From the NCBI RefSeq assembly GCF_902813185.1, contig NZ_LR778301.1:248001-312000 (forward strand): DNA of 64,000 bases, written 5' to 3'. A program made the translations under genes and the position numbers. Each line of letters begins with the position of its first letter. Positions within the stretch are counted from its first letter, which is position 1. The notes below the pieces were generated by a model. That model was given only the letters and a program-made list of their open reading frames with translations, made no database searches and was not told where the DNA came from. The stretch is from Denitratisoma oestradiolicum. GTDB lineage: Bacteria; Pseudomonadota; Gammaproteobacteria; Burkholderiales; Rhodocyclaceae. Below, in pieces: positions 1-64,000 of the stretch.

Positions 1-374
1 CTCTGGGCCTGGCCCAGGCCCTGGCCCTGATCCCCGGCACTTCCCGCTCCGGCGCCACCATCATCGGCGGACTGTTGCTCGGTCTTTCCCGCAGGGCGGC
101 CACGGAGTTCTCCTTTTTCCTGGCCATTCCCACCCTGCTGGTGGCCACCGCCTATCAGCTCTACAAGGAGCGCGCCCTGCTCAATGCCGACGATATCGGC
201 ATGTGGCTGGTGGGTTTCGTCGCCGCCTTCGCCTCCGCCTTCCTCTGTGTGCGCTGGTTGCTGCGTTACATTGCCAGCCACGATTTCACCCTGTTCGCCT
301 GGTACCGCATCGTCTTCGGGCTGGTGGTACTGGCCACCTGGCAATTGAACTGGGTGGACTGGACCGGCCCATGA
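1..374 (+). CDS. uppP: Undecaprenyl-diphosphatase (UppP/BacA), C-terminal part
   Basis: The reading frame is open from base 3 and runs into the window from the left, so only the last ~124 residues are visible. It contains the family motif [10 protein letters not shown] near the edge, followed by [21 protein letters not shown] and several hydrophobic membrane segments. UppP dephosphorylates undecaprenyl pyrophosphate in the inner membrane, recycling the lipid carrier for peptidoglycan and other envelope polymers. Its TGA overlaps the ATG of the next gene (ATGA), so the two are probably co-translated. Confidence 0.93.
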
Positions 375-940
375 TTCTCTATCTGCACGGTTTCGCTTCC
401 TCGCCGCAATCCCTCAAGGCTCGGCAACTCCAGGCGCGGATGCATCAACGGGGCCTGGGGCGCCACTTCGCCGCCCCCCAGCTGCCGGTGTCGCCAGCCG
501 CCGCCATCGCCCTGGCCGAGACCCTGATCGCCCGGGCCACAGCCCCCGTGACCCTGGTGGGTTCCTCCCTGGGCGGGCACTACGCCACCTGGCTGGCCGA
601 ACGCCATGACCTCCGCGCCGTGGTGGTGAATCCGGCGGTGCTGGCCCATTTGTCCCTGGATCGCTATCTGGGCACCAAGACCCACTACCACTCCGGGGAA
701 AGTTTTGAATTCACCCGGGACCACATGGCCGAGATGGCGGCGCTGACCGTTCCCGCCATCAGCCACCCCAAGCGCTACTGGCTGCTGGCGGAGCAGGGCG
801 ACGAGGTACTCGACTACCGTCAGGCTGTGGACCTCTACCGCGGCGCCCGTCAGACCGTGCTGGCGGGCGGTGACCACAGTTTCACCCGCTGGGAAGATTA
901 TCTGGACGAAGTCATCGACTTCGCCGTACTGGAATCATGA
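371..940 (+). CDS. YqiA/UPF0227-family alpha/beta-hydrolase esterase
   Basis: The protein has about 189 residues and begins [17 protein letters not shown]. The frame is open further upstream, but the ATG at 371 overlaps the uppP stop and starts exactly at the conserved LHGF strand, so I place the start there. The nucleophile elbow is GSSLGG and a late [12 protein letters not shown] supplies the probable catalytic His. E. coli YqiA is a small cytosolic esterase of unclear physiological substrate; the same function is inferred here. The 3' end overlaps the next start by ATGA, continuing a coupled chain. Confidence 0.85.
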
Positions 941-2949
941 ATATCCTGTTTGAAGAAGAAGGCAGTTTCAAGGCCGGCAGTGTGCTGGCCGACAACACCA
1001 CCTCCCTGCAGGTGGAACTACCCACGGGCAAGCGCTCCAAGGTCAAGGCGGCCAATGTACTGTTGCGCTTTGTCGCCCCCTCTGCCGCCGAGCTGCTGAC
1101 CCAGGCCGAGAGCGAGGCTGGGTCCATTGATACCGATTTCCTCTGGGAAGCCTGCCCCGAGGGGGAGTTCGGCTTCGAGGACATGGCGACCGACTACTAC
1201 GGCCAGAAGCCCACTGCCGTGGAAGCCGCCACCCTGCTGCTGGCCCTCCATGCCGCGCCCATGTATTTCCATCGCAAGGGCAAGGGACGCTTCCGCAAGG
1301 CGCCGCCGGAGATACTCCAGGCCGCCAAGGCCGGCCTGGAAAAGAAGCGCCTCCAGGCCGAGGCCCAGGAACGCATGGCCGGGGAACTCAAGGCGGGTCG
1401 CCTGCCCGCCGAATTCCCGCCCCTGCTGCGGGAGATGCTCTACAAGCCGGACCGCAACCGCATTGAGACCAAGGCCCTGGAGGCTGCCTGTGCCGAGACC
1501 GGCCTGTCGGTGCCCCGGCTGCTGGAAAAGTGCGGCGCCATCACCGATACCCACGAATATCACCTGGGAAGATTCCTGTTCGAGTTCTTTCCCAAGGGAA
1601 CCGGGTTCCCGGCTCCTTGGGACAATAACGAGGCCCCCCCTCCCATCCTCCCCCGCCAAGCGGGGGAGGTGACTGATCACCCCCCTTCCCCGGGAAGGGG
1701 GGATGGGGGGGAAGGCCCACCCTTTGACGATGGAGAATGGCGTGGACTTCCGCTTGCGGAAGTCCACGCCTTCTCCATCGACGATGCCCACACCACGGAA
1801 ATCGACGATGCCTTTTCCGTTGTCTTCCAACCTGACGGGGGCATGCGGGTAGGCATCCACATCGCCGCGCCAGGCCTGGGCATCAGCCCGGAGTCCGATC
1901 TGGGAAAGATCGCCCGGGAGCGACTGTCCACGGTCTATATGCCCGGCCGCAAGATCACCATGCTGCCCGAGCCCGTGGTGGAGCGCTTCACCCTTTCCGC
2001 AGGCAGCCATGCGCCGGCCCTGTCCCTCTATCTGGAGGTGGCGCCGGACCTGCGGGTGCTGGGCCACGAAAGCCGTATCGAACGGGTGCCGGTGGTGGCC
2101 AATCTGCGCCACCACGACATCGAGCCCCTGTTCAACGAGCAGACTCTCCAGTCCGGCCTGGGGGAGTTTGCCTTCCGCGACGAGCTGAAGCGTCTCTGGG
2201 AACTGGCCACGGTGCTGGAGGCGGGCCGGGGCAAGGCCGGCAAGCAGAACAACCGCAAGGATTACAACTTCCATGTGGACTGGGAGCGGACTTCGCCCCA
2301 GGGGCCGGGCTGGATCGAGATCGAGGAGCGGCCGAGAGGAAGCCCCCTGGATACCCTGGTGGCGGAATTGATGATCGTCGCCAATTCCACCTGGGGCGGT
2401 CTGCTGGCCCAGGCCAAGGTGGGTGCCCTGTATCGGGGTCAGACCAGCGGCAAGGTGCGGATGACCACCGTGCCCACGCCGCACGAGGGTCTGGGGGTGG
2501 ATTGCTACGCCTGGACCACCTCGCCCCTGCGCCGCTATACGGACCTGTTGAACCAGTGGCAGTTGATCGCCCTGCTGGGGCAGGAGACGCCTCCTTTCCC
2601 GGCCAAGTCGGCGGAACTGCTGGCGGCGATGCGGGACTTCGATATCACCTATGCTGCCTACGCCGACTTTCAGCGGGGCATGGAGCGTTACTGGTGCCTG
2701 CGCTGGCTGTTGCAGCAGGAGCGGGACAACCTGAGTGCGCAAGTGATCCGGGAAAATCTGGTGCGCTGCGACGAGCTGCCCCTGGTGCTGCGGGTGCCTT
2801 CGCTGCCTGCCTGTAATCCGGGGCAGAAGGTGGCCCTGGCTCTGGAAGGGATCGATTTGCTGGACGCCGAGCTACGGCCCCGATTCACGGAATTGCTGGA
2901 CTCCGCGACGGTTGATGGGGCTTTGGGGGAAGAGGAGGGTGGCGAGTAA
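937..2949 (+). CDS. RNB-domain exoribonuclease (RNase II/R superfamily)
   Basis: This 670-residue protein has an N-terminal region rich in charged residues and an RNB catalytic domain starting near residue 280. The motif SIDDAHTTEIDDAFSV carries the metal-binding aspartates of the family, and TSPLRRYTDLLNQWQL is the conserved downstream RNB signature. Such enzymes degrade RNA 3' to 5'. The length matches the betaproteobacterial ribonuclease catalytic domain proteins rather than full RNase R; I see no clear C-terminal S1 domain. Residues about 233-264, just before the catalytic core, are encoded by a palindromic repeat that recurs in livF (see repeat entry). It overlaps the esterase gene by ATGA. 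Confidence 0.88.
   Translation: MNILFEEEGSFKAGSVLADNTTSLQVELPTGKRSKVKAANVLLRFVAPSAAELLTQAESEAGSIDTDFLWEACPEGEFGFEDMATDYYGQKPTAVEAATLLLALHAAPMYFHRKGKGRFRKAPPEILQAAKAGLEKKRLQAEAQERMAGELKAGRLPAEFPPLLREMLYKPDRNRIETKALEAACAETGLSVPRLLEKCGAITDTHEYHLGRFLFEFFPKGTGFPAPWDNNEAPPPILPRQAGEVTDHPPSPGRGDGGEGPPFDDGEWRGLPLAEVHAFSIDDAHTTEIDDAFSVVFQPDGGMRVGIHIAAPGLGISPESDLGKIARERLSTVYMPGRKITMLPEPVVERFTLSAGSHAPALSLYLEVAPDLRVLGHESRIERVPVVANLRHHDIEPLFNEQTLQSGLGEFAFRDELKRLWELATVLEAGRGKAGKQNNRKDYNFHVDWERTSPQGPGWIEIEERPRGSPLDTLVAELMIVANSTWGGLLAQAKVGALYRGQTSGKVRMTTVPTPHEGLGVDCYAWTTSPLRRYTDLLNQWQLIALLGQETPPFPAKSAELLAAMRDFDITYAAYADFQRGMERYWCLRWLLQQERDNLSAQVIRENLVRCDELPLVLRVPSLPACNPGQKVALALEGIDLLDAELRPRFTELLDSATVDGALGEEEGGE
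1633..1714 (+). repeat. Palindromic repeat inserted in frame in the RNB nuclease gene (family C)
   Basis: Three palindromes follow one another: a CCTCCCCCGCC/GCGGGGGAGG hairpin (1647-1668), GTGACTGATCAC (1669-1680), and a CCCTTCC/GGAAGGG hairpin (about 1684-1700) followed by GGATGGGGGG. The same series occurs at 48486-48565 in livF, in the same orientation and reading frame, giving the shared peptide LPRQAGEVT(D/G)HP. It contributes about 27-32 residues to this protein and keeps the frame open. It includes a 7-C run at 1634-1640. Confidence 0.85.
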
Positions 2950-2958
2950 AATCGCTCC

Positions 2959-3843
2959 ATGATCCAGATTCTGGCCTGGCCCGGCCCCTTGGCCCGGATG
3001 GACCCGAACCAGCGCAACCTGACGCTGGCCATCGGCCTTTCCCTGCTGGTTCACGCTCTGCTGCTGTCGGTGCATTTCACCTTTCCCGGCGCCCTGGACA
3101 GGGTGACGGAGCGTGCTCTGGATGTGGTGCTGGTCAACAGCAAACATGCCCGAAAACCCAGCCAGGCCCAGGCCAGGGCCCAGGCCAATCTGGATGCCGG
3201 CGGCAACACGGAGCAGGCGCGGCGCGCCACCACGCCCCTGCCCCCTTCGGCCCAGGCTCGGATTGGCGACGATCTGGTGCAAGCCCAGCAGCGGGTGAAC
3301 CAACTGGAATCCCAGACCCGTGAACTGGTGACCCGGTCCCGTGGTGAGCGGGTTTTCAATGTCGGTCGCAACTCCAGTGAACCCATGCCCGCCGTGGCCG
3401 CGCCGGGCATGGATCTCTATACCCGCTCCATGGCCATCGCCCGGTTGGAAGCCCAGATCGACAAGCAGATGGACGATTACAACAAGCGTCCCCGCAAGAA
3501 ATTCATCGGCACCCGCACCGAGGAATATCTGCCGGCCCAGTACCTGGAGGATTGGCGCCAGAAGGTGGAGCGCATCGGCAATCTCAACTATCCCGAGGCA
3601 GCCCGGGGCAAGCTCTACGGCAGCCTGGTGGTCTATCTGGAAATCAACTCCGAGGGCAAGCTGGAGCGGGCCGAGATTCAGCGCTCCTCGGGCCACAAGC
3701 TGCTGGACGAGGCAGCCCTGCGCATCCTGCGCCTGGCCTCGCCCTTCGCCCGTTTTCCCGACAGCCTGAAATCCCAGTTCGACATTCTCGCCTTTGCCCG
3801 TACCTGGAGCTTCACCCAGGCGGACGTACTGAGGACCCAATGA
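2959..3843 (+). CDS. TonB C-terminal domain energy transducer
   Basis: The 294-residue protein has a short cytoplasmic lead, a membrane anchor ([20 protein letters not shown]), a long charged periplasmic spacer and a C-terminal TonB fold. The TonB part runs from about [20 protein letters not shown] to the end and includes the typical [21 protein letters not shown]. Such proteins couple the ExbBD proton-motive force to outer-membrane receptors. No exbB or exbD lies nearby, but two TonB-dependent receptors lie at 51.8-57.2 kb. ATG 2998 is a plausible alternative start immediately before the membrane anchor. The stop overlaps aroE by ATGA. Confidence 0.85.
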
Positions 3844-4655
3844 CCGATCGCTATGCCGTGGTGGGGCACCCCGTTGCCCATTCCAAGTCTCCCCGCATTC
3901 ATGGGTTGTTTGCCGCCCAGACCCGCCAGGACATGCGCTATGAGGCGCTGCTGGCGCCCCTGGACGGCTTTGTCGCCACGGTGCGGGATTTCATGGCGGT
4001 CGGGGGGCGGGGCATGAATGTCACCGTGCCCTTCAAGGAAGAGGCCTTCCGCCTGGCCGATACCCTGACGCCCCGGGCTCGGGCGGCGGGGGCGGTGAAC
4101 ACCCTGGCCTTTCATGAAGGCCGGATCATAGGAGATAACACCGACGGTGCCGGATTGGTGGCGGACATCCGTGACAACCTGGGGCTTGCCCTGAAGGGGA
4201 AACGGCTGCTGTTGCTGGGGGCCGGTGGCGCGGTTCGCGGCTGTCTGCTGCCCCTGCTGGGCGAGGGACCGTCCCCTCTGTTGATCGCCAACCGCACGGC
4301 GGACAAGGCCCTGGTCCTGGCCCGGGAGTTCGGCGCCGGCGTGGCGGGATGCGGTTTCGGCGACCTGGCCGGGCTGTCCTTCGACATCATCATCAACGGC
4401 ACCTCGGCGGGCCTCGCCGAGGTGGCCCTGCCTCTGCCTCCAGGTTTGTTTGCTCCCGGTGCCCTGGCCTATGACATGGTCTATGGCCGGCAGACGCCTT
4501 TCCTCACCCAGGCCGCCGCAGCTGGCGCCCGTTGCGCCGACGGTCTGGGCATGCTGGTGGAACAGGCGGCGGAGGCCTTCCTGGTGTGGCGTGGGCTGCG
4601 CCCGGAGACGGCGCCGGTGCTGAAGTTGCTGCGCCAGGAACTGGCTCGGCCCTGA
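3840..4655 (+). CDS. aroE: Shikimate dehydrogenase (NADP+)
   Basis: The 271-residue product begins [21 protein letters not shown], the canonical AroE N terminus with the shikimate-binding serines. [10 protein letters not shown] carries the catalytic Lys and GDNTDGAG the catalytic Asp. A Rossmann loop, [11 protein letters not shown], binds NADP(H). The enzyme reduces 3-dehydroshikimate to shikimate in the cytosolic aromatic amino acid pathway. The start is fixed by the ATGA overlap with the TonB-like gene, an adjacency I recall from several betaproteobacteria. The gene is followed directly by tandem repeats. Confidence 0.96.
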
Positions 4656-5004
4656 CGCAGCGTCAGCCGCAAGCCCTCGGTGCCCCCCGGAGGGGGGCGA
4701 AGGGGAACATGAGCAACGAGCTTTCCCGCAGGGCCGCCCCAAGGGAAAGCGGCACGCGGCGGCAGCCGCAAGCCTTCGGTGCTGCCACGGAGTGCCCCAT
4801 GATATCGAGCGGCGAGCCATACCGAATCCCCCGGCGGTGGGGCGAAGGGGGCATGAGCAACGAGCTTTCCCGCAGGGCCGCCCCAAGGGAAAGCGGCACG
4901 CGGCGGCAGCCGCAAGCCTTCGGTGCTGCCACGGAGTGCCCCATGATATCGAGCGGAGCGAGCCGTATCGAACCCCCCGGAGGGGGGCGAAGGGGGGCGA
5001 GCCA
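4656..5004 (-). repeat. Family B repeat array, about 2.4 tandem units of 143 bp
   Basis: This gene-free stretch between convergent aroE and glgP holds a tandem repeat with a 143-base period. Bases 4709-4813 and 4852-4956 are identical over about 105 bases. Each unit has an arm pair CTTTCCC/GGGAAAG, a GC-rich CCCCCCGGAGGGGGG hairpin and the motif ATCGAGCGGAGCGAGCC. A third copy lies at 57893-58043. Read on the - strand, the array starts directly after the glgP stop codon. ORFs crossing it are repeat artefacts. Confidence 0.9.
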
Positions 5005-7500
5005 TTAATCCAGCTTCACCGGTACCGGCTGCACCTTCCAGATGTCTCGGCAATATTCGGCGATGGTGCGATCGGAGGAGAACTTGCCGATACGGGCCAC
5101 GTTGAGGATGGACATCCGGGTCCAGCGCTGCGGATCCCGATAGGCAGCGCTCACCTGGTCCTGGCAGGCGATGTAGTCGGCGTAGTCGGCCAGCAGCAGG
5201 TAGCTGTCGTGCTGGAGCAGGTGATCCACCAGAGGTTGGAACAGGCTGCGGTCGCCGTGGGCGAAAAAGCCGCTGGCGATCAGGTCGATGACGTCCTTGA
5301 GTTCCTGGTTGGCGTTGTAGTAGTCCCAGGGACGGTAGCCGTTGGCCAGGGTGTGGCTGACTGCGTCGGCGTCCAGGCCGAACAGGAAGAAATTCTCGGC
5401 ACCCACATCCTCGCGGATTTCCACGTTGGCGCCGTCCAGGGTGCCGATGGTCAAGGCACCGTTCATGGAGAACTTCATGTTGCCGGTCCCTGAGGCTTCC
5501 TTGCCGGCGGTGGATATCTGCTGGGAAATGTCGGCGGCCGGATAGACCCATTGTCCCAGCTTGACGCTGAAGTTGGGCAGAAACACTACCTTGAGCCGGC
5601 CGGCCACGTCCCGGTCCCGGTTGACCATCTCAGCTACGGCGTTGATCAGGCGGATGATCAGCTTGGCCATGGCGTAGCCCGGTGCCGATTTGCCGCCGAA
5701 GATAAAGGTGCGGGGCACGATATCCAGGGCCGGGTTGCGCTTGATGCGGTTGTAGAGGGTGATGATGTGCAGCAGGTTGAGATGCTGGCGCTTGTACTCG
5801 TGAATGCGCTTGACCTGAACGTCATAGAGGCTGGTGGGGGTGATGTCGATGCCGCAGAGTTTGTGGACCTCTCCCGCCAGGGCTTCCTTGCGCTGGCGCT
5901 TGACCTGGCGCCAGCGTTCCTGGAACGCAGGGTCGTCGGCGTGGGCCTCCAGGCCCCGTAGTTGTTCCAGGTCCGTTTCCCAACCGTGTCCCAGGGTTTC
6001 GTTCAGGAGGGAGCCCAGGCCCGGGTTGCTGAGCAGCATGAAGCGGCGGGGCGTGACGCCGTTGGTCTTGTTCTGAAATTTTTCCGGCCACAGTTCGTAG
6101 AAATCCCGCAGCACGGTTTCCTTCAGCAACTGGCTGTGCAGCTCCGCCACGCCGTTGATGGCAAAACTGCCGATGCACGCCAGGTGAGCCATGCGCACAT
6201 GGCGTGGCAGGGTTTCATCGATGATGGACAGGCGTTGCGCCCGATCGGGATCGAAGGGGTAGCGCTGGCGAACCTCATCGAGAAAGCGGCTGTTGATCTC
6301 GTAGATGATTTCCAGGTGGCGGGGCAACAGGCTCTGGAACAGGGGGATGGGCCATTTTTCCAGGGCCTCGGGCAGCAGGGTGTGGTTGGTATAGGCGAAG
6401 GTGTGGCGGGTGACGTGCCAGGCCGTGTCCCAATCCAGGTGATGGTTGTCCAGTAACAGGCGCATCAGCTCCGCCACCGCGATGGCCGGATGGGTGTCGT
6501 TGAGCTGGACGGTGAATTTCTCGTGGAAGCGCTCGATGGGCATGCCAGTAGTGCGGTGTACACGCATCATGTCCTGGAGCGAACAGGTGACGAAGAAGTG
6601 CTGCTGCAATAGGCGCAGGCGCTTGCCGATCTCCGGCGCGTCGTTGGGATAGAGCACCTTGCTAATGGTCTCCGAACGTACCTCCCGCAGCACCGCGCCG
6701 TAGTAATCCCCCTCGTTGAAGGCGTGGAAGTCCAGGGCTTCTGCGGCCTCGGCCCGCCACAGGCGCATCAGGTTCACCGTATTGACGTCGTGGCCGAGGA
6801 TGGGCGTGTCGATGGCCACGCCGCGGAAGGTCTCGTGGGGAACCCAGCGTACCCGGTGCAGCCCCTGCTCGTTGGTGTAGTGCTCGGTATGGCCGCCAAT
6901 CTTGACGTCATAGCTGATCTGGGGGCGGCGCACCTCCCAGGGATTGCCATAGTGCAGCCAGTTGTCGGTGGTCTCCACCTGCTCACCATTGCGGATGTCT
7001 TGTTGGAAGATTCCGAACTCGTAGCGAATGCCGTAGCTGGTGGCGGGGATCTGGAGCGTCGCCAGGGAGTCCATGAAACAGGCCGCCAGCCGCCCCAGAC
7101 CGCCGTTGCCCAGTCCGGGTTCCTGTTCGTAGGCGATCAGGGACTCCAGGTCGATGCCCAGGCTCTGCAAGGCCTTGCGGGTGGGTTCCTCGATGCCCAT
7201 GTTGAGCAGGTTGAGGCCCATGAAGGGGCCCGGCAGGTACTCGGCCGAGAGATAGCAGACGGTGCGGGGATTGGCTTGCTGGTAGGTGCGTATCGTACTG
7301 ACCCAGCGATGGAGCAGACGATCCCGGACGGTATAGGCCAGGGCCTTGTACTTGTCGTCCAGGGAGGCCACTTCCAGAAAGCGGCCCTGGACGTAGAACA
7401 GGTTGTCGAGAAAGGCCAGACGGATGGCCTCCTCGCTCATGCCGGTGCGGATGCTTTCGCCGTTGCCCCCCGGCTTGGTCGTGTTGTTGTGTTTGGTCAT
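5005..7500 (-). CDS. glgP: Glycogen/starch/alpha-glucan phosphorylase
   Basis: The 831-residue protein has the full family length. It carries the pyridoxal-phosphate site (EASGTGNMKFSMNGALTIGT, the Lys binding the cofactor) and the glucan phosphorylase core NPRTVCYLSAEYLPGP near the N terminus. It releases glucose-1-phosphate from alpha-1,4-glucans in the cytosol. No other glycogen gene is adjacent, so it seems a solitary unit. It lies downstream of rpoH on the same strand, but a strong terminator at 7561-7594 separates the two. Its 3' end abuts the family B repeat array. Confidence 0.96.
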   Translation of the reverse strand: MTKHNNTTKPGGNGESIRTGMSEEAIRLAFLDNLFYVQGRFLEVASLDDKYKALAYTVRDRLLHRWVSTIRTYQQANPRTVCYLSAEYLPGPFMGLNLLNMGIEEPTRKALQSLGIDLESLIAYEQEPGLGNGGLGRLAACFMDSLATLQIPATSYGIRYEFGIFQQDIRNGEQVETTDNWLHYGNPWEVRRPQISYDVKIGGHTEHYTNEQGLHRVRWVPHETFRGVAIDTPILGHDVNTVNLMRLWRAEAAEALDFHAFNEGDYYGAVLREVRSETISKVLYPNDAPEIGKRLRLLQQHFFVTCSLQDMMRVHRTTGMPIERFHEKFTVQLNDTHPAIAVAELMRLLLDNHHLDWDTAWHVTRHTFAYTNHTLLPEALEKWPIPLFQSLLPRHLEIIYEINSRFLDEVRQRYPFDPDRAQRLSIIDETLPRHVRMAHLACIGSFAINGVAELHSQLLKETVLRDFYELWPEKFQNKTNGVTPRRFMLLSNPGLGSLLNETLGHGWETDLEQLRGLEAHADDPAFQERWRQVKRQRKEALAGEVHKLCGIDITPTSLYDVQVKRIHEYKRQHLNLLHIITLYNRIKRNPALDIVPRTFIFGGKSAPGYAMAKLIIRLINAVAEMVNRDRDVAGRLKVVFLPNFSVKLGQWVYPAADISQQISTAGKEASGTGNMKFSMNGALTIGTLDGANVEIREDVGAENFFLFGLDADAVSHTLANGYRPWDYYNANQELKDVIDLIASGFFAHGDRSLFQPLVDHLLQHDSYLLLADYADYIACQDQVSAAYRDPQRWTRMSILNVARIGKFSSDRTIAEYCRDIWKVQPVPVKLD

Positions 7501-7560
7501 GATGCCCCCTTGTTATTGGGCGCATTCTGGAACATCCGTGGCGATAGGGAAAGCTGTCCC

Positions 7561-7594
7561 ACAAAAAACAAAGGGCGACCCAGGGGCCGCCCTT
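7561..7594 (-). terminator. Rho-independent terminator of rpoH
   Basis: On the - strand a GC-rich stem (AAGGGCGGCC...GTCGCCCTT, bases 7594-7571) is followed by TGTTTTTTGT. It lies 21 bases past the rpoH stop codon and before glgP, so it should end rpoH transcription. Confidence 0.9.
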
Positions 7595-7614
7595 GCCTGC
7601 TGTACCGCTTGGTC

Positions 7615-8487
7615 TCAGGTCTGGCTGACAAGCAGGGCCTTCATTTTCTGCATGGCCTTGACTTCGATCTGACGAATGCGCTCCGCCGAGACGCCAAATT
7701 CGGCGGCCAGTTCGTGGAGGGTGGCGGCTTCGCTGCCTTCCTCCACCAGCCAGCGCCGCTGCACGATGGCGCGGCTGCGCTCGTCCAGTCCCGCCAGGGC
7801 GCTCCGCAGGCCTTCGTCCTGGAGCCGGTCGTATTCCTTGCGCTCCAGTTGCATCGAGGGCTCGACGCTGCTGTCCGCTGCCAGATAGGCGATGGGGGCA
7901 AAATGTTCATCCTCGTCGTCGCTTCCTGATTCCAGGGCCACGTCGCCACCGGAAAAACGGGTTTCCATTTCCACCACTTCCTCGGGCTTCACGCCCAACT
8001 GGGCGGCCACGGCATTTACCTGCTCCTGGCCCAGCGTGGTGAGGCTCTGCTTGAGGCTTCGCAGGTTGAAGAACAGCTTGCGCTGGGCCTTGGTAGTGGC
8101 AATTTTCACCAGGCGCCAGTTCCTCAGGATGTATTCGTGAATCTCGGCCTTGATCCAGTGCATGGCGAAGGACACCAAACGCACACCTCGGGTGGGGTCG
8201 AAGCGCTTGACCGCCTTCATCAGCCCCACATTGCCTTCCTGAATCAGGTCTGCCTGAGGCAGGCCATAGCCCTGATAACCCCGGGCGATGGCAATCACCA
8301 GACGCAGGTGGGAAAGCACCAGCTTGCGGGCAGCTTCCAGGTCATTTTCCTGGCGAAAATTCCGGGCCAACTCCTGCTCCTCTGTTTCGGAGAGCATAGG
8401 CACCCGCTGGGCGGCCTGAATGTAGTCTTCCAGACTGCCGGCCGAGGAAGGGACGGAAAAATTGGCAAGGGTCAGAGCATGGGTCAT
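7615..8487 (-). CDS. rpoH: RNA polymerase heat-shock sigma factor sigma-32
   Basis: The 290-residue product has sigma-70 region 2 (DLIQEGNVGLMKAVKRFDP), the RpoH-specific box (QRKLFFNLR) and a region 4 helix-turn-helix (LHELAAEFGVSAERIRQIE). It directs RNA polymerase to heat-shock promoters. The start ATG at 8487 has a strong AAGGAGG ribosome site (8496-8502). A CIRCE inverted repeat lies 28 bases upstream of the start, so the gene is likely repressed by HrcA. A rho-independent terminator follows it. The upstream neighbour is divergent. Confidence 0.97.
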   Translation of the reverse strand: MTHALTLANFSVPSSAGSLEDYIQAAQRVPMLSETEEQELARNFRQENDLEAARKLVLSHLRLVIAIARGYQGYGLPQADLIQEGNVGLMKAVKRFDPTRGVRLVSFAMHWIKAEIHEYILRNWRLVKIATTKAQRKLFFNLRSLKQSLTTLGQEQVNAVAAQLGVKPEEVVEMETRFSGGDVALESGSDDEDEHFAPIAYLAADSSVEPSMQLERKEYDRLQDEGLRSALAGLDERSRAIVQRRWLVEEGSEAATLHELAAEFGVSAERIRQIEVKAMQKMKALLVSQT

Positions 8488-8514
8488 GAGTACGGCCTCC
8501 TTCTCTGAGTAATG

Positions 8515-8541
8515 CTAGCACTCTCGCTCGCGGAGTGCTAA
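8515..8541. promoter_or_regulatory. CIRCE operator (HrcA binding site) upstream of rpoH
   Basis: CTAGCACTC (8515-8523), nine bases, then GAGTGCTAA (8533-8541). The CIRCE consensus is TTAGCACTC-N9-GAGTGCTAA, so only the first base differs and the spacing is exact. The near end is 28 bases from the rpoH ATG, a position suited to HrcA repression in the 5' leader or at the promoter. Confidence 0.93.
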
Positions 8542-8632
8542 CCCCCTGTAGGAAGTTCCCTGAAAAAGGCGTTTTGTGTCTTCTTGCCATAGGGATGGTG
8601 GCCTTTCGGCCCATTAATTAGAATGATGGGCA

Positions 8633-8661
8633 TTGACACGGTTGCCAAAAGACCATATCAA
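8633..8661 (+). promoter_or_regulatory. Sigma-70-like promoter for the secreted protein at 8790
   Basis: TTGACA (8633-8638), 17 bases, then TATCAA (8656-8661) on the + strand. The -35 box matches consensus fully and the -10 box matches 4 of 6. It would give a leader of about 120 bases before the ATG at 8790. The rest of the 8488-8789 gap holds the rpoH leader with its CIRCE site and nothing else I can name. Confidence 0.55.
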
Positions 8662-8789
8662 TTGAATTGCATTGGTATTGCGTCTGACCGATCTGCGATT
8701 CCCTGAGATTCCTCGCAGCGTTCCCAAGGCCCTGGTTTCGGGCCGCGCTGCTGCGTTGATCGTCGTCCTGCTGTACCCGAAGGGAGACA

Positions 8790-9302
8790 ATGATGACCAT
8801 CCGACCCGCCTGCCTGAGCCTGACACTGGCCGCTGTCTTGACCCTGCCGCCGACCCATGCTGCCGGCCCTGCCAAAGATCGGCCCGTTGTTCCTTCGCCT
8901 TACGAGAACAAGCCGGTGCCTGCGGGTTCCACGGTCTGGTATTGCGCCTATGGGGGCGGGGCTTCCATTTCCTGCCGCCTGGGGGATGCCGGTAGCCCCG
9001 ATGCCCAGCGGTTTACCCAGGCCGTCAGCGCCAGACTGCCCCAGGCCGTCCATGAAATCCTCAATGCCCCGGCCGCCCTGGCCGATGATGTGGTGTGGAT
9101 TCCGCTGCTCACGGTCCCCCTGGACATGGAACTGGTGGGCGAACTGGCAGAGGCCGTGATGTGTGGCGCCAAGCCGATGTGCGGTGTCATTTTTGGCGAG
9201 AGCCCAACACGACTGAGCGAACTGGTCATGCAGTACGAAACCACCCGCCTGTCCGGCATTGCCGCCGGGGCCTCCCTGTCGGTGGCCTCCCTGTACTATT
9301 GA
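8790..9302 (+). CDS. Secreted protein of unknown function
   Basis: This 170-residue protein starts with a signal peptide (MTIRPACLSLTLAAVLTLPPTHAAG). The mature part has few cysteines (WYCAYG, SISCRLG, AVMCGAKPMCGVIF) that could form disulfides in the periplasm. There is no heme or catalytic motif, and I do not recognise the family. ATG 8790 and ATG 8793 are adjacent, and AGGGAG at 8781-8786 could serve either. It has its own promoter candidate (8633-8661) and stands alone between divergent rpoH and convergent coq7. Confidence 0.75.
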   Translation: MMTIRPACLSLTLAAVLTLPPTHAAGPAKDRPVVPSPYENKPVPAGSTVWYCAYGGGASISCRLGDAGSPDAQRFTQAVSARLPQAVHEILNAPAALADDVVWIPLLTVPLDMELVGELAEAVMCGAKPMCGVIFGESPTRLSELVMQYETTRLSGIAAGASLSVASLYY

Positions 9303-9312
9303 GCGCCCCCCA

Positions 9313-9383
9313 GGAAACGGCTGTTGTTGTTTCCGTCCTATCCAGGGCGACAAGAAAACGCGGGGTGGCCCTTCGTTTTCTTG
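9313..9383. terminator. Two hairpins between convergent genes
   Basis: GGAAAC/GTTTCC arms at 9313-9318 and 9329-9334, then a perfect 10-base inverted repeat CAAGAAAACG/CGTTTTCTTG at 9351-9360 and 9374-9383. They lie between the 3' ends of the secreted protein gene and coq7. The T-rich right arm and A-rich left arm allow bidirectional termination, but this is inference. Confidence 0.5.
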
Positions 9384-9394
9384 AGAGCTGAACG

Positions 9395-10015
9395 CTACAC
9401 GTAATAGGCGGTGCTCGTCATCGCTTTGGACGACAGCTTCATCGCCAACTTCACCGGCCCGGGCAATTCACGGGCGCCGCAGCGAATTGCCGTTTCGGCA
9501 TGTTTGATTTCATCTACCTTCATCTGCTCCAGAATTTCCCAGGAACGCCGGTCCTGAGCCGGTAGCCGGGCCAGATGGTCGTTGAGGTGAGCCTCCACCT
9601 GGCGCTCCGTTTCGGCCAGAAAACCCAGATTCCAGTCATCGCCCAGAAGACCGGCCAGGACTCCGACTCCCAGGGAACTGGCATACCAGACCGGGTTGAG
9701 CAGACTCTTGCGTCCCCCCAGTTCCCCAATTCGGCGCTCGGTCCAGTTGAGATGCTCCGTCTCCTCCCTCGCCGCCTGGCCCATGGCCCGCCGGGTGGAT
9801 GGGTCCCGGGAGGTCAGGGCCTGGCCCTGGTACAGGGCCTGGGCGCAGATCTCGCCGCAGTGGTTGATGCGCATCAGTGCCGCCGCATGGCGACGTTCTG
9901 CTTCCGTCAGGTCGGCCTCCGGCAGGTCTTCTCCGGGCATAGGGCGCAGGGTGGGTGCCGATGCCCAGAGGGTGCGCAGGGCCTTGTCGAATTCGATGAT
10001 CAGGTGGTCCAGCAT
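9395..10015 (-). CDS. coq7: 2-nonaprenyl/octaprenyl-3-methyl-6-methoxy-1,4-benzoquinol hydroxylase
   Basis: The 206-residue product has the carboxylate-bridged di-iron motifs of Coq7: INHCGEICAQALYQGQAL, REETEHLNW, and the second-half EAHLNDHL and DEIKHAETA. It performs the penultimate hydroxylation of ubiquinone synthesis at the membrane. The ATG at 10015 (MLDHLIIEFDKAL) has GGAG eight bases upstream; the frame also opens with TTG at 10027, which is less likely. It lies 12 bases downstream of the cytochrome c' gene on the same strand, so they may be co-transcribed. Confidence 0.95.
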   Translation of the reverse strand: MLDHLIIEFDKALRTLWASAPTLRPMPGEDLPEADLTEAERRHAAALMRINHCGEICAQALYQGQALTSRDPSTRRAMGQAAREETEHLNWTERRIGELGGRKSLLNPVWYASSLGVGVLAGLLGDDWNLGFLAETERQVEAHLNDHLARLPAQDRRSWEILEQMKVDEIKHAETAIRCGARELPGPVKLAMKLSSKAMTSTAYYV

Positions 10016-10027
10016 GGTGTTCTCCAA

Positions 10028-10489
10028 TCAGCCGGTCGGCGCATTGAGCTTGTATTCATCATGGCAGGCCTTGCAGGCCCTAGTCACATCCTGCAAGACA
10101 CCCTTGGCGGCCCCCACATCCCCACTCTGGCTCGCATCCCGCAAGCGCAGGGCCGCGCCCTGGAATTTCTCCCCCAGGGACTTGAAGTTCTGCCACTCCT
10201 TCCAGATGTTCGCACTGGCCTTGGTATCCCCCTCGTGGGAGCCGGGCACGAAACCATCAAGGCTCACCCGGGACAACTGTTCCAGATACAGGGCATTGCG
10301 CTGCAACTCGTCCCGGGTGGTCGGGCGCGTGCCCTTGGCCATCTGGCTCAGGCGATCGTAATGCACCTTGATCATCACCATGGCGGCGCGCCGGTAACGG
10401 ATGGGTTCCTCGAAGGGTGATGGGGCTGCCCACGATGGCAGCGCGATAACGGCCGCAATGGGCAAGGCCATGAGAATTCGGATGAACAT
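10028..10489 (-). CDS. Cytochrome c' family protein
   Basis: The 153-residue protein has a signal peptide (MFIRILMALPIAAVIALPSWA) and a four-helix-like body. Its single heme site CKACHDEYK sits at the extreme C terminus, as in class II cytochromes c'. These periplasmic high-spin hemes bind NO or CO and are linked to nitrosative stress in denitrifiers. The frame is open far upstream, but I choose the ATG at 10489 because it begins the signal peptide. The gene is divergent from a diheme cytochrome, and their shared 78-base gap has a small inverted repeat GATTAT-AGG-ATAATC at 10520-10534. Confidence 0.85.
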   Translation of the reverse strand: MFIRILMALPIAAVIALPSWAAPSPFEEPIRYRRAAMVMIKVHYDRLSQMAKGTRPTTRDELQRNALYLEQLSRVSLDGFVPGSHEGDTKASANIWKEWQNFKSLGEKFQGAALRLRDASQSGDVGAAKGVLQDVTRACKACHDEYKLNAPTG

Positions 10490-10567
10490 GATCGTGCGTG
10501 AGGCCCGGGAATTGCCATCGATTATAGGATAATCCTCCGCTGCCAATTTCCGCGAACCCTCGTCGTC

Positions 10568-11191
10568 ATGCCCATCCGCTTCTCCCTCATCATGATCTGT
10601 GCCCTTGGTCTGGCCACCGCCCATGCCGATTCCAGCGAGCCCGACGTACTGGTGAAGCCCTGCATCGAATGCCACGGTACTGCCGGCGTTGCCGTTGCCC
10701 GCGGCACCCCCCATCTCAATGGGCAACTGGCCCCCTATCTGGTGGAGGCCATGATCCAGTTCAGGCGCCATCGCCGCCCCAGCAGTGTTCCCGAACATAT
10801 TCCGACAGCCTATACCGACGGCCAGTTGGCGACCATCGCCCAGTATTTCAGTAGTGCCAAGGCGGTACGCCCGAAACCGGAAGGCATCGACGGCCAGCGG
10901 ATCGAAGCAGGTGCGGCGATCCACGCCAAGCGCTGCATGGAATGCCATCCGGACAATGGCCGGGAGTCGGACAAGGACGCGCCGTTGATGGCGGCCCAGG
11001 ATCTGGACTACCTGCTGGCCCAGACCGAGGCATTTCGGGCCGGCAAAAGAAAATTCGCCTTTCTGATGGACGAGGCCTATCGAGACCTGGCCCAGGATGA
11101 ACTTGCCTCCGTCGCCTATTTCTTTGCCAGCCAGGACCAACTGGCTCCGGTCACCGGCAAGAAGCGCCGCAAGAAACCCGCTGCGGATTGA
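10568..11191 (+). CDS. Periplasmic diheme cytochrome c (c4-like)
   Basis: The 207-residue protein has a signal peptide (MPIRFSLIMICALGLATAHA) and two heme c sites, CIECH near residue 33 and CMECH near residue 124. This is the two-domain layout of cytochrome c4 and of flavocytochrome c heme subunits. It likely shuttles electrons in the periplasm. The C terminus is basic (GKKRRKKPAAD). It is divergent from cytochrome c', and its 3' end converges on a CNP1-like gene 15 bases away. The electron partner cannot be told from the context. Confidence 0.85.
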   Translation: MPIRFSLIMICALGLATAHADSSEPDVLVKPCIECHGTAGVAVARGTPHLNGQLAPYLVEAMIQFRRHRRPSSVPEHIPTAYTDGQLATIAQYFSSAKAVRPKPEGIDGQRIEAGAAIHAKRCMECHPDNGRESDKDAPLMAAQDLDYLLAQTEAFRAGKRKFAFLMDEAYRDLAQDELASVAYFFASQDQLAPVTGKKRRKKPAAD

Positions 11192-11206
11192 GACGATTCA
11201 GGTCGC

Positions 11207-11731
11207 TTACCGGGACAGCAGGTAGGCGCCCCGGCGCAGGGCGGCGCGTCCTTCGTTGCCATCCGTGATCGACTGGCCCACGGAACAGAAATAGTCCCGA
11301 TTGAGGGCGGCGTGATGGGAGTTGAGGGACTTGTTCTCGACCGGTTTCCAGGCCGTGTCCCGGGCCTTGCGCCAGTGCCCGTCCGCCCCCATGGCGTAGA
11401 GTTTCACTTCCCGGCTGGCACAACGAATGCCTTCGAAGGTGATATTGCCGGCGCCGCTTGGTGTGCGGATCACCAGTACATAGCGCACCACCCCGTCCTC
11501 GCCGACCCGGATGCTGGCGCCATCCACAAAGAAGTGGTTGCTGGCCAGGGGGCCCACGTAGAACTCGATCAAATCCTCGTCCCGGGGGAGGGCGGGTGGC
11601 TCCACCTTCATCTCCACCCAGTCGGGTTCTTCCTGAAGGCTCGGCTCCCAGGCATCGGATACCTGGGCCTGGACGCTCGTGCAGGCCAGCAGACAGGCCA
11701 GGGCCAGGCCGGCTGCCTGGGGACGGATCAC
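11207..11731 (-). CDS. CNP1-like family secreted protein
   Basis: The 174-residue product has a signal peptide ([23 protein letters not shown]), possibly with a lipobox-like LACT. The body matches the CNP1-like family first noted for a Neisseria surface-related protein: [20 protein letters not shown], then [23 protein letters not shown]. Its function is unknown. The start codon is GTG, whose last bases overlap the rppH stop (GTGA), so it is translationally coupled to rppH. This rppH/CNP1 pair is common in betaproteobacteria as far as I recall. Confidence 0.8.
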
Positions 11732-12261
11732 TGCGCCACCCCACCCTCTGCGACGACTTGCGGCCAGGGCGGGCGGCGATCGGCGGGATGAAGGAACAGA
11801 TGGCGGGCCAGTTCGACCAGGGCCTGCTCATAGACCCCGCGCTTGAACTCGATCACCGAATCCAGGGGAATCCAGTAGTCGTTCCAGCGCCATGCGTCGA
11901 ACTCCGGGTGTTCCGTCGCCCGCAGGGAAACGTCCGAATCCCGACCCACCAGTCGCAGCAGATACCAGATCTGCTTTTGTCCACGGTAGGTGGTGCGCCA
12001 CTCGCGCCTGACCCAGTGCTTGGGCACGTCGTAACGTAGCCAGTCCCGGGTGCGCCCCAGAATCTTGACATGTTCCGGCAGCAAGCCTACTTCCTCATGG
12101 AGCTCGCGATACATGGCCTGTTCGGGCGTTTCGCCCTTCTTGATCCCGCCTTGCGGAAATTGCCAGGAATGCTCGCGTATCCGTTTACCCCAGAAGACCT
12201 GATTGTGGCTATTGACCAAAACAATGCCGACGTTCGGGCGATAGCCTTCCCGATCGAGCAT
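11728..12261 (-). CDS. rppH: RNA pyrophosphohydrolase
   Basis: The 177-residue protein begins [21 protein letters not shown] and carries the Nudix box [23 protein letters not shown] (shown in part). It removes pyrophosphate from 5' triphosphate mRNA ends, starting RNase E-dependent decay. Its length and the WQFPQGG motif match RppH/NudH. The gene is divergent from proS, a conserved arrangement in betaproteobacteria, and overlaps the CNP1-like gene downstream. Confidence 0.95.
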
Positions 12262-12371
12262 GATGCAACCTTCTTTTAATGTTTGACTGTGGCAAATTGT
12301 TCCACAATTACCCGATACTGGAAAGCTTGACGGCAGCGGTAAAATCGGCGTTTTTCCTCACCGGAACAGCC

Positions 12372-14108
12372 ATGCGCGCATCCCAGTTTTTTATCGCCAC
12401 CCTCAAGGAAGCCCCTTCCGACGCCGAAGTCATCTCCCACAAGCTGATGATGCGGGCCGGCCTGATCCGCCGCCTGGCCGGCGGCATCTACACCTGGACC
12501 CCCCTGGGCCTGCGGGTCCTGCGCAAGGTGGAAAACATCGTGCGGGAGGAGATGAACCGGGCCGGCGCCCTGGAGTTGCTGATGCCCGCCGTGCAGCCCT
12601 TCGAGCTCTGGGAGGAATCCGGGCGCGGCCCCAAGTACGGTCCCGAACTGCTGCGCTTCAAGGACCGCCACCAGCGGGACTTCGTCATCGGCCCGACCCA
12701 CGAGGAGGTGATCACCGACTTCGTGCGCAAGGAGGTGAGGAGCTACCGTCAGTTGCCTCGCCACTTCTACCAGATCCAGACCAAGTTCCGGGACGAGATC
12801 CGCCCCCGCTTCGGGGTCATGCGGGGCCGCGAGTTCCTGATGAAGGACGGCTATTCCTTTCATGTCAATTACGCCGACCTGGAACGGGAATACCAGAACA
12901 TGTACCAGACCTACGGCCGCATCTTCAGCCGCCTGGGACTCTCTTTCCGCGCCGTGGCCGCCGATACGGGCGCCATCGGCGGCACCGGCTCCCACGAGTT
13001 CCATGTGATCGCCGCCACCGGCGAGGACGCCATTGCCTACTGTCCTGACTCCGCCTACGCCGCCAATGTGGAACTGGCCGAGGCCCTGGCCCCCGCCGCT
13101 CCCAGGGGTGCCGCGGTCGAACCCATGGAAAAGAAGGAGACCCCGGGCAAGATCAAGTGCGAAGACGTGGCCGAATTCCTCGGCACCGCCCTTACCCGCA
13201 CCGTCAAGGCCATCGCCGTGATCCGCACCGAACTGGCCGAGGACGCCCCCGGCCGTTTTGTCCTGCTGCTGCTCAGGGGCGATCATGATCTGAATGAAAT
13301 CAAGGCCCAGAAAGTGATCGGTGAATTCCGCTTCGCCCGGGACGAGGAAGTGGAAGCCGCCCTGGGCTGCCGACCCGGCTACATTGGCCCGGTAGGGCGA
13401 AACAACATCTTCGTCGTGGCGGATCGCACTGCCGCCGCCATGGACAACTTCGTCTGCGGTGCCAACGAGGCCGGCTACCACCTGACCGGCGTGAACTGGG
13501 GCCGGGATTTGCTCGAGCCCGCCCAAACTGCCGACATCCGCAACGTGGTGGAGGGCGATCCCTCTCCCGATGGCCAGGGGCAACTGGCTCTGTGCCGGGG
13601 CATCGAGGTAGGTCACATCTTCCAGCTTCGCACCCAGTACGCCAAGGCTCTCAACTGCAAGTTCCTCGACGAGCAGGGCAAGGAGCAGGTGATGGAAATG
13701 GGTTGCTACGGCATCGGCGTGTCCCGCATCGTCGGCGCCGCCATCGAGCAGGGCCATGACGAGCGGGGCATCATTTTCCCGGCTACCATCGCCCCCTTCC
13801 AGGTGGCCATCGTGCCCATGGGCTATGCCAAGTCCGAGGCGGTGCGCGAAGCCGCCGACACCCTGCTGGCGGAATTGCTGGCGGCGGGCATCGACGCGAT
13901 CCTGGACGACCGGGACGAGCGGGCCGGCTCCATGTTCGCCGACTGGGAGCTGGTGGGGGTTCCCCACCGCATCGTGGTGGGCGAGCGGGGCCTCAAGGAA
14001 GGCAAGCTGGAATACAAGGGTCGAGGTGACGCAGAAGCGCAGATGCTGGCGCGGGAAGATATCCTGGCCTTCATCCAGCAGCGCCTATGCGCCCAAGCCA
14101 GCATCTGA
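12372..14108 (+). CDS. proS: Prolyl-tRNA synthetase (bacterial type, with editing insertion)
   Basis: The 578-residue product begins [20 protein letters not shown], the usual ProS N terminus, so ATG 12372 is chosen although the frame is open from 12279. It has class II motif 2 ([20 protein letters not shown]) and, between motifs 2 and 3, the roughly 180-residue insertion domain that deacylates Ala-tRNA(Pro). An anticodon-binding domain ends the protein. It charges tRNA(Pro) in the cytosol. Its 3' end overlaps the lytic transglycosylase gene by 22 bases. Confidence 0.97.
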
Positions 14109-14707
14109 TCGCCGTCCTGGCCCTGCTCCTTTGCTGGAGCGGAGTCGCCCGAGCCGGTGCCCAGCAATACGAGCCCCTGGCCGCCAGCGTCCGGGCGGCC
14201 CTGTCCCGTATCATCGCCGACCAGAAGCCGCCCCAAAGCTCCTTTCAGAACTCCCTGGAGGCGGTGAACTGGCTGTCCGAAATGTCCCGGCGCCTGGAAA
14301 AGCGGCTGCCCGACCGGGAATACCGCATCGACTTCCTGCGCTCGGTTCATTACGAGGCCACCCGGGCCGGTCTGGACCCGCAACTGGTGCTGGGCCTGAT
14401 CCAGGTGGAAAGCGGTTTTCGCAAGTACGCGGTCTCCAGCGCCGGTGCCCGGGGCTACATGCAGGTGATGCCCTTCTGGGTCAAGCTGATCGGCGGGCCG
14501 GGGGACAGCCTGTTCGAAATGCGCACCAACCTGCGCTATGGCTGCACCATCCTGCGCCACTACCTGGACATCGAGAAGGGCGACCTGTTCCGCACCCTGG
14601 GCCGCTACAACGGCAGCCTGGGACGGGCCGAATACCCCGACATGGTCCGCGGCGCCTGGGAAAAACACTGGCACTGGGGTCCCCAGGTCATCGAACCCTC
14701 CCGCTGA
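14087..14707 (+). CDS. Lytic transglycosylase (SLT domain)
   Basis: The 206-residue protein has a signal peptide ([19 protein letters not shown]) and a C-terminal SLT/goose-lysozyme-like domain. The catalytic Glu lies in [19 protein letters not shown], followed by the conserved GYMQVMPFW and [16 protein letters not shown]. It should cleave the glycan strands of peptidoglycan in the periplasm. Its start lies 22 bases inside proS, a coupling seen in several betaproteobacteria. A family A repeat begins immediately after its stop. Confidence 0.9.
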
Positions 14708-14862
14708 TGCGCATGGTCTCCAGGCATCCCTCCGAGGATGCCAATGCGCAAAGGCAAATTGAACGCCCCCCACCCCCATCCCCACCCCGGGGCGGGGCTA
14801 CCCATCAGCTCGCTGCGCTCGATGATTACACTCGGCGCTGGCGCAGGTTTTTCACGTAAACG
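14707..14862 (+). repeat. Family A repeat, copy 1
   Basis: About 150 bases starting at the transglycosylase stop codon. It shares with copies at 17275, 24595 and 57750 the order GAGGATGC-AATGCGCAAAG, AACGCC, CCCATCCCC, a CCCCGGGGCGGGGCTAC hairpin, ATCAGCTCGCTGCGCTCGAT, TACACTCGG and TTTTTCACG. It lies in the convergent gap before ffh. Confidence 0.85.
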
Positions 14863-14896
14863 AAAACGGCCTCCACCAGGAGGCCGCCAATCAATC

Positions 14897-14930
14897 GCCC
14901 CTTTCCATGGGGAAGGGGTTGGGGGATGGG
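14897..14930 (+). repeat. Half copy of the family C palindromic element
   Basis: CCCCTTTCC-ATGGGGAAGGGG followed by TTGGGGGATGGG resembles the right half of the element found inside the RNB and livF genes (CCCTTCC..GGGAAGGGGGATGGGG). It lies between family A copy 1 and the ffh 3' hairpin. Confidence 0.55.
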
Positions 14931-14947
14931 TAGTCCAGTTCCCCGCA

Positions 14948-14990
14948 GGGATGTTGCCTGGGATGCTCAGCGCATCCCAGGCAACATCCC
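14948..14990 (-). terminator. Perfect 19-bp hairpin spanning the ffh stop codon
   Basis: Arms GGGATGTTGCCTGGGATGC (14948-14966) and its exact complement (14972-14990) flank a five-base loop, TCAGC. The right arm encodes the last residues of Ffh (GMLPGM) and the stop lies in the loop. There is no T tract on the - strand, so it may be a terminator needing help, or an mRNA 3'-end stabiliser. Confidence 0.7.
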
Positions 14991-16322
14991 TTTCATTCCC
15001 CGCATCATTTTCGCCATGCCGCCCTTGGAGAACTGTTTCATCACCTTCTGGGTTTGCTCGAACTGGTTCAGCAGGCGATTCACTTCCTGCACCTGAACCC
15101 CCGCCCCAGCGGCGATGCGGCGCTTGCGGCTGGCCTTGAGCAGTTCCGGCTTGGTTCGCTCCAGGGGGGTCATGGAGTTGATGATGCCCTCGATACGGCG
15201 GATGGACTTGTCCTCCACGGCGCCGCCAGCCTGCTGGGCCAGGGCGCCGAACTGGGCCGGCAGCTTGTCCAGCAGGGAGGACATGCCGCCCATCTTGCGC
15301 ATCTGGGCGATCTGTTCCTTGAAATCGTTGAGATCGAAGCCCTTGCCGGACTTCATCTTCTGCACCAGGTCCTTGGCCTTTTCCTGGTCCACGTTGCGGT
15401 GGGCTTCTTCCACCAGGCCCAGGATGTCGCCCATGCCCAGGATGCGGGAAGCCATGCGTTCCGGGTGGAACTCTTCCAGGCCGGTCAGCTTCTCGCCGAT
15501 ACCGGCGAACTTGAGAGGCTTGCCGGTGACATGGCGCACCGAGAGCGCCGCCCCGCCCCGGGCGTCGCCGTCCAGCTTGGTCAGGATCACGCCGGTCAGA
15601 GGCAGGGCGTCGTTGAAGGCCTTGGCGGTATTCACCGCGTCCTGGCCCAGCATCGCATCCACCACGAACAGGCTTTCGATGGGGTTCAACTGGGCATGGA
15701 GGGCCTTGATCTCGGCCATCATGGCCTCGTCGATGGCCAGCCGGCCGGCGGTATCCACGAACAGCACGTCGTAGTAATGGCGTTTGGCGTGGTCCAGGGC
15801 GGCGGCGGCGATGTCCGCCGGCTTCTGTTCACCCGTGGAGGGGAAGAAATCGATTCCGGCCTGGGCGGCAACCGTCTTCAACTGCTCGATGGCAGCGGGG
15901 CGATAGACGTCGCAACTGACCGCCAGTACTTTTTTCTTCTGCCGCTCCTTCAACCACTTGCCCAACTTGGCGGTGGTGGTGGTCTTGCCCGCCCCCTGCA
16001 GGCCGGACATGAGGATGATGGCCGGCGGCTGGCTGGCAAGATTCAGGCCGCTGGCCTGGCCACCCATCAGTTCCGTCAGCTCCTTGTGTACCACCCCCAC
16101 CAGGGCCTGGCCCGGGGACAGGGAACCGACCACTTCCTGGCCAACGGCCCTGTCCTTGACCCGAGCAATGAAGTCCTTGACCACCGGCAGGGCCACGTCG
16201 GCTTCCAGCAGGGCCATGCGTACTTCCCGCAGCATCTCGGCGATGTTGTCTTCGGTCAGGCGGGCCTGTCCCCGCAGATTTTTGACGACCTTGGCAAGGC
16301 GCTGGGTGAGGTTGTCGAGCAT
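14967..16322 (-). CDS. ffh: Signal recognition particle protein Ffh (SRP54)
   Basis: The 451-residue GTPase has the N domain, the G domain with GLQGAGKTTTTAKLG, DTAGRLAID and TKLDGDARGGAALSV, and a Met-rich M domain ending GGMAKMMRGMKGMLPGMR. With 4.5S RNA it targets nascent inner-membrane proteins to FtsY. It is divergent from a CcsA/YpjD-like gene, as in many proteobacteria. A perfect 19-bp hairpin covers its last codons and stop. Confidence 0.97.
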   Translation of the reverse strand: MLDNLTQRLAKVVKNLRGQARLTEDNIAEMLREVRMALLEADVALPVVKDFIARVKDRAVGQEVVGSLSPGQALVGVVHKELTELMGGQASGLNLASQPPAIILMSGLQGAGKTTTTAKLGKWLKERQKKKVLAVSCDVYRPAAIEQLKTVAAQAGIDFFPSTGEQKPADIAAAALDHAKRHYYDVLFVDTAGRLAIDEAMMAEIKALHAQLNPIESLFVVDAMLGQDAVNTAKAFNDALPLTGVILTKLDGDARGGAALSVRHVTGKPLKFAGIGEKLTGLEEFHPERMASRILGMGDILGLVEEAHRNVDQEKAKDLVQKMKSGKGFDLNDFKEQIAQMRKMGGMSSLLDKLPAQFGALAQQAGGAVEDKSIRRIEGIINSMTPLERTKPELLKASRKRRIAAGAGVQVQEVNRLLNQFEQTQKVMKQFSKGGMAKMMRGMKGMLPGMR

Positions 16323-16364
16323 GGGGAATACCGGAGAAAAAGCGGGATCGGTTAGACTTGCACA

Positions 16365-17195
16365 ATGCCCGCGATTCTACTGCATGTCCTTACCTCGACC
16401 CTGTACCTGAGCCTGGCCGCCCACTTCTGGCGCAGCCGGTGGCGAGGCCCGGCCCTGGATCAGCCCCAGCAGGGGCTGCTGGGGTGGGAGCGGATCACCC
16501 TTGCCCTTGCCCTGATTACCCATGCCGTGACGCTGAAGGTGGTGATTTTCGAGGGCGACACCATGCATTTCGGCTTTGCCATTGCCCTCTCGGTGATGTT
16601 CTGGCTGGCCCTGATGCTGTACTGGATCGAAAGCTTCTATGCCCGCATGGAAGGCCTCCAGGTGCTGGGGCTGCCCCTGGCGGCGGTATGCGTGTTGCTG
16701 CCGGCCCTGATCCCGGAGCAGCATGTGGTGGTCAATGCCCAGTCCGCCGCCTTCCGTTTCCACTTTCTCACGGCCATGCTTGCCTATAGCCTGTTCACCC
16801 TGGCCGCCCTCCATGCCCTGTTGATGGCGGCGGCGGAAAAGAACCTGCACCGGGGGCGGCTCTCCCCCCTGCTGGCGGGGCTGCCGCCCCTCTTGACCAT
16901 GGAGTCCCTGCTGTTCCGGCTGATCCACGTCGCCTTCGCCCTGCTCACCCTGGCCCTGGCTTCCGGCGTGATCTTCTCCGAGACGCTCTTCGGCAAGGCC
17001 ATTACCCTTAATCACAAGACGATCTTCGCCATCATTTCCTGGTTGATTTTTGGCGCTCTGCTGACAGGACGCCATCTGCGGGGCTGGCGCGGCCGCCTTG
17101 CCCTGCGCTGGACCCTGGCGGGATTTGCCGCTCTGCTTCTGGCCTATGTGGGAACCCGTTTCGTGCTCGAAATCCTGCTTGGCCGAACCGCATGA
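16365..17195 (+). CDS. CcsA/YpjD-like cytochrome c assembly family membrane protein
   Basis: This 276-residue integral membrane protein has about eight hydrophobic segments and the CcsA/HemX signature region (WIESFYARMEGLQ, then HFLTAMLAYSLFTLAALHALL and the LNHKTIFAIISWLIFGALL stretch). E. coli YpjD, in the same family and likewise beside ffh, has no firm function; heme handling is inferred. The 42-base gap to divergent ffh must hold both promoters. A family A repeat lies downstream, before pilC. Confidence 0.85.
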   Translation: MPAILLHVLTSTLYLSLAAHFWRSRWRGPALDQPQQGLLGWERITLALALITHAVTLKVVIFEGDTMHFGFAIALSVMFWLALMLYWIESFYARMEGLQVLGLPLAAVCVLLPALIPEQHVVVNAQSAAFRFHFLTAMLAYSLFTLAALHALLMAAAEKNLHRGRLSPLLAGLPPLLTMESLLFRLIHVAFALLTLALASGVIFSETLFGKAITLNHKTIFAIISWLIFGALLTGRHLRGWRGRLALRWTLAGFAALLLAYVGTRFVLEILLGRTA

Positions 17196-17274
17196 ATGGG
17201 TGGCATTCCAGGAGGAAACCGTCACAGGTTCAGGCAGACCCATCTGTTACCATCCGATGTTCATACTAACGCGG

Positions 17275-17415
17275 GTGGTCGCCAGCACCACCACCGAGGA
17301 TGAGAATGCGCAAAGGCCAATTGAACGCCCCCCACCCCCATCCCCGCCCCAGGGCGGGGCTACCCAGCGGCTCGCCGCGCTTACACTCGGCTCCGGCGTA
17401 GCTTTTTCACGTTAA
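17275..17415 (+). repeat. Family A repeat, copy 2
   Basis: It contains CACCGAGGATGAGAATGCGCAAAG, the CCCCGCCCCAGGGCGGGG hairpin, GCGGCTCGCCGCGC and CTTTTTCACGTTAA. This copy starts about 80 bases after the CcsA-like gene and ends 55 bases before pilC. The 17196-17469 gap holds nothing else I can name. Confidence 0.85.
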
Positions 17416-17469
17416 TGAACCGGGGCCGGGAAACTTCGGCCACCGCATTTCCAGTTAAGGGAGCCCTTC

Positions 17470-18687
17470 ATGGCTACGGCGAAGGACGATAAAAAGAAGG
17501 AAATCAGTTTCGTCTGGGAAGGCAAGGACAAGGCTGGCCGCATCATGCGCGGCGAAATGCGCGCGGGGGGCGAGGCGGTGGTTCAGGCCACCCTGCGGCG
17601 CCAGGGCATCCTGGTCAGCAAGATCAAAAAGCAGGCCAGTGGCGGCGGCGGCAAGGTCACCGCCAAGGACATCACTCTGTTTACCCGGCAACTGGCCACC
17701 ATGATGAAGGCTGGCGTGCCCCTGCTCCAGTCCTTCGATATTGTTGGCAAGGGTTCCTCCAACCCAGCAGTGGCCAAGCTTTTGTTCGACATCAAGACCG
17801 AGGTGGAAACCGGTTCCAGTCTGAATCAGGCCTTTCGCAAGTACCCCATGTACTTCGACCTGCTGTTCTGCAACCTGGTGGAGGCCGGCGAGCAGGCGGG
17901 CATCCTGGAAATGCTGCTGGACCGGCTGGCCAGCTACAAGGAAAAGATCCTGGCCATCCAGTCCAAGATCAAGAGCGCCCTGTTCTATCCCATCGCGGTG
18001 GTCATGGTGGCCTTTGTGGTGACCGCGATCCTGATGATCTTCGTGGTACCCCAGTTCAAGTCCGTGTTCTCCGGCTTCGGTGCCGACCTGCCGGCACCAA
18101 CCCTGGTAGTGGTGGGAATTTCCGACTTTTTCGTCAAGTATTGGTATGTCATCTTTGGTGGTCTCGGTGGGGGTGTTTACGGTTTTCTCAACCTCTGGAA
18201 GCGATCCCGGAAGGTGCAGATATTCATGGATCGACTATCCCTCAAGTTGCCGGTCTTCGGCGATCTGCTGACGAAAGCCACCATTGCCCGCTGGGCACGT
18301 ACCCTGTCCACCATGTTTGCTGCCGGCGTACCCCTGGTCGAGGCTCTGGACTCCGTGGGCGGCGCGGCGGGCAACTATGTCTACGCCACGGCCACCAAAC
18401 AGATCCAGGCCGAGGTCTCCACCGGCAACAGCCTCACGGTGGCCATGCAGAACGCCAATGTCTTCCCCTCCATGGTCCTCCAGATGGTGGCCATTGGCGA
18501 GGAGTCCGGTCAACTGGATAGCATGCTGAGCAAGGTGGCGGACTTTTTCGAGGCGGAAGTGGATGACGCGGTCGAGGCCCTGTCCAGCCTGATGGAGCCC
18601 ATCATCATGGCTTTCCTGGGCGTGGTGGTGGGGGGGATGGTGGTGGCCATGTATCTGCCGATCTTCAAGCTTGGCGCCGTGGTCTGA
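17470..18687 (+). CDS. pilC: Type IV pilus inner-membrane platform protein PilC (GspF family)
   Basis: The 405-residue protein has two GspF domains and three membrane segments (for example FYPIAVVMVAFVVTAILMIFVVPQF). Conserved stretches are FTRQLATMMKAGVPLLQSFDI in the first half and WARTLSTMFAAGVPLVEALDSVGGAAGN in the second. It forms the inner-membrane base of the pilus that the PilB/PilT motors act on. AGGGAG lies just before ATG 17470. It shares one base with pilD (TGATG). No pilB lies in the window upstream, where the classic pilB-pilC-pilD order would place it. Confidence 0.95.
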   Translation: MATAKDDKKKEISFVWEGKDKAGRIMRGEMRAGGEAVVQATLRRQGILVSKIKKQASGGGGKVTAKDITLFTRQLATMMKAGVPLLQSFDIVGKGSSNPAVAKLLFDIKTEVETGSSLNQAFRKYPMYFDLLFCNLVEAGEQAGILEMLLDRLASYKEKILAIQSKIKSALFYPIAVVMVAFVVTAILMIFVVPQFKSVFSGFGADLPAPTLVVVGISDFFVKYWYVIFGGLGGGVYGFLNLWKRSRKVQIFMDRLSLKLPVFGDLLTKATIARWARTLSTMFAAGVPLVEALDSVGGAAGNYVYATATKQIQAEVSTGNSLTVAMQNANVFPSMVLQMVAIGEESGQLDSMLSKVADFFEAEVDDAVEALSSLMEPIIMAFLGVVVGGMVVAMYLPIFKLGAVV

Positions 18688-19541
18688 TGGAGGAACTGCT
18701 GCATTACCCCGGCTACCTCGTTGGTATTTGTTCCCTGCTGGGCCTGATCATCGGCAGCTTTCTCAATGTCGTGATCCATCGACTGCCCAAGATGATGGAG
18801 AACGAATGGGCGCGGCAATGCGCCGAGTTGCGCGGTGAGGAAGCCCCGGCCATCGAGCCCCTGAGCCTTTCCCGGCCGGCCTCCCATTGTCCGGATTGTG
18901 GCCACGCCATTTCCGCCCTGGAAAACATTCCCCTGCTGAGCTGGCTGCTGCTGGGGGGGCGCTGCCGGGCCTGCCGGAAACCCATCAGTCCCCGCTATCC
19001 CCTGGTGGAGGCCCTGACTGGTGCCCTTTTCGCTCTGGCCGCCTGGAAGCTGGGGTCGGGCTGGCCCCTGGTTGGCGCCCTGTTTTTCCTGGCCGCTGCC
19101 GTCGCCCTCACTTTCATCGATTTCGACACCCAATTGCTGCCCGACGACATCACCCTGCCCCTGCTCTGGGCCGGACTGCTGTTCAATCTGGGTGGCGCAT
19201 TCACCGATCTCTCCAGCGCCGTCATCGGCGCCGCCGCCGGTTACCTCTCCCTCTGGCTGGTCTATTGGGCCTTCAAGCTGGCTACCGGCAAGGAAGGCAT
19301 GGGCCATGGTGACTTCAAGCTGCTGGCGGCCATCGGGGCCTGGCTGGGCTGGCAGATGCTGCCCCTGACCATCCTGTTCTCCTCCTTTGTCGGCGCCCTG
19401 GTGGGCATCCTGTTGATCGTGCTGGCCCGCCATGGTCGCCATGTTCCCATCCCCTTCGGTCCCTACCTGGCCACCGCCGGGGTCATCGCCCTGTTCTGGG
19501 GTCCGGCCCTGACCCGGGCCTGGCTGGGCCACTTGCAATAG
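18687..19541 (+). CDS. pilD: Prepilin peptidase / N-methyltransferase PilD
   Basis: The 284-residue membrane protease has the cytoplasmic zinc-binding cysteines CPDC...CRAC between the first two membrane segments. The two catalytic aspartates lie in FIDFDTQLLPDDIT and GHGDFKLLAAIGAW. It cleaves type IV prepilin leaders and methylates the new N terminus in the inner membrane. The start overlaps the pilC stop (TGATG). No coaE or zapD follows; the next unit is fmdB with its own promoter. Confidence 0.96.
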   Translation: MEELLHYPGYLVGICSLLGLIIGSFLNVVIHRLPKMMENEWARQCAELRGEEAPAIEPLSLSRPASHCPDCGHAISALENIPLLSWLLLGGRCRACRKPISPRYPLVEALTGALFALAAWKLGSGWPLVGALFFLAAAVALTFIDFDTQLLPDDITLPLLWAGLLFNLGGAFTDLSSAVIGAAAGYLSLWLVYWAFKLATGKEGMGHGDFKLLAAIGAWLGWQMLPLTILFSSFVGALVGILLIVLARHGRHVPIPFGPYLATAGVIALFWGPALTRAWLGHLQ

Positions 19542-19582
19542 CCCCAGACGACCCCATCTGGGCATTCGGATCCAGGTGAAAT

Positions 19583-19611
19583 CCTTTGGTCTGAGGCCCT
19601 TACGCTATAAT
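19583..19611 (+). promoter_or_regulatory. Probable promoter for fmdB-DUF502
   Basis: A perfect TATAAT (19606-19611) lies 26 bases before the fmdB ATG. The -35 region is weak (CCTTTG at 19583-19588 with 17-base spacing). Confidence 0.5.
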
Positions 19612-19636
19612 TCGCCCCTTTTTCGCGGAGCCACCC

Positions 19637-19900
19637 ATGCCCATCTATGCCTATCGCTGCAACAGTTGCGGTCTGGAGAAGGATGTTCTGCAGAAGATGA
19701 GTGATGCTCCACTCACCACCTGCCCGGACTGCAAGCAGGAGAGTTTCAGCAAACAATTGACCGCCCCCGGCTTCCAGCTCAAGGGAAGCGGCTGGTACGC
19801 CACCGACTTCAAGGGCGGCGGTGCTCCCGCGCCCAAGAACGACAATCCGCCCCCCTGCCAGGGCGGCACCGGCACCTGCCCCTCCGCCAGTTGCGGCTGA
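19637..19900 (+). CDS. FmdB-family zinc ribbon protein
   Basis: The 87-residue protein begins MPIYAYRCNSCGLEKDVLQK and has two CxxC pairs (CNSC and CPDC) that form a zinc ribbon, then a Gly/Pro-rich tail. The family was named from a putative regulator next to formamidase genes; its true role is unknown. It precedes DUF502 and aspS, a conserved betaproteobacterial order. TATAAT lies 26 bases before its start. Confidence 0.88.
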   Translation: MPIYAYRCNSCGLEKDVLQKMSDAPLTTCPDCKQESFSKQLTAPGFQLKGSGWYATDFKGGGAPAPKNDNPPPCQGGTGTCPSASCG

Positions 19901-19901
19901 C

Positions 19902-20522
19902 TTGAAAAAGTACTTCATTACCGGCCTGTTGATCTGGGTACCCCTGGCGATCACCGCCTGGGTGCTGGCGGCCATCGTCCGCACCATGGATCAATCCCTG
20001 TTGCTGCTGCCGGCCGGCCTGCGGCCGGAACAACTGCTGGGTTTCTACGTGCCCGGCATTGGCGTCCTGCTGACCCTGCTGGTGGTGTTCCTGACCGGCC
20101 TGGTCACGGCCAACTTCATCGGCCAGCGCCTGATCCGCTTCTGGGAAGGCATCCTGGCCCGCATCCCGGTGGTGAAGTCGGTCTATTACAGCGTCAAGCA
20201 GGTTTCCGATACCCTGTTCTCTTCCAGCGGAGAGGCCTTCCGCAAGGCCCTTCTGGTGGAGTATCCGCGCAAGGGCTGCTGGACCGTCGCCTTCATGACC
20301 GGCCAGCCCGGCGGCGATGTGGTGAACTACCTGCAAGGGGAGTGGATCAGCGTCTATGTGCCCACCACCCCCAACCCCACCTCGGGCTTTTTCCTGATGA
20401 TGCCCAAGGCCGATGTGATCGAGCTGGAAATGAGCGTGGACGAGGCTCTCAAGTACATCATCTCCATGGGCGTGGTGGCGCCGCCGCTGCCCAATCCCAT
20501 GGGTCGGGCCCAGAACGAATAA
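19902..20522 (+). CDS. DUF502 family membrane protein
   Basis: The protein of about 206 residues has two membrane segments ([21 protein letters not shown] and [20 protein letters not shown]) and the conserved soluble stretch [22 protein letters not shown]. Its function is unknown. The frame is open upstream from within fmdB, but the family begins at LKKYFITG, so I place the start at TTG 19902, one base past the fmdB stop. No ATG is available there, so the start is uncertain. A hairpin-T6 element follows before aspS. Confidence 0.83.
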
Positions 20523-20545
20523 CCCCCTTTTATTTGAACGTCATC

Positions 20546-20565
20546 CCGCCGTCAGGCGGTTTTTT
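20546..20565 (+). terminator. Terminator-like hairpin directly before aspS
   Basis: CCGCC-GTCA-GGCGG followed by TTTTTT, ending nine bases before the aspS ATG. It lies 24 bases after the DUF502 stop. Its closeness to the aspS ribosome site (GGAATTGAA) leaves no room for a separate promoter after it, so it could act as an attenuator or a partial terminator. Confidence 0.7.
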
Positions 20566-20574
20566 GGAATTGAA

Positions 20575-22371
20575 ATGCGCACCCATTATTGCGGCCAGTT
20601 GAACGCCGGACTTACCGACCAGATCGTCACCCTTTGTGGCTGGGCCCATCGCCGCCGCGACCATGGCGGCGTGATTTTCATCGACCTCAGGGACCGGGAA
20701 GGCCTGGCCCAGGTGGTCTGCGACCCGGACCGGGCCGAGATGTTCAGCCGCGCCGAGACCGTGCGCAACGAATTCGTGCTGCGGGTCACCGGCAAGGTGC
20801 GCCGCCGCCCCGTTGGCACCGAGAATACCAATCTGGCCTCCGGCGAGATCGAGGTGCTGTGCCATGAGATCGAGATTCTCAACGCCGCCGTGACCCCGCC
20901 TTTCCAGTTGGACGAAGAGAACCTCTCCGAGAATGTGCGCCTGACCCACCGGGTCATCGACCTGCGCCGGCCCCAGATGCAGAAGAACCTGATGCTGCGC
21001 TACCAGGTAGCCCGAGCCTTCCGCCGTTTCCTCGACGACCAGGGCTTCATCGATGTGGAAACGCCGATGCTGACCAAGAGCACCCCCGAGGGTGCACGGG
21101 ACTACCTAGTGCCCTCACGGGTCCATCCCGGCCAGTTCTTCGCCCTGCCCCAGTCGCCCCAGCTCTTCAAGCAGTTGCTGATGGTGGCTGGCTACGACCG
21201 CTATTACCAGATCACCAAGTGCTTCCGGGACGAGGACCTGCGGGCCGATCGTCAGCCCGAGTTCACCCAGGTGGATATCGAGACCTCCTTCATGAGCGAG
21301 CAGAAGATCACTGCCCTGATGGAGGAAATGATCCGCACAGTGTTCAAGGAGACCCTGGACACCGAGCTGCCCAATCCTTTCCCCCGCATCAGCCACGCCG
21401 AAGCCATGCGTCGCTTCGGCTCCGACAAGCCCGATCTGCGGGTCACCCTGGAGCTCACCGACGTCACCGACGCCGTGGCCGACGTGGCTTTCAAGGTCTT
21501 TTCCGGCCCCGCCACGACCGGCGGCCGTGTCGCGGCCATTCGCGTTCCCGGTGGCAGCAGTCTCTCCCGCAGCGAGATCGACGGCTACACCGAGTTCGTC
21601 AAGATCTACGGCGCCAAGGGCCTGGCCTACATCAAGATCAATGACGTCAGCCAGTTGAACGAAACCGGCCTCCAGTCCCCCATCGTCAAGAACCTCCACG
21701 AGCGGGCGCTGACGACCATCATGGAGCGCACCGGCGCCCAGAACGGCGACCTGATCTTCTTCGGCGCTGACAAGACCAAGGTGGTGAACGACGCCCTGGG
21801 CGCCCTGCGCTTCAAGCTGGGCCACGAGAAGGGCTATCTGAATGGCAAGGCCTGGGAGCCGGTCTGGGTGGTGGACTTCCCCATGTTCGAGTACGACGAG
21901 GAAGACAAGCGCTGGACCGCCTGCCACCATCCCTTCACCGCCCCCAAGGATGGCCACGAGGAATTCCTCAAGACCGATCCGGGCCAGTGCCTGGCCAAGG
22001 CCTACGACCTGGCCCTGAACGGCTGGGAAATCGGCGGCGGCTCGGTGCGTATCCACAAGGCCGACGTCCAGGCTCGGGTCTTCGAAGCTCTGGCCATCGG
22101 CCCCGAGGAACAGCAGGCCAAGTTCGGCTTCCTGCTGGATGCCCTGAAGTACGGCGCCCCGCCCCACGGCGGCCTGGCCTTCGGCCTGGATCGCATCGTC
22201 ACCATGATGACCGGCGCCGAATCCATCCGCGACGTGATTGCCTTCCCCAAGACCCAGCGCGCCCAGTGCCTGCTCACCGACGCCCCCTCCAGCGTGGACG
22301 AGAAGCAGTTGCGGGAGCTTCATGTGCGTCTGCGTCAGAAGGTGGAAACCCAGGTGGAAGTGAGTAAATAG
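20575..22371 (+). CDS. aspS: Aspartyl-tRNA synthetase, probably non-discriminating (Asp/Asn)
   Basis: The 598-residue product has the bacterial AspRS layout: an OB-fold anticodon domain, a class II core with motif 2 ([20 protein letters not shown]), and the GAD insertion. The N-terminal [14 protein letters not shown] has His where discriminating E. coli AspRS has Leu; that His is known from Pseudomonas aeruginosa to favour charging tRNA(Asn) too. So it probably makes Asp-tRNA(Asn) for GatCAB amidation, but this is inference. In E. coli aspS is followed by nudB; here a toxin cassette intervenes. Confidence 0.95.
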
Positions 22372-22448
22372 CAGAGAGCCCATCTGTAGGCATTTTCAGA
22401 GTTGCAACCTACGAACTAAAAAATCGACTCAGACTATTTCTCTGACGA

Positions 22449-22775
22449 ATGATGCTCGATTCGATCACTATCACCGCTGCAGCAACCCGTGCCGCTTACG
22501 CAGCCAGCGGCGCGGCGCGGGTGCTGGTGTTCGGTTCCTATGCGAGAGGCGATGCTGGGGAGGATTCCGATCTGGACCTGATCGTCATCGAACCCCAATT
22601 CACAGACAAGGCTGCGGAATACCTGGCGATTCGTAGCGCCATTGGCCGTCTGGGTGTGGGGGTGGATGTGTTGTTGTTCTCGGAAGCAGAGTTCTCCCGC
22701 CGTAGTCAGGTACCGGGTACCGTGCCCTATTGGGCCAAGCGGGAAGGCAAGGTACTGTATGAGCGCAGCGCTTGA
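22449..22775 (+). CDS. MNT-type nucleotidyltransferase (MntA-like antitoxin)
   Basis: The 108-residue protein has the minimal nucleotidyltransferase signature FGSYARGDAGEDSDLDLIVIE, with the two active-site aspartates and a later Asp in GVDVLLFSE. Characterised MntA proteins AMPylate and neutralise a partner HEPN RNase toxin, encoded next to them as here. ATG 22449 and 22452 are both possible and lack a clear ribosome site. The upstream 77 bases are more AT-rich than the surroundings, as often at acquired modules. The HEPN start lies 17 bases inside this gene. Confidence 0.87.
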   Translation: MMLDSITITAAATRAAYAASGAARVLVFGSYARGDAGEDSDLDLIVIEPQFTDKAAEYLAIRSAIGRLGVGVDVLLFSEAEFSRRSQVPGTVPYWAKREGKVLYERSA

Positions 22776-23154
22776 GGAAGCCATGCGCTTGTTGCGTATG
22801 GCAGAACGCGATCAGCGGGCTTTTCTGACCCTGTGCAATGCAGTCGCAGCGGAAGATTTTCCGGTGGCTGCTTTCCATGCCCAGCAGGCCGTGGAGAAAT
22901 CCTTAAAAGCTGTGCTCTGCCGGCATCAAGTAAGTTTTCGGCGTACCCATGACCTGCTCGAACTGGCGGGGCGAGTTTTGGAAGCTGGCATTTCCCTGCC
23001 AGTCAGCGATGAAACCCTGCTACGTATGAGCCCCTATGCGGTGGAGTTTCGTTATGACGATCAGGCACTGCCTCTGATTACTGCGGATGCCGCAGAGAAG
23101 GCCGTTGCCAGCTGTGTGGAGTGGTGTCGCCAGCAACTCCGAGAGCAACAGTGA
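22759..23154 (+). CDS. HEPN-domain protein (probable RNase toxin partner of MNT)
   Basis: The 131-residue protein begins MSAALEEAMRLLRMAERDQRA, and ATG 22759 is preferred over longer forms in the same frame. It has the HEPN family pattern HAQQAVEKSLKAVLC followed by FRRTHDLLELA, the conserved THDL helix. The canonical RX4-6H RNase motif is not clearly present, so nuclease activity is unproven; it may belong to the PF05168-type rather than HepT proper. It overlaps mnt by 17 bases, and its stop overlaps the RNase GTG start (GTGA). Confidence 0.83.
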   Translation: MSAALEEAMRLLRMAERDQRAFLTLCNAVAAEDFPVAAFHAQQAVEKSLKAVLCRHQVSFRRTHDLLELAGRVLEAGISLPVSDETLLRMSPYAVEFRYDDQALPLITADAAEKAVASCVEWCRQQLREQQ

Positions 23155-23534
23155 AACCCCTCAAACGTCACATCCTGCGGGCACTGGGGTTCCCGGTCCT
23201 TTTCCTTTGGCTGGCAGCAGCCTGCGGCATGTGTCTGGCAGGGGAAGTCTCCCCATTGCCCGGAAATGTCGCCGCTTCTGACCTCCCTCCGGAAGCCCGC
23301 CAGACCCTGCGTCTGATCGAGCAGGGCGGCCCCTTTCCCTACCGGCGCGACGGCATCGTCTTCGGCAACCGGGAACACCGTTTACCGGGACGCTCCAGGG
23401 GCCACTACCGGGAATACACCGTCCCCACCCCCGGCAGCCGAGACCGGGGTGCCCGGCGTATTGTCGCCGGCCGGGAAGGGGAGCGTTATTACAGTCCCGA
23501 TCACTACCGCCATTTCCTGAGCATCCGCCCATGA
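23151..23534 (+). CDS. Secreted guanyl-specific ribonuclease (RNase Sa/barnase-type fold)
   Basis: The 127-residue protein starts at a GTG overlapping the HEPN stop. It has a signal-like hydrophobic stretch (PVLFLWLAAACGMCLAG) and then a mature domain closely resembling Streptomyces RNase Sa: LPPEARQTLRLIEQGGPFPY, YREYTVPTPGSRDRGARRIV and YYSPDHYRHF. The Glu of YREYT, the Arg of ARRIV and the His of PDHY correspond to the catalytic triad. It should cleave RNA after guanine outside the cytosol. It overlaps its barstar-like inhibitor by ATGA, the classic toxin/immunity pairing. Confidence 0.88.
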   Translation: MKPLKRHILRALGFPVLFLWLAAACGMCLAGEVSPLPGNVAASDLPPEARQTLRLIEQGGPFPYRRDGIVFGNREHRLPGRSRGHYREYTVPTPGSRDRGARRIVAGREGERYYSPDHYRHFLSIRP

Positions 23535-23965
23535 ACTACGACAAACTGCTGGGGCAGGTGGCCCGGGCCGGGGTCTATCACCTGCCCGCCGACGGCCGCG
23601 AGGCACTGATCCGGGGGGCCGAGGCCAACGGCTGTGTGGTGTTTGCGGTGGACCTGTCCGGCGCCCGGGACAAGGCGGGCCTGCTGGAAACCATCGGCAG
23701 GACCATGGCCTTCCCCGAATGGTTCGGCCACAATCTGGATGCCCTGCTGGACTGCCTGGCGGACCTGGGCTGGCGTCCGGGGGAGGGCTATCTGGTGCTG
23801 CTGGACCATTGCGACGGCATTCACGGCCGGGCCGAGGCGGACTTCGTCGCCACCCTTCAAGTATTCGAGGCCGCCGCCGCCGAATGGCGGGAGCAGGGCA
23901 TCGCCTTCTGGTGTTTTGTGGACATGCAGGCCGATGGCCTGGCCTGGCTGCCCCGGGTGCCATGA
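23531..23965 (+). CDS. Barstar-family ribonuclease inhibitor
   Basis: The 144-residue cytosolic protein has the barstar signature FPEWFGHNLDALLDCLADL, with acidic and aromatic residues that plug the RNase active site. It should protect the cell from the ribonuclease encoded immediately upstream, whose stop overlaps its ATG. It is longer than Bacillus barstar (about 90 residues), as proteobacterial homologues often are. Family C repeats begin soon after its stop. Confidence 0.9.
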   Translation: MNYDKLLGQVARAGVYHLPADGREALIRGAEANGCVVFAVDLSGARDKAGLLETIGRTMAFPEWFGHNLDALLDCLADLGWRPGEGYLVLLDHCDGIHGRAEADFVATLQVFEAAAAEWREQGIAFWCFVDMQADGLAWLPRVP

Positions 23966-24057
23966 GCGTCCCGCCTGGAACCGCGCCGCGCCGCATGGCC
24001 GCCCAAAGGCGCGGCAGCGTTGCCCACGGAGCCGGCTTTAGCCGGCGAACCACCGTC

Positions 24058-24164
24058 ACCCCCTCCCGCGGGGAGGGGGCCGGGGGGAGGGTACTCCAAT
24101 TCCCCACGGGGTTCGCCCCGCGAACCCCCTCCCGCGGGGAGGGGGCTGGGGGGAGGGTTCTCCA
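24058..24164 (+). repeat. Two copies of a CCCTCCCGCGGGGAGGG palindromic element
   Basis: Copies at 24058-24098 and 24123-24164 share CCCCTCCCGCGGGGAGGGGGC, (C/T)GGGGGGAGGG and T-CTCCA. They resemble the palindromes found in the RNB and livF genes in base composition and layout. Between them lies CCCCACGGGG and GTTCGCCCCGCGAAC, both able to pair. The second copy ends at the nudB GTG start and supplies its GGAGG. Bases 23966-24057 hold nothing I can name beyond small hairpins such as GCCGGCTTTAGCCGGC. Confidence 0.8.
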
Positions 24165-24647
24165 GTGAGTTTCAAGCGTCCGGTCTCGGTGCTGGTGGTG
24201 ATCCACACCCCGGACCTGCAAGTGCTGCTGCTGGAACGGGCCGGCCATCCGGGTTTCTGGCAATCCGTCACCGGCAGCCAAGAGGAGGGCGAAGCCCTGC
24301 TGGCCACCGCCCGCCGGGAGGTGGTCGAGGAAACCGGAATTGTTGAGGGAGCGCTGCTGGACTGGCGCATCCGCAACCGTTACGAAATCTTCCCCCAGTG
24401 GCGCCATCGTTACGCTCCCGGCGTCAGCCACAACGAGGAACACGTATTCAGCCTCTGTGTGCCTGCCGCCGTCCCGGTGGTGATGGCCCCCAGCGAGCAC
24501 CTGGCCCAGCGCTGGCTGCCCTGGCGGGAAGCCGCGGATGCCTGTTTTTCCTGGAGCAACCGGGACGCGATCCTGATGCTGCCCTTCCTCGCCTCTAATG
24601 CGCATGGTTGCCAACCCCCCCCCAGGGATGCTAATGCGCCAAAGTAA
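24165..24647 (+). CDS. nudB: Dihydroneopterin triphosphate diphosphatase
   Basis: The 160-residue Nudix hydrolase begins [20 protein letters not shown] and has the Nudix box [20 protein letters not shown] plus TGI. NudB removes pyrophosphate from dihydroneopterin triphosphate in folate synthesis. The start is GTG 24165, with GGAGG at 24152-24156 that belongs to a repeat. The last ~17 residues ([16 protein letters not shown]) are read from the start of a family A repeat and include a 9-C run, so the native C terminus was probably near LPFLASN. In E. coli nudB follows aspS directly. Confidence 0.88.
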
Positions 24648-24738
24648 CGCCGCCCATCCCCGCCCCGGGGCGGGGCTACTCATCGGCTCACTGCGCTCGA
24701 TGGTCACACTCGGCTCCGGCACAGCTTTTTCACGTTAA
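24595..24738 (+). repeat. Family A repeat, copy 3
   Basis: It contains CAGGGATGCTAATGCGCCAAAG, TAACGCCGCCCATCCCC, a perfect CCCCGCCCCGGGGCGGGG palindrome, CATCGGCTCACTGCGCTCGAT, CACTCGGCTCCGG and CTTTTTCACGTTAA. The nudB stop codon lies inside it, and its right end may form the miaB -35 box. Confidence 0.88.
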
Positions 24739-24754
24739 GCCCGCGCCGTATAAT
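24727..24754 (+). promoter_or_regulatory. Probable promoter of the miaB-lnt operon
   Basis: A perfect TATAAT at 24749-24754, with TTTTCA (24727-24732, 4 of 6 matches) 16 bases upstream. The -35 box is formed by the conserved right end of a family A repeat. Confidence 0.6.
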
Positions 24755-24784
24755 TTCCTCCACCCCCAAGTTTTCCAGACGCCC

Positions 24785-26124
24785 ATGACCAAGAAAGTGT
24801 TCATCCGTACCTTCGGGTGCCAGATGAACGAATACGATTCCGACAAGATGCTGGACGTGCTCGCGGCTGGCGAAGGCACGATCCGTACCGACAATCCCGA
24901 GGAAGCCGACATCATCCTGTTCAACACCTGCTCGGTGCGGGAGAAGGCCCAGGAGAAGGTGTTCCACGACCTGGGCCGGGTGCGTCACCTGAAGCAGCAG
25001 AAGCCGGATCTGGTGATCGGCGTCGGTGGTTGCGTGGCCAGCCAGGAAGGGGCGGCCATCGTCGCCCGGGCGCCCTATGTGGACCTGGTGTTCGGTCCCC
25101 AGACCCTGCACCGCCTGCCCCAGTTGATCGCCGCCCGGCGCGCGAGCGGCAAGTCCCAGGTGGACATTTCCTTCCCCGAGATCGAGAAGTTCGACCACCT
25201 GCCCGCCGCCCGGGTGGAGGGCACGTCCGCCTTCGTTTCCATCATGGAAGGCTGCTCCAAGTTCTGCACCTTCTGCATCGTGCCCTACACCCGGGGCGAG
25301 GAAGTCTCCCGTCCCATGGCGGACATCCTGGCCGAGGTGGCCAACCTGACCGGTCAGGGCGTTAAGGAAGTGACCCTGCTGGGACAGAACGTGAATGCCT
25401 ACCGGGGTGCCATGGACGAGGAGGATGGCGACGAGACCGCCGACCTGGCCTTCCTGATCGAGACCATCGCCGAGATGCCGGGTATCGAGCGCATCCGCTA
25501 CACCACCTCCCATCCCAGGGAAATGAGCCAGCGCCTGATCGACGTCTACGCCCGGGTGCCCAAGCTGGTGTCTCATCTGCATCTGCCGGTGCAGTCCGGT
25601 TCCGACCGCATCCTTGCCGCCATGAAGCGGGGCTACACGGCCCTGGAGTACAAGTCCGTCATCAGGAAGCTCAGGGCCGCCCGGCCCGACATTTCCCTCT
25701 CATCGGACTTCATCATCGGCTTCCCCGGCGAGACGGAGGAGGACTTCGAGAAAACCATGAAGCTGATCGAGGACGTGGGTTTCGACAGCAGTTTCTTTTT
25801 CATCTACAGCCCCCGTCCCGGCACACCGGCGGCGGAAATGGCCGACGAGACACCCGAAGCCGAAAAGACCCGGCGTCTGATTCGCCTGCAACAGCGCATC
25901 GAAGCCATGGCGCTGGAAATATCCAAATCCATGGTCGGCACTGTGCAGCGGGTACTGGTGGAAGGTCATGCCAAGAAGGATGCCAACGAACTGGCGGCCC
26001 GCACCGACAACAACCGGGTGGTGAATTTTCCCGGCCATCCGCGCCTGATCGGCCAGTTCATCGATCTGACCATCACTGGGGCACTGCCCCACAGTTTGCG
26101 GGGCGAACTGCGGACCCGGGAATC

Positions 26125-26128
<4 letters not shown>
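24785..26128 (+). CDS. miaB: tRNA-2-methylthio-N6-dimethylallyladenosine synthase
   Basis: The 447-residue protein begins [20 protein letters not shown]. It has the UPF0004 domain with three iron-sulfur cysteines (FGCQMN, NTCSVR and VGGCVASQ) and the radical SAM motif [13 protein letters not shown] domain ends it. It methylthiolates i6A37 in tRNA. It leads the classical miaB-phoH-ybeY-corC-lnt operon, overlapping phoH by ATGA, with TATAAT about 30 bases upstream of its start. Confidence 0.97.
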
Positions 26129-27077
<949 letters not shown>

Positions 27078-27078
<1 letters not shown>

Positions 27079-27521
27079 TGGGCAAGGGCCCCGCGCTTTC
27101 CCTCGCCGTGCAATATGCCTGCGTCGGCGAAGCATTGCCGACCCGCCCCCGGATACGCCGCTGGGTCAAGGCCGCCTGCGAGGGCGCGGCCGAGGTGACC
27201 GTGCGTTTCGTCGATGCCGAAGAAGGCCAGAGCCTCAATCGTGACTATCGCGGCAAGGACTACGCCACCAATGTGCTGTCCTTTGTCTATGAGAGCGAGC
27301 CGCTCACCCTGGGTGATCTGGTGCTCTGCCTGCCTGTGGTGCTGAAGGAGGCCGCGGCTCAGGGCAAGCCCGTCGAGGCCCACTGCGCCCACCTGATCGT
27401 GCATGGTATGCTGCATTTGCAGGGTTATGACCACGAGGGCGATGACGCGCAAGCGCAACGGATGGAGCAGCGCGAACGCGAGATTCTTGCCCGACTGGGC
27501 TACCCCGATCCCTATGTTTGA
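27078..27521 (+). CDS. ybeY: Endoribonuclease YbeY (rRNA maturation)
   Basis: The roughly 147-residue protein carries the zinc-binding motif [15 protein letters not shown], whose three histidines define the family, and a conserved [16 protein letters not shown]. It acts in 16S rRNA 3' processing and ribosome quality control. ATG 27078 overlaps the last base of the phoH TGA; GTG 27075 in the same frame is an alternative start. Confidence 0.95.
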
Positions 27522-27532
27522 ACTCTTTTGTC

Positions 27533-28390
27533 ATGGACCCTTCCAGTAGCCGCCCACGATTTATCGAGCGGCTTTCGGCCCTGCTGCTGCGGGAGCCGGA
27601 AGACCGCGAGCAACTCCTAGAAACGCTCCACCGCGCCTTCGAACGCAGCCTGGTCGATGCCGATGCCCTGTCCATGATGGAGGGCGCCTTGGCGGTTTCC
27701 GAAACTACCGTGCGCGACATCATGGTGCCCCGCTCCCAGATGGACGTGGTGGATATCAACGATTCCACCGAGAACATCGCCTCCTTCGTGATCGAGGCCA
27801 CCCACTCCCGTTTTCCCGCCATCGGCGCCAACAAGGACGATGTGGTGGGCATCCTGTTGGCCAAGGACCTGCTGCGCTATTTCGCCGGCCGGGAATTCGA
27901 CCTGCGCCAGACCCTGCGTCCGGCGGTGTTCATTCCCGAGTCCAAGCGCCTCAACGTGCTGCTGCGGGAATTCCGCGTCAATCACAATCACATGGCCATC
28001 GTCGTCGATGAGTATGGCGGCGTGGCCGGCCTGGTCACCATCGAGGACGTGCTGGAACAGATCGTCGGCGACATCGAGGACGAATACGACTTCGATGAGA
28101 CCGCCGACAACATCGTGCTGGACAATGCCGGCCGCTACCGGGTCAAGGCCATCACCGAGATCGCCGATTTCAACCAGGCCTTCGGTACCACTTTCTCCGA
28201 CGCCGACTGCGACACCGTCGGCGGCCTGATCATCCAGCACCTGGGACGTCTGCCCAAGCGCAGCGAAACGGTCCTGCTCGACGGCATCAAGTTTCAGGCC
28301 CTGCGGGTCGACAGCCGGCGGGTGTACACCCTGCTGGTGGACGCCCAGCGGGACCTGATCCTGGATGCGCCAGGCGATCCCTCAGCGTGA
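27533..28390 (+). CDS. corC: CorC/HlyC-type CBS-domain protein (Mg/Co efflux accessory)
   Basis: The 285-residue soluble protein has two CBS domains (VRDIMVPRSQMDVVDINDST and NHNHMAIVVDEYGGVAGLVT) and a CorC/HlyC C-terminal domain (RYRVKAITEIADFNQAFGT). It is thought to assist magnesium and cobalt homeostasis. I prefer ATG 27533 (MDPSSSRPRF) to the TTG at 27518 that also opens the frame. It lies 11 bases after ybeY and overlaps lnt by GTGA. Confidence 0.93.
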   Translation: MDPSSSRPRFIERLSALLLREPEDREQLLETLHRAFERSLVDADALSMMEGALAVSETTVRDIMVPRSQMDVVDINDSTENIASFVIEATHSRFPAIGANKDDVVGILLAKDLLRYFAGREFDLRQTLRPAVFIPESKRLNVLLREFRVNHNHMAIVVDEYGGVAGLVTIEDVLEQIVGDIEDEYDFDETADNIVLDNAGRYRVKAITEIADFNQAFGTTFSDADCDTVGGLIIQHLGRLPKRSETVLLDGIKFQALRVDSRRVYTLLVDAQRDLILDAPGDPSA

Positions 28391-29868
28391 AGGGCCGGAC
28401 ACTGTTCGCCGCCCTCCTGGGCGCTATCACCGTAGCGGGCTTCGCCCCTCTGGAATGGTTTCCCCTGCCGCTCTTGACCCTGGCGGGCCTCTTCGTCCTG
28501 TGGCGCCAGGCAGGCTCCGGTCGCCAGGCTGCGCTGCTGGGCCTGGCCTGGGGCCTGGGTTGCTTCCTCACCGGCGTGTCCTGGGTCTATGTCAGCCTTC
28601 ATGATGTGGGCGGCATGGCGGCGCCCCTGGCGGCCGTGGCCACCCTGGCCTTTTGCGCGGTGCTGGCCCTGTTTCCAGCCCTGGTTGGTTATGGGTACTT
28701 CCGGCTGCGGAGCAACCGGCCCCTGCCCGATGCCCTGTTGCTGGCGGGCCTGTGGGCGCTCGGCGAATGGCTGCGGGGCTGGATATTCACCGGCTTCCCC
28801 TGGCTTGCCCTGGGCTATTCCCAGACGCCGCCCAGCCCCCTGGCGGGCTTCGCGCCCATCCTCGGGGTCTATGGCATCGGCGGCATCCTGGCCCTGATGG
28901 CGGCCCTGCTTGCTGCCTGGTTCGGCCGGCGGGATATCTCGATTTCACCCCGCCCGGTCTTGCTCATACTCCTCGCCTTTCTCGTTGGCGGCAGCCTGCT
29001 GCGCCTGGTGTCCTGGAGCCATCCGGTGGGCTCGCCCCTGGAGGTGGCCCTGCTCCAGGGCAACGTGCCCCAGAGCCTCAAATGGAATCCGGAGCAGTTG
29101 CCTCTTTCCCTGAAACGTTACGGGGATCTGGCCATCGGCCATCCCGCTCAACTCACCGTGTTGCCGGAGACCGCCATCCCGCTGTTCTTCGATCAGATTC
29201 CCGCCGACTATCTGCGAGCCCTGGCAGGACAGGGCGAGCTGTTATTGGGCGCAGCTTTGCGTCAGGCCGACGGGGGCTATGTGAATGGGGCCGTGGCCCT
29301 GGGGCCGGACCGTGGCATCCAGACCTATGCCAAGCGCCATCTGGTGCCCTTTGGCGAATATGTGCCACCGGGCTTCGCCTGGTTTTTCCAACTGGTGCGG
29401 ATTCCCCTCTCCGACTTCAGCGCCGGTCCGGAACGGCAGCCGCCCCTGTCCATCGCCGGCCAGAAAGTGGCGCCCAACATCTGCTACGAGGATCTGTTCG
29501 GCGAGGAAATCCTCAAGGCCCTGCCCGAGGCCACGCTGCTGATCAACCTGTCCAATACCGCCTGGTTCGGCGATTCCCTGGCCCAGCCCCAGCATTTGCA
29601 GATCGCCCGTCTGCGGGCCCTGGAGACCGCCCGTCCGATGCTGCGCGCCACCAACACCGGCATGACTGCCGCCGTGGCCCCCGATGGCCGGGTGACCCAG
29701 GCCTTGCCCGCTTTCCGCAGCGATGCCCTGAGGGTGTCGGTCCAGGGCCATGCCGGCATCACCCCCTACGTGCGCCATGGCAACAAGGCCGCCCTCGGCC
29801 TGGCGTTGCTGGCTTGCTGGCCGGCCTGGCGGCTGGGGCGGCGGAGCCGCAAGCCGAAAAGCCCGTGA
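28387..29868 (+). CDS. lnt: Apolipoprotein N-acyltransferase
   Basis: The 493-residue inner-membrane protein has about six N-terminal membrane segments and a periplasmic nitrilase domain. The catalytic Glu lies in LPETAIPLFF, the Lys in YAKRHLVPFGEY and the Cys in PNICYEDLFG. It adds the third acyl chain to outer-membrane lipoproteins. The start is GTG, overlapping the corC stop. A hairpin with arms TCCCGGCA/TGCCGGGA (29874-29881 and 29894-29901) follows its stop and may end the operon. Confidence 0.96.
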   Translation: MKGRTLFAALLGAITVAGFAPLEWFPLPLLTLAGLFVLWRQAGSGRQAALLGLAWGLGCFLTGVSWVYVSLHDVGGMAAPLAAVATLAFCAVLALFPALVGYGYFRLRSNRPLPDALLLAGLWALGEWLRGWIFTGFPWLALGYSQTPPSPLAGFAPILGVYGIGGILALMAALLAAWFGRRDISISPRPVLLILLAFLVGGSLLRLVSWSHPVGSPLEVALLQGNVPQSLKWNPEQLPLSLKRYGDLAIGHPAQLTVLPETAIPLFFDQIPADYLRALAGQGELLLGAALRQADGGYVNGAVALGPDRGIQTYAKRHLVPFGEYVPPGFAWFFQLVRIPLSDFSAGPERQPPLSIAGQKVAPNICYEDLFGEEILKALPEATLLINLSNTAWFGDSLAQPQHLQIARLRALETARPMLRATNTGMTAAVAPDGRVTQALPAFRSDALRVSVQGHAGITPYVRHGNKAALGLALLACWPAWRLGRRSRKPKSP

Positions 29869-29873
29869 GAGCC

Positions 29874-29901
29874 TCCCGGCAAGTGAATTTGCCTGCCGGG
29901 A
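29874..29901 (+). terminator. Hairpin after lnt
   Basis: A perfect 8-base inverted repeat TCCCGGCA/TGCCGGGA with a 12-base loop that can extend the pairing. It lies six bases past the lnt stop; no T tract follows, so terminator function is tentative. Confidence 0.45.
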
Positions 29902-29966
29902 AACGGTCCATCCGGTAGCACTGATAAAATTTGCGCTTCCGCAACGCCCGCACCCCGGAGACTTTC

Positions 29967-31817
29967 ATGCCCCAATACCGTTCCCGCACCTCCACCCACG
30001 GCCGCAACATGGCCGGCGCCCGCGCCCTGTGGCGCGCTACCGGCATGAAGGATGGGGACTTCGGCAAGCCCATCATCGCCGTGGTCAATTCCTTCACCCA
30101 GTTCGTGCCGGGCCACGTGCATCTGAAGGACCTGGGCCAACTGGTGGCACGGGAGATCGAGGCGGCCGGCGGCATTGCCAAGGAATTCAACACCATCGCC
30201 ATCGACGACGGTATCGCCATGGGCCACGGCGGCATGCTCTACAGCCTGCCTTCCCGGGACCTGATCGCCGATTCAGTGGAATACATGGCCAACGCCCATT
30301 GCGCCGACGCCCTGGTCTGCATTTCCAACTGCGACAAGATCACTCCGGGCATGCTGATGGCCGCCATGCGCCTCAACATCCCCGCCGTGTTCGTCTCCGG
30401 CGGCCCCATGGAAGCCGGCAAGGTGAAGTGGCACGGCCAGTACCGCAAGGTGGACCTGATCGACGCCATGATCGAGGCCGCCGACAGCCACAACACGGAT
30501 GCCGAAGTGAACGACATGGAGCGCTCCGCCTGCCCCACCTGCGGGTCCTGCTCCGGCATGTTCACCGCCAATTCCATGAACTGCCTGACCGAGGCCCTGG
30601 GCCTGTCCCTGCCCGGCAACGGTTCCCTGCTGGCCACCCACGCCGACCGCAAGCTGTTGTTCCTCAAGGCGGGCCGCCTGATCGTCGAGCTGTGCAAACG
30701 CTGGTACGAACAGGACGACGCCTCGGTGCTGCCCCGCGCCATCGCCAGCTTCCAGGCCTTCGAGAACGCCATGACCCTGGACATTTCCATGGGGGGCTCC
30801 ACCAACACCGTGCTGCACCTGCTGGCAGCGGCCCGGGAAGCCGGAGTGGACTTCACCATGAAGGACATCGACCGGCTCTCCCGCAAGGTGCCCTGCCTGG
30901 CCAAGGTGGCCCCCGCCACCCAGAAGTACCACATGGAGGACGTTCATCGCGCTGGCGGCATCATGGGCATCCTGGGGGAACTGGACCGGGCCGGGCTGAT
31001 CCACCGGGACTGTCCCACCGTGCTCTATCCCTCCATGGGCGAGGCCCTGGCCTGCTGCGATGTGCAGCAGAATGCCCAGCAGCCGGTGCACGACTTCTAC
31101 CGTGCCGCACCGGGCGGCGTGCCCACCCAGACCGCCTTCTCCCAGGACCGGCGCTATCCCAGTCTGGACCTGGACCGCAGCGCCGGCTGCATCCGCGACC
31201 AGGCCCACGCCTACTCCCAGGATGGTGGTCTGGCGGTGCTCTACGGCAACATCGCCGAGCGGGGCTGCATCGTCAAGACGGCGGGCGTGGATGATTCCAT
31301 CCTCAAGTTCAGCGGCCGTGCCCGGGTCTTCGAGAGCCAGGACGATGCGGTGGAGGCCATTCTCGCCGACCAGGTGGTGGCCGGCGACGTGGTGGTGATC
31401 CGCTACGAGGGACCGAAGGGCGGCCCGGGCATGCAGGAGATGCTCTATCCCACCAGCTATCTGAAGTCCAAGGGCATGGGTAAGGAATGTGCTCTGCTCA
31501 CCGATGGCCGTTTCTCCGGCGGTACCTCGGGTCTGTCCATCGGCCATGCCTCGCCAGAGGCCGCCGAGGGCGGCGCCATCGGCCTGGTGGAGGAGGGCGA
31601 TACCATCGAGATCGACATCCCTGGCCGGCGCATCCATCTGGCCGTGGCAGAGGCCGAACTGGTCCGGCGCCGCACCGCCATGGAAGCCCTGGGCGAAAAG
31701 GCCTGGCAACCGGTGAACCGCCAGCGCCCGGTTTCGGCGGCTCTCCAGGCCTACGCCGCCATGGCCACCTCGGCCGATACCGGCGCCGTAAGAGACATCA
31801 GTCTGCTGAAGCGCTGA
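29967..31817 (+). CDS. ilvD: Dihydroxy-acid dehydratase
   Basis: The 616-residue product matches the E. coli enzyme in length. It has the iron-sulfur cysteines in [12 protein letters not shown] and [18 protein letters not shown], and the start [17 protein letters not shown]. It catalyses the dehydration step of valine, isoleucine and leucine synthesis. ATG 29967 has CGGAG eight bases upstream; the frame opens earlier without family similarity. It is monocistronic or may read into the patatin gene 16 bases away. Confidence 0.97.
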
Positions 31818-31833
31818 TCCGGTCGCCCCCGGC

Positions 31834-34059
31834 ATGCGCTCCCGCCCCGTCGCCCCCTTGCTGCGGCTCCTTGCCGCGGTCTGGCTGATCGGCGCGGCGC
31901 TGTCGGGCCGGGGCGCGGACGTGGTGCCGCCCCCAGCCGGATCTCGTATCTGCCTGGTCCTCTCCGGCGGCGGCGCCCGGGGCATCGCCCACATCGGCGT
32001 GCTCAAGGCCCTGGAGGAGCAGCGCATTCCCATTCATTGCATTGCCGGCACCAGCATGGGGGCAGTCATCGGCGGCCTCTACGGCGCCGGCTACAGCGCT
32101 GCGGATCTGGAACGGATTGTCGGGGGGCTGGACTGGGGGCCGTTGTTCGACGACCGTCCGCCCCGGCAGGAACTCTCCCAGCAGCGCAAGGAAGAGGATT
32201 TCGATTTCCCCTGGTCCTTTGAAGTGGGCTATGGCAAGGACGGTTTCCGCCTGCCCCGGGGCGCGGTGGGAGGCGTGGGTTTCGAGCGGCTGCTGTCGGA
32301 CCTGACGGCCCGGGTCTCGGCAGCGCAGGATTTCTCCCAGCTGCCAATTCCATTCCGGGCCGTCGCCACCGACCTGGTGAGAGGCGGGAAGGTGGTGTTC
32401 GAGCGGGGCGACCTGGCCCGGGCTTTGCGCGCCAGTATGTCGGTACCGGGGGCCTTCGCCCCCATCGAGGTGGACGGGCGCCTGCTGGGAGACGGCGGCC
32501 TGGTGATGAACCTGCCGGTGGACGTGGCCCTGTCCATGGGGGCTGATGTGGTAGTGGCGGTGAACATCGGCACCCCCCTGGCCCCCCGGGAATCCCTTTC
32601 CAGCCTGGTGGGCGTCACCCACCAGATGATCAACATCCTCACCGAGCAGAATGTGCGCAACCAGTTGGCGCACCTGACCGAACGGGATGTGCTGATCGCG
32701 CCGGAACTCAACAGCATGAGCTTCCTCGACTTTTCCACCGCGCAGAAAGGTATCGCCGCAGGCTACGCCTCAGCCAGCAGTGCGGAGGTACGCCAGAAGC
32801 TGGCGACTCTGGCGCTGGACGATGCCGGCTGGCGGGACCATCTGGTCCGACGCAATTTCCCCCGCGCCCTGGAGGGGAAGCTGGCCTTCGTTCGCGTAGA
32901 AGGTGCCCGGCACAGCAATTCCGACACCCTGCTGGCCCAGACCAGTACCCGCAGCGGCGATCCGGCCGACCCCGGCCGGCTGGAGCGGGACGCGGCCAGC
33001 CTGATGGGGCGGGGTGATTTCGAGCGGGTGGACTATCGCCTGGAACAGGAAGGCGAAAAACTGGGAGCGGTATTCGGTGTCGAGGAAAAAACCTGGGGAC
33101 CCCATTTCTTCCGCCTGGGCCTTTCCGCCTCCACGGATTTTGCCGGTGATGCCAGCTTCGATCTGCTCCTGGGCCATCGTCTGACCTGGGTCAACCCGTG
33201 GGGCGGCGAATGGCGCAACCGGCTCCAATTCGGCCGCACCCGGGGCGTGAGGAGCGAATTCCTGCAACCTCTGGGGCAGGGTGGGCGATTCTTCGTGGCG
33301 CCGAAAGTTGAAGTGGAGCGACGTACCCTGGATGTTTTCCAGGGAGAGCACCGGGTCGCCCAGTGGCAGGGGGGGTTCAACCGGGCCGGGGTGGATCTGG
33401 GCATGCCCTTCGGTCCCTATGGCGAGGCCCGCCTGGGCTATGCCGTTGGCCGCTTCGTTGCCGACCAGTCCATCGGCAGCCTGATTCCCAGCCATGTGGA
33501 TTTCGGCGAACGGGGACTGACCGGCAGCGTGGTGCTGGATCAACTGGACAATGCCGCCCTGCCCCGTACCGGCTGGCGCCTGGCGGGAGACTTTTTCAGC
33601 GCCCGCCAGGCCCTGGTAGCCTACGACAACTACACCCGCTGGCAACTCAACGGCCTGGCCGTGACCAGCGAAGGCCGCAACACCTGGCAGTTCGGCGCCG
33701 AATTCGCCGGCTTCCTGGACCGCAGTCGCATCGGTTACGCCGATTTCCGCCTGGGGGGATTCCAGCGTCTTTCCGGCTATCGGACCGACCAGATCGAGGG
33801 CAACTACCTGGCCCTGGGCAAGGCCGTCTATCGGCGGCGCGTGGCGGAAATCACCCCCTTTGGCCGCGCCGCCTACCTGGGAGCATCCCTGGAACTGGGC
33901 AATGCCTGGGCCGAGCGCCACCAGATGCGCTGGGCTGGTCTGCGCCATGCCGCCAGCGTCTTCGCGGCCGCCGACACGCCTCTGGGGCCGGCCTATATTG
34001 GACTGGGCCTGGCCCAGGGAGGGCACTTCGCGCTCTACCTGTTCCTTGGCCGGCCCTGA
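31834..34059 (+). CDS. Type Vd autotransporter: patatin-like phospholipase with outer-membrane barrel (PlpD-like)
   Basis: The 741-residue protein has a signal sequence, a patatin domain (residues about 38-330), a POTRA-like segment and a C-terminal BamA/Omp85-type barrel. The patatin catalytic pair is intact: oxyanion loop SGGGARG, Ser74 in GTSMG and Asp220 in GDGGL. The barrel carries repeated amphipathic strands and ends FALYLFLGRP. PlpD of Pseudomonas aeruginosa has the same layout and similar length (about 728 residues); it exposes a lipase on the surface. Here an A1-type phospholipase at the surface or released is inferred. It lies 16 bases after ilvD. Confidence 0.88.
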   Translation: MRSRPVAPLLRLLAAVWLIGAALSGRGADVVPPPAGSRICLVLSGGGARGIAHIGVLKALEEQRIPIHCIAGTSMGAVIGGLYGAGYSAADLERIVGGLDWGPLFDDRPPRQELSQQRKEEDFDFPWSFEVGYGKDGFRLPRGAVGGVGFERLLSDLTARVSAAQDFSQLPIPFRAVATDLVRGGKVVFERGDLARALRASMSVPGAFAPIEVDGRLLGDGGLVMNLPVDVALSMGADVVVAVNIGTPLAPRESLSSLVGVTHQMINILTEQNVRNQLAHLTERDVLIAPELNSMSFLDFSTAQKGIAAGYASASSAEVRQKLATLALDDAGWRDHLVRRNFPRALEGKLAFVRVEGARHSNSDTLLAQTSTRSGDPADPGRLERDAASLMGRGDFERVDYRLEQEGEKLGAVFGVEEKTWGPHFFRLGLSASTDFAGDASFDLLLGHRLTWVNPWGGEWRNRLQFGRTRGVRSEFLQPLGQGGRFFVAPKVEVERRTLDVFQGEHRVAQWQGGFNRAGVDLGMPFGPYGEARLGYAVGRFVADQSIGSLIPSHVDFGERGLTGSVVLDQLDNAALPRTGWRLAGDFFSARQALVAYDNYTRWQLNGLAVTSEGRNTWQFGAEFAGFLDRSRIGYADFRLGGFQRLSGYRTDQIEGNYLALGKAVYRRRVAEITPFGRAAYLGASLELGNAWAERHQMRWAGLRHAASVFAAADTPLGPAYIGLGLAQGGHFALYLFLGRP

Positions 34060-34105
34060 TCGCCATGCTACGGGAAGGCACCATGCACAGGGAGCCCGGT
34101 TCGAC

Positions 34106-36736
34106 ATGAGGCAGCCACTGATGCGCCTGATCGCCGGGATCGCCACGATGCTGGCGCTGTTCATGCCGCGGCCGGGATGGGCCGAGGAGTCGCCGCCGTC
34201 CGCGTCGATCCGGGTGGTGATGGACGACAATTACCCGCCCTATGCCTTCCGCGACGAGGAGGGCCGTCTTCAGGGCATCCTGCCGGACTTGTGGGCACTG
34301 TGGGAAACCCGCAGCCGGATCAAGGTGCGGATCCAGGCCATGGATTGGGCCAAGGCCCAGCAGGTGATGCGGGCGGGAAGGGCTGATGTCATCGACACCA
34401 TGTTCGAGAACGAGCAGCGTCGGCAGTTCTACGACTTTTCCTCGCCCTACGCCACCATCGAGGTGCCGATCTTTTTCCATCACAGCATCAGCGGCATTGT
34501 GGGTCCCGATTCCCTGAAAGGCTTCACCATCGGCGTCAAGGACGGGGATGCCTGCATTGACCGCCTGCTGGAATACGGCATCGTCAATTTCAGACGCTTT
34601 CCCAATTACGACACCCTGATCCGTGCTGCCGCCGGCCATGAAGTGCGGGTCATGTGCATCGACAAGCCGCCGGCCCTCTATCTGCTCTACCGCTTCGGTC
34701 TGGAAAAGGAGTTTCGTTACTCCAACCCGCTCTACTCGGGGGCTTTTCATCGCGCCGTGCGCAAGGGTAACGGGGGGATGCTGCAACTGGTGGAAGAGGG
34801 CTTTGCCCGGATTTCAACGGCGGAGCGCAAGGCCGTGGAGGACAAATGGCTGGGGGCCGCCCTCAGCAGTCACAGCCGGCAGGCATTCACCCGCTATGCG
34901 ACGGTATTCCTAACCGTGACGGGTCTGCTGGCCCTGATCCTGGTGCTCTGGAACTGGCAATTGCGACGCCGGGTCGCGGTCAAGACCCAGGAACTGACCT
35001 GCGCTCTGGCCTCCCTGGGAGAGGCCAAGTCCCAGACGGAACAGACCCGCGACCACCTGGAAGCCACCCTGGAAGCGATTCCCGACCTGCTGTTCGAACT
35101 GGATGGGGAAGGTCGCTACCTGGACTATCGTGCACGGGATCCGGGACTGCTGGCAGCGCCGGCGGAGCAGTTGCTGGGCCGTACCGTCAGTGAGATGCTG
35201 CCCGGGCCGGCTGCCCAGGTGGTACTCGATGCCTTGCGCGAGGCGGGGGAGACGGGCACCTCCCATGGCGCCCAGTTGTTGCTGCCCCTGGCGGGCGGTG
35301 ATGCCTGGTTCGAGCTGTCGGTGGCGCGGAAGAAAAGCGCCCCTGGAGAGCGCGGGCGCTACATCGTCCTTTCTCGGGACATCACCGAGCGCAAGCAGGC
35401 CGAGGCAGACATCGAGCGCCTGGCCTTTTTCGATTCCCTGACCCAGTTGCCCAACCGCAACCAGCTCCACGAGCGTCTGCGTCAGGCCCTGGCGGCCAGC
35501 ATGCGACGCGGTGGCCATGGGGCACTACTGTTCATCGATCTGGATGACTTCAAGACCCTCAACGACACACGAGGCCATCGGGCCGGCGACTTGCTGCTGC
35601 TGGAGGCGGCCCAGCGACTTCAGTCCTGCGTACGCACCGAGGATTTCGTCGCTCGCCTGGGGGGCGACGAGTTCGTCGTGATGCTGGAAAGTTTGAGTGC
35701 CGACGCGGAAGAGGCTGCCCTCCAGGCCGAGACCGTCGGCGAAAAAATCCTGGCCCTGACCCGACTGCCCTACTGGATCGAGCAGCACGAGCAGCACTCC
35801 ACCGCCAGCCTTGGCATCACCCTGTTCTCTGGCCAGGGCCATACGGCGGACGAATTGCTCAAACGGGCCGACGCCGCCATGTACCGGGCGAAGACCGCGG
35901 GCCGCAACACCATGCGTTTTTTCGATCCGGGCCTCCAGGCCAGCTTGGAAGCCCGGACGCTGCTCGAAGCCGCTCTGCGCCGGGCCTTGCCCGAGGGACA
36001 GTTGCTGCTGCACTACCAGGCCCAGGTCAATGCGATGGGGCAGGTGGTGGGTGCCGAAGCCCTGCTGCGCTGGCAACATCCGACCCGGGGCATGGTCTCG
36101 CCGATGCAGTTCATTTCCCTGGCGGAGGAGAGTGGCCTGATCATTCCCATCGGCGGCTGGGTACTGGAGACCGCCTGTGCCCAGCTCAACCAATGGGAGA
36201 AGATGCCGGTCGCCCGGGGACTGAAGCTCTCGGTCAATGTCAGTGCCCGGCAATTCCGCCAGGCGGACTTCGTGCCCCAGGTGAGCGAGATACTCCAGCG
36301 CATGGGCACCAATCCGGCCCTGCTCAAGATCGAGCTGACCGAAAGCCTGGTACTGGACGACGTGACAGGCACCATCGAGAAAATGCATGCCCTCAAGGCC
36401 ATGGGGGTGCGCTGCTCCATGGATGATTTCGGCACTGGCTATTCCTCTCTCTCCTATCTCAAGCGCCTGCCTCTGGACCAGCTCAAGATCGACCGCTCCT
36501 TCGTGCGGGACATCGCCACCGACGAGGGCGATGCCGTCATTGTTCAGACCATCATCGGCATGGCTCACAACCTGGGCCTTGACGTCATCGCCGAAGGTGT
36601 CGAGACCGAGGCCCAGCAGGAGTTTCTGGTGCGCCATGGCTGCACGGTGTTTCAGGGTTTTCTTTTCAGTCGTCCGCTGCCGGTGGCCGAATTCGAGAGC
36701 ATGCTGGAGAACAGAACCTCTTCCCGCTGCGGATGA
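34106..36736 (+). CDS. Periplasmic sensor GGDEF/EAL c-di-GMP enzyme
   Basis: The 876-residue protein has a signal peptide, a periplasmic SBP_bac_3 domain (about 30-255), a membrane segment (about 264-284), a PAS domain, then GGDEF and EAL. GGDEF is intact (LGGDEFVV, near residue 520) with an RTED inhibitory site five residues earlier. EAL is intact (AEALLRW, Glu651; also DDFGTGYSSL). So both c-di-GMP synthesis and hydrolysis are possible, set by a small periplasmic ligand such as an amino acid. I start at ATG 34106, with GGGAG nearby, rather than the longer frame. It lies between two surface secretion systems. Confidence 0.93.
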   Translation: MRQPLMRLIAGIATMLALFMPRPGWAEESPPSASIRVVMDDNYPPYAFRDEEGRLQGILPDLWALWETRSRIKVRIQAMDWAKAQQVMRAGRADVIDTMFENEQRRQFYDFSSPYATIEVPIFFHHSISGIVGPDSLKGFTIGVKDGDACIDRLLEYGIVNFRRFPNYDTLIRAAAGHEVRVMCIDKPPALYLLYRFGLEKEFRYSNPLYSGAFHRAVRKGNGGMLQLVEEGFARISTAERKAVEDKWLGAALSSHSRQAFTRYATVFLTVTGLLALILVLWNWQLRRRVAVKTQELTCALASLGEAKSQTEQTRDHLEATLEAIPDLLFELDGEGRYLDYRARDPGLLAAPAEQLLGRTVSEMLPGPAAQVVLDALREAGETGTSHGAQLLLPLAGGDAWFELSVARKKSAPGERGRYIVLSRDITERKQAEADIERLAFFDSLTQLPNRNQLHERLRQALAASMRRGGHGALLFIDLDDFKTLNDTRGHRAGDLLLLEAAQRLQSCVRTEDFVARLGGDEFVVMLESLSADAEEAALQAETVGEKILALTRLPYWIEQHEQHSTASLGITLFSGQGHTADELLKRADAAMYRAKTAGRNTMRFFDPGLQASLEARTLLEAALRRALPEGQLLLHYQAQVNAMGQVVGAEALLRWQHPTRGMVSPMQFISLAEESGLIIPIGGWVLETACAQLNQWEKMPVARGLKLSVNVSARQFRQADFVPQVSEILQRMGTNPALLKIELTESLVLDDVTGTIEKMHALKAMGVRCSMDDFGTGYSSLSYLKRLPLDQLKIDRSFVRDIATDEGDAVIVQTIIGMAHNLGLDVIAEGVETEAQQEFLVRHGCTVFQGFLFSRPLPVAEFESMLENRTSSRCG

Positions 36737-36795
36737 CCTAAAAATTCCAGGGTCGTAGTAGGCTTACGGTCTCGACTCATCGCAAGGCCAGGCCC

Positions 36796-38424
36796 ATGCA
36801 CCAATCCATCCGACCTATATGCCGTATTTCGGCGCTGCTGCTTACCTTCACCGCCCTGTTTGCCATTGCGGCCCGGGCTGACGAGGTCGACAAGCCCCGG
36901 ACTTTCCGGGTGGAGCGCTTTCAAGTGGAGGGCAACAGCCTCCTGCCCTCCGACGCCATCGCCAGTGTCGTGGCGCCCTTTGGTGGCGGGGCGCGCCAGT
37001 TGAGCGATCTGTATGGGGCGGCGGAAGCTCTGCAAACCCTCTATCGAGAGGCCGGCTATCCGGTGGTGCAGGTGGCCCTGCCGGAGCAGAAGCTGGATGA
37101 TGGCGTGGTGCAGTTGAGGGTCATCGAGGGCCGTTTCAAGGAAATCCAGGTTAACGGTAACAAGGAGTACAGCAGCGAGCAGATTCGCACTTCCCTGCCC
37201 AGCCTGAAGGAGGGTACCAGTCCCCAGGTGCGGCAACTGGACCGGGATATTCGCCAGGCCAACGAGAATCCCGGCCGCCGCCTGGCGGTCAATCTCCAGC
37301 CTGGCGGTGCTCTGGGGGAGATCAAGGCCCGGGTGGACGTCAGTGACGAGAAGATCGAACGCTATCTCGCCACGCTGGACAATACGGGCACCCGCCAGAC
37401 AGGTTTCTGGCGCCTGGGCCTGGGCTACCAGCATGCCAACGTGGCCCAGCGCCAGCATGTGTTCAGCTTCCAGTACGTCACTGCGCCGGAGCGCCTGAAG
37501 GACGTTCAGGTACTCAGTGCCGGTTACCGCATTCCCCTGCCGGCCCAGGCCAGCAGTCTGGACCTGATGATGGCCTATTCCAATGTCAAGGCGGGGGTGA
37601 CGCCCACCGTGGTGGGTTCCCTGTTCTTCGCCGGGGAAGGCGCCATCTTCGGCATCAAGCTGACCCGGCGCCTGGAAAGCCTGCCGGAATGGGAACACAA
37701 GCTGAGCCTGGGCCTGGACATCAAGGATTTCCGCAACGAATGCGCTCTGGGCGTTTTTGGTGCTGCCGGCTGCGGGGAAGCAGGGGCCAGCATTGCCCTG
37801 CACCCGGTCACCGTCGGCTACAGCGGCGGCCTGGTCCAGCCGGCCATGCAAGCCCAGTGGAACCTCAGTTGGAGCCGCAATCTGCCTGGTGGCGGCCGGG
37901 GTGGCCGGGAGGATTTCATCACCGCCCGGGCACTTTCCAACCCCCATTTCAGCGTATTGAGGGCCGGTGCTTCCGCTCAGTGGCCACTGATGAGTCAATG
38001 GATGCTGCGTCTGGGCGGGCAGTTGCAGGACACACGGGATGCCCTGGTGATGGCGGAACAATTCGGCGTGGGCGGCGCCCAGAGCGTAAGGGGGTATGCC
38101 GAACGGGCTGCCAGCAATGACCGGGGCTACTCCATGAATCTGGAGTTCTACACGCCTGACCTGTCCAACTGGCTGAACGTGAGCAATGCCTCGCTACGGG
38201 GCCTGCTCTTCCTGGACAGCGGCACCCTGTTCCGCAACCGTCGACTGGCAACGGAAACTGGCGAGACGGCCGGCACCCGGCTCACCAGCGTCGGCATCGG
38301 CCTGCGCGCCAGCCTTGGGAAAAACTGGTCCATCGTCTCCGACCTGGGTCATGTGATGGAAACCACCTCCGGCCGAGCACAGGGAGCCCAGCATGTCCAT
38401 TTCAGCCTCAATGGCACCTTCTGA
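36796..38424 (+). CDS. Two-partner secretion outer-membrane transporter (TpsB; ShlB/FhaC/HecB family)
   Basis: The 542-residue protein has a signal peptide (SALLLTFTALFAIAARA), a POTRA region (FRVERFQVEGNSLLPSDAI and VIEGRFKEIQVNG) and a C-terminal 16-strand barrel. The loop 6 motif VRGY (SVRGYAERA) and the partner LLFLDSG are present. It should thread the neighbouring TpsA exoprotein through the outer membrane without energy input. Its stop lies 13 bases before the exoprotein ATG, so the pair is surely co-transcribed. Confidence 0.94.
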   Translation: MHQSIRPICRISALLLTFTALFAIAARADEVDKPRTFRVERFQVEGNSLLPSDAIASVVAPFGGGARQLSDLYGAAEALQTLYREAGYPVVQVALPEQKLDDGVVQLRVIEGRFKEIQVNGNKEYSSEQIRTSLPSLKEGTSPQVRQLDRDIRQANENPGRRLAVNLQPGGALGEIKARVDVSDEKIERYLATLDNTGTRQTGFWRLGLGYQHANVAQRQHVFSFQYVTAPERLKDVQVLSAGYRIPLPAQASSLDLMMAYSNVKAGVTPTVVGSLFFAGEGAIFGIKLTRRLESLPEWEHKLSLGLDIKDFRNECALGVFGAAGCGEAGASIALHPVTVGYSGGLVQPAMQAQWNLSWSRNLPGGGRGGREDFITARALSNPHFSVLRAGASAQWPLMSQWMLRLGGQLQDTRDALVMAEQFGVGGAQSVRGYAERAASNDRGYSMNLEFYTPDLSNWLNVSNASLRGLLFLDSGTLFRNRRLATETGETAGTRLTSVGIGLRASLGKNWSIVSDLGHVMETTSGRAQGAQHVHFSLNGTF

Positions 38425-38437
38425 GGATCGCCGGACC

Positions 38438-41239
38438 ATGAGCTCATATCCATCTTCTCCTCGCTACCTTGCCGCCGTCCTGGCCCTGGCCCTGGCACCG
38501 CTGCCGGTCCTGGCCAATCCCACCCTGCCCACTGTGATCAGTGGCCAGGCCAGTTTCCAGAACGGAGGCAATACCCTGTCGGTCCGGACCGTCACTCCGG
38601 CCACGATCATCAACTGGCAAGGTTTTTCCATCAATGCCGGCGAGGTTACCCGCTTCGATCAGCCCAGTGCCGCCAGCGCGGTGCTGAACCGGGTGATGGG
38701 CCAGAACCCCAGCCAGATCCTGGGGGCACTGCAATCCAACGGCCGGGTTTTTGTGCTCAACCCAGCTGGCGTGGTTATTGGCAAGGATGCCCAGATCAAT
38801 GTGGCGGGCCTGATGGTCTCGGCCCTTCCCCTGGCGGACGCGGACTTCCTGGCTGGCCGCTGGAATTTCAGTGGTCCGGGAGGAGCGGTAGGCAACGATG
38901 GCAGCATCAATGTCATGGAAGGCGGCGCCGTGCTGCTGATCGGCGACTCGGTCACCAATTCCGGCCTGATCCAGGCGCCCAATGGCCAGGTGGTGCTGGC
39001 TGCCGGCCATAGTGTCACCTTGGCCGAACTGGGCACCCCAAATCTGAGCGTCACCATCAGCGCGGCTACCCAGCAGGTTCTCAACCTGGGGCAGATATTC
39101 AGCCATGGCGGCAGCAGCCGACTCTATGGTGCCCTGGTGCGGGTGGAAGGGCTGGTGAATGCCAATACCGTGGACACCGCCGCCGATGGCACGGTAATCC
39201 TGAGCGCCATTCGCCAGGTGGAACTGGCGCCGGGCGGGCGCATCGAGGGCCGCAAGGTGGGCCTGCAGGGGGAAACCATCAACCTGCGCAGCGGACTGCT
39301 GGGTAGCGAAGGGGTGAAGGCCCAGGCCACCATGAATCTGGTGGTGGATGGGGGCCGCATCGAAGGCCCCAAGGTGGAACTGAACAGCCCGAATCTCAAG
39401 TATGCCGGCCCGGGACCTTTCCCCAATGCCGGTGTCCAGCCCGTCAATAATGTGGTCAATGGCGTGGTGCAGGCTACCCTGCCACCGCCTCCCATCAACC
39501 CGATGCCTGCGGGCATGCTGCCGGGGCAGAACACCCTGCCCATGATGCCGCCGCCCGGTGGCCTGCCTGTGCAACAGCCCGGCGGACTTTCCATTACCGG
39601 TATGCCCCCGCCCCCGTCTGGAATGACCATAGGTGGCATGCCCGGACCCAATATGGGTGGCACTCTTTCCGGATTGCCCCAGCAACCCGGGGGTACCCAG
39701 ATCGGCATGCCCAGACCGCCAGGAAGTGGCGGCCCCATGCCGGGGCAGATGCCCTCTGGCGGTGGCGCCGACATTCAGCAAACTCGTCCCGATTCCATGA
39801 ATTTGGTCCGGCTGGACAGCACGGGAGGCCAGCCCCCGCTGATCTCCGGTGCCAATCCGGCCCCGGCTCCCCAGCCGGGCGTTGCGACCAACCCGTCCCC
39901 GGTGGTGCAGCCTGCCCAGCCTGGACAACCCCTCCCGATCCCCCTGACTGAGCAGAACCCGGTGCCGGGCCAACCCGTGCAACCCGGGTCGGTGGCCCAG
40001 CAACCTGTCGGACAGCCCGGGCAGCAACAGCCTGGGCCAGCACAACCCAACCAGGCTAACCAACCCAATCAACCCAATCAACCCAATCGGCCTAACAACC
40101 AACAGAACCAGCCAGGAAAGCCGGGGGAAGCTGGACAACCTGGTGAACCGGGCAAGCCGGACCCGAGCAAGCCGGACCCGAGCAAGCCGGACCCGAGCAA
40201 GCCGGACCCGAGCAAGCTGCGGCCGGCAGGGGCGGCCAATCAGGGCAAGGGACGACCGGAAGGTGGTCCCGGATTCGGCCGCATCAATATCGCAGCCCTC
40301 AGCCCTGGCATGGCCAGGGCACTGGTGGCCGAACGCCATGCGCTCAAGGCGGAAGTTCTCAAGAGTGCCCTGTCCAGCCTCGAGATCAATCCCCAGGCCG
40401 CCGACATTCCTCCCTGTGGCGCGGGGGGCGGCGAAATCTGCATGGCTGCGGCCCGAACCCAGGCAGCCATGGTCACGACGCCTCGCAACAAGCCCACCGA
40501 ATCCCATCTGCCCCGCATTTCGCGAAAAATCGCCGTGCTGGTGGGCAACGACAATTATCGTGACAAGGCCATCCCTGTCCTGGAGTCCGCCGGTCAGGAT
40601 GCCGAGGCGGTGGGCAAGGTCCTGACGGAGCGTCTGGGCTATGAGGTTCGGGTTTTGCGCGACGCCACCAAGGGCGATATTGTCCGCGCCCTCAACCAAC
40701 TCACCAGCGAAGTGGGGCCCAATGACAGTGTCACGCTCTACTATGCCGGCCACGGCTACCTGTCGGAAAAGAGCCAGGCCGGCTACTGGCTGCCGGTGGA
40801 CGCTGAGGCTACCCGCCCGGACAACTGGATTTCCAACCAGGACATCGCCAAGTATCTGGCCAGCATTCCGGCCAAGCAGGTGATGCTGGTGTCCGACAGT
40901 TGCTTTTCCGGTGCCCTGACCCGGGAGCAGAAGGTCAGTACTGCCCTGACTTCCCGGGATCCCAATACCATCCTCGATCGCCGTTCGGTGGTGGTGCTGA
41001 CTTCCGGCGGCGAGGAGCCCGTGTCGGACGAGGGCAAGGGTGGCCACTCGATCTTTGCCTGGCATTTCATGAAGGCTCTGGAAAAGATCACCAAGTGGAA
41101 TCCCGGGGCCGGTCTCTATGAAAACGTGAAGAACGAGGTCAGCCGGGAGTTTCCCCAGGTGCCACAGTACGGCGCCTCCCTCTCCGCCGGCCATCAGTTG
41201 GGTGGCGACTATCTGCTGGAGCGTCGCCGCTATCGCTGA
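38438..41239 (+). CDS. TpsA-type exoprotein with C-terminal caspase-like protease domain
   Basis: The 933-residue protein has a signal peptide ending PVLA-NP, then a filamentous-hemagglutinin TPS domain (about 28-330; SILGAL-like QSNGRVFVLNPAGVVIG). A long Pro/Gln/Met-rich linker (about 335-610) ends with four PDPSK repeats. A peptidase C14 domain (about 695-925) has an intact dyad: His772 in YYAGHGY and Cys822 in SDSCFSG. The TPS domain implies export through the TpsB encoded 13 bases upstream. Instead of a long adhesive beta-helix, the cargo appears to be an Arg/Lys-type orthocaspase, but cleavage specificity is inferred. Basic residues (RNK, RISRK) just before the protease may be processing sites. 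Confidence 0.9.
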   Translation: MSSYPSSPRYLAAVLALALAPLPVLANPTLPTVISGQASFQNGGNTLSVRTVTPATIINWQGFSINAGEVTRFDQPSAASAVLNRVMGQNPSQILGALQSNGRVFVLNPAGVVIGKDAQINVAGLMVSALPLADADFLAGRWNFSGPGGAVGNDGSINVMEGGAVLLIGDSVTNSGLIQAPNGQVVLAAGHSVTLAELGTPNLSVTISAATQQVLNLGQIFSHGGSSRLYGALVRVEGLVNANTVDTAADGTVILSAIRQVELAPGGRIEGRKVGLQGETINLRSGLLGSEGVKAQATMNLVVDGGRIEGPKVELNSPNLKYAGPGPFPNAGVQPVNNVVNGVVQATLPPPPINPMPAGMLPGQNTLPMMPPPGGLPVQQPGGLSITGMPPPPSGMTIGGMPGPNMGGTLSGLPQQPGGTQIGMPRPPGSGGPMPGQMPSGGGADIQQTRPDSMNLVRLDSTGGQPPLISGANPAPAPQPGVATNPSPVVQPAQPGQPLPIPLTEQNPVPGQPVQPGSVAQQPVGQPGQQQPGPAQPNQANQPNQPNQPNRPNNQQNQPGKPGEAGQPGEPGKPDPSKPDPSKPDPSKPDPSKLRPAGAANQGKGRPEGGPGFGRINIAALSPGMARALVAERHALKAEVLKSALSSLEINPQAADIPPCGAGGGEICMAAARTQAAMVTTPRNKPTESHLPRISRKIAVLVGNDNYRDKAIPVLESAGQDAEAVGKVLTERLGYEVRVLRDATKGDIVRALNQLTSEVGPNDSVTLYYAGHGYLSEKSQAGYWLPVDAEATRPDNWISNQDIAKYLASIPAKQVMLVSDSCFSGALTREQKVSTALTSRDPNTILDRRSVVVLTSGGEEPVSDEGKGGHSIFAWHFMKALEKITKWNPGAGLYENVKNEVSREFPQVPQYGASLSAGHQLGGDYLLERRRYR
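40154..40213 (+). repeat. Four perfect 15-base tandem repeats encoding PDPSK
   Basis: The unit AAGCCGGACCCGAGC occurs four times without a mismatch inside the exoprotein linker. Just upstream, AACCAACCCAAT-like 9-base units encode NQP repeats. Exact tandem copies of a multiple of three allow length change without frameshift. Confidence 0.95.
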
Positions 41240-41274
41240 TGCGGCAATGTCCTGCTTGCGGGCAGGGTGAGTTC

Positions 41275-41291
41275 CCGACTAAATTAGTCGG
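41275..41291. repeat. Small palindrome between the exoprotein and DUF255 genes
   Basis: CCGACTAA-A-TTAGTCGG, preceded by a CCTGC/GCAGG hairpin near 41251-41266. These may form a weak terminator or an operator before the DUF255 gene. Confidence 0.4.
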
Positions 41292-41313
41292 CCAATCATT
41301 CTGCCCGCCCGCC

Positions 41314-43305
41314 ATGGCCAACCGACTCGCCGCCGAGACATCCCCCTACCTGCGCCAGCACGCCGACAACCCGGTGCACTGGCAACCCTGGGACGCTGCC
41401 GCCCTGGCCCAGGCCCGGGCCGAGGACAAGCCCATTTTGTTGTCCATCGGCTACTCCGCCTGTCACTGGTGCCACGTGATGGCCCACGAGTGTTTCGAGG
41501 ACCCGGAAGTGGCGGCGTTGATGAACCGGCTGTTCATCAACATCAAGGTGGACCGGGAGGAGCGGCCGGACCTGGATCAGATCTACCAGCTCGCCCAGCA
41601 GATACTCACCGGCCAGAGTGGCGGCTGGCCCCTGACCATGTTCCTCACCCCGGAGGGGCAGCCTTTTTATGGCGGCACCTATTTTCCCAAGCAGCGACGC
41701 TACGGCCGGCCCGGACTGCCCGAGCTGTGCGAGAACATCGCCGCCACCTATCGCCAGCGGGACCCGGAAATCCGCCAGCAGAACGCCGCCCTGCGGGAGG
41801 CCCTGGAGAACACTCTGCCCAGCGCCGGAGCGGTGGCGAACCTGGTCGACGTGCCCATTGCCTGGCTGAGGAATCACCTGCTGAACATTCACGACTCCCG
41901 CGACGGCGGCTTTGGAGGCGCTCCGAAGTTTCCTCATGCGCCGGACCTGGCCCTGCTGCTGGATCGGCATGTCGCCCACGGCGACGGCGAGGCTGGCGCG
42001 GCGGCCCTGCTGACCCTGGGTCGGATGGCCCGGGGCGGGCTGTACGATCAACTGGGCGGTGGCTTTTTCCGCTACAGCGTGGATGAGCGCTGGGAGATTC
42101 CCCACTTTGAAAAAATGCTCTACGACAACGGCCTGCTGCTGGGGTTGTACGCGGATGCCTGGGCCGCCAGTGGCGATCCCCTGTTCGCGCGGGCGGCCGA
42201 GGGCATCGCCCGCTGGGTGATGACCGAGATGCAATCTCCAGATGGCGGCTATTACGCGGCCCTGGACGCGGACTCGGAAGGGGAGGAAGGCAAGTTCTAC
42301 GTCTGGCAGCGGGAGGAGGTCCGCGCCCTGCTGGATGATGGGCAGTGGCGGGTGGCGGCAGCCCACTGGGGGCTGGATCAACCGCCCAATTTCGAGAATC
42401 GCCATTGGCACCTGAAAGTAGCCGAGCCCCTGGCGCCCGGCGAGGAAGAAGCCCTTGCCGCCGCCACCAGGATTCTGCTGACGGCGCGCGGCGAACGGGT
42501 GCCCCCCGGTCTTGACGACAAGATCCTGACCGGCTGGAACGCCCTGATGATCCGTGGCCTGGTCCGAGCTGCCCGGGTCTTCGATCGCTCGGACTGGCTG
42601 GCCTCGGCCCGCCGCGCCCTGGAGTTCATTCGACAAAGGCTGTGGCAGGGAGACCATCTGCTGGCGACCCTCAGACCGGGTTTGCCGCCCCTGGGCGCCT
42701 ATCTGGACGACCATGCCTTTTTGCTGGAGGCCCTGCTGGAAATGTTCCAGGCGGATTTCCGCAGCGACGATCTCGACTTCGCCCGGCAACTGGCGGACGC
42801 CCTGCTGGAGCGCTTCGAGGATCGGGAAGCCGGCGGCCTGTTCTTCACCGCCCACGACCACGAGACCCTGATCCACCGCCCCAAGCCGGGCCACGACAAT
42901 GCCACTCCCTCCGGCAACGGCGTGGCGGCCCGGGCGCTGCAACGGCTGGGCCACCTCTGCGGCGAAGACCGTTACCTGGAGTCCGCCCGGCGCATCCTGC
43001 ATCTTTACCAGCCCCAGTTCGCCCAGCAGCCGGCCGGGATGGCAACGTTTCTCGATGCCCTGGAGGAAGCCCTGACACCGCCCCGGATAATCATTCTGGG
43101 CGGCCCGGAGGCCGAGCTGCGTCAATGGCAGCGGCGCCTGGCGGCCATGTTCCAGGCCCACACCCTGATCCTGGCACCCGGCACCCAGCCCGGTTTACCC
43201 GAGGCGCTGCAACGACCTGTTACACCCCGGGTCAACGCCTGGGTCTGTCAGGGCGTTAGCTGCCTGGCACCGATTGCCGATCTGGCTGAACTGATAACGC
43301 CTTGA
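41314..43305 (+). CDS. DUF255 thioredoxin-fold protein (YyaL/SPATA20 family)
   Basis: The 663-residue protein begins MANRLAAETSPYLRQHADNP, the family's conserved start. An N-terminal thioredoxin-like domain has CHWC in SACHWCHVMAHECFEDPEVA, and a C-terminal (alpha/alpha)6 barrel resembles N-acylglucosamine epimerases. Its substrate is unknown. A longer form from ATG 41239 overlaps the exoprotein stop (TGATG) and adds a Cys-rich stretch (CPACGQGEF). That stretch lies over two hairpins, so I prefer 41314. Confidence 0.9.
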   Translation: MANRLAAETSPYLRQHADNPVHWQPWDAAALAQARAEDKPILLSIGYSACHWCHVMAHECFEDPEVAALMNRLFINIKVDREERPDLDQIYQLAQQILTGQSGGWPLTMFLTPEGQPFYGGTYFPKQRRYGRPGLPELCENIAATYRQRDPEIRQQNAALREALENTLPSAGAVANLVDVPIAWLRNHLLNIHDSRDGGFGGAPKFPHAPDLALLLDRHVAHGDGEAGAAALLTLGRMARGGLYDQLGGGFFRYSVDERWEIPHFEKMLYDNGLLLGLYADAWAASGDPLFARAAEGIARWVMTEMQSPDGGYYAALDADSEGEEGKFYVWQREEVRALLDDGQWRVAAAHWGLDQPPNFENRHWHLKVAEPLAPGEEEALAAATRILLTARGERVPPGLDDKILTGWNALMIRGLVRAARVFDRSDWLASARRALEFIRQRLWQGDHLLATLRPGLPPLGAYLDDHAFLLEALLEMFQADFRSDDLDFARQLADALLERFEDREAGGLFFTAHDHETLIHRPKPGHDNATPSGNGVAARALQRLGHLCGEDRYLESARRILHLYQPQFAQQPAGMATFLDALEEALTPPRIIILGGPEAELRQWQRRLAAMFQAHTLILAPGTQPGLPEALQRPVTPRVNAWVCQGVSCLAPIADLAELITP

Positions 43306-43393
43306 CACAAGACGGCATGATGCAAGCTTTTTGAACTGAAGTAGAATTCACAAGGTTTTTTCCCCCGCTTGATCCATTAGGAGATATGTCGCT

Positions 43394-43711
43394 ATGAAAT
43401 CCGTTGTTGTTTCCCTGATCGCCGCCGCCGGCCTGCTGGCCGCCGGTGCCGCACAAGCCGACCAGGCCCTGGCCTCCTCCAAGGGCTGCATGGCCTGCCA
43501 CGCCGTCGACAAGAAACTGGTCGGTCCTGCCTTCAAGGACATCGCCAAGAAGTACGCCGGCGATGCTTCCGCCGCCGGCAAGCTGACCACCAAGGTTCTG
43601 GAAGGCGGCTCCGGCGTCTGGGGTCCCACCCCGATGCCCGCCAACAAGGCCATGGGCGTGAAGGAAGCCGAAGCCAAGAAGCTGGTGGCCTGGATTCTCA
43701 GCCAGAAGTAA
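43394..43711 (+). CDS. Small soluble cytochrome c (c551/c552-like)
   Basis: The 105-residue protein has a signal peptide (SLIAAAGLLAAGAAQA), one heme site CMACH and a Met ligand region GPTPMPANKAMG. This is the layout of cytochrome c551/c552, periplasmic electron carriers to nitrite reductases, peroxidases or oxidases. GGAG lies in TTAGGAGATATG-like sequence before ATG 43394. A strong 18-bp hairpin follows, so it is likely monocistronic. Confidence 0.95.
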   Translation: MKSVVVSLIAAAGLLAAGAAQADQALASSKGCMACHAVDKKLVGPAFKDIAKKYAGDASAAGKLTTKVLEGGSGVWGPTPMPANKAMGVKEAEAKKLVAWILSQK

Positions 43712-43724
43712 TCCGTTTCACCCC

Positions 43725-43762
43725 CACGACAAGGGCGCGCCCTCGGGCGCGCCCTTGTCGTG
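43725..43762 (+). terminator. Perfect 18-bp hairpin after the cytochrome c gene
   Basis: Arms CACGACAAGGGCGCGCCC and GGGCGCGCCCTTGTCGTG with a two-base centre, 13 bases past the stop. There is no T tract, but the stem strength suits a terminator or 3' stabiliser. Confidence 0.75.
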
Positions 43763-43873
43763 TCAGGGCCGCAGGCAGCCGGATGGGTCATATGATCTTC
43801 AATTACGGATGTGCACATGGCTGGCGGCTCTTCTTTATCCATAACATGTGTGCATCCCTTATGGAGCAACAGC

Positions 43874-44269
43874 ATGCGTAATACCCTGATCCTGACCGCC
43901 CTCATCGCCCTGTTCGGTTCCGCCCAGGCGGCGGAAGACTGCGCCAAGTGGAAAGAGAAGCTGGTGGATGCCTTCCCCGGCAGTTCCGCCCCCCGCGGTT
44001 TGACCATTGGTGTGAAGGTGAATAAGGACGGCCAGGCAGAACTCAACATTCCCCGCGCCAATTTCAGCGATGTCTGGCTGCGGGTTACTTCCGAATCCTG
44101 TGGTATCGACGTGGCCTACGTGAAGCGTTGCCGCGTCAACTACAATGCCAGCAAGTGGACCGCCAGCTGCCAGTTGCCCGGACTGGCCGCCGACGTGGCT
44201 ACTCTGCCGGTGGCCGGCTGGAAGCTCAGCAGCGAAAACAACCGCCTGGACTTCAACGCCGAGATGTAA
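43874..44269 (+). CDS. Small secreted protein of unknown function
   Basis: The 131-residue product has a signal peptide (MRNTLILTALIALFGSAQAA). I choose this ATG because the longer frame from 43811 would bury the signal. The mature part has four cysteines (EDCAKW, ESCGID, KRCRVN, ASCQLP) that may pair, and a beta-rich character. I do not recognise the family. It is followed by a classical terminator and lies between a cytochrome c gene and livK with no evident link to either. Confidence 0.72.
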   Translation: MRNTLILTALIALFGSAQAAEDCAKWKEKLVDAFPGSSAPRGLTIGVKVNKDGQAELNIPRANFSDVWLRVTSESCGIDVAYVKRCRVNYNASKWTASCQLPGLAADVATLPVAGWKLSSENNRLDFNAEM

Positions 44270-44277
44270 TTCATTCC

Positions 44278-44317
44278 AGGTTCCGGCCTTGTCAAGGCCG
44301 GAACCTGATTGCTTTTT
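44278..44317 (+). terminator. Rho-independent terminator before livK
   Basis: A perfect 13-bp stem AGGTTCCGGCCTT/AAGGCCGGAACCT with a three-base loop, followed by GATTGCTTTTT. It lies nine bases past the stop of the secreted protein gene. Confidence 0.88.
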
Positions 44318-44321
44318 CGCA

Positions 44322-44350
44322 TTGACACACCCGTTGGCACGGGCAACAAT
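44322..44350 (+). promoter_or_regulatory. Sigma-70 promoter of the liv operon
   Basis: TTGACA (44322-44327), 17 bases, then AACAAT (44345-44350). It lies between a terminator and livK, with a leader of about 28 bases before the ATG at 44385. Confidence 0.65.
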
Positions 44351-44384
44351 CGGCCCGGTTTTTTGATCCCGAGAGAATGCCCAG

Positions 44385-45545
44385 ATGACAACCGTTTTCC
44401 GCTTCCTTCCCCTCGCCCTGGCCCTTGCCTTCAGCTTGGCCTCCTGCGGCCGGCAGGACTCCGCCGCCGGCGACACCGTCAAGATCGGCATGGCCGCACC
44501 CCTGACCGGCTCCCAGTCCGACATCGGTCTGGACATACAGCGGGGCACCCAACTCGGCATCGATGACCTCAATGCCCAGGGGCTGGAGATCAATGGCCGC
44601 AAGCTGAAGTTCGAGTTGCTCTCCGAGGACGACGAGGCCAATCCGGCCAAGGCCACCACCGTGGCCCAGAAGCTGGTGGACGCCAAGGTCGTTGCCGTGG
44701 TGGGCCATTTCAATTCCGGCGCCTCCATCCCGGCCTCGAAGATCTACGCTGACGCCGGCATTCCCCAGGTTTCTCCCGGGTCCACCGCGCCCCGCTACAC
44801 CCAGCAGGGCTATGCCACCACCTTCCGCGTCGTCGCCAACGATGACCAGCAGGGCCCGGCCGCCGCCAGCTTCCTGGTCCACAGCCTGAAGGCGAAGAAA
44901 GTGGCGATCATCGATGACAGCACCGCCTACGGCCAGGGCCTGGCCTCCACCTTCGAAGCCGCGGTGAAGGCGGCGGGGGTCGAGGTGGTGGCCCATGAGC
45001 ACACCACCGACAAGGACACCGACTTCGCCGCCATCCTTACCAAGATCAAGGGCAAGCAGCCGGAATACCTGTTCTTTGGCGGTATCTATTCCCAAGGCGC
45101 CCCCATGGCCAAGCAGATGAAGGCCCTGGGTCTCGACGTGCCCCTGATCGGCGGCGATGGCATCCAGACCCCCAAGTTCATTGAAGTGGCAGGCGCTGCG
45201 GCGGAAGGCAGTTATGCCTCCATCCCCGGCCTGCCCAAGGACCAGATGCCCGGCGGCAAGGCCTTCCTGGAGAAGTTCCAGGCCCGTTACAACAAGCAGG
45301 TGGAACTCTTTGCGCCCATGGGCTACGACGCCGTATTCGTGTTGGCCGAGGCCATGAAACGGGCCGGCTCCACCGAGCCTGCCAAGGTCCTGCCGGAGCT
45401 GAAAAAGACTCGCTACAACGGCGTCATCGGGCCCATCGAGTTCGACGACAAGGGGGATCTGAAGAACGGCCCCATCACCATCAACGTGGTGAAGAATGGA
45501 AAGTGGGAGACCCGGGACGTCGTGATGCCCGGCGGCGCAAAGTAA
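44385..45545 (+). CDS. livK: Branched-chain amino acid ABC transporter substrate-binding protein
   Basis: The 386-residue protein has a lipoprotein-type signal (LALALAFSLASC, Cys as the +1 residue) and the type I periplasmic binding fold. Conserved stretches are KIGMAAPLTGSQSDIG and VVGHFNSGASIPASKIY. It binds Leu/Ile/Val or a related amide or urea-like ligand in the periplasm and delivers it to LivHMGF encoded downstream. The anchoring lipid would be unusual for E. coli LivK but is common in betaproteobacterial homologues. A promoter precedes it. Confidence 0.93.
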   Translation: MTTVFRFLPLALALAFSLASCGRQDSAAGDTVKIGMAAPLTGSQSDIGLDIQRGTQLGIDDLNAQGLEINGRKLKFELLSEDDEANPAKATTVAQKLVDAKVVAVVGHFNSGASIPASKIYADAGIPQVSPGSTAPRYTQQGYATTFRVVANDDQQGPAAASFLVHSLKAKKVAIIDDSTAYGQGLASTFEAAVKAAGVEVVAHEHTTDKDTDFAAILTKIKGKQPEYLFFGGIYSQGAPMAKQMKALGLDVPLIGGDGIQTPKFIEVAGAAAEGSYASIPGLPKDQMPGGKAFLEKFQARYNKQVELFAPMGYDAVFVLAEAMKRAGSTEPAKVLPELKKTRYNGVIGPIEFDDKGDLKNGPITINVVKNGKWETRDVVMPGGAK

Positions 45546-45585
45546 TCCCTCTCCGCTGACGGCCGCCGCCAGCCCTGCACACCCC

Positions 45586-46509
45586 ATGGAAACCCTGATC
45601 CAGCAGATCGTGAACGGCCTGGTGCTGGGGGCCGTGTATGCCCTGGTGGCCCTGGGCTACACCATGGTCTATGGCATCCTGGGCCTGATCAACTTCGCTC
45701 ATGGCGAGGTGGTGATGGTGGGCGCCCTGGTGACCCTGGCTGTGATCAAGCCCCTGGCCGCCGCCGGGGTGCCAGCGGTGGCTCTGCTGCCCCTGGGTCT
45801 GATCGTGGCCATGCTGGTCTGCATGGCCCTGGGCGCCACCGTGGAGCGGATCGCCTACCGGCCCCTGCGCAATGCGCCGCGCCTGGCGCCCCTGATCACC
45901 GCCATCGGCGTCTCCATCGTGCTCCAGTACGGCGCGGTGTTGATCTGGGGCCGGGGCTATCACGCCTATCCGGAACTGCTGCCCACCACGCCCCTGGAAT
46001 TCTTCGGCGCCCGCATCAGTCCGACTCAGATCGCCATCGTCCTGGTCTCATCCCTGATCATGGCGGGCCTGCTCTGGCTGGTCCATCGCACCCGCCTGGG
46101 CCGGGCCATGCGCGCCACCGCCGAGAACCCTGCTGTGGCCCGGCTGATGGGCGTCAATGTGGATCAAGTGATTTCTCTTACCTTTGTCATCGGCTCGGCC
46201 CTGGGGGCAGTGGCCGGCGTGCTGGTCAGCATCAACTATTCCGTGGCCCATTATCAGATGGGCTTCACCCTGGGTCTGAAAGCCTTCACTGCCGCCGTAC
46301 TGGGCGGCATCGGCAACCTGGGCGGCGCCATGGTGGGCGGCCTGCTGCTGGGATTGATCGAGGCCCTGGGAGCCGGCTACATCGGTGACCTCACCGGCGG
46401 CCTGTTCGGCTCCAACTATCGGGATGTCTTCGCCTTCCTGGTGCTGGTGGCGGTGCTGATCTTCCGTCCCTCGGGCTTGCTGGGTGAAAGAGTCGCGGAA
46501 CGTGCCTGA
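45586..46509 (+). CDS. livH: Branched-chain amino acid ABC transporter permease LivH
   Basis: The 307-residue inner-membrane permease has about eight membrane segments. It carries the LivH signatures NGLVLGAVYALVALGYTMVYG and the cytoplasmic coupling loop GRAMRATAENPAVARLMGVN. It pairs with LivM. It lies 40 bases after livK. Its stop falls inside a 16-bp imperfect hairpin (46496-46529), and a second palindrome follows before livM. Confidence 0.95.
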   Translation: METLIQQIVNGLVLGAVYALVALGYTMVYGILGLINFAHGEVVMVGALVTLAVIKPLAAAGVPAVALLPLGLIVAMLVCMALGATVERIAYRPLRNAPRLAPLITAIGVSIVLQYGAVLIWGRGYHAYPELLPTTPLEFFGARISPTQIAIVLVSSLIMAGLLWLVHRTRLGRAMRATAENPAVARLMGVNVDQVISLTFVIGSALGAVAGVLVSINYSVAHYQMGFTLGLKAFTAAVLGGIGNLGGAMVGGLLLGLIEALGAGYIGDLTGGLFGSNYRDVFAFLVLVAVLIFRPSGLLGERVAERA

Positions 46510-46529
46510 ACGAGTTCAGACACGTTCCG
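46496..46529 (+). terminator. Long hairpin spanning the livH stop codon
   Basis: CGGAACGTG-C-CTGAAC, loop GA, GTTCAG-A-CACGTTCCG: a near-perfect 16-bp stem with one mismatch, containing the livH stop. It has no T tract and lies inside an operon, so it more likely affects mRNA stability or partial attenuation than full termination. Confidence 0.65.
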
Positions 46530-46559
46530 CCGGCGGCGGATTGACGCTCCCACCCCCCG

Positions 46560-46582
46560 ACCCCCGCCCTGAGGGCGGGGGT
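46560..46582 (+). repeat. GC-rich palindrome between livH and livM
   Basis: Perfect 11-base arms ACCCCCGCCCT (46560-46570) and AGGGCGGGGGT (46572-46582). It resembles the first palindrome of the family C element and lies in the 121-base livH-livM gap. Confidence 0.65.
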
Positions 46583-46630
46583 GACGGCAGATGTGCCGCT
46601 GCGGGCGGCAACAAAGAGAATATCTGAGCT

Positions 46631-47719
46631 ATGTCCACGCGCAAAAAAGCCTATTTCTCGACCGCCGGCCTGGGCCTGTTGCTGGCTCTGCTGCCTTTCC
46701 TGGTGGGGGCCGGCTTCGGGGCGGCCTGGGTGCGGGTGCTGGACTTTGTCCTGCTCTACGTGCTGCTGGCCCTGGGCCTGAACATCGTGGTCGGTTTCGC
46801 CGGCCTGCTGGACCTGGGTTACGTGGCCTTCTACGCGGTGGGGGCCTATCTCTATGCGCTGCTTTCCAGTCCCCATCTGACCGAGCATTTCCCCGCTCTG
46901 GCAGCCCATTTTCCTGGCGGGCTGCATTTCCCGGTCTGGCTGGTGCTGCCCGCCGGAGCGCTGCTGGCGGGGGCCTTCGGCGTCCTGCTGGGTTTTCCCA
47001 CCCTGCGCCTGCGGGGGGATTACCTGGCCATCGTCACCCTGGGTTTCGGCGAGATCATTCGTATCTTCCTCAACAATCTCTACCAACCCGTCAATCTGAC
47101 CAACGGCGCTCTGGGCCTGACCCAGATCGACGGAGTGCGGCTGGGCCCCCTGGCCCTGGACCGTAGCCAGCAGATTCTCGGCATCACCGTCCCCTCCCTG
47201 CATCTTTACTACTACCTTTTCCTGCTCCTGGCCCTGGCCATCATCCTGGTCTCGATCCGCCTGGAGGATTCCCGCATCGGCCGGGCCTGGGTGGCCATCC
47301 GTGAGGACGAGGTGGCTGCCAAGGCCTGCGGCATCAATACCCGCAACGTCAAGCTGCTGGCCTTCGCCATGGGCGCCAGCTTCGGCGGCGTGGCCGGGGG
47401 CCTGTTCGCCGGCTTTCAGCAGTTCGTCAGCCCAGAGAGCTTCCAGTTGATCGATTCCATCATGATCCTGTGCATGGTGGTGCTGGGGGGCATGGGCCAT
47501 ATTCCCGGGGTGATCTTCGGTGCGGTGCTGCTGACGGTGCTGCCCGAAGCCTTCCGTTATGGCGCCGGCCCGGTGCAGAAATTTCTCTTTGGCCAGGTGC
47601 TGGTGGACCCGGAAGCCCTGCGTATGCTGTTGTTCGGCCTGACCCTGGTGCTGGTGATGCTGTTCCGCCCCGCCGGCCTCTGGCCCGATCCGCGTCACCG
47701 TCGGGAGATGCGGCGATGA
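46631..47719 (+). CDS. livM: Branched-chain amino acid ABC transporter permease LivM
   Basis: The 362-residue permease has about nine membrane segments and LivM motifs such as LGLNIVVGFAGLLDLGYVAF, FPTLRLRGDYLAIVTLGFGE and the coupling loop AWVAIREDEVAAKACGIN. It forms the translocation path with LivH. Its stop overlaps the livG ATG (ATGA). The gap to livH is larger than elsewhere in the operon and holds two hairpins. Confidence 0.95.
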   Translation: MSTRKKAYFSTAGLGLLLALLPFLVGAGFGAAWVRVLDFVLLYVLLALGLNIVVGFAGLLDLGYVAFYAVGAYLYALLSSPHLTEHFPALAAHFPGGLHFPVWLVLPAGALLAGAFGVLLGFPTLRLRGDYLAIVTLGFGEIIRIFLNNLYQPVNLTNGALGLTQIDGVRLGPLALDRSQQILGITVPSLHLYYYLFLLLALAIILVSIRLEDSRIGRAWVAIREDEVAAKACGINTRNVKLLAFAMGASFGGVAGGLFAGFQQFVSPESFQLIDSIMILCMVVLGGMGHIPGVIFGAVLLTVLPEAFRYGAGPVQKFLFGQVLVDPEALRMLLFGLTLVLVMLFRPAGLWPDPRHRREMRR

Positions 47720-48483
47720 CGGCTCCCCTGCTTGAAGCATTGGGCGTTTCCAAGCACTTCGGCGGCGTGCGTGCGCTGAAGGACGTGTCGCTCACCATTC
47801 ATACCGGCGAGGTCTATGGTCTGATCGGTCCCAATGGTGCCGGCAAGACCACCTTTTTCAACGTGCTCACCGGCCTTTACGCCCGGGACCAAGGCCAGGT
47901 GCTGTTCGATGGCAGCCCCCTGCCCCTGGGCCAGCCTCATGCGGTGGTGGCTGCCGGTCTGGCTCGCACCTTCCAGAACATCCGTCTGTTCGGCAACATG
48001 AGCGCCCTGGAAAATGTCATGGTAGGCCGTCACGGCCGCAGTCGCAGCGGCGTGCTGGGGGCCGTGCTGCGCAGCCGAGCCGCCCGGGAGGAGGAGGCCG
48101 CGATTCGCCGCCGGGCTCTGGAGCTGCTGCATTACTTTGGCATAGCCGATCGGGCCGATGACCTGGCCCGGCATCTCTCCTACGGCGACCAGCGCCGTCT
48201 GGAGATCGCCCGGGCCCTGGCCACCGAGCCGCGCCTGCTGGCCCTGGACGAGCCCGCCGCCGGCATGAATGCCACCGAGACAGAAGAACTGCGCCGCCTG
48301 ATCGAGGGCCTGCGCCGGGACGGCCTGACCGTGCTGCTGATCGAACACGACGTGAAGCTGGTGATGGGACTGTGCGACCGGGTGGCGGTGCTGGACTACG
48401 GCGAGAAGATCGCCGAGGACGTGCCGGAAGTCGTGCGCAAGAATCCCCGCGTGATCGAAGCCTATCTGGGGGTGGAGGCATGA
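47716..48483 (+). CDS. livG: Branched-chain amino acid ABC transporter ATPase LivG
   Basis: The 255-residue ATPase has Walker A (GPNGAGKTT), ABC signature (HLSYGDQRRLEIARAL), Walker B with LLALDEPAAGMN and a conserved C-terminal HDVKLVMGLCDRVAVLDYG. The start ATG 47716 overlaps the livM stop. The signature is LSYG rather than LSGG, which is normal for LivG. It overlaps livF by ATGA. Confidence 0.96.
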   Translation: MTAPLLEALGVSKHFGGVRALKDVSLTIHTGEVYGLIGPNGAGKTTFFNVLTGLYARDQGQVLFDGSPLPLGQPHAVVAAGLARTFQNIRLFGNMSALENVMVGRHGRSRSGVLGAVLRSRAAREEEAAIRRRALELLHYFGIADRADDLARHLSYGDQRRLEIARALATEPRLLALDEPAAGMNATETEELRRLIEGLRRDGLTVLLIEHDVKLVMGLCDRVAVLDYGEKIAEDVPEVVRKNPRVIEAYLGVEA

Positions 48484-49271
48484 GCACACCCCCGCCCAAC
48501 CTCCCCCGCCAGGCGGGGGAGGTGACTGGTCACCCCCTTCCTCGGGAAGGGGGATGGGGGGATGGTCATCCACTGCTTGCCGTAACGGATTTGTCAGTCC
48601 GTTACGGCGGTATTGCGGCGGTGAAGGGCGTTTCCTTCGATGTCGCGGCCGGGGAGATGGTCTGCCTGATCGGCGCCAACGGCGCCGGCAAGACCTCCAC
48701 CCTGAAGGCCCTGGCCCGGCTGCTGCCCGCTGGAGGCGAGATTCGCTATCAGGGGGAACGCATCGACGGCCTGCCTTCCCATGAGCTGATTTCCCGGGGT
48801 CTGGCCCTGGTGCCCGAGGGACGCGGTGTCTTCGCCCGCCTCTCCGTGGCCGAGAATCTGGTCATGGGCGCCTATCATCGTCGGGACAATGGGATCGACA
48901 TCGACCTGGAACGCATCTACGAACTGTTGCCGCGCCTGAAGGAGCGACAGGGCCAACTGGCCGGCACCCTCTCCGGCGGTGAACAGCAGATGCTGGCCAT
49001 CGGCCGCGCCCTGATGGGACGACCCCACCTGCTGTTGCTGGATGAGCCCTCCATGGGCCTGGCGCCCCTGATGGTGCAGAAGGTCTTCGAAGTGATCCGC
49101 AGTGTCGCCGCCCAGGGTGTCACCGTGCTGCTGGTGGAGCAGAACGCCCGCCTGGCGCTGCAAGTCTGTCAGCGCGGCTACGTGATGGAAAGCGGCTGCA
49201 TCACCCTGGCCGGCCCGGCCACCGAACTGTCCGCTGATCCGAGGGTGCGGGCGGCCTATCTGGGGGAATGA
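48480..49271 (+). CDS. livF: Branched-chain amino acid ABC transporter ATPase LivF with repeat-derived N terminus
   Basis: The 263-residue ATPase has Walker A (GANGAGKTS), signature LSGGEQQMLAIGRALM and Walker B LLLLDEPSMGLAP. Normal LivF proteins begin about where LLAVTDLSVRYG stands here, near residue 32. Residues about 3-29 come from the palindromic element also found in the RNB gene. The only ATG, overlapping livG by ATGA, lies before the element, so it must be translated, or a rare non-ATG start is used. It completes the livKHMGF set. Confidence 0.94.
   Translation: MSTPPPNLPRQAGEVTGHPLPREGGWGDGHPLLAVTDLSVRYGGIAAVKGVSFDVAAGEMVCLIGANGAGKTSTLKALARLLPAGGEIRYQGERIDGLPSHELISRGLALVPEGRGVFARLSVAENLVMGAYHRRDNGIDIDLERIYELLPRLKERQGQLAGTLSGGEQQMLAIGRALMGRPHLLLLDEPSMGLAPLMVQKVFEVIRSVAAQGVTVLLVEQNARLALQVCQRGYVMESGCITLAGPATELSADPRVRAAYLGE
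48486..48565 (+). repeat. Palindromic repeat inserted in frame at the livF N terminus (family C)
   Basis: It has CCTCCCCCGCC/GGCGGGGGAGG (from 48500), then GTGACTGGTCAC, then CCCCCTTCC-TC-GGGAAGGGGG and GATGGGGGG. The order, orientation and reading frame match the copy at 1633-1714, giving LPRQAGEVTGHP. One other forward frame would meet TGA in GAGGTGACTG, so the frame used matters. Confidence 0.88.
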
Positions 49272-49311
49272 GCAAGCACCTTCGACGAGCTGTGAGAAAA
49301 GCTTCACGGTA

Positions 49312-49818
49312 CTATCGCCGCCGGTAAATCGCCTCGAACTGCACCACCCAGGTGCGCCCGCCATTGTCCGAGCTTTCCTGGGTCTGGCGCAAGGTCTTGT
49401 CGGGTAGCGCTTGTAGGACTACGCGCTGACGGCTACCTGGCGCAGGGGCGGCTTCCGCCTCCAGCACTAGCCGCCCCTGCTCCTCCGCCCCTGAGGAACG
49501 ACTTACCTTGCCCCGAGTATCAGTCCAGAACTGCTGCCATTTGCCTTCCTGTGCCGAATAGGCCATTAGACCAATGCCGCGACTGCCGTCGCGGCCGGTC
49601 CATTCTTCAATCAGGCCGCAGCCATCGGCGGCGGCCGTGATGCGATTCTGGCCGATCGGCCCCAGTGTGGGAGAAGTTACATCCCATTCACCGAGCCAGA
49701 CATCGTATTGCCGATATTCGGCGGCCTGGCATGGGGCGCCGATTGGTTCTGCGGTCGCGCCGGCTCCGATCAGCGCGCACAGTGCTGCCATCAGCACCCG
49801 GTGCATTTTTTCAGCCAT
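49312..49818 (-). CDS. Secreted DUF1579-like protein
   Basis: The 168-residue protein has a signal peptide (HRVLMAALCALIGAGATAEP). The mature part, YRQYDVWLGEWDVTSPTLGP and then GCGLIEEWTGRDG, resembles the DUF1579/calycin-like fold. Its function is unknown; a lipocalin-like role in binding a hydrophobic compound is only a guess. ATG 49818 has GGAG eight to nine bases upstream; ATG 49824 and GTG 49839 are alternatives. It lies 17 bases downstream of the PQQ dehydrogenase and likely shares its transcript. Confidence 0.72.
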   Translation of the reverse strand: MAEKMHRVLMAALCALIGAGATAEPIGAPCQAAEYRQYDVWLGEWDVTSPTLGPIGQNRITAAADGCGLIEEWTGRDGSRGIGLMAYSAQEGKWQQFWTDTRGKVSRSSGAEEQGRLVLEAEAAPAPGSRQRVVLQALPDKTLRQTQESSDNGGRTWVVQFEAIYRRR

Positions 49819-49835
49819 GGTCATGCTCCGCCCTG

Positions 49836-51713
49836 TCACTTTCCATCGGGTGTGAATACCAGCAGGGCATTACCCGGCCGCAGCTGGGTTGCGGCGCCGG
49901 AGGTGACATAGAGCGCACCCTTCGCCAGCACTTGTGAATAACCGCTGACCGCCCCGCCCACGGCATCCACACCGTTCACCGCCGGGGTGTTGCCGGCGGT
50001 ATCCATATTCCAGACGACGACGCCATCCTGGGTGCGATAAGCACGAATGTGTCCGTCCCAGGAACCCAGGAAGGCGATGCCCGGCATCAATGTGACGGAG
50101 GAAGACTGGGCCGCGCTGCAGCCCTGCTCGCCCCAACTGCATACCGGCGGCGGCGCATCGGCCCGCCAGAGGGTTTTGCCACTGGACAGATCCAGCTTGA
50201 CCAGCGCCCCCTTGTTCCCGCCCTGGGGTGCATGAACATCCCCCACCGGCACATAGACGGTATCCTCGGCGGAGGCCATGCCATACATGATGCCGCCGAC
50301 ATCCCCGCCGAAGGCCACGCGCTTACGCCAGACCAGGCGGCCGCCGCGATCCGGGTCCATGGCATAGACCATCCCATACTTCTGCCCCGCCACCAGCAAT
50401 TGACGGCCATTTTTCAGGGTGGCCAACAGCGGCGGCGAACCGAAGCCAAAAACGTTGCGGCAATCCGTGTAGCCATGCTTTTCGCAATAGGCGAAGCGCT
50501 CCTTGTCGCCGGGCAGGACGCTGCGCTGCCAGCGAACCGCCCCCGTCTTCTTGTCGAAGGCCATGATGGCGTAGGCCCCCGGTGGATTGTCCATGGTGTA
50601 GGACTCGCCGGTCGCGGCATAGATCAGCCCGCGCTTGTCATCCACCACCAGGGGCGTCCAGATTGCCGCACCGGCCGGACTGGACAAGGGTTTGCCGGAA
50701 GGCGTGAACTGGCCCGTGAGCCGCGACGGCTCGGCAATGGTATGAGTCTTCCACTGGAATCGCCCCGTGACGGCATCCAGCGCCACCACGCTGCCGCGGA
50801 AGGTACAGCAGGGGTAATCCGGGTCGTGGGTCAGAGGATCCTCGATGGAAGACACCGGCACGAACAATTGATCCCCGGAGAGGGTCGGCGCCGCCGTAAT
50901 GCGTGTCAGCACATGATCCTCGACCTGAGTTTTCCAGAGCAGCTTGCCGCTGCTGGCATCCAGGGCATAAACGAATCCCTGATCATCGCCAAAGAAGACA
51001 TGGGCCTGGTAAGGGGCTGTTGCGGGTGCTCCCACGGTAACGCGCCGAATCAAACGTTCGGTGGGATAGGACCAATAGGAACAGCCGGTCTGGGCATCCA
51101 GGGAATGCACTTCACCCGAACCACTGGCCAGGAACACCCGGCCGCCGGCCACCACGGGACCACCGGCCGCACTGCCGGGATAGGCGAAAGCCCATTTCAG
51201 TTTCAGTCGGGAAACGTCTGCTGGCGCTAGGCCCGCATCCGGCTGGTAACGCTCTCCCGCCCCGTTCTTTTCCAGCATGGGCCAGTCCTGGCTGCTGATG
51301 CGCACCGGCGCACCGGGTTGGGCGCAAAGATTGGCCGTCGGCTGCGGGCCCTTGCCCGGTTGCCGGCCGGTGAGGTGGGCCGCCAGGGCACGGAAATCCT
51401 CTGGGCCCAGGCCCGCCGCCATGGGCTTCATGGCGCCGTGGCTCAAGGTGCGGACCACGGAGTCTGGGCCACGATAGGCCAGGGCCGCAGTCGGGGGGAT
51501 CCGTCCCTGGGGATGGTCGTGGCAGGTCGCACAGCGTTGCGCAAAAATTTCCGCCCCGCGCTTGCCGACAACCGCATCTTCCTCGCTGCCAGGAGCGAAT
51601 GCGCTGCCGGCCCCTTGCGCAATCCCATAGCCAAGGCTCACACAGGCCATTACGGCCATGGGCAGCCGGCGCAAAGCTTTTGTCGTAATCATGTTTTGCA
51701 TCATTTTCGTCAT
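49836..51713 (-). CDS. PQQ-dependent quinohemoprotein dehydrogenase (polyvinyl alcohol dehydrogenase-like)
   Basis: The 625-residue protein has a signal peptide, an N-terminal cytochrome c domain (CATCHDHPQG, with a Met ligand probably in GAMKPMAAGL), then a PQQ beta-propeller with repeats such as GSVVALDAVTGRFQWKTHT and GFVYALDASSGKLLWKTQ. A vicinal CC pair (DYPCCTF) recalls the disulfide of PQQ alcohol dehydrogenases. The order heme-then-propeller matches polyvinyl alcohol dehydrogenase (cytochrome). It should oxidise an alcohol in the periplasm and pass electrons to a cytochrome. The actual substrate is unknown. It follows a TonB receptor in an operon. Confidence 0.87.
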   Translation of the reverse strand: MTKMMQNMITTKALRRLPMAVMACVSLGYGIAQGAGSAFAPGSEEDAVVGKRGAEIFAQRCATCHDHPQGRIPPTAALAYRGPDSVVRTLSHGAMKPMAAGLGPEDFRALAAHLTGRQPGKGPQPTANLCAQPGAPVRISSQDWPMLEKNGAGERYQPDAGLAPADVSRLKLKWAFAYPGSAAGGPVVAGGRVFLASGSGEVHSLDAQTGCSYWSYPTERLIRRVTVGAPATAPYQAHVFFGDDQGFVYALDASSGKLLWKTQVEDHVLTRITAAPTLSGDQLFVPVSSIEDPLTHDPDYPCCTFRGSVVALDAVTGRFQWKTHTIAEPSRLTGQFTPSGKPLSSPAGAAIWTPLVVDDKRGLIYAATGESYTMDNPPGAYAIMAFDKKTGAVRWQRSVLPGDKERFAYCEKHGYTDCRNVFGFGSPPLLATLKNGRQLLVAGQKYGMVYAMDPDRGGRLVWRKRVAFGGDVGGIMYGMASAEDTVYVPVGDVHAPQGGNKGALVKLDLSSGKTLWRADAPPPVCSWGEQGCSAAQSSSVTLMPGIAFLGSWDGHIRAYRTQDGVVVWNMDTAGNTPAVNGVDAVGGAVSGYSQVLAKGALYVTSGAATQLRPGNALLVFTPDGK

Positions 51714-51791
51714 AAGGCTATTGAGTTGATACCGATTCAGGAATGCGGGCCCAGTGGCCCGCATTCCTATTGCAACGCTTGGTGCACGGAA

Positions 51792-54071
51792 CTACCAACG
51801 ATAGGAGAAGGAAGCCCCGTAAGTACGCGGCTCGTCCCAGTAGCCGAGGTTCATGCGTCCGATCTGGGGAATGACAATGCGGCCGGCAATGTGCTGCTTG
51901 TCGGTGATGTTGCGCACCCAGAGGGAGACTTCACCGAAGCTGTCATGCCCCATGGGAATACCCTTCAGCAGCAGCTTGCCGTTCCAGAAACCCGCTGCGG
52001 CGATATTGCCTTCTTCGTCGGTGGGCTGATCGGTCCGATACAGCGCATCCCCCGGACGGGCTTTCTGGCCGGCCATCGACTGCATTTCGCTCTGGTAGGT
52101 GTAGTCCAGCATGCCGCGCAGGGTGCCCCAGGCGGTCTTGGCAATGTGGGCATCCATGGCCAGGGTCATGTTGAACCTGGGAGACTGCCCCACCGGCCAG
52201 TTGCTGGCCTCATCAATGCCATTGATGATGTATGAGTCATATTTGCTGCGTAGAAACCCCAGGCTGCCCTGTAGCCGCATGGTGTCGCTGGGCGCGTAGG
52301 CCGCTTCTAGTTCCAGGCCCGATGAGGTCGCCTTGCCCGCATTGGAGATGGAGGGCAGTGGCACGCCCCCGGCGCCAGCATTGAACACCACCACCTGCTT
52401 GTCGGTCGTTTTGCTCATGAAGAGCGCACTGTTGATTTGCAAGCGGTTGTCTTCCGATGTCCATTTCAGGCCCAGTTCATAGGACTTGGCCTTTTCCGGC
52501 GCGTAGGGCCGCGAAGCCTCGGCAGGGGTTGAGGCCGTGCCATTGAAGCCCCCGGTGCGGAAGCCTTCTGCGTAGCGCGCGTAGCCATTGGTCTGGCTGT
52601 TGAATTTATAGGCAGCCGTCAGCATCGGCGTGGTGGCACTGAACTCTTTTGAGGAATCCGTTGGCGGCACACCTCCCGCCCAGCCCCCGGCGCCCATGCC
52701 CGCGTCATCGATGGTGTAACGTGACAACTGCTTGTGTTCCCGGTTGTAGCGAAGGCCGGCCGTCAGCGTCAGGGCCTCGGTCGTCTGATAATCGGCCTGT
52801 CCATACCAGGAGGAAGAGCGCGACTCAAAAGTGTACTTGTCGATTGCCGCCGGCACGCCCCACAGGGGAAAGGACTGGGAACGGTCATGGGTACTTCCCT
52901 GGTCCTGGAAGAAATACAGGCCGGTCACGTATTTCCAGCGGTCTGTATGCCCGACCCACTGGAACTCCTGGGATCGCTGGGCATAGCTCGAATGGAAGGG
53001 CGAATTGTCCAGCACGCTCAGATTCGTGCCGTCGATATCCAGAGCGCCCTGGCCCCGGGTGTGGCGATAGCTGACAATCGCCTTCAAGGTATTGTTCGGA
53101 TCGATGTCCCAATTGAGGGTGGCTGAGTGGCCCTCGGTTCGATCCCGCTCGAACACGGCGATATTCGCCCCCGCCGTGGTCTGCCGCTCGGTACTGGCAA
53201 ACTTTGAATAGCCACCTGCGCCGTAGTAATCAAGAAATCCGCCCAGGGCGTTGGGGGCTACATAGGTCAGCTGACCGAGGGGCGGCCTGTCGTTGCGGCT
53301 GTTGGTGTCATAGCGGTAATCGAATTGCAGAGTGCTGGAAATATCCAGATTCATCGCCAGACGACCGGACTGGGTATTCAGGCTGTCGAGGCTGGAAACC
53401 GGGCTCCCCGGCAAGGTTTTGACCAGGCCGTTGCGATGATTTTCCCGATACCCGAAAGAGACACTGGCAATGCCCATCCGCGGCAGATCCATGGACAGGC
53501 TGGTCGCCAGTTTTCCATAATTACCCACATCGACCCCCACCGCTCCGCCGAACTGGCCTGTGGGTTTGCGGGTGACAAAACTCAGGGCGCCGGCCATCGT
53601 GTTACGGCCATAAAGCGTTCCCTGGGGGCCCCGCAGCACTTCCACCCGCTCGACATCCAGCAGATCAAACTGCTGGCCGCTGGGCTTGCCGATAAAGACA
53701 CCATCGATATACACACCGACCATGGACTCCTGGAATAGAGGTGTATTACCGAGAGATGAGCCCCGCATGGCAATCTTCACGCTGCCGTGTTCAGCCTGGG
53801 ACTCCGAAATCTGCAGATTCGGCGCCAGGGCGGAAAGATCCTTGGTGGTCTGCACCCCTCGGGCCTCAAGTTGTTGCACCGAGTAAGCCGAGATGGCTAG
53901 GGGCACATCCTGCAGTTTTTCCGCCCGCTTCTGGGCCGTCACTACGATTTCCTCCAGGCCGGCCCCGACCGCATCGGCCGCCCATGCCTGTCCAGCAAAC
54001 AAACCGGCTACCAGCAAAGGGATCCCACGCTGTGCGAAGCCTCTTGGCAATACTTGGCTTACCTTGTTCAT
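51792..54071 (-). CDS. TonB-dependent outer-membrane receptor
   Basis: The 759-residue protein has a signal peptide (GIPLLVAGLFAGQAWA), a TonB-box region (EEIVVTAQKRAEKLQDVPLA), a plug domain (VERVEVLRGPQGTLYGRNTM) and a barrel ending GASFSYRW. This EIVVTAQKR subgroup is common in sphingomonads and other degraders of complex or hydrophobic compounds, rather than in siderophore uptake. The PQQ dehydrogenase lies 78 bases downstream, so the receptor probably imports its substrate or product. The tetR-like gene is divergent from it. Confidence 0.92.
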   Translation of the reverse strand: MNKVSQVLPRGFAQRGIPLLVAGLFAGQAWAADAVGAGLEEIVVTAQKRAEKLQDVPLAISAYSVQQLEARGVQTTKDLSALAPNLQISESQAEHGSVKIAMRGSSLGNTPLFQESMVGVYIDGVFIGKPSGQQFDLLDVERVEVLRGPQGTLYGRNTMAGALSFVTRKPTGQFGGAVGVDVGNYGKLATSLSMDLPRMGIASVSFGYRENHRNGLVKTLPGSPVSSLDSLNTQSGRLAMNLDISSTLQFDYRYDTNSRNDRPPLGQLTYVAPNALGGFLDYYGAGGYSKFASTERQTTAGANIAVFERDRTEGHSATLNWDIDPNNTLKAIVSYRHTRGQGALDIDGTNLSVLDNSPFHSSYAQRSQEFQWVGHTDRWKYVTGLYFFQDQGSTHDRSQSFPLWGVPAAIDKYTFESRSSSWYGQADYQTTEALTLTAGLRYNREHKQLSRYTIDDAGMGAGGWAGGVPPTDSSKEFSATTPMLTAAYKFNSQTNGYARYAEGFRTGGFNGTASTPAEASRPYAPEKAKSYELGLKWTSEDNRLQINSALFMSKTTDKQVVVFNAGAGGVPLPSISNAGKATSSGLELEAAYAPSDTMRLQGSLGFLRSKYDSYIINGIDEASNWPVGQSPRFNMTLAMDAHIAKTAWGTLRGMLDYTYQSEMQSMAGQKARPGDALYRTDQPTDEEGNIAAAGFWNGKLLLKGIPMGHDSFGEVSLWVRNITDKQHIAGRIVIPQIGRMNLGYWDEPRTYGASFSYRW

Positions 54072-54324
54072 GTACTCCTCCTATATTTTTCTGGTCTTCC
54101 ATTCGAAGACATCTTCACGCGGCGACTTAGTAGGCTGTTCAGCCTTGCATTGGTCTCGATGAATTCTCTATGGCCTAAGATGCTAAGTCAACAGGAGTCT
54201 CTTTAATTTATTTTGGAGGGTGGGTTTCATGGTCGACGTACCTCCGATCAAGGTCCGCCGAGAATCATCGCCATAAGTCCTCAATCCTGTAAACTAAGGG
54301 CCCAGTACAGAGCATCTCTAGATC

Positions 54325-54978
54325 ATGAAAAGCCCTGGTAACGCAGTTTCTGACGTCACTTCTAAGGCAGCCGCCAAGCGGCCCGCCGAACCGTCCGTGA
54401 ATCAGCCCAGGGGAAGCATACGCACAGGAGGACGCACCGAGCGGGTGCGCCTGTTGGTTGCCAATGCTGTGCTGGATGCACTACGCAATGGCAACTATTT
54501 TTTCGATATCAAGGATATTGCCGACCTGACGGGCGTAAATAAATCCACCATCTACCGACGTTGGCCCACACGGGTAGCCCTGATCAGCGAAGCCATGAAG
54601 GAACACAATTCCCAGATTCAGATCGTCGATACAGGGAAATGGCGTAGCGATTTGTTGTGTCTCGGCCTGAATCTGCGCAGTTTTTTCTCCAACCCGACTG
54701 AACTGGCTTTCAATGCCACCCTGGCCATGAGCAACGATCCCGACCGGAGCGCCATGGCGGACCAAAACTGGGCTCCCGTCCAGGAGCGACTGGAGCAGGT
54801 GGTGGAGCGGGCAAAGGCCAGAGGCGAGATCCCCCAAGACACACCCGGACGGCTGATTATGTCGATGCTGACATCCCCCATTCTGTCGCAGATCCTCCTG
54901 GGGAAATCCCTCCCGACCGACGAGATGATCGCCCGGCTAGTAGACCTTCTGGTAAAAGCCACCGCCCACCCCGATTGA
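54325..54978 (+). CDS. TetR-family transcriptional regulator
   Basis: The 217-residue protein has a basic N-terminal tail, then a TetR helix-turn-helix (FFDIKDIADLTGVNKSTIYR-RW) and an all-helical ligand domain. It probably represses the divergent TonB receptor/PQQ dehydrogenase operon across the 253-base gap, and perhaps the TonB receptor downstream. I found no convincing operator palindrome. That gap is AT-rich compared with its surroundings and otherwise holds nothing I can name. Confidence 0.88.
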   Translation: MKSPGNAVSDVTSKAAAKRPAEPSVNQPRGSIRTGGRTERVRLLVANAVLDALRNGNYFFDIKDIADLTGVNKSTIYRRWPTRVALISEAMKEHNSQIQIVDTGKWRSDLLCLGLNLRSFFSNPTELAFNATLAMSNDPDRSAMADQNWAPVQERLEQVVERAKARGEIPQDTPGRLIMSMLTSPILSQILLGKSLPTDEMIARLVDLLVKATAHPD

Positions 54979-55084
54979 GATAAAAGTATCTACTAAGGCA
55001 TCAGTAGTTGTCTTAGCGGGTGCTAGCTGCTATCTTGCTGTGCTCCCCCTGCTCCCGCAGCCCATCGACTCCGAGCTCTTTCCC

Positions 55085-57169
55085 ATGATCTTATCGGCTC
55101 CTCCAAGCACCCGCCCCGCTCTTCTGCTTGCACTCCTGCTTATTGCTCACAGCCCTGGGGGGGGGGCCACGGAAGACACCATTCTCATCACCGCTACCCG
55201 CAGCGCCCGCTCAGCCTTCGAACTGCCGGTGGCCATCGGCGCAGTCTCCGGGCCGGTCATCACGGAGGGGCAATGGGGCGTCAATCTTTCCGAAGCCCTG
55301 TGGCGGGTGCCCGGCGCCGTAGTGTTGAACCGCCAGAACTACGCCCAGGACATTCAGGTGTCGCTAAGGGGGTTCGGCGCCCGGGCCGCCTTCGGGGTGC
55401 GGGGCGTGCGCCTGATCCAGGACGGCATCCCCCTCACCATGCCCGACGGCCAGGGCCAGGGAGCCAGCATCGATCTGCTCTCCGCAGGTCGCATCGAAGT
55501 ATTGCGCGGACCGTTTTCCGCCCTCTACGGCAACCACTCTGGCGGCGTGATCCAGGTCTTCAGCGAGGATGGTCCCCAACCGGGGAAGGTCTCACTGCGC
55601 TACGGGGCAGGCAGCGCCGGCAGCCGCAATACCAGCCTCAAGCTGGCCGGCCAGCAGGGCGGGGTGAACTACCTGCTGAACACCTCATCCTTTGCCACCG
55701 ACGGCGAACGCCAGCACAGCTCCGCCCGCCGCGACAGCATCAATGCCCGGCTGAAACTGACCCTGGACTCCGGCGCCACCCTGACCCTGCTGGGCAACGG
55801 GCTGGACCAACCCATGAGCCAGGACGCCCTGGGGCTTTCCCGGGCCCAGTTCGAGTCGGACCCCCATCAGGCCGACAGCAGCGCCCTGGACTACAACACT
55901 CGCAAGACCATCCGCCAGATGCAGGGGGGCGCCGTCTGGGAACAGCCCCTGGGTAACGACCTGCTGAGGATCAGCGCCCATGGTGGCACCCGCAGCGTCA
56001 CCCAGTACCAGTCCATTCCCGCCTCGGCCCAGACTTCACCCCTGCACCCGGGGGGCGTGGCGGACTTCGATCGCCGCTTCGAGGGCCTGGGCCTGCGCTG
56101 GACCCGCAGTCGCAGCAACTGGGAACTGGTGGCCGGCGTCGATGCCGACCGGATGGCGGACGAGCGCAAGGGCTACCGCAACTTCCTGGGCAGCCCGTCG
56201 GCGCCCACCGCCCTCGGTGTCATGGGCGCCCTGCGCCGGGACGAGGACAATCAGGTGCGCAGCCTGAACACCTATCTCCAGGGACAATGGACCCCGCAAC
56301 CGGACTGGACGGTCCATGCCGGCCTGCGCCACACCCGGGTTGCCTTCGTTTCCAAGGACCATTACCTGGCCGACGGCAACAACGGCTCTGGCGCCGCCGA
56401 CTACCGGGATACAAGTCCGGTGGCGGGCCTGTTGTGGCGGCTCTCCCCCGACGTGCATCTCTATGCCAACCTGGGCTACGGCTTCGAGACCGCCACCTTC
56501 ACCGAAATGTCCTACCGGCCTGGCAACCTGCCTGGTCTCAACTTCGACCTCAAACCCTCCCGCAGCCGCAGCCTGGAGACCGGCGTGAAGGCCCGTCCCT
56601 GGCCAGGGGCGGAACTGGAGGCGGCCCTGTTCCGGGTGGAGAGCGACGATGAGATCGTGGTGGACAGCTCCGCCGGAGGCCGCACCACCTACCGTAACGG
56701 CGGGCGCACCCTGCGCCAGGGCATCGAGCTTTCCTTTGCCACGCCCCTGGGCCGCAACGTCGGCTTCATGGCGGCCTGCTCGGTACTCGGCGCCGAATAC
56801 CGGGATGCCTTCGGCAGCGTTCCCGCCGGCAACCATCTGCCCGCCGTGCCGGCCCGCAGCTGTCATGGTGAACTGGCCTGGCGCCCGGCAGGTGGTTTCG
56901 ATGCCGGCCTGGAGGTCCATCACCTGTCCGGCATGTATGTGGACGACGCCAACAGCGCCACTACCCCGGCCTACACCATCGCCAGCCTGCGGGCCGGCTG
57001 GCGGCAGGGGATGGGGCGCTGGGAATTCCAGGAATTCCTGCGCGTCGATAACCTGGCTGACCGTCGCTATGTGGGTTCCCTGATCGTCAATGAGCGCAAC
57101 GGCCGCTTTTATGAGCCGGCGCCGGGGCGGGCCTATCTGTTGGGGGCTTCGGTCGCCTATCGCTTCTGA
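55085..57169 (+). CDS. TonB-dependent receptor with poly-G tract in the signal peptide
   Basis: The 694-residue protein starts MILSAPPSTRPALLLALLLI, then HSPGGGATEDTILITATRSA, where DTILITATRS is the TonB box. The plug has GRIEVLRGPFSALYGNHSGG, and the barrel ends LLGASVAYRF. It belongs to the siderophore/ferric-type receptors more than the neighbouring one does, but the ligand is unknown. A run of ten G (55157-55166) encodes Gly25-Gly27. The frame is intact at ten. I choose ATG 55085 rather than the longer frame from 55040. Confidence 0.9.
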   Translation: MILSAPPSTRPALLLALLLIAHSPGGGATEDTILITATRSARSAFELPVAIGAVSGPVITEGQWGVNLSEALWRVPGAVVLNRQNYAQDIQVSLRGFGARAAFGVRGVRLIQDGIPLTMPDGQGQGASIDLLSAGRIEVLRGPFSALYGNHSGGVIQVFSEDGPQPGKVSLRYGAGSAGSRNTSLKLAGQQGGVNYLLNTSSFATDGERQHSSARRDSINARLKLTLDSGATLTLLGNGLDQPMSQDALGLSRAQFESDPHQADSSALDYNTRKTIRQMQGGAVWEQPLGNDLLRISAHGGTRSVTQYQSIPASAQTSPLHPGGVADFDRRFEGLGLRWTRSRSNWELVAGVDADRMADERKGYRNFLGSPSAPTALGVMGALRRDEDNQVRSLNTYLQGQWTPQPDWTVHAGLRHTRVAFVSKDHYLADGNNGSGAADYRDTSPVAGLLWRLSPDVHLYANLGYGFETATFTEMSYRPGNLPGLNFDLKPSRSRSLETGVKARPWPGAELEAALFRVESDDEIVVDSSAGGRTTYRNGGRTLRQGIELSFATPLGRNVGFMAACSVLGAEYRDAFGSVPAGNHLPAVPARSCHGELAWRPAGGFDAGLEVHHLSGMYVDDANSATTPAYTIASLRAGWRQGMGRWEFQEFLRVDNLADRRYVGSLIVNERNGRFYEPAPGRAYLLGASVAYRF
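55157..55166 (+). repeat. Ten-G homopolymer inside the TonB receptor signal peptide
   Basis: Ten consecutive G bases, codons 25-28 of the receptor gene. Gain or loss of one base would shift the frame before the mature protein. Confidence 0.9.
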
Positions 57170-57239
57170 GGCTCTTGGCCTGAGCCGCGCCAAGGGGGAG
57201 AATCGGGTTCCGTTGTCCCATTCTCCTTAGGAGGTTGTC

Positions 57240-57749
57240 ATGCGCAAACTCTATCCCCTCGCGATTGCCGCCGGCATGGCCCTTGCTGTTCCCGCCCACG
57301 CCATGAAGCCCGGTCTGTGGGAAATCACCAGTCAGATGAGCGGCGGCGGCATGCCGGCAATGCCCGCCATGCCCGCCATGCCCGAGGCCCAGCGCAAGCA
57401 GATGGAGGCCATGGGCATCAAGATGCCCGGCGGGGCCGGCGGCGCCATGAGTGTGGTGGTGAAGCATTGCGTCACCAAGGAACAGGCCGAGAATCGTCTG
57501 CCGCCCCAGAGTCCGGAAGACCGTCGCCAGCGCTGCGAGCAGAAGGACGTGAAGATTTCCGGCAACACGGTGAGCTGGAAGATCGAATGCAGCGGCGATC
57601 GGAAGATGAGCGGCACCGGCACGATGACCTACCAGGGTGAGGAAAGCTACAAGGGCGAATCCACCTTCAACATGGAGGAAGGCAAGCGCGGCCCGGTGAC
57701 CATGAAGCAGAGCTATTCAGGCAAGTGGCTGGCGGCGGCCTGCAAGTAG
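57240..57749 (+). CDS. DUF3617 family secreted protein
   Basis: The 169-residue protein has a signal peptide (KLYPLAIAAGMALAVPAHA) and opens MKPGLWEIT, the hallmark of DUF3617. A Met/Pro repeat (MPAMPAMPAMP) follows, then a beta-rich part with cysteines (KHCVTKEQ, QRCEQKD, IECSGD, AACK). The function is unknown. A strong TAGGAGG site lies before ATG 57240. A family A repeat begins right after its stop. Confidence 0.85.
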   Translation: MRKLYPLAIAAGMALAVPAHAMKPGLWEITSQMSGGGMPAMPAMPAMPEAQRKQMEAMGIKMPGGAGGAMSVVVKHCVTKEQAENRLPPQSPEDRRQRCEQKDVKISGNTVSWKIECSGDRKMSGTGTMTYQGEESYKGESTFNMEEGKRGPVTMKQSYSGKWLAAACK

Positions 57750-57892
57750 CGCCCATGGTCGCCAGCGCCACCGACGAGGATGCAAATACGCCAAAGTAAC
57801 GCCGCCCATCCCCGCCCCGGGGCGGGGCTACTGATCGGCTCGCTACGCTCGACGGTTACGCTCGGCTCCGTTGATATTTTTCACGGCAACGT
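57750..57892 (+). repeat. Family A repeat, copy 4
   Basis: It begins at the DUF3617 stop codon and has CGAGGATGCAAATACGCCAAAG, CCCCGCCCCGGGGCGGGG, GATCGGCTCGCTACGCTCGA, TTACGCTCGGCTCCG and TTTTTCACG. A family B copy in the opposite orientation follows directly. Confidence 0.88.
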
Positions 57893-58043
57893 AAATAAAC
57901 GAGCTTTCCCGCCGGGCCGACCCAAGGGAAAGCGGCACGCGGCGCCAGCCGCAACCCCTCGGTGCTGCTACGAAGTGCCCCGTAATATCGAGCGGAGCGA
58001 GCCGTATCGAACCCCCCGGAGGGGGGCGAAGGGGGGCGAGCCC
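57893..58043 (-). repeat. Family B repeat, single copy
   Basis: It matches the 4656-5004 units: GAGCTTTCCC, CAAGGGAAAGCGGCACGCGGC, ATATCGAGCGGAGCGAGCCG, and CCCCCCGGAGGGGGGCGAAGG. It ends five bases from the SulP stop codon, the same placement as at glgP. With the adjacent A copy it fills the whole 57750-58048 gap. Confidence 0.88.
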
Positions 58044-58048
58044 ATGGA

Positions 58049-60253
58049 TCAGGACTCCAGCACCCGCAGTTCCGCGTTGGTGTAGCGCAGGCGGCTTGCC
58101 AGGACGCTGGCGATGCCTTCCATCAGGGCCAGGGCGGCCTTCTTGTGTTCCTCGGCGAACTTGTCGAAGGTCCGGCGCGACAGCACATAGAGTTCCGCGT
58201 CGCTGAAGGCCACGGCGTCCGCCGAGCGGGGGGCACCGTCGAGGAAGGCCATCTCGCCGAAGAAGGCGCCCCGGCCGAAGGTGCCCAGATGGTGGGCCTG
58301 CTTTCCCTCCAGGGGGAGCAGGATGCGCACCGCGCCGCGGCGGATCAGGAAGATTTCATCCCCGGTGTCGCCCTGGGCGAATATGTGTTCTCCCGCCTTG
58401 TAGCTGCGCTTTTCCAGACACTGTTCAAAGGCGGTCAGGGTCTGTTCCTTGCGTCCCCGGAACAGCTCGATCTCTCCCAGGGCCAGCTCGGATTCCTCCA
58501 CCAGATCCAGGGCCGCCTCGGCGATGATGCGGTCCTCCACCCATTCCATGGCTTCGTCCAGCTCATCGAAAATGCGTACCGGGCTGTCGGGCTGCACCAG
58601 TCCCACCTGATCGAAGTATTGCTGGATGTCCTTGCCGCTGGGCAGGTTGTGGGGGATCTGGCTGAAGATCAGGTAGCCGTTACGCTCGGCCAGCATGGCC
58701 TTCACCTGATCCAGCATATGGGCCGCCGTCACGTCCACGGTCTGGACTCGGCGCATGTCGAGGATGAGGTAGGTCCGTGTCTTCAACTCGGGTTCCAGGG
58801 CGGTGTAGAGCTGATTGGCGGTGCCGAAGAAGAGGCTGCCCTGGAGTTCCACGATGGCGGCCCGGTCGCCTTGTTTCAGGAGGATTTCCATCTCCGCCTG
58901 GGTCCTCACCCGTTTGGAAAAACTCTGGTTGCCCAGCACCTTGCGCCGGACCACGGTGCCGCCGATCTGCTCGCGGATGAACAGCACCACGGCCAGCACG
59001 ATACCCACGCCGGAAGCCGCGATCAGGCTCAGTGTCAGGGCCGTCGTCACCACGGCGGCGATTACCGCGAAATCCAGCATGGTGGTGCGCTGACGCAGGA
59101 AATGGAAACTGTGGCGGTCGATCATGCGCACACCAATGACGATCAGGATCGCCGCCAGGGCCGCCACCGGCACCCAGGCGATCAGGGAGCCCAGCACCAG
59201 GAAGGCCACCAGGGACAGCACCCCCTCCATGACGCCGGAAAAGCGGCTGGCCGCTCCGCTGGAGATATTCACCAGGGTGGCGCCCATGGTGCCGGCGCCG
59301 GGTATGCCCCCCACCAGGGCGGAGGCCACATTACCCAGGCCCTGGCCGATCAGTTCCCGGTTCGACTGGTGACGGGAGCGGGTCAGGGCGTCCAGCACCA
59401 CGCAGGTCTTCAGGGTGTCGATGGACAGCAGCACGGCCAGGGTCAGGGCCGGTATGGCGATATGCCTGACCTGGTCAATGCCGATATCGCCCATGGCCGC
59501 CCAGCGGCCGGCGAGGGCATCGGCGAAGCTGCCCCCACCCTCGCCCAGAGGACCCACCACCAGGGCGTTGCCGGCCAGGGTGAGCAGGGTCGGATCGAAC
59601 AGGCCCAGGCCGAAATAGCCCAGCACGCCGGCCAGCAGGCCGAGAATCGCCGCCGGCACGAGCTGGGTCACACGGGAGGCTCCCAGCATCACCCCCATGG
59701 TCAGGCCACCCACCAGCATGCCCTGCCATTGCCACTGGGCCGGTATCGCCAGGGATGCCCAGAAATGCACGCCCTTGGGCACCCCCAGCAGCTTGGGCAG
59801 TTGGGCGGCGATGATGATCAGGCCCACGCCGGACAGATAGCCGCTCACCACTGGATAGGGCATGTATTCGATCAGTCGCCCCAGGCGGGCGATGCCGAAG
59901 GACACCTGCAACAGGCCGGCAAGGAGGCCTAGCATGGACAGCATCAGCAACACGGCAGCGGGGCTGGCGCCGCCCTGCATGGACTCGATGGCGAAGGCCG
60001 AGAGCACCGCCGCCGCTGGCGCGCAGGGGGCCGTGATCAGCCGGTTGGTGCCCCCCAGGGCCGGAGCGATGAGCCCCAGGGCCGTGGCCCCGAGGATGCC
60101 GGCCAGGGCGCCCTGGGCCGCCGCCGAGGCACCCAGAGGGGAGTAGATGGTGACGCCGAAGGCGATGGCCGAGGGCAGGGCCACCAGCATGGCGGCCAGG
60201 CCGCCCCAGAAATCGCCGGCGGGATTTTCAAGCCTGGGCCGGCTGATTCTCAT
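58049..60253 (-). CDS. SulP-family anion transporter with STAS and cyclic-nucleotide-binding domains
   Basis: The 734-residue protein has a SulP membrane domain (about 12 segments, residues about 15-420), a STAS domain (EIQ-like AAIVELQGSLFFGTANQLY, about 450-560) and a C-terminal cNMP-binding domain (about 605-720). The latter has the phosphate-binding cassette FFGEMAFLDGAPRSADAVAF, which has the Arg expected of nucleotide binders. It may transport sulfate or bicarbonate under direct cNMP control. I cannot tell the substrate. The hybrid kinase gene lies upstream on the same strand, 112 bases away. Confidence 0.92.
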   Translation of the reverse strand: MRISRPRLENPAGDFWGGLAAMLVALPSAIAFGVTIYSPLGASAAAQGALAGILGATALGLIAPALGGTNRLITAPCAPAAAVLSAFAIESMQGGASPAAVLLMLSMLGLLAGLLQVSFGIARLGRLIEYMPYPVVSGYLSGVGLIIIAAQLPKLLGVPKGVHFWASLAIPAQWQWQGMLVGGLTMGVMLGASRVTQLVPAAILGLLAGVLGYFGLGLFDPTLLTLAGNALVVGPLGEGGGSFADALAGRWAAMGDIGIDQVRHIAIPALTLAVLLSIDTLKTCVVLDALTRSRHQSNRELIGQGLGNVASALVGGIPGAGTMGATLVNISSGAASRFSGVMEGVLSLVAFLVLGSLIAWVPVAALAAILIVIGVRMIDRHSFHFLRQRTTMLDFAVIAAVVTTALTLSLIAASGVGIVLAVVLFIREQIGGTVVRRKVLGNQSFSKRVRTQAEMEILLKQGDRAAIVELQGSLFFGTANQLYTALEPELKTRTYLILDMRRVQTVDVTAAHMLDQVKAMLAERNGYLIFSQIPHNLPSGKDIQQYFDQVGLVQPDSPVRIFDELDEAMEWVEDRIIAEAALDLVEESELALGEIELFRGRKEQTLTAFEQCLEKRSYKAGEHIFAQGDTGDEIFLIRRGAVRILLPLEGKQAHHLGTFGRGAFFGEMAFLDGAPRSADAVAFSDAELYVLSRRTFDKFAEEHKKAALALMEGIASVLASRLRYTNAELRVLES

Positions 60254-60365
60254 GCCTGCTGTTCCCTATGCTGTGTGGCGCTATTTTCGTGGAATTGAAG
60301 ATAGGACATGGCAAACTCCATCGGCGGGAGACGAGCCCATTCTAGACGTCCCGTCGGAAGGCCGA

Positions 60366-63300
60366 CTAAAGGCGGCTTTGGCGCAGCATTCCCAGCGCGC
60401 CTTCGTAATCGAAGATATCGAGTCGATGAGCGAAGTCGGCGTAGCCCTTACCCAGGCGCGCTTGTAGCTGGCGGGTGGATTCCGCTGCCATGGCACTGGC
60501 TCTGACATCGCCTTCGGCGAGCAGGGTTTCCAGTTCCAGCAGTCTGTGTTCGTCATGTTCCGCATCAACGTGGCTCGCCGGAGTGGGGGTGGGCGCCGGT
60601 TCCTCTGGCAGAGCGCGGATGACCTCGATCAATTGGGCCAGTTCGTCCCCGCATTGCCAGGCGAGGGCCTCGCATTCCGCCGGGGATTGATGCTGATGCA
60701 GCATCTGGTCCAGGGTCGAGGCCAGAGCAGCAATCCTTTGTGCACCCAGGGTGGCGGCCACGCCATGCAGGGTATGGCTTATCTGCGACGCTGCTTCCAG
60801 ATCTCCCTTGGACAGATGCTCCAGTAAATGCTGTATGTCATTATTGTGAGTGTCGGCGAACATGCGCAGCAGCCGTTGATATTTTGCATTGTCGCCCTGG
60901 ACCAGGGCGAGGCCCCGGTTTGCCTCCAGGCTAGGGACGGCCGACAGCGCGGATGGCATGCCTGGTATCACGGGTGATATCCGGAGCGGAGCATCCTCGG
61001 CCCCGGCCCGGGACCTGTGATCCGATGGCGAGAGCCAATGCAGCAGCGTGCTGTAGAGATGCTCGGGTACCACCGGCTTTGCGACGAAGTCGTTCATACC
61101 CGCTGCCAGACAGGCTTGCCGGTCGGCGCTGAAGACATTGGCGGTCAGAGCCAGAATCGGCAGGTTGGCGCAGGTGGATAGGGCGCGTATCGCCCGAGTG
61201 GCGGTCAGGCCGTCCATCTCCGGCATCTGCACGTCCATCAATACCAGTTCGTAGTTATTGGCGCGCACCCGTTCGACAGCGAGACGACCATTTTCCGCTG
61301 TGTCCACCGACAGGCCGACCCCATGCAGCAATTCCAGTGCCACTTCCCGGTTGACGGCGTCGTCCTCTACCAGCAGTAGCCGGGCACCGGCATGATCCCG
61401 GCGCAACAGGGCCTCCTCACTGATAGCGGTGCGGGCTGTGGTTCCCGTGGGCAGGATGCCATGGCCTCTCTGAAGCCGGCAGGTGAACCAGAAGGTGCTG
61501 CCCTGGCCCTGGCTACTCTCGACACCCACCTCTCCACCCATCAGTCGGGCCAGACGGCTGGTGATGACCAGCCCCAGGCCGGTCCCGCCATACTTGCGGG
61601 TGGTGGAAGCATCTGCCTGGGAGAAGGCTTCGAACAGCGATGCCTGTTTTTCAGAGGGGATACCTACGCCGGTATCCTGGACCTCGAAACGCAGCAGCAG
61701 GTCCCGGGGGGTTTCTTCCACTAGCCGGGTGCGTAGCCAGATGGTGCCGCGCTCGGTGAACTTGACCGCGTTGCTGGCATAGTTGAGCAAGGCTTGACGC
61801 AGGCGGGTGGGATCGCCCCGCAGCCATGGAGGCACACCATCACGGTCCACGAAGATGGACAGGTCCTTGGTCCGGGCCTGATCGGCGATCAGGGAGCGCA
61901 CGTTGTCCATCACCGAGTCCAGAGCGAAATCGGCCTGTTCCAGCTCCAGGCGGCCGGCCTCAATCTTGGACAGGTCGAGGATGTCGCTAATGATGGCCAG
62001 CAGATGGCGTGCTGCCGTGTCAACCTTATCCAGGCGGTCGAGCTGCCCGACGTCCAGGTTGGTTTGGCGCAGGAGATAGGTTAGACCGAGAATGGCATTC
62101 ATCGGTGTGCGGATCTCGTGGCTCATGTTGGCCAGGAAGCTGCTCTTGGCCTGGTTCGCCGAATCGGCCAGGGCTCGGGCCGCTTCCAGTTGCTCGGTAC
62201 GGCTGGCCACCAGTTCTTCCAGGTGGTGACGGTGCTGGTCCAGCTCCCGGCCCAGCCGCTTCTTCTCGGTGATGTCCTCCTTCACGGCGACGTAGTGGGT
62301 GATGCGTCCATCGGAGCGACGGATGGGTGTGACGATGGCGAATTCCACATATTCCTGGCCGTCCCTGGTCTTGTTGTAGAACTCCCCCTTCCATACCCGG
62401 CCGTGGGTCAGGGCATCCCAGAGGCTTGCGTAGGTCTCCTGGGGCGTCTTGCCGGAATGCAGGATGCGCGGATTCTGTCCGATGACTTCCTCGCGACGAT
62501 ATCCGGTCTTGCGCAGGAACACCTCATTCACGTATTCGATCTCGGCCGCCAGATTGGTGATGACGATGCTTTCCGGGCTTTGCTCCACGGCCAGGGAGAG
62601 TTTGCGCAGCAGGGCTTCCTTTTCCCGCATCGGCCGCAGGTCGAGATAGCTGCTGACGATGCCGACCACCTTGTCCTGGGCATCGCGTATTTCGCCGACG
62701 CTGTTGGCGACGGGTATCGATGTACCGTCCCGGGCCAGGAGTTCCAGCTCGCCCGACCAGGTGCTGAATTCCCTGATATGACGATAGATTTCTTCTATGT
62801 GCGGGCCGTTGTTCTCTGGTGTTGGCAACAGACGGTCCGCCGGTTCGCCCAACAGCTCATGCAGTTGATAACCAAACAGGCGCGTGAAGGCGGAGTTGAG
62901 GTAGGTGATGCGAGATTGGTTGTCCACCAGCAGCAGGGGTTGCGCCAGTTGCTGCAAGGCCTCGCTGAAAATGTGGCGTTGGACTTCGGCCTGCTTGCGT
63001 TCGGTGATGTCCTCGCCAGAGCTGAGGGTGCCGATGATGTGCCCGGCGTCATCGGTCAGCCAGGTGTTGTGCCAGGCAATCAGCCGCTGGCTGCCGTCGC
63101 GGCAGAGCACCGGATTCTCGAAGTACTCGGCGGATTTGATGTCACCCGCGATGATGTGACGGAACACCGGAAATACCTGCTCCATGCCGTCGGGCTGGGG
63201 CAGGAAGAACTCGAACCAGGGGCGCCCCAGCATTTCCGCTTCCGTGTAGCCCAGCAGTTCGCAGCCGGCCCGGTTGATCATGGTGACGCGACCCCCGGCA

Positions 63301-64000
63301 TCCAGCGCCACCATCACGGCCTGCACCGTGTCCAGGTAGCGCTGGTTGCGGTCTCGCTCCTGCCGCAGGGACAGCTCGGCTTCCTTGCGCTCGGTGATAT
63401 CGCGGGAAATTCCGAAGATGCCGACGATCTTGCCGCCGGCATCGCGCAGGGGGCCCTTGAGGGTCAGGAAGGAGCGGACCCCGGTTGTCGTGGCGAATCC
63501 ACTCTCGTCCGTCATCACGCAGGCCTCGTCGATCACCCGGCGGTCGGCTGCCATGATCGCCTCGGCCTGCTCCGCAGGCAGAAGGTCATGGGCGTTTCGG
63601 CCCAGCAAAGCCTCGGCCGGCTTGCCGGTGGAACGGCAGCCGGCCCGGTTGACCATGGTGTAGCGGCCCTCCATATCCTTGGCGAAGATGACGTCCTCCG
63701 AGCTGTCGGCAATGGTAGCGAGCAATTGCAGGGCGCCGATCCGCTCCGCCTGGGCCTGCTGTATGTCGGCGGCCAAGGCCAGTTGCTGGCGTTGGCGCAG
63801 CAGGTAGGCGCCAGCGGCGGCCGCAAACAAGGCTAGCAGCCCGGTCAGGAAGATCCAGAATGCATCGTGAACAGCTTTTTCATAAAGCTCTTGCTGGTCG
63901 AGCTTGGCGATCAGGAACCAGTCGGTGCCAGCGATAGCCTGGGCCACGGCCACGACAGCCACGCCGCGATAGTCCTCGCCTTCGAGCAGGCCGCCCGGCG
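60366..64000 (-). CDS. Multi-PAS hybrid sensor histidine kinase (HisKA-HATPase-REC-Hpt), N terminus cut by window edge
   Basis: The frame is open to base 64000, so the visible ~1210 residues lack the N terminus. The first part ([21 protein letters not shown]) is the end of an extracytoplasmic Cache-like sensor, followed by a membrane segment ([18 protein letters not shown]) and four PAS domains. Then come HisKA with the phospho-His in [13 protein letters not shown], an HATPase ([18 protein letters not shown]), a receiver (phospho-Asp in [13 protein letters not shown]) and a C-terminal Hpt ([13 protein letters not shown]). It is a full internal phosphorelay. The partner response regulator is not in the window. 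Confidence 0.93.

What the first reader, a model, noticed from the sequence alone, without database searches (positions are those of the whole stretch)
36796..41239. Two-partner secretion system whose exported cargo is a caspase-like protease
Seen: a TpsB transporter, 13 bases, then a protein with a signal peptide, hemagglutinin-type TPS domain, a ~280-residue Pro/Gln linker and a C14 caspase domain with intact His772 and Cys822. Known: TPS cargo are mostly adhesins, hemolysins and CDI toxins; bacterial orthocaspases are mostly thought of as intracellular. Inference: this cell secretes or displays a caspase-like protease, possibly self-processing at the basic residues before the domain. Homologues annotated as FHA-N/caspase may exist, but I know of no described function.
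Basis: partly seen in the sequence, partly recalled or inferred. Interest (0 to 1): 0.82.

Follow-up and report, generated by a model that had tools for sequence, protein, structure and literature searches.

The report
Caspase-like protease exported by two-partner secretion
This bacterium carries a gene pair that looks built to export a caspase-like cutting enzyme through its outer membrane, and similar pairs in other bacteria suggest this is a real family rather than an accident.

Summary
ORF 36796-38424 is a TpsB transporter; 13 bases later, ORF 38438-41239 (933 aa) joins a TPS domain, a ~295-residue P/G/Q-rich linker and a C-terminal caspase (C14) with intact His772/Cys822. Three of the 4 TpsA proteins found in this genome end in C14. 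I found 22 distinct TPS+C14 proteins, 19 with an adjacent TpsB; 22 of 22 keep the dyad.

New evidence is cysteine use: in 20 fusions 106 of 127 mature Cys form close pairs (<=11 residues apart); the other 21 are the 20 catalytic Cys plus one. That fits an oxidising export route that keeps one reactive thiol.

Best reading: an exported, probably Arg/Lys-specific orthocaspase, itself the cargo here. Unresolved: whether the caspase ends outside the cell or in the periplasm, and what it cuts. No immunity gene recurs, against a CDI-type toxin. My 10 full-text searches (capped listings) showed no TPS-exported caspase. A related stand-alone caspase lies in a conserved envelope-gene row.

The parts
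36796..38424 (+). tpsB: outer-membrane TPS transporter, 542 aa (POTRA + ShlB/FhaC barrel)
   Evidence: Pfam ShlB E 1.1e-20, POTRA_2 E 1.8e-18
38425..38437 (+). 13-base gap; GAGG at 38423-38426 overlaps the tpsB stop and lies 11 bases before the tpsA ATG (possible ribosome-binding site, read by eye)
38438..41239 (+). tpsA-caspase fusion, 933 aa
38438..38515 (+). probable signal peptide, residues 1-26
   Evidence: read by eye from the translation; no predictor available
38543..39205 (+). TPS secretion domain, residues 36-256
   Evidence: PF05860 E 4.8e-32; 2odl 1.8e-37
39428..40312 (+). Pro/Gly/Gln-rich low-complexity linker, residues 331-625
   Evidence: 64% P/Q/G/N/S over residues 331-620; no Pfam match at E <= 0.1 between the TPS and C14 domains
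40313..40507 (+). conserved pre-domain before the caspase, residues 626-690, with Cys660 and Cys668
   Evidence: both Cys invariant in 8 of 8 rows of A1; each is C in 28 of 44 rows of A3, with 12 and 9 rows gapped there
40523..41179 (+). Peptidase C14 (caspase) domain, residues 696-914
   Evidence: PF00656 E 5.4e-27
40751..40753 (+). catalytic His772
   Evidence: H in 44 of 44 aligned modules
40901..40903 (+). catalytic Cys822, the only unpaired cysteine of the protein
   Evidence: C in 44 of 44 aligned modules

Best explanation
This is a two-partner secretion pair whose exported protein carries a catalytically intact orthocaspase as its payload. The protein crosses the inner membrane by Sec, the TPS domain docks on the TpsB next door, and the C-terminal pre-domain plus caspase is exported on a flexible linker as an Arg/Lys-specific cysteine protease acting outside the cytoplasm, most likely at the cell surface or shed, on envelope, matrix or foreign proteins. 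Shown from sequence: the domains, gene pairing, dyad, conserved acidic residues, recurrence and the cysteine pattern. Inferred: secretion itself, activity, P1 specificity, final side of the outer membrane, and substrate.
For: Domains over curated cut-offs. Three of four TpsAs in the genome have the same C-terminal module, each beside a TpsB. 22 distinct fusions, 19 with adjacent TpsB and in both gene orders. Catalytic His and Cys in 22 of 22. Asp721 and Asp820 are D in 44 of 44 modules; Asp721 aligns with the corresponding Asp of metacaspase-1 and MALT1, while Asp820, two residues before the catalytic Cys, lies outside the aligned stretch and its pocket role is recalled. Cysteines: in 20 fusions 53 close pairs, and the catalytic Cys is the only unpaired one in 19 of 20 (cut-off <=11); in the two Azospirillum fusions it is the only Cys after the signal-peptide region. 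At the <=10 cut-off 31 of 127 Cys are unpaired against 118 expected at random. In the window protein little but linker lies between TPS and caspase, so the protease is the obvious cargo. The clade of 14 fusions that holds the window has support 99/98.
Against: 3 of 22 fusions show no adjacent TpsB: L158 lies on a 5.3 kb contig with about 1.5 kb of upstream DNA and none found there, and the two Azospirillum plasmid genes have none within about 7 kb upstream and 12 kb downstream by my profile. One fusion (L097) has a second unpaired Cys. With the first cut-off tried (<=10) only 14 of 20 fit the strict pattern; the cut-off was widened after seeing that the pre-domain pair can be 11 apart. The random control ignores kinship. 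C-termini of some TpsA proteins stay in the periplasm (PMC5422565, passages), so surface location is not shown. Fusions look rare in the family: found in 8 of 395 genomes drawn, a lower bound (regions read).
Confidence: 0.7

Rival explanations
1. The N-terminal part is exported but the C-terminal pre-domain and caspase stay in the periplasm, where the protease cuts its own protein or neighbours to release the exported part or respond to envelope stress: a TpsA with a built-in LapG-like release protease.
For: C-terminal periplasmic retention by a disulfide loop (HMW1, HxuA) and release of CdrA by the periplasmic protease LapG are known (PMC5422565, passages). The pre-domain carries a conserved close Cys pair. 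Orthocaspases are reported to autoprocess on expression in E. coli (PMC5756287, passage). In longer fusions (up to 3347 aa) there is a large exported body to release.
Against: Similar close Cys pairs are spread along the bodies of many other fusions, and stand-alone caspases without a TPS domain have the same pair (11 of 11 listed), so the pair is not a specific hook. The window protein has hardly any body to release.
Confidence: 0.2
2. It is a CDI/polymorphic-type toxin: the C-terminal caspase is delivered into competing bacteria, with an immunity protein protecting kin.
For: C-terminal caspases are proposed as toxin domains in polymorphic toxins carried by other secretion routes (PMC3482391, passages). 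The module sits at the extreme C-terminus.
Against: No gene family recurs in more than 4 of 19 fusion loci within 4 kb (some loci hold less flank); the larger clusters read as generic regulators, kinases or a CHASE2-cyclase (one kinase and one CHASE2 member scanned). In the window the next ORF opens within the tpsA stop codon. The C-terminus is conserved rather than polymorphic, and no pre-toxin Pfam domain was found in the window protein.
Confidence: 0.07
3. The caspase fold is kept as a binding or structural tip with no proteolysis.
For: Pseudo-orthocaspases without the dyad exist (PMC6426788, abstract in listing).
Against: Dyad intact in 22 of 22 fusions and in 44 of 44 aligned modules; the catalytic Cys is the cysteine left unpaired.
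Confidence: 0.03

Closest known systems
LepA/LepB of Pseudomonas aeruginosa (TPS-exported protease)
   Same: A protease exported as a TpsA by its own TpsB; the one entry seen under PROTEASES in the TPS table of PMC5422565 (passages).
   Different: LepA is a different protease type (trypsin-like serine protease, recalled), not a caspase-fold cysteine protease.
Prokaryotic orthocaspases / metacaspases (Peptidase C14), e.g. MaOC1
   Same: C14 domain by profile, HC dyad, conserved acidic residues.
   Different: MaOC1 is a caspase homologue of Microcystis reported to cleave an antitoxin (PMC7935541, title, start of abstract, one passage); here the domain is fused to a TPS secretion domain and the cysteines are close pairs plus the catalytic one. 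Extracellular localisation as such is not new for C14 proteins: PMC3501461 assigns 30 of 671 sequences to it and suspects signal peptides in others (passages).
Polymorphic-toxin caspase domains (Tox-Caspase, PMC3482391)
   Same: Caspase at the C-terminus of a large exported protein.
   Different: Listed there with T2SS, T6SS, T7SS, PVC and TcdB/TcaC routes; the T5SS row lists only HINT as processing protease (passages; about 300,000 of 357,715 characters of that paper are held). No recurrent immunity gene here.
FHA/HMW1/CdrA-type TPS adhesins
   Same: TPS domain and TpsB.
   Different: The window protein lacks a long repeat body; low-complexity linker and caspase instead.

Membership tests
Two-partner secretion (type Vb) | TpsB with POTRA and ShlB/FhaC barrel | tested here: met
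   Pfam ShlB 1.1e-20, POTRA_2 1.8e-18
Two-partner secretion (type Vb) | TpsA with N-terminal TPS domain | tested here: met
   PF05860 4.8e-32; phmmer to solved TPS proteins
Two-partner secretion (type Vb) | Sec signal peptide | tested here: inconclusive
   typical sequence read by eye; no predictor in the tool set
Two-partner secretion (type Vb) | TpsB-dependent secretion | not testable with these tools
   needs a mutant and secretome
Peptidase C14 / orthocaspase | C14 domain over curated cut-off | tested here: met
   PF00656 95.4 bits against cut-off 21.4
Peptidase C14 / orthocaspase | His-Cys dyad | tested here: met
   H772, C822; 44 of 44 modules
Peptidase C14 / orthocaspase | acidic S1 pocket for Arg/Lys | tested here: inconclusive
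   D721 and D820 are D in 44 of 44 modules; D721 aligns with metacaspase-1 and MALT1; D820 is outside that alignment, its pocket role is recalled, and no structure could be made
Peptidase C14 / orthocaspase | proteolytic activity after Arg/Lys | not testable with these tools
   needs enzyme assay
Caspase, EACC1-associated type (NCBIfam NF047832) | score over NCBIfam cut-off | tested here: not met
   75.4 bits against 140
CDI / polymorphic toxin (CdiA type) | immunity gene beside the toxin end | tested here: not met
   no family shared by more than 4 of 19 loci within 4 kb, some with less flank
CDI / polymorphic toxin (CdiA type) | variable C-terminal toxin after a pre-toxin domain | tested here: not met
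   C-terminal module conserved (43-58% identity to the window in A1); no pre-toxin Pfam domain in the window protein
FHA-type filamentous adhesin | long repeat body after TPS domain | tested here: not met
   residues 331-620 low-complexity, no Pfam repeats

The most novel reading that the evidence does not exclude
Exported orthocaspases are a general envelope/surface proteolytic module of Pseudomonadota carried by at least three scaffolds: TPS exoproteins, a stand-alone secreted form in a conserved gene row with an outer-membrane barrel, and DUF4347/cadherin/Ig proteins. Caspase chemistry is thus used outside the cytoplasm, in proteins built so that the only free thiol is the catalytic one.
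Probability: 0.4. Interest if true: 0.8.

Novelty: new variant of a known kind. Interest (0 to 1): 0.6.

Why it matters
Bacterial caspase homologues are mostly discussed as intracellular stress or death proteases (recalled), although a 2012 survey already placed some outside the cell (PMC3501461, passages). A TPS-exported family, three copies strong in one genome, would give caspase chemistry a named export machine, add a second kind of TPS-borne protease beside LepA, and make the role of C14 genes in betaproteobacteria directly testable. Extracellular protein degradation (PMC4933709, passage) and action on neighbouring cells in a fratricidal fashion (PMC3501461, passage) have been speculated.

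Tried and rejected

Independent repeated fusion of TPS and caspase. The first tree needed 8 changes of the TPS label, a number swollen by L161 (the same gene as L068, labelled 'long' there) and by contig-cut rows. The second, careful tree needs 3 changes, and 0% of 200 bootstrap trees have 1, but one clade of all 18 fusion rows tested is not rejected (p-AU 0.216, log-likelihood 12.3 lower). So several origins are suggested, not shown. Before the second tree I dropped 37 of 99 rows: contig-cut rows, the duplicate, long branches (L187 and L097, both fusions; L094, L113, L114), L188, and the distant rows L102-L132. Six ORFs without the exact motif were not in the first tree either. The DUF4347 label in the trees was given by locus range; only 4 proteins of that kind were scanned and confirmed, of which L178 is not in the trees (L177, L178, L186, L173).

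Immunity-gene hypothesis: no support.

Defence-system membership: only the generic PADLOC caspase model matches, at 38 bits; not pursued.

TPS + CHAT-domain precedent (recalled lead): no paper held both terms. Not checked in genomes.

Linker as a conserved feature: its composition differs widely (P/Q, T/P, A/E/K, S/T), entropy of the 120 residues before the module runs from 2.78 to 3.93 bits, and 11 of 20 fusions show no low-complexity stretch directly before the module by the measure used; dropped as a defining feature.

Literature: (all 10 searches; one search was on CdiA/FhaB topology). From the listings, and passages of PMC3482391, PMC3501461, PMC4933709, PMC7935541, PMC5422565, PMC8283722 and PMC5756287, I saw no description of a TPS-exported caspase. 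Only 20 of 226, 20 of 125, 20 of 68, 20 of 43, 20 of 21, 8 of 73 and 10 of 11 papers were listed; supplements and most subscription papers were not searched.

Full report
1. The observation. The tpsB ORF 36796-38424 (542 aa) and the ORF 38438-41239 (933 aa) are as described. TpsB scores over the Pfam cut-offs for ShlB and POTRA_2; the partner scores over cut-off for the TPS domain (36-256, E 4.8e-32) and Peptidase C14 (696-914, E 5.4e-27). Solved TPS proteins are hit at 1.8e-37 (2odl), 2e-30 (EtpA) and 2.7e-24 (heme/hemopexin-binding protein), and MALT1 and metacaspase-1 at 4.2e-6 and 0.01. With a 44-row profile of the C14 module the best solved hits are metacaspase-1 9.7e-14 and MALT1 1.7e-13. 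The gap between the genes is 13 bases. Residues 331-620 are 64% P/Q/G/N/S. This is far beyond chance.

2. In the same genome. The window is G000:C1:248001-312000 of a 4.29 Mb genome in two contigs. That genome has 5 C14 matches, 4 TPS-domain matches and 4 ShlB matches. Three of the four TpsA proteins end in C14: the window protein, a 1499-aa protein (L014:5448-9947) and a 1716-aa protein (L015:7736-12886), with TpsB 13, 12 and 26 bases away. The fourth TpsA (2498 aa) has no C14 match. The other two C14 genes are a 380-aa stand-alone protein and a C14 + FGE-sulfatase protein.

3. Elsewhere. A scan of genome contigs with the module alignment A1 gave 285 pattern matches, 200 relatives, the best 80 kept. 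Among those 80 loci, 9 are TPS+C14 fusions by my profiles: a Rhodocyclaceae MAG, a Sterolibacterium MAG, Pseudoduganella rivuli, P. ginsengisoli and P. danionis, a Burkholderiales MAG, a Propionivibrio MAG, Azospirillum griseum and Ca. Accumulibacter aalborgensis. Unnamed-genome searches added L157 and L158 (one genome) and L159, and L162, L163, L165, L166 and L187. The plasmid collection added Azospirillum lipoferum 4B and Azospirillum sp. B510. With the three own proteins that is 22 distinct fusions; second fetches of the same gene (L049, L051, L052, L161) are not counted. Two further Azospirillum plasmid hits (A. ramasamyi, A. oryzae) were listed but not fetched. TpsB lies adjacent in 19 of 22. 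The exceptions are L158 (5.3 kb contig, about 1.5 kb upstream held) and the two Azospirillum plasmids (none within about 7 kb upstream and 12 kb downstream). Order is TpsB-TpsA in 17 and TpsA-TpsB in 2 of the 19. Contig-cut candidates L050/L070, L079, L087, L098, L100 and L101 are left out.

4. How common. In a draw of 395 genomes of the family, 45 have the module at E <= 1e-70. Of the 15 matches in frames of 600 aa or more, 11 are TPS fusions (in 8 genomes), 1 is contig-cut and 3 lack a TPS domain. In a class draw of 369 genomes 37 match at 1e-40. Apart from the own genome, 3 were read with wide flanks (2 with fusions, 1 stand-alone), and 5 more only with short flanks, without a TPS match in what was held. 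In a phylum draw of 398 genomes, 26 match at 1e-50; of 38 matches 20 were read in that step and 1 is a TPS fusion. Each of these searches scored at most 5 candidates a genome, so counts are lower bounds.

5. Catalysis. His and Cys are present in 22 of 22 fusions. In 44 aligned modules (A3) D721, A770, H772, D820 and C822 are invariant. Passages of PMC5756287 state that C14 members other than animal caspases prefer Arg/Lys because of an acidic pocket. D721 aligns with an Asp of metacaspase-1 and MALT1. The printed alignments to solved structures do not cover the catalytic-Cys segment, so the role of D820 rests on recalled structural knowledge.

6. Cysteines. Counting from the start of the TPS domain, 20 fusions hold 127 Cys. 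At a pairing distance <=10, 48 pairs form and 31 Cys are unpaired, against 118 expected when positions are random (minimum 103 in 5000 draws); 14 of 20 have only the catalytic Cys left. At <=11, 53 pairs form and 21 are unpaired; 19 of 20 have only the catalytic Cys left, and this does not change up to <=20. At <=6 and <=8 only 2 and 8 of 20 fit. The wider cut-off was chosen after the first result. The two Azospirillum fusions have the catalytic Cys as their only Cys after the signal-peptide region. L097 is the one exception. The sequences are related, so the random control is not a strict test. The catalytic Cys is in no close pair at any cut-off tried. This pattern is what one expects of proteins that pass an oxidising periplasm and must keep one reactive thiol. 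All 11 stand-alone caspases listed show one close pair before the domain plus the catalytic Cys, some with further Cys near the N-terminus.

7. Relationships. In a careful tree of 62 modules the window's module sits in a clade of 14 TPS fusions with support 99/98. The own paralogue L014 falls elsewhere. The best tree has 3 changes of the TPS label and no bootstrap tree has 1, but a single clade of all 18 fusions tested is not rejected (p-AU 0.216). The sister-type modules are stand-alone caspases with the same pre-domain.

8. Surroundings. Around 19 fusion loci no gene family recurs in more than 4 within 4 kb, some loci holding less flank; the recurring ones read as response regulators, protein kinases and a CHASE2-cyclase (one kinase and one CHASE2 member scanned). 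The window's own neighbours read as a GGDEF-EAL protein ending 59 bases upstream and a thioredoxin-domain protein directly downstream (domain names recognised by eye, not scanned).

9. Mechanism. Likely route: Sec export, TPS domain to TpsB, secretion, then an exported protease on a flexible linker. In the window protein the caspase is the only recognised domain besides the secretion domain, so it is best read as the cargo. In longer relatives (up to 3347 aa) it could instead act on, or be displayed by, the exported body. Two points stay open: whether the C-terminus leaves the periplasm (HMW1 and HxuA keep theirs inside by a disulfide loop, and CdrA is released by the periplasmic LapG; PMC5422565 passages), and what is cut. 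Self-processing is plausible, since orthocaspases autoprocess in E. coli (PMC5756287 passage), but untested.

10. Known or new. TPS and C14 are both known families; the domain-level membership tests are met for each, while signal peptide and S1 pocket stay inconclusive. Their combination is present in public records without being named: the Azospirillum proteins are annotated as FHA N-terminal proteins only. PMC3482391 lists caspase domains in toxins of other secretion routes and only HINT for T5SS (passages). PMC5422565 has 0 mentions of caspase; PMC3501461 has 0 of 'haemagg' and 'hemagglutin', but it does place 30 of 671 C14 sequences outside the cell, so extracellular caspases as such were suspected. 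I therefore call it a new variant of a known kind. On checking I lowered interest slightly (0.62 to 0.60) for that last point.

Noticed in passing
L017:7670-11422 (own genome C1:169669-173421) and 22 further loci: The stand-alone caspase lies in a conserved gene row: small secreted-looking protein without Pfam match in the 2 scanned (19 of 23 loci), barrel-type protein (23 of 23), weak alpha/beta-hydrolase-like protein with a lipoprotein-like start (19 of 23), caspase; a family scanned as CHASE2-cyclase in two members recurs upstream in 12 of 23. Only the own-genome barrel scored over cut-off (Autotransporter beta-domain); the L053 one had no Pfam match.
   Followed up: partly
   Followed up: partly
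L016:3549-11045: The fourth TpsA of the genome (2498 aa, no caspase) has a C-terminal array of cysteines spaced mostly 9 and 10 residues apart (residues about 2004-2355).
   Followed up: no
L018:5568-7646: A fifth C14 gene of this genome is fused to an FGE-sulfatase domain.
   Followed up: no
window 31834-34059: Patatin-like protein with what reads as a C-terminal outer-membrane barrel, upstream of the pair (read from the ORF; not scanned).
   Followed up: no
L189:7405-12714, L190:7483-12714: Azospirillum plasmid TPS+C14 genes without a TpsB nearby, between a ParA-type gene and hmgA; the partner may be unlinked.
   Followed up: partly
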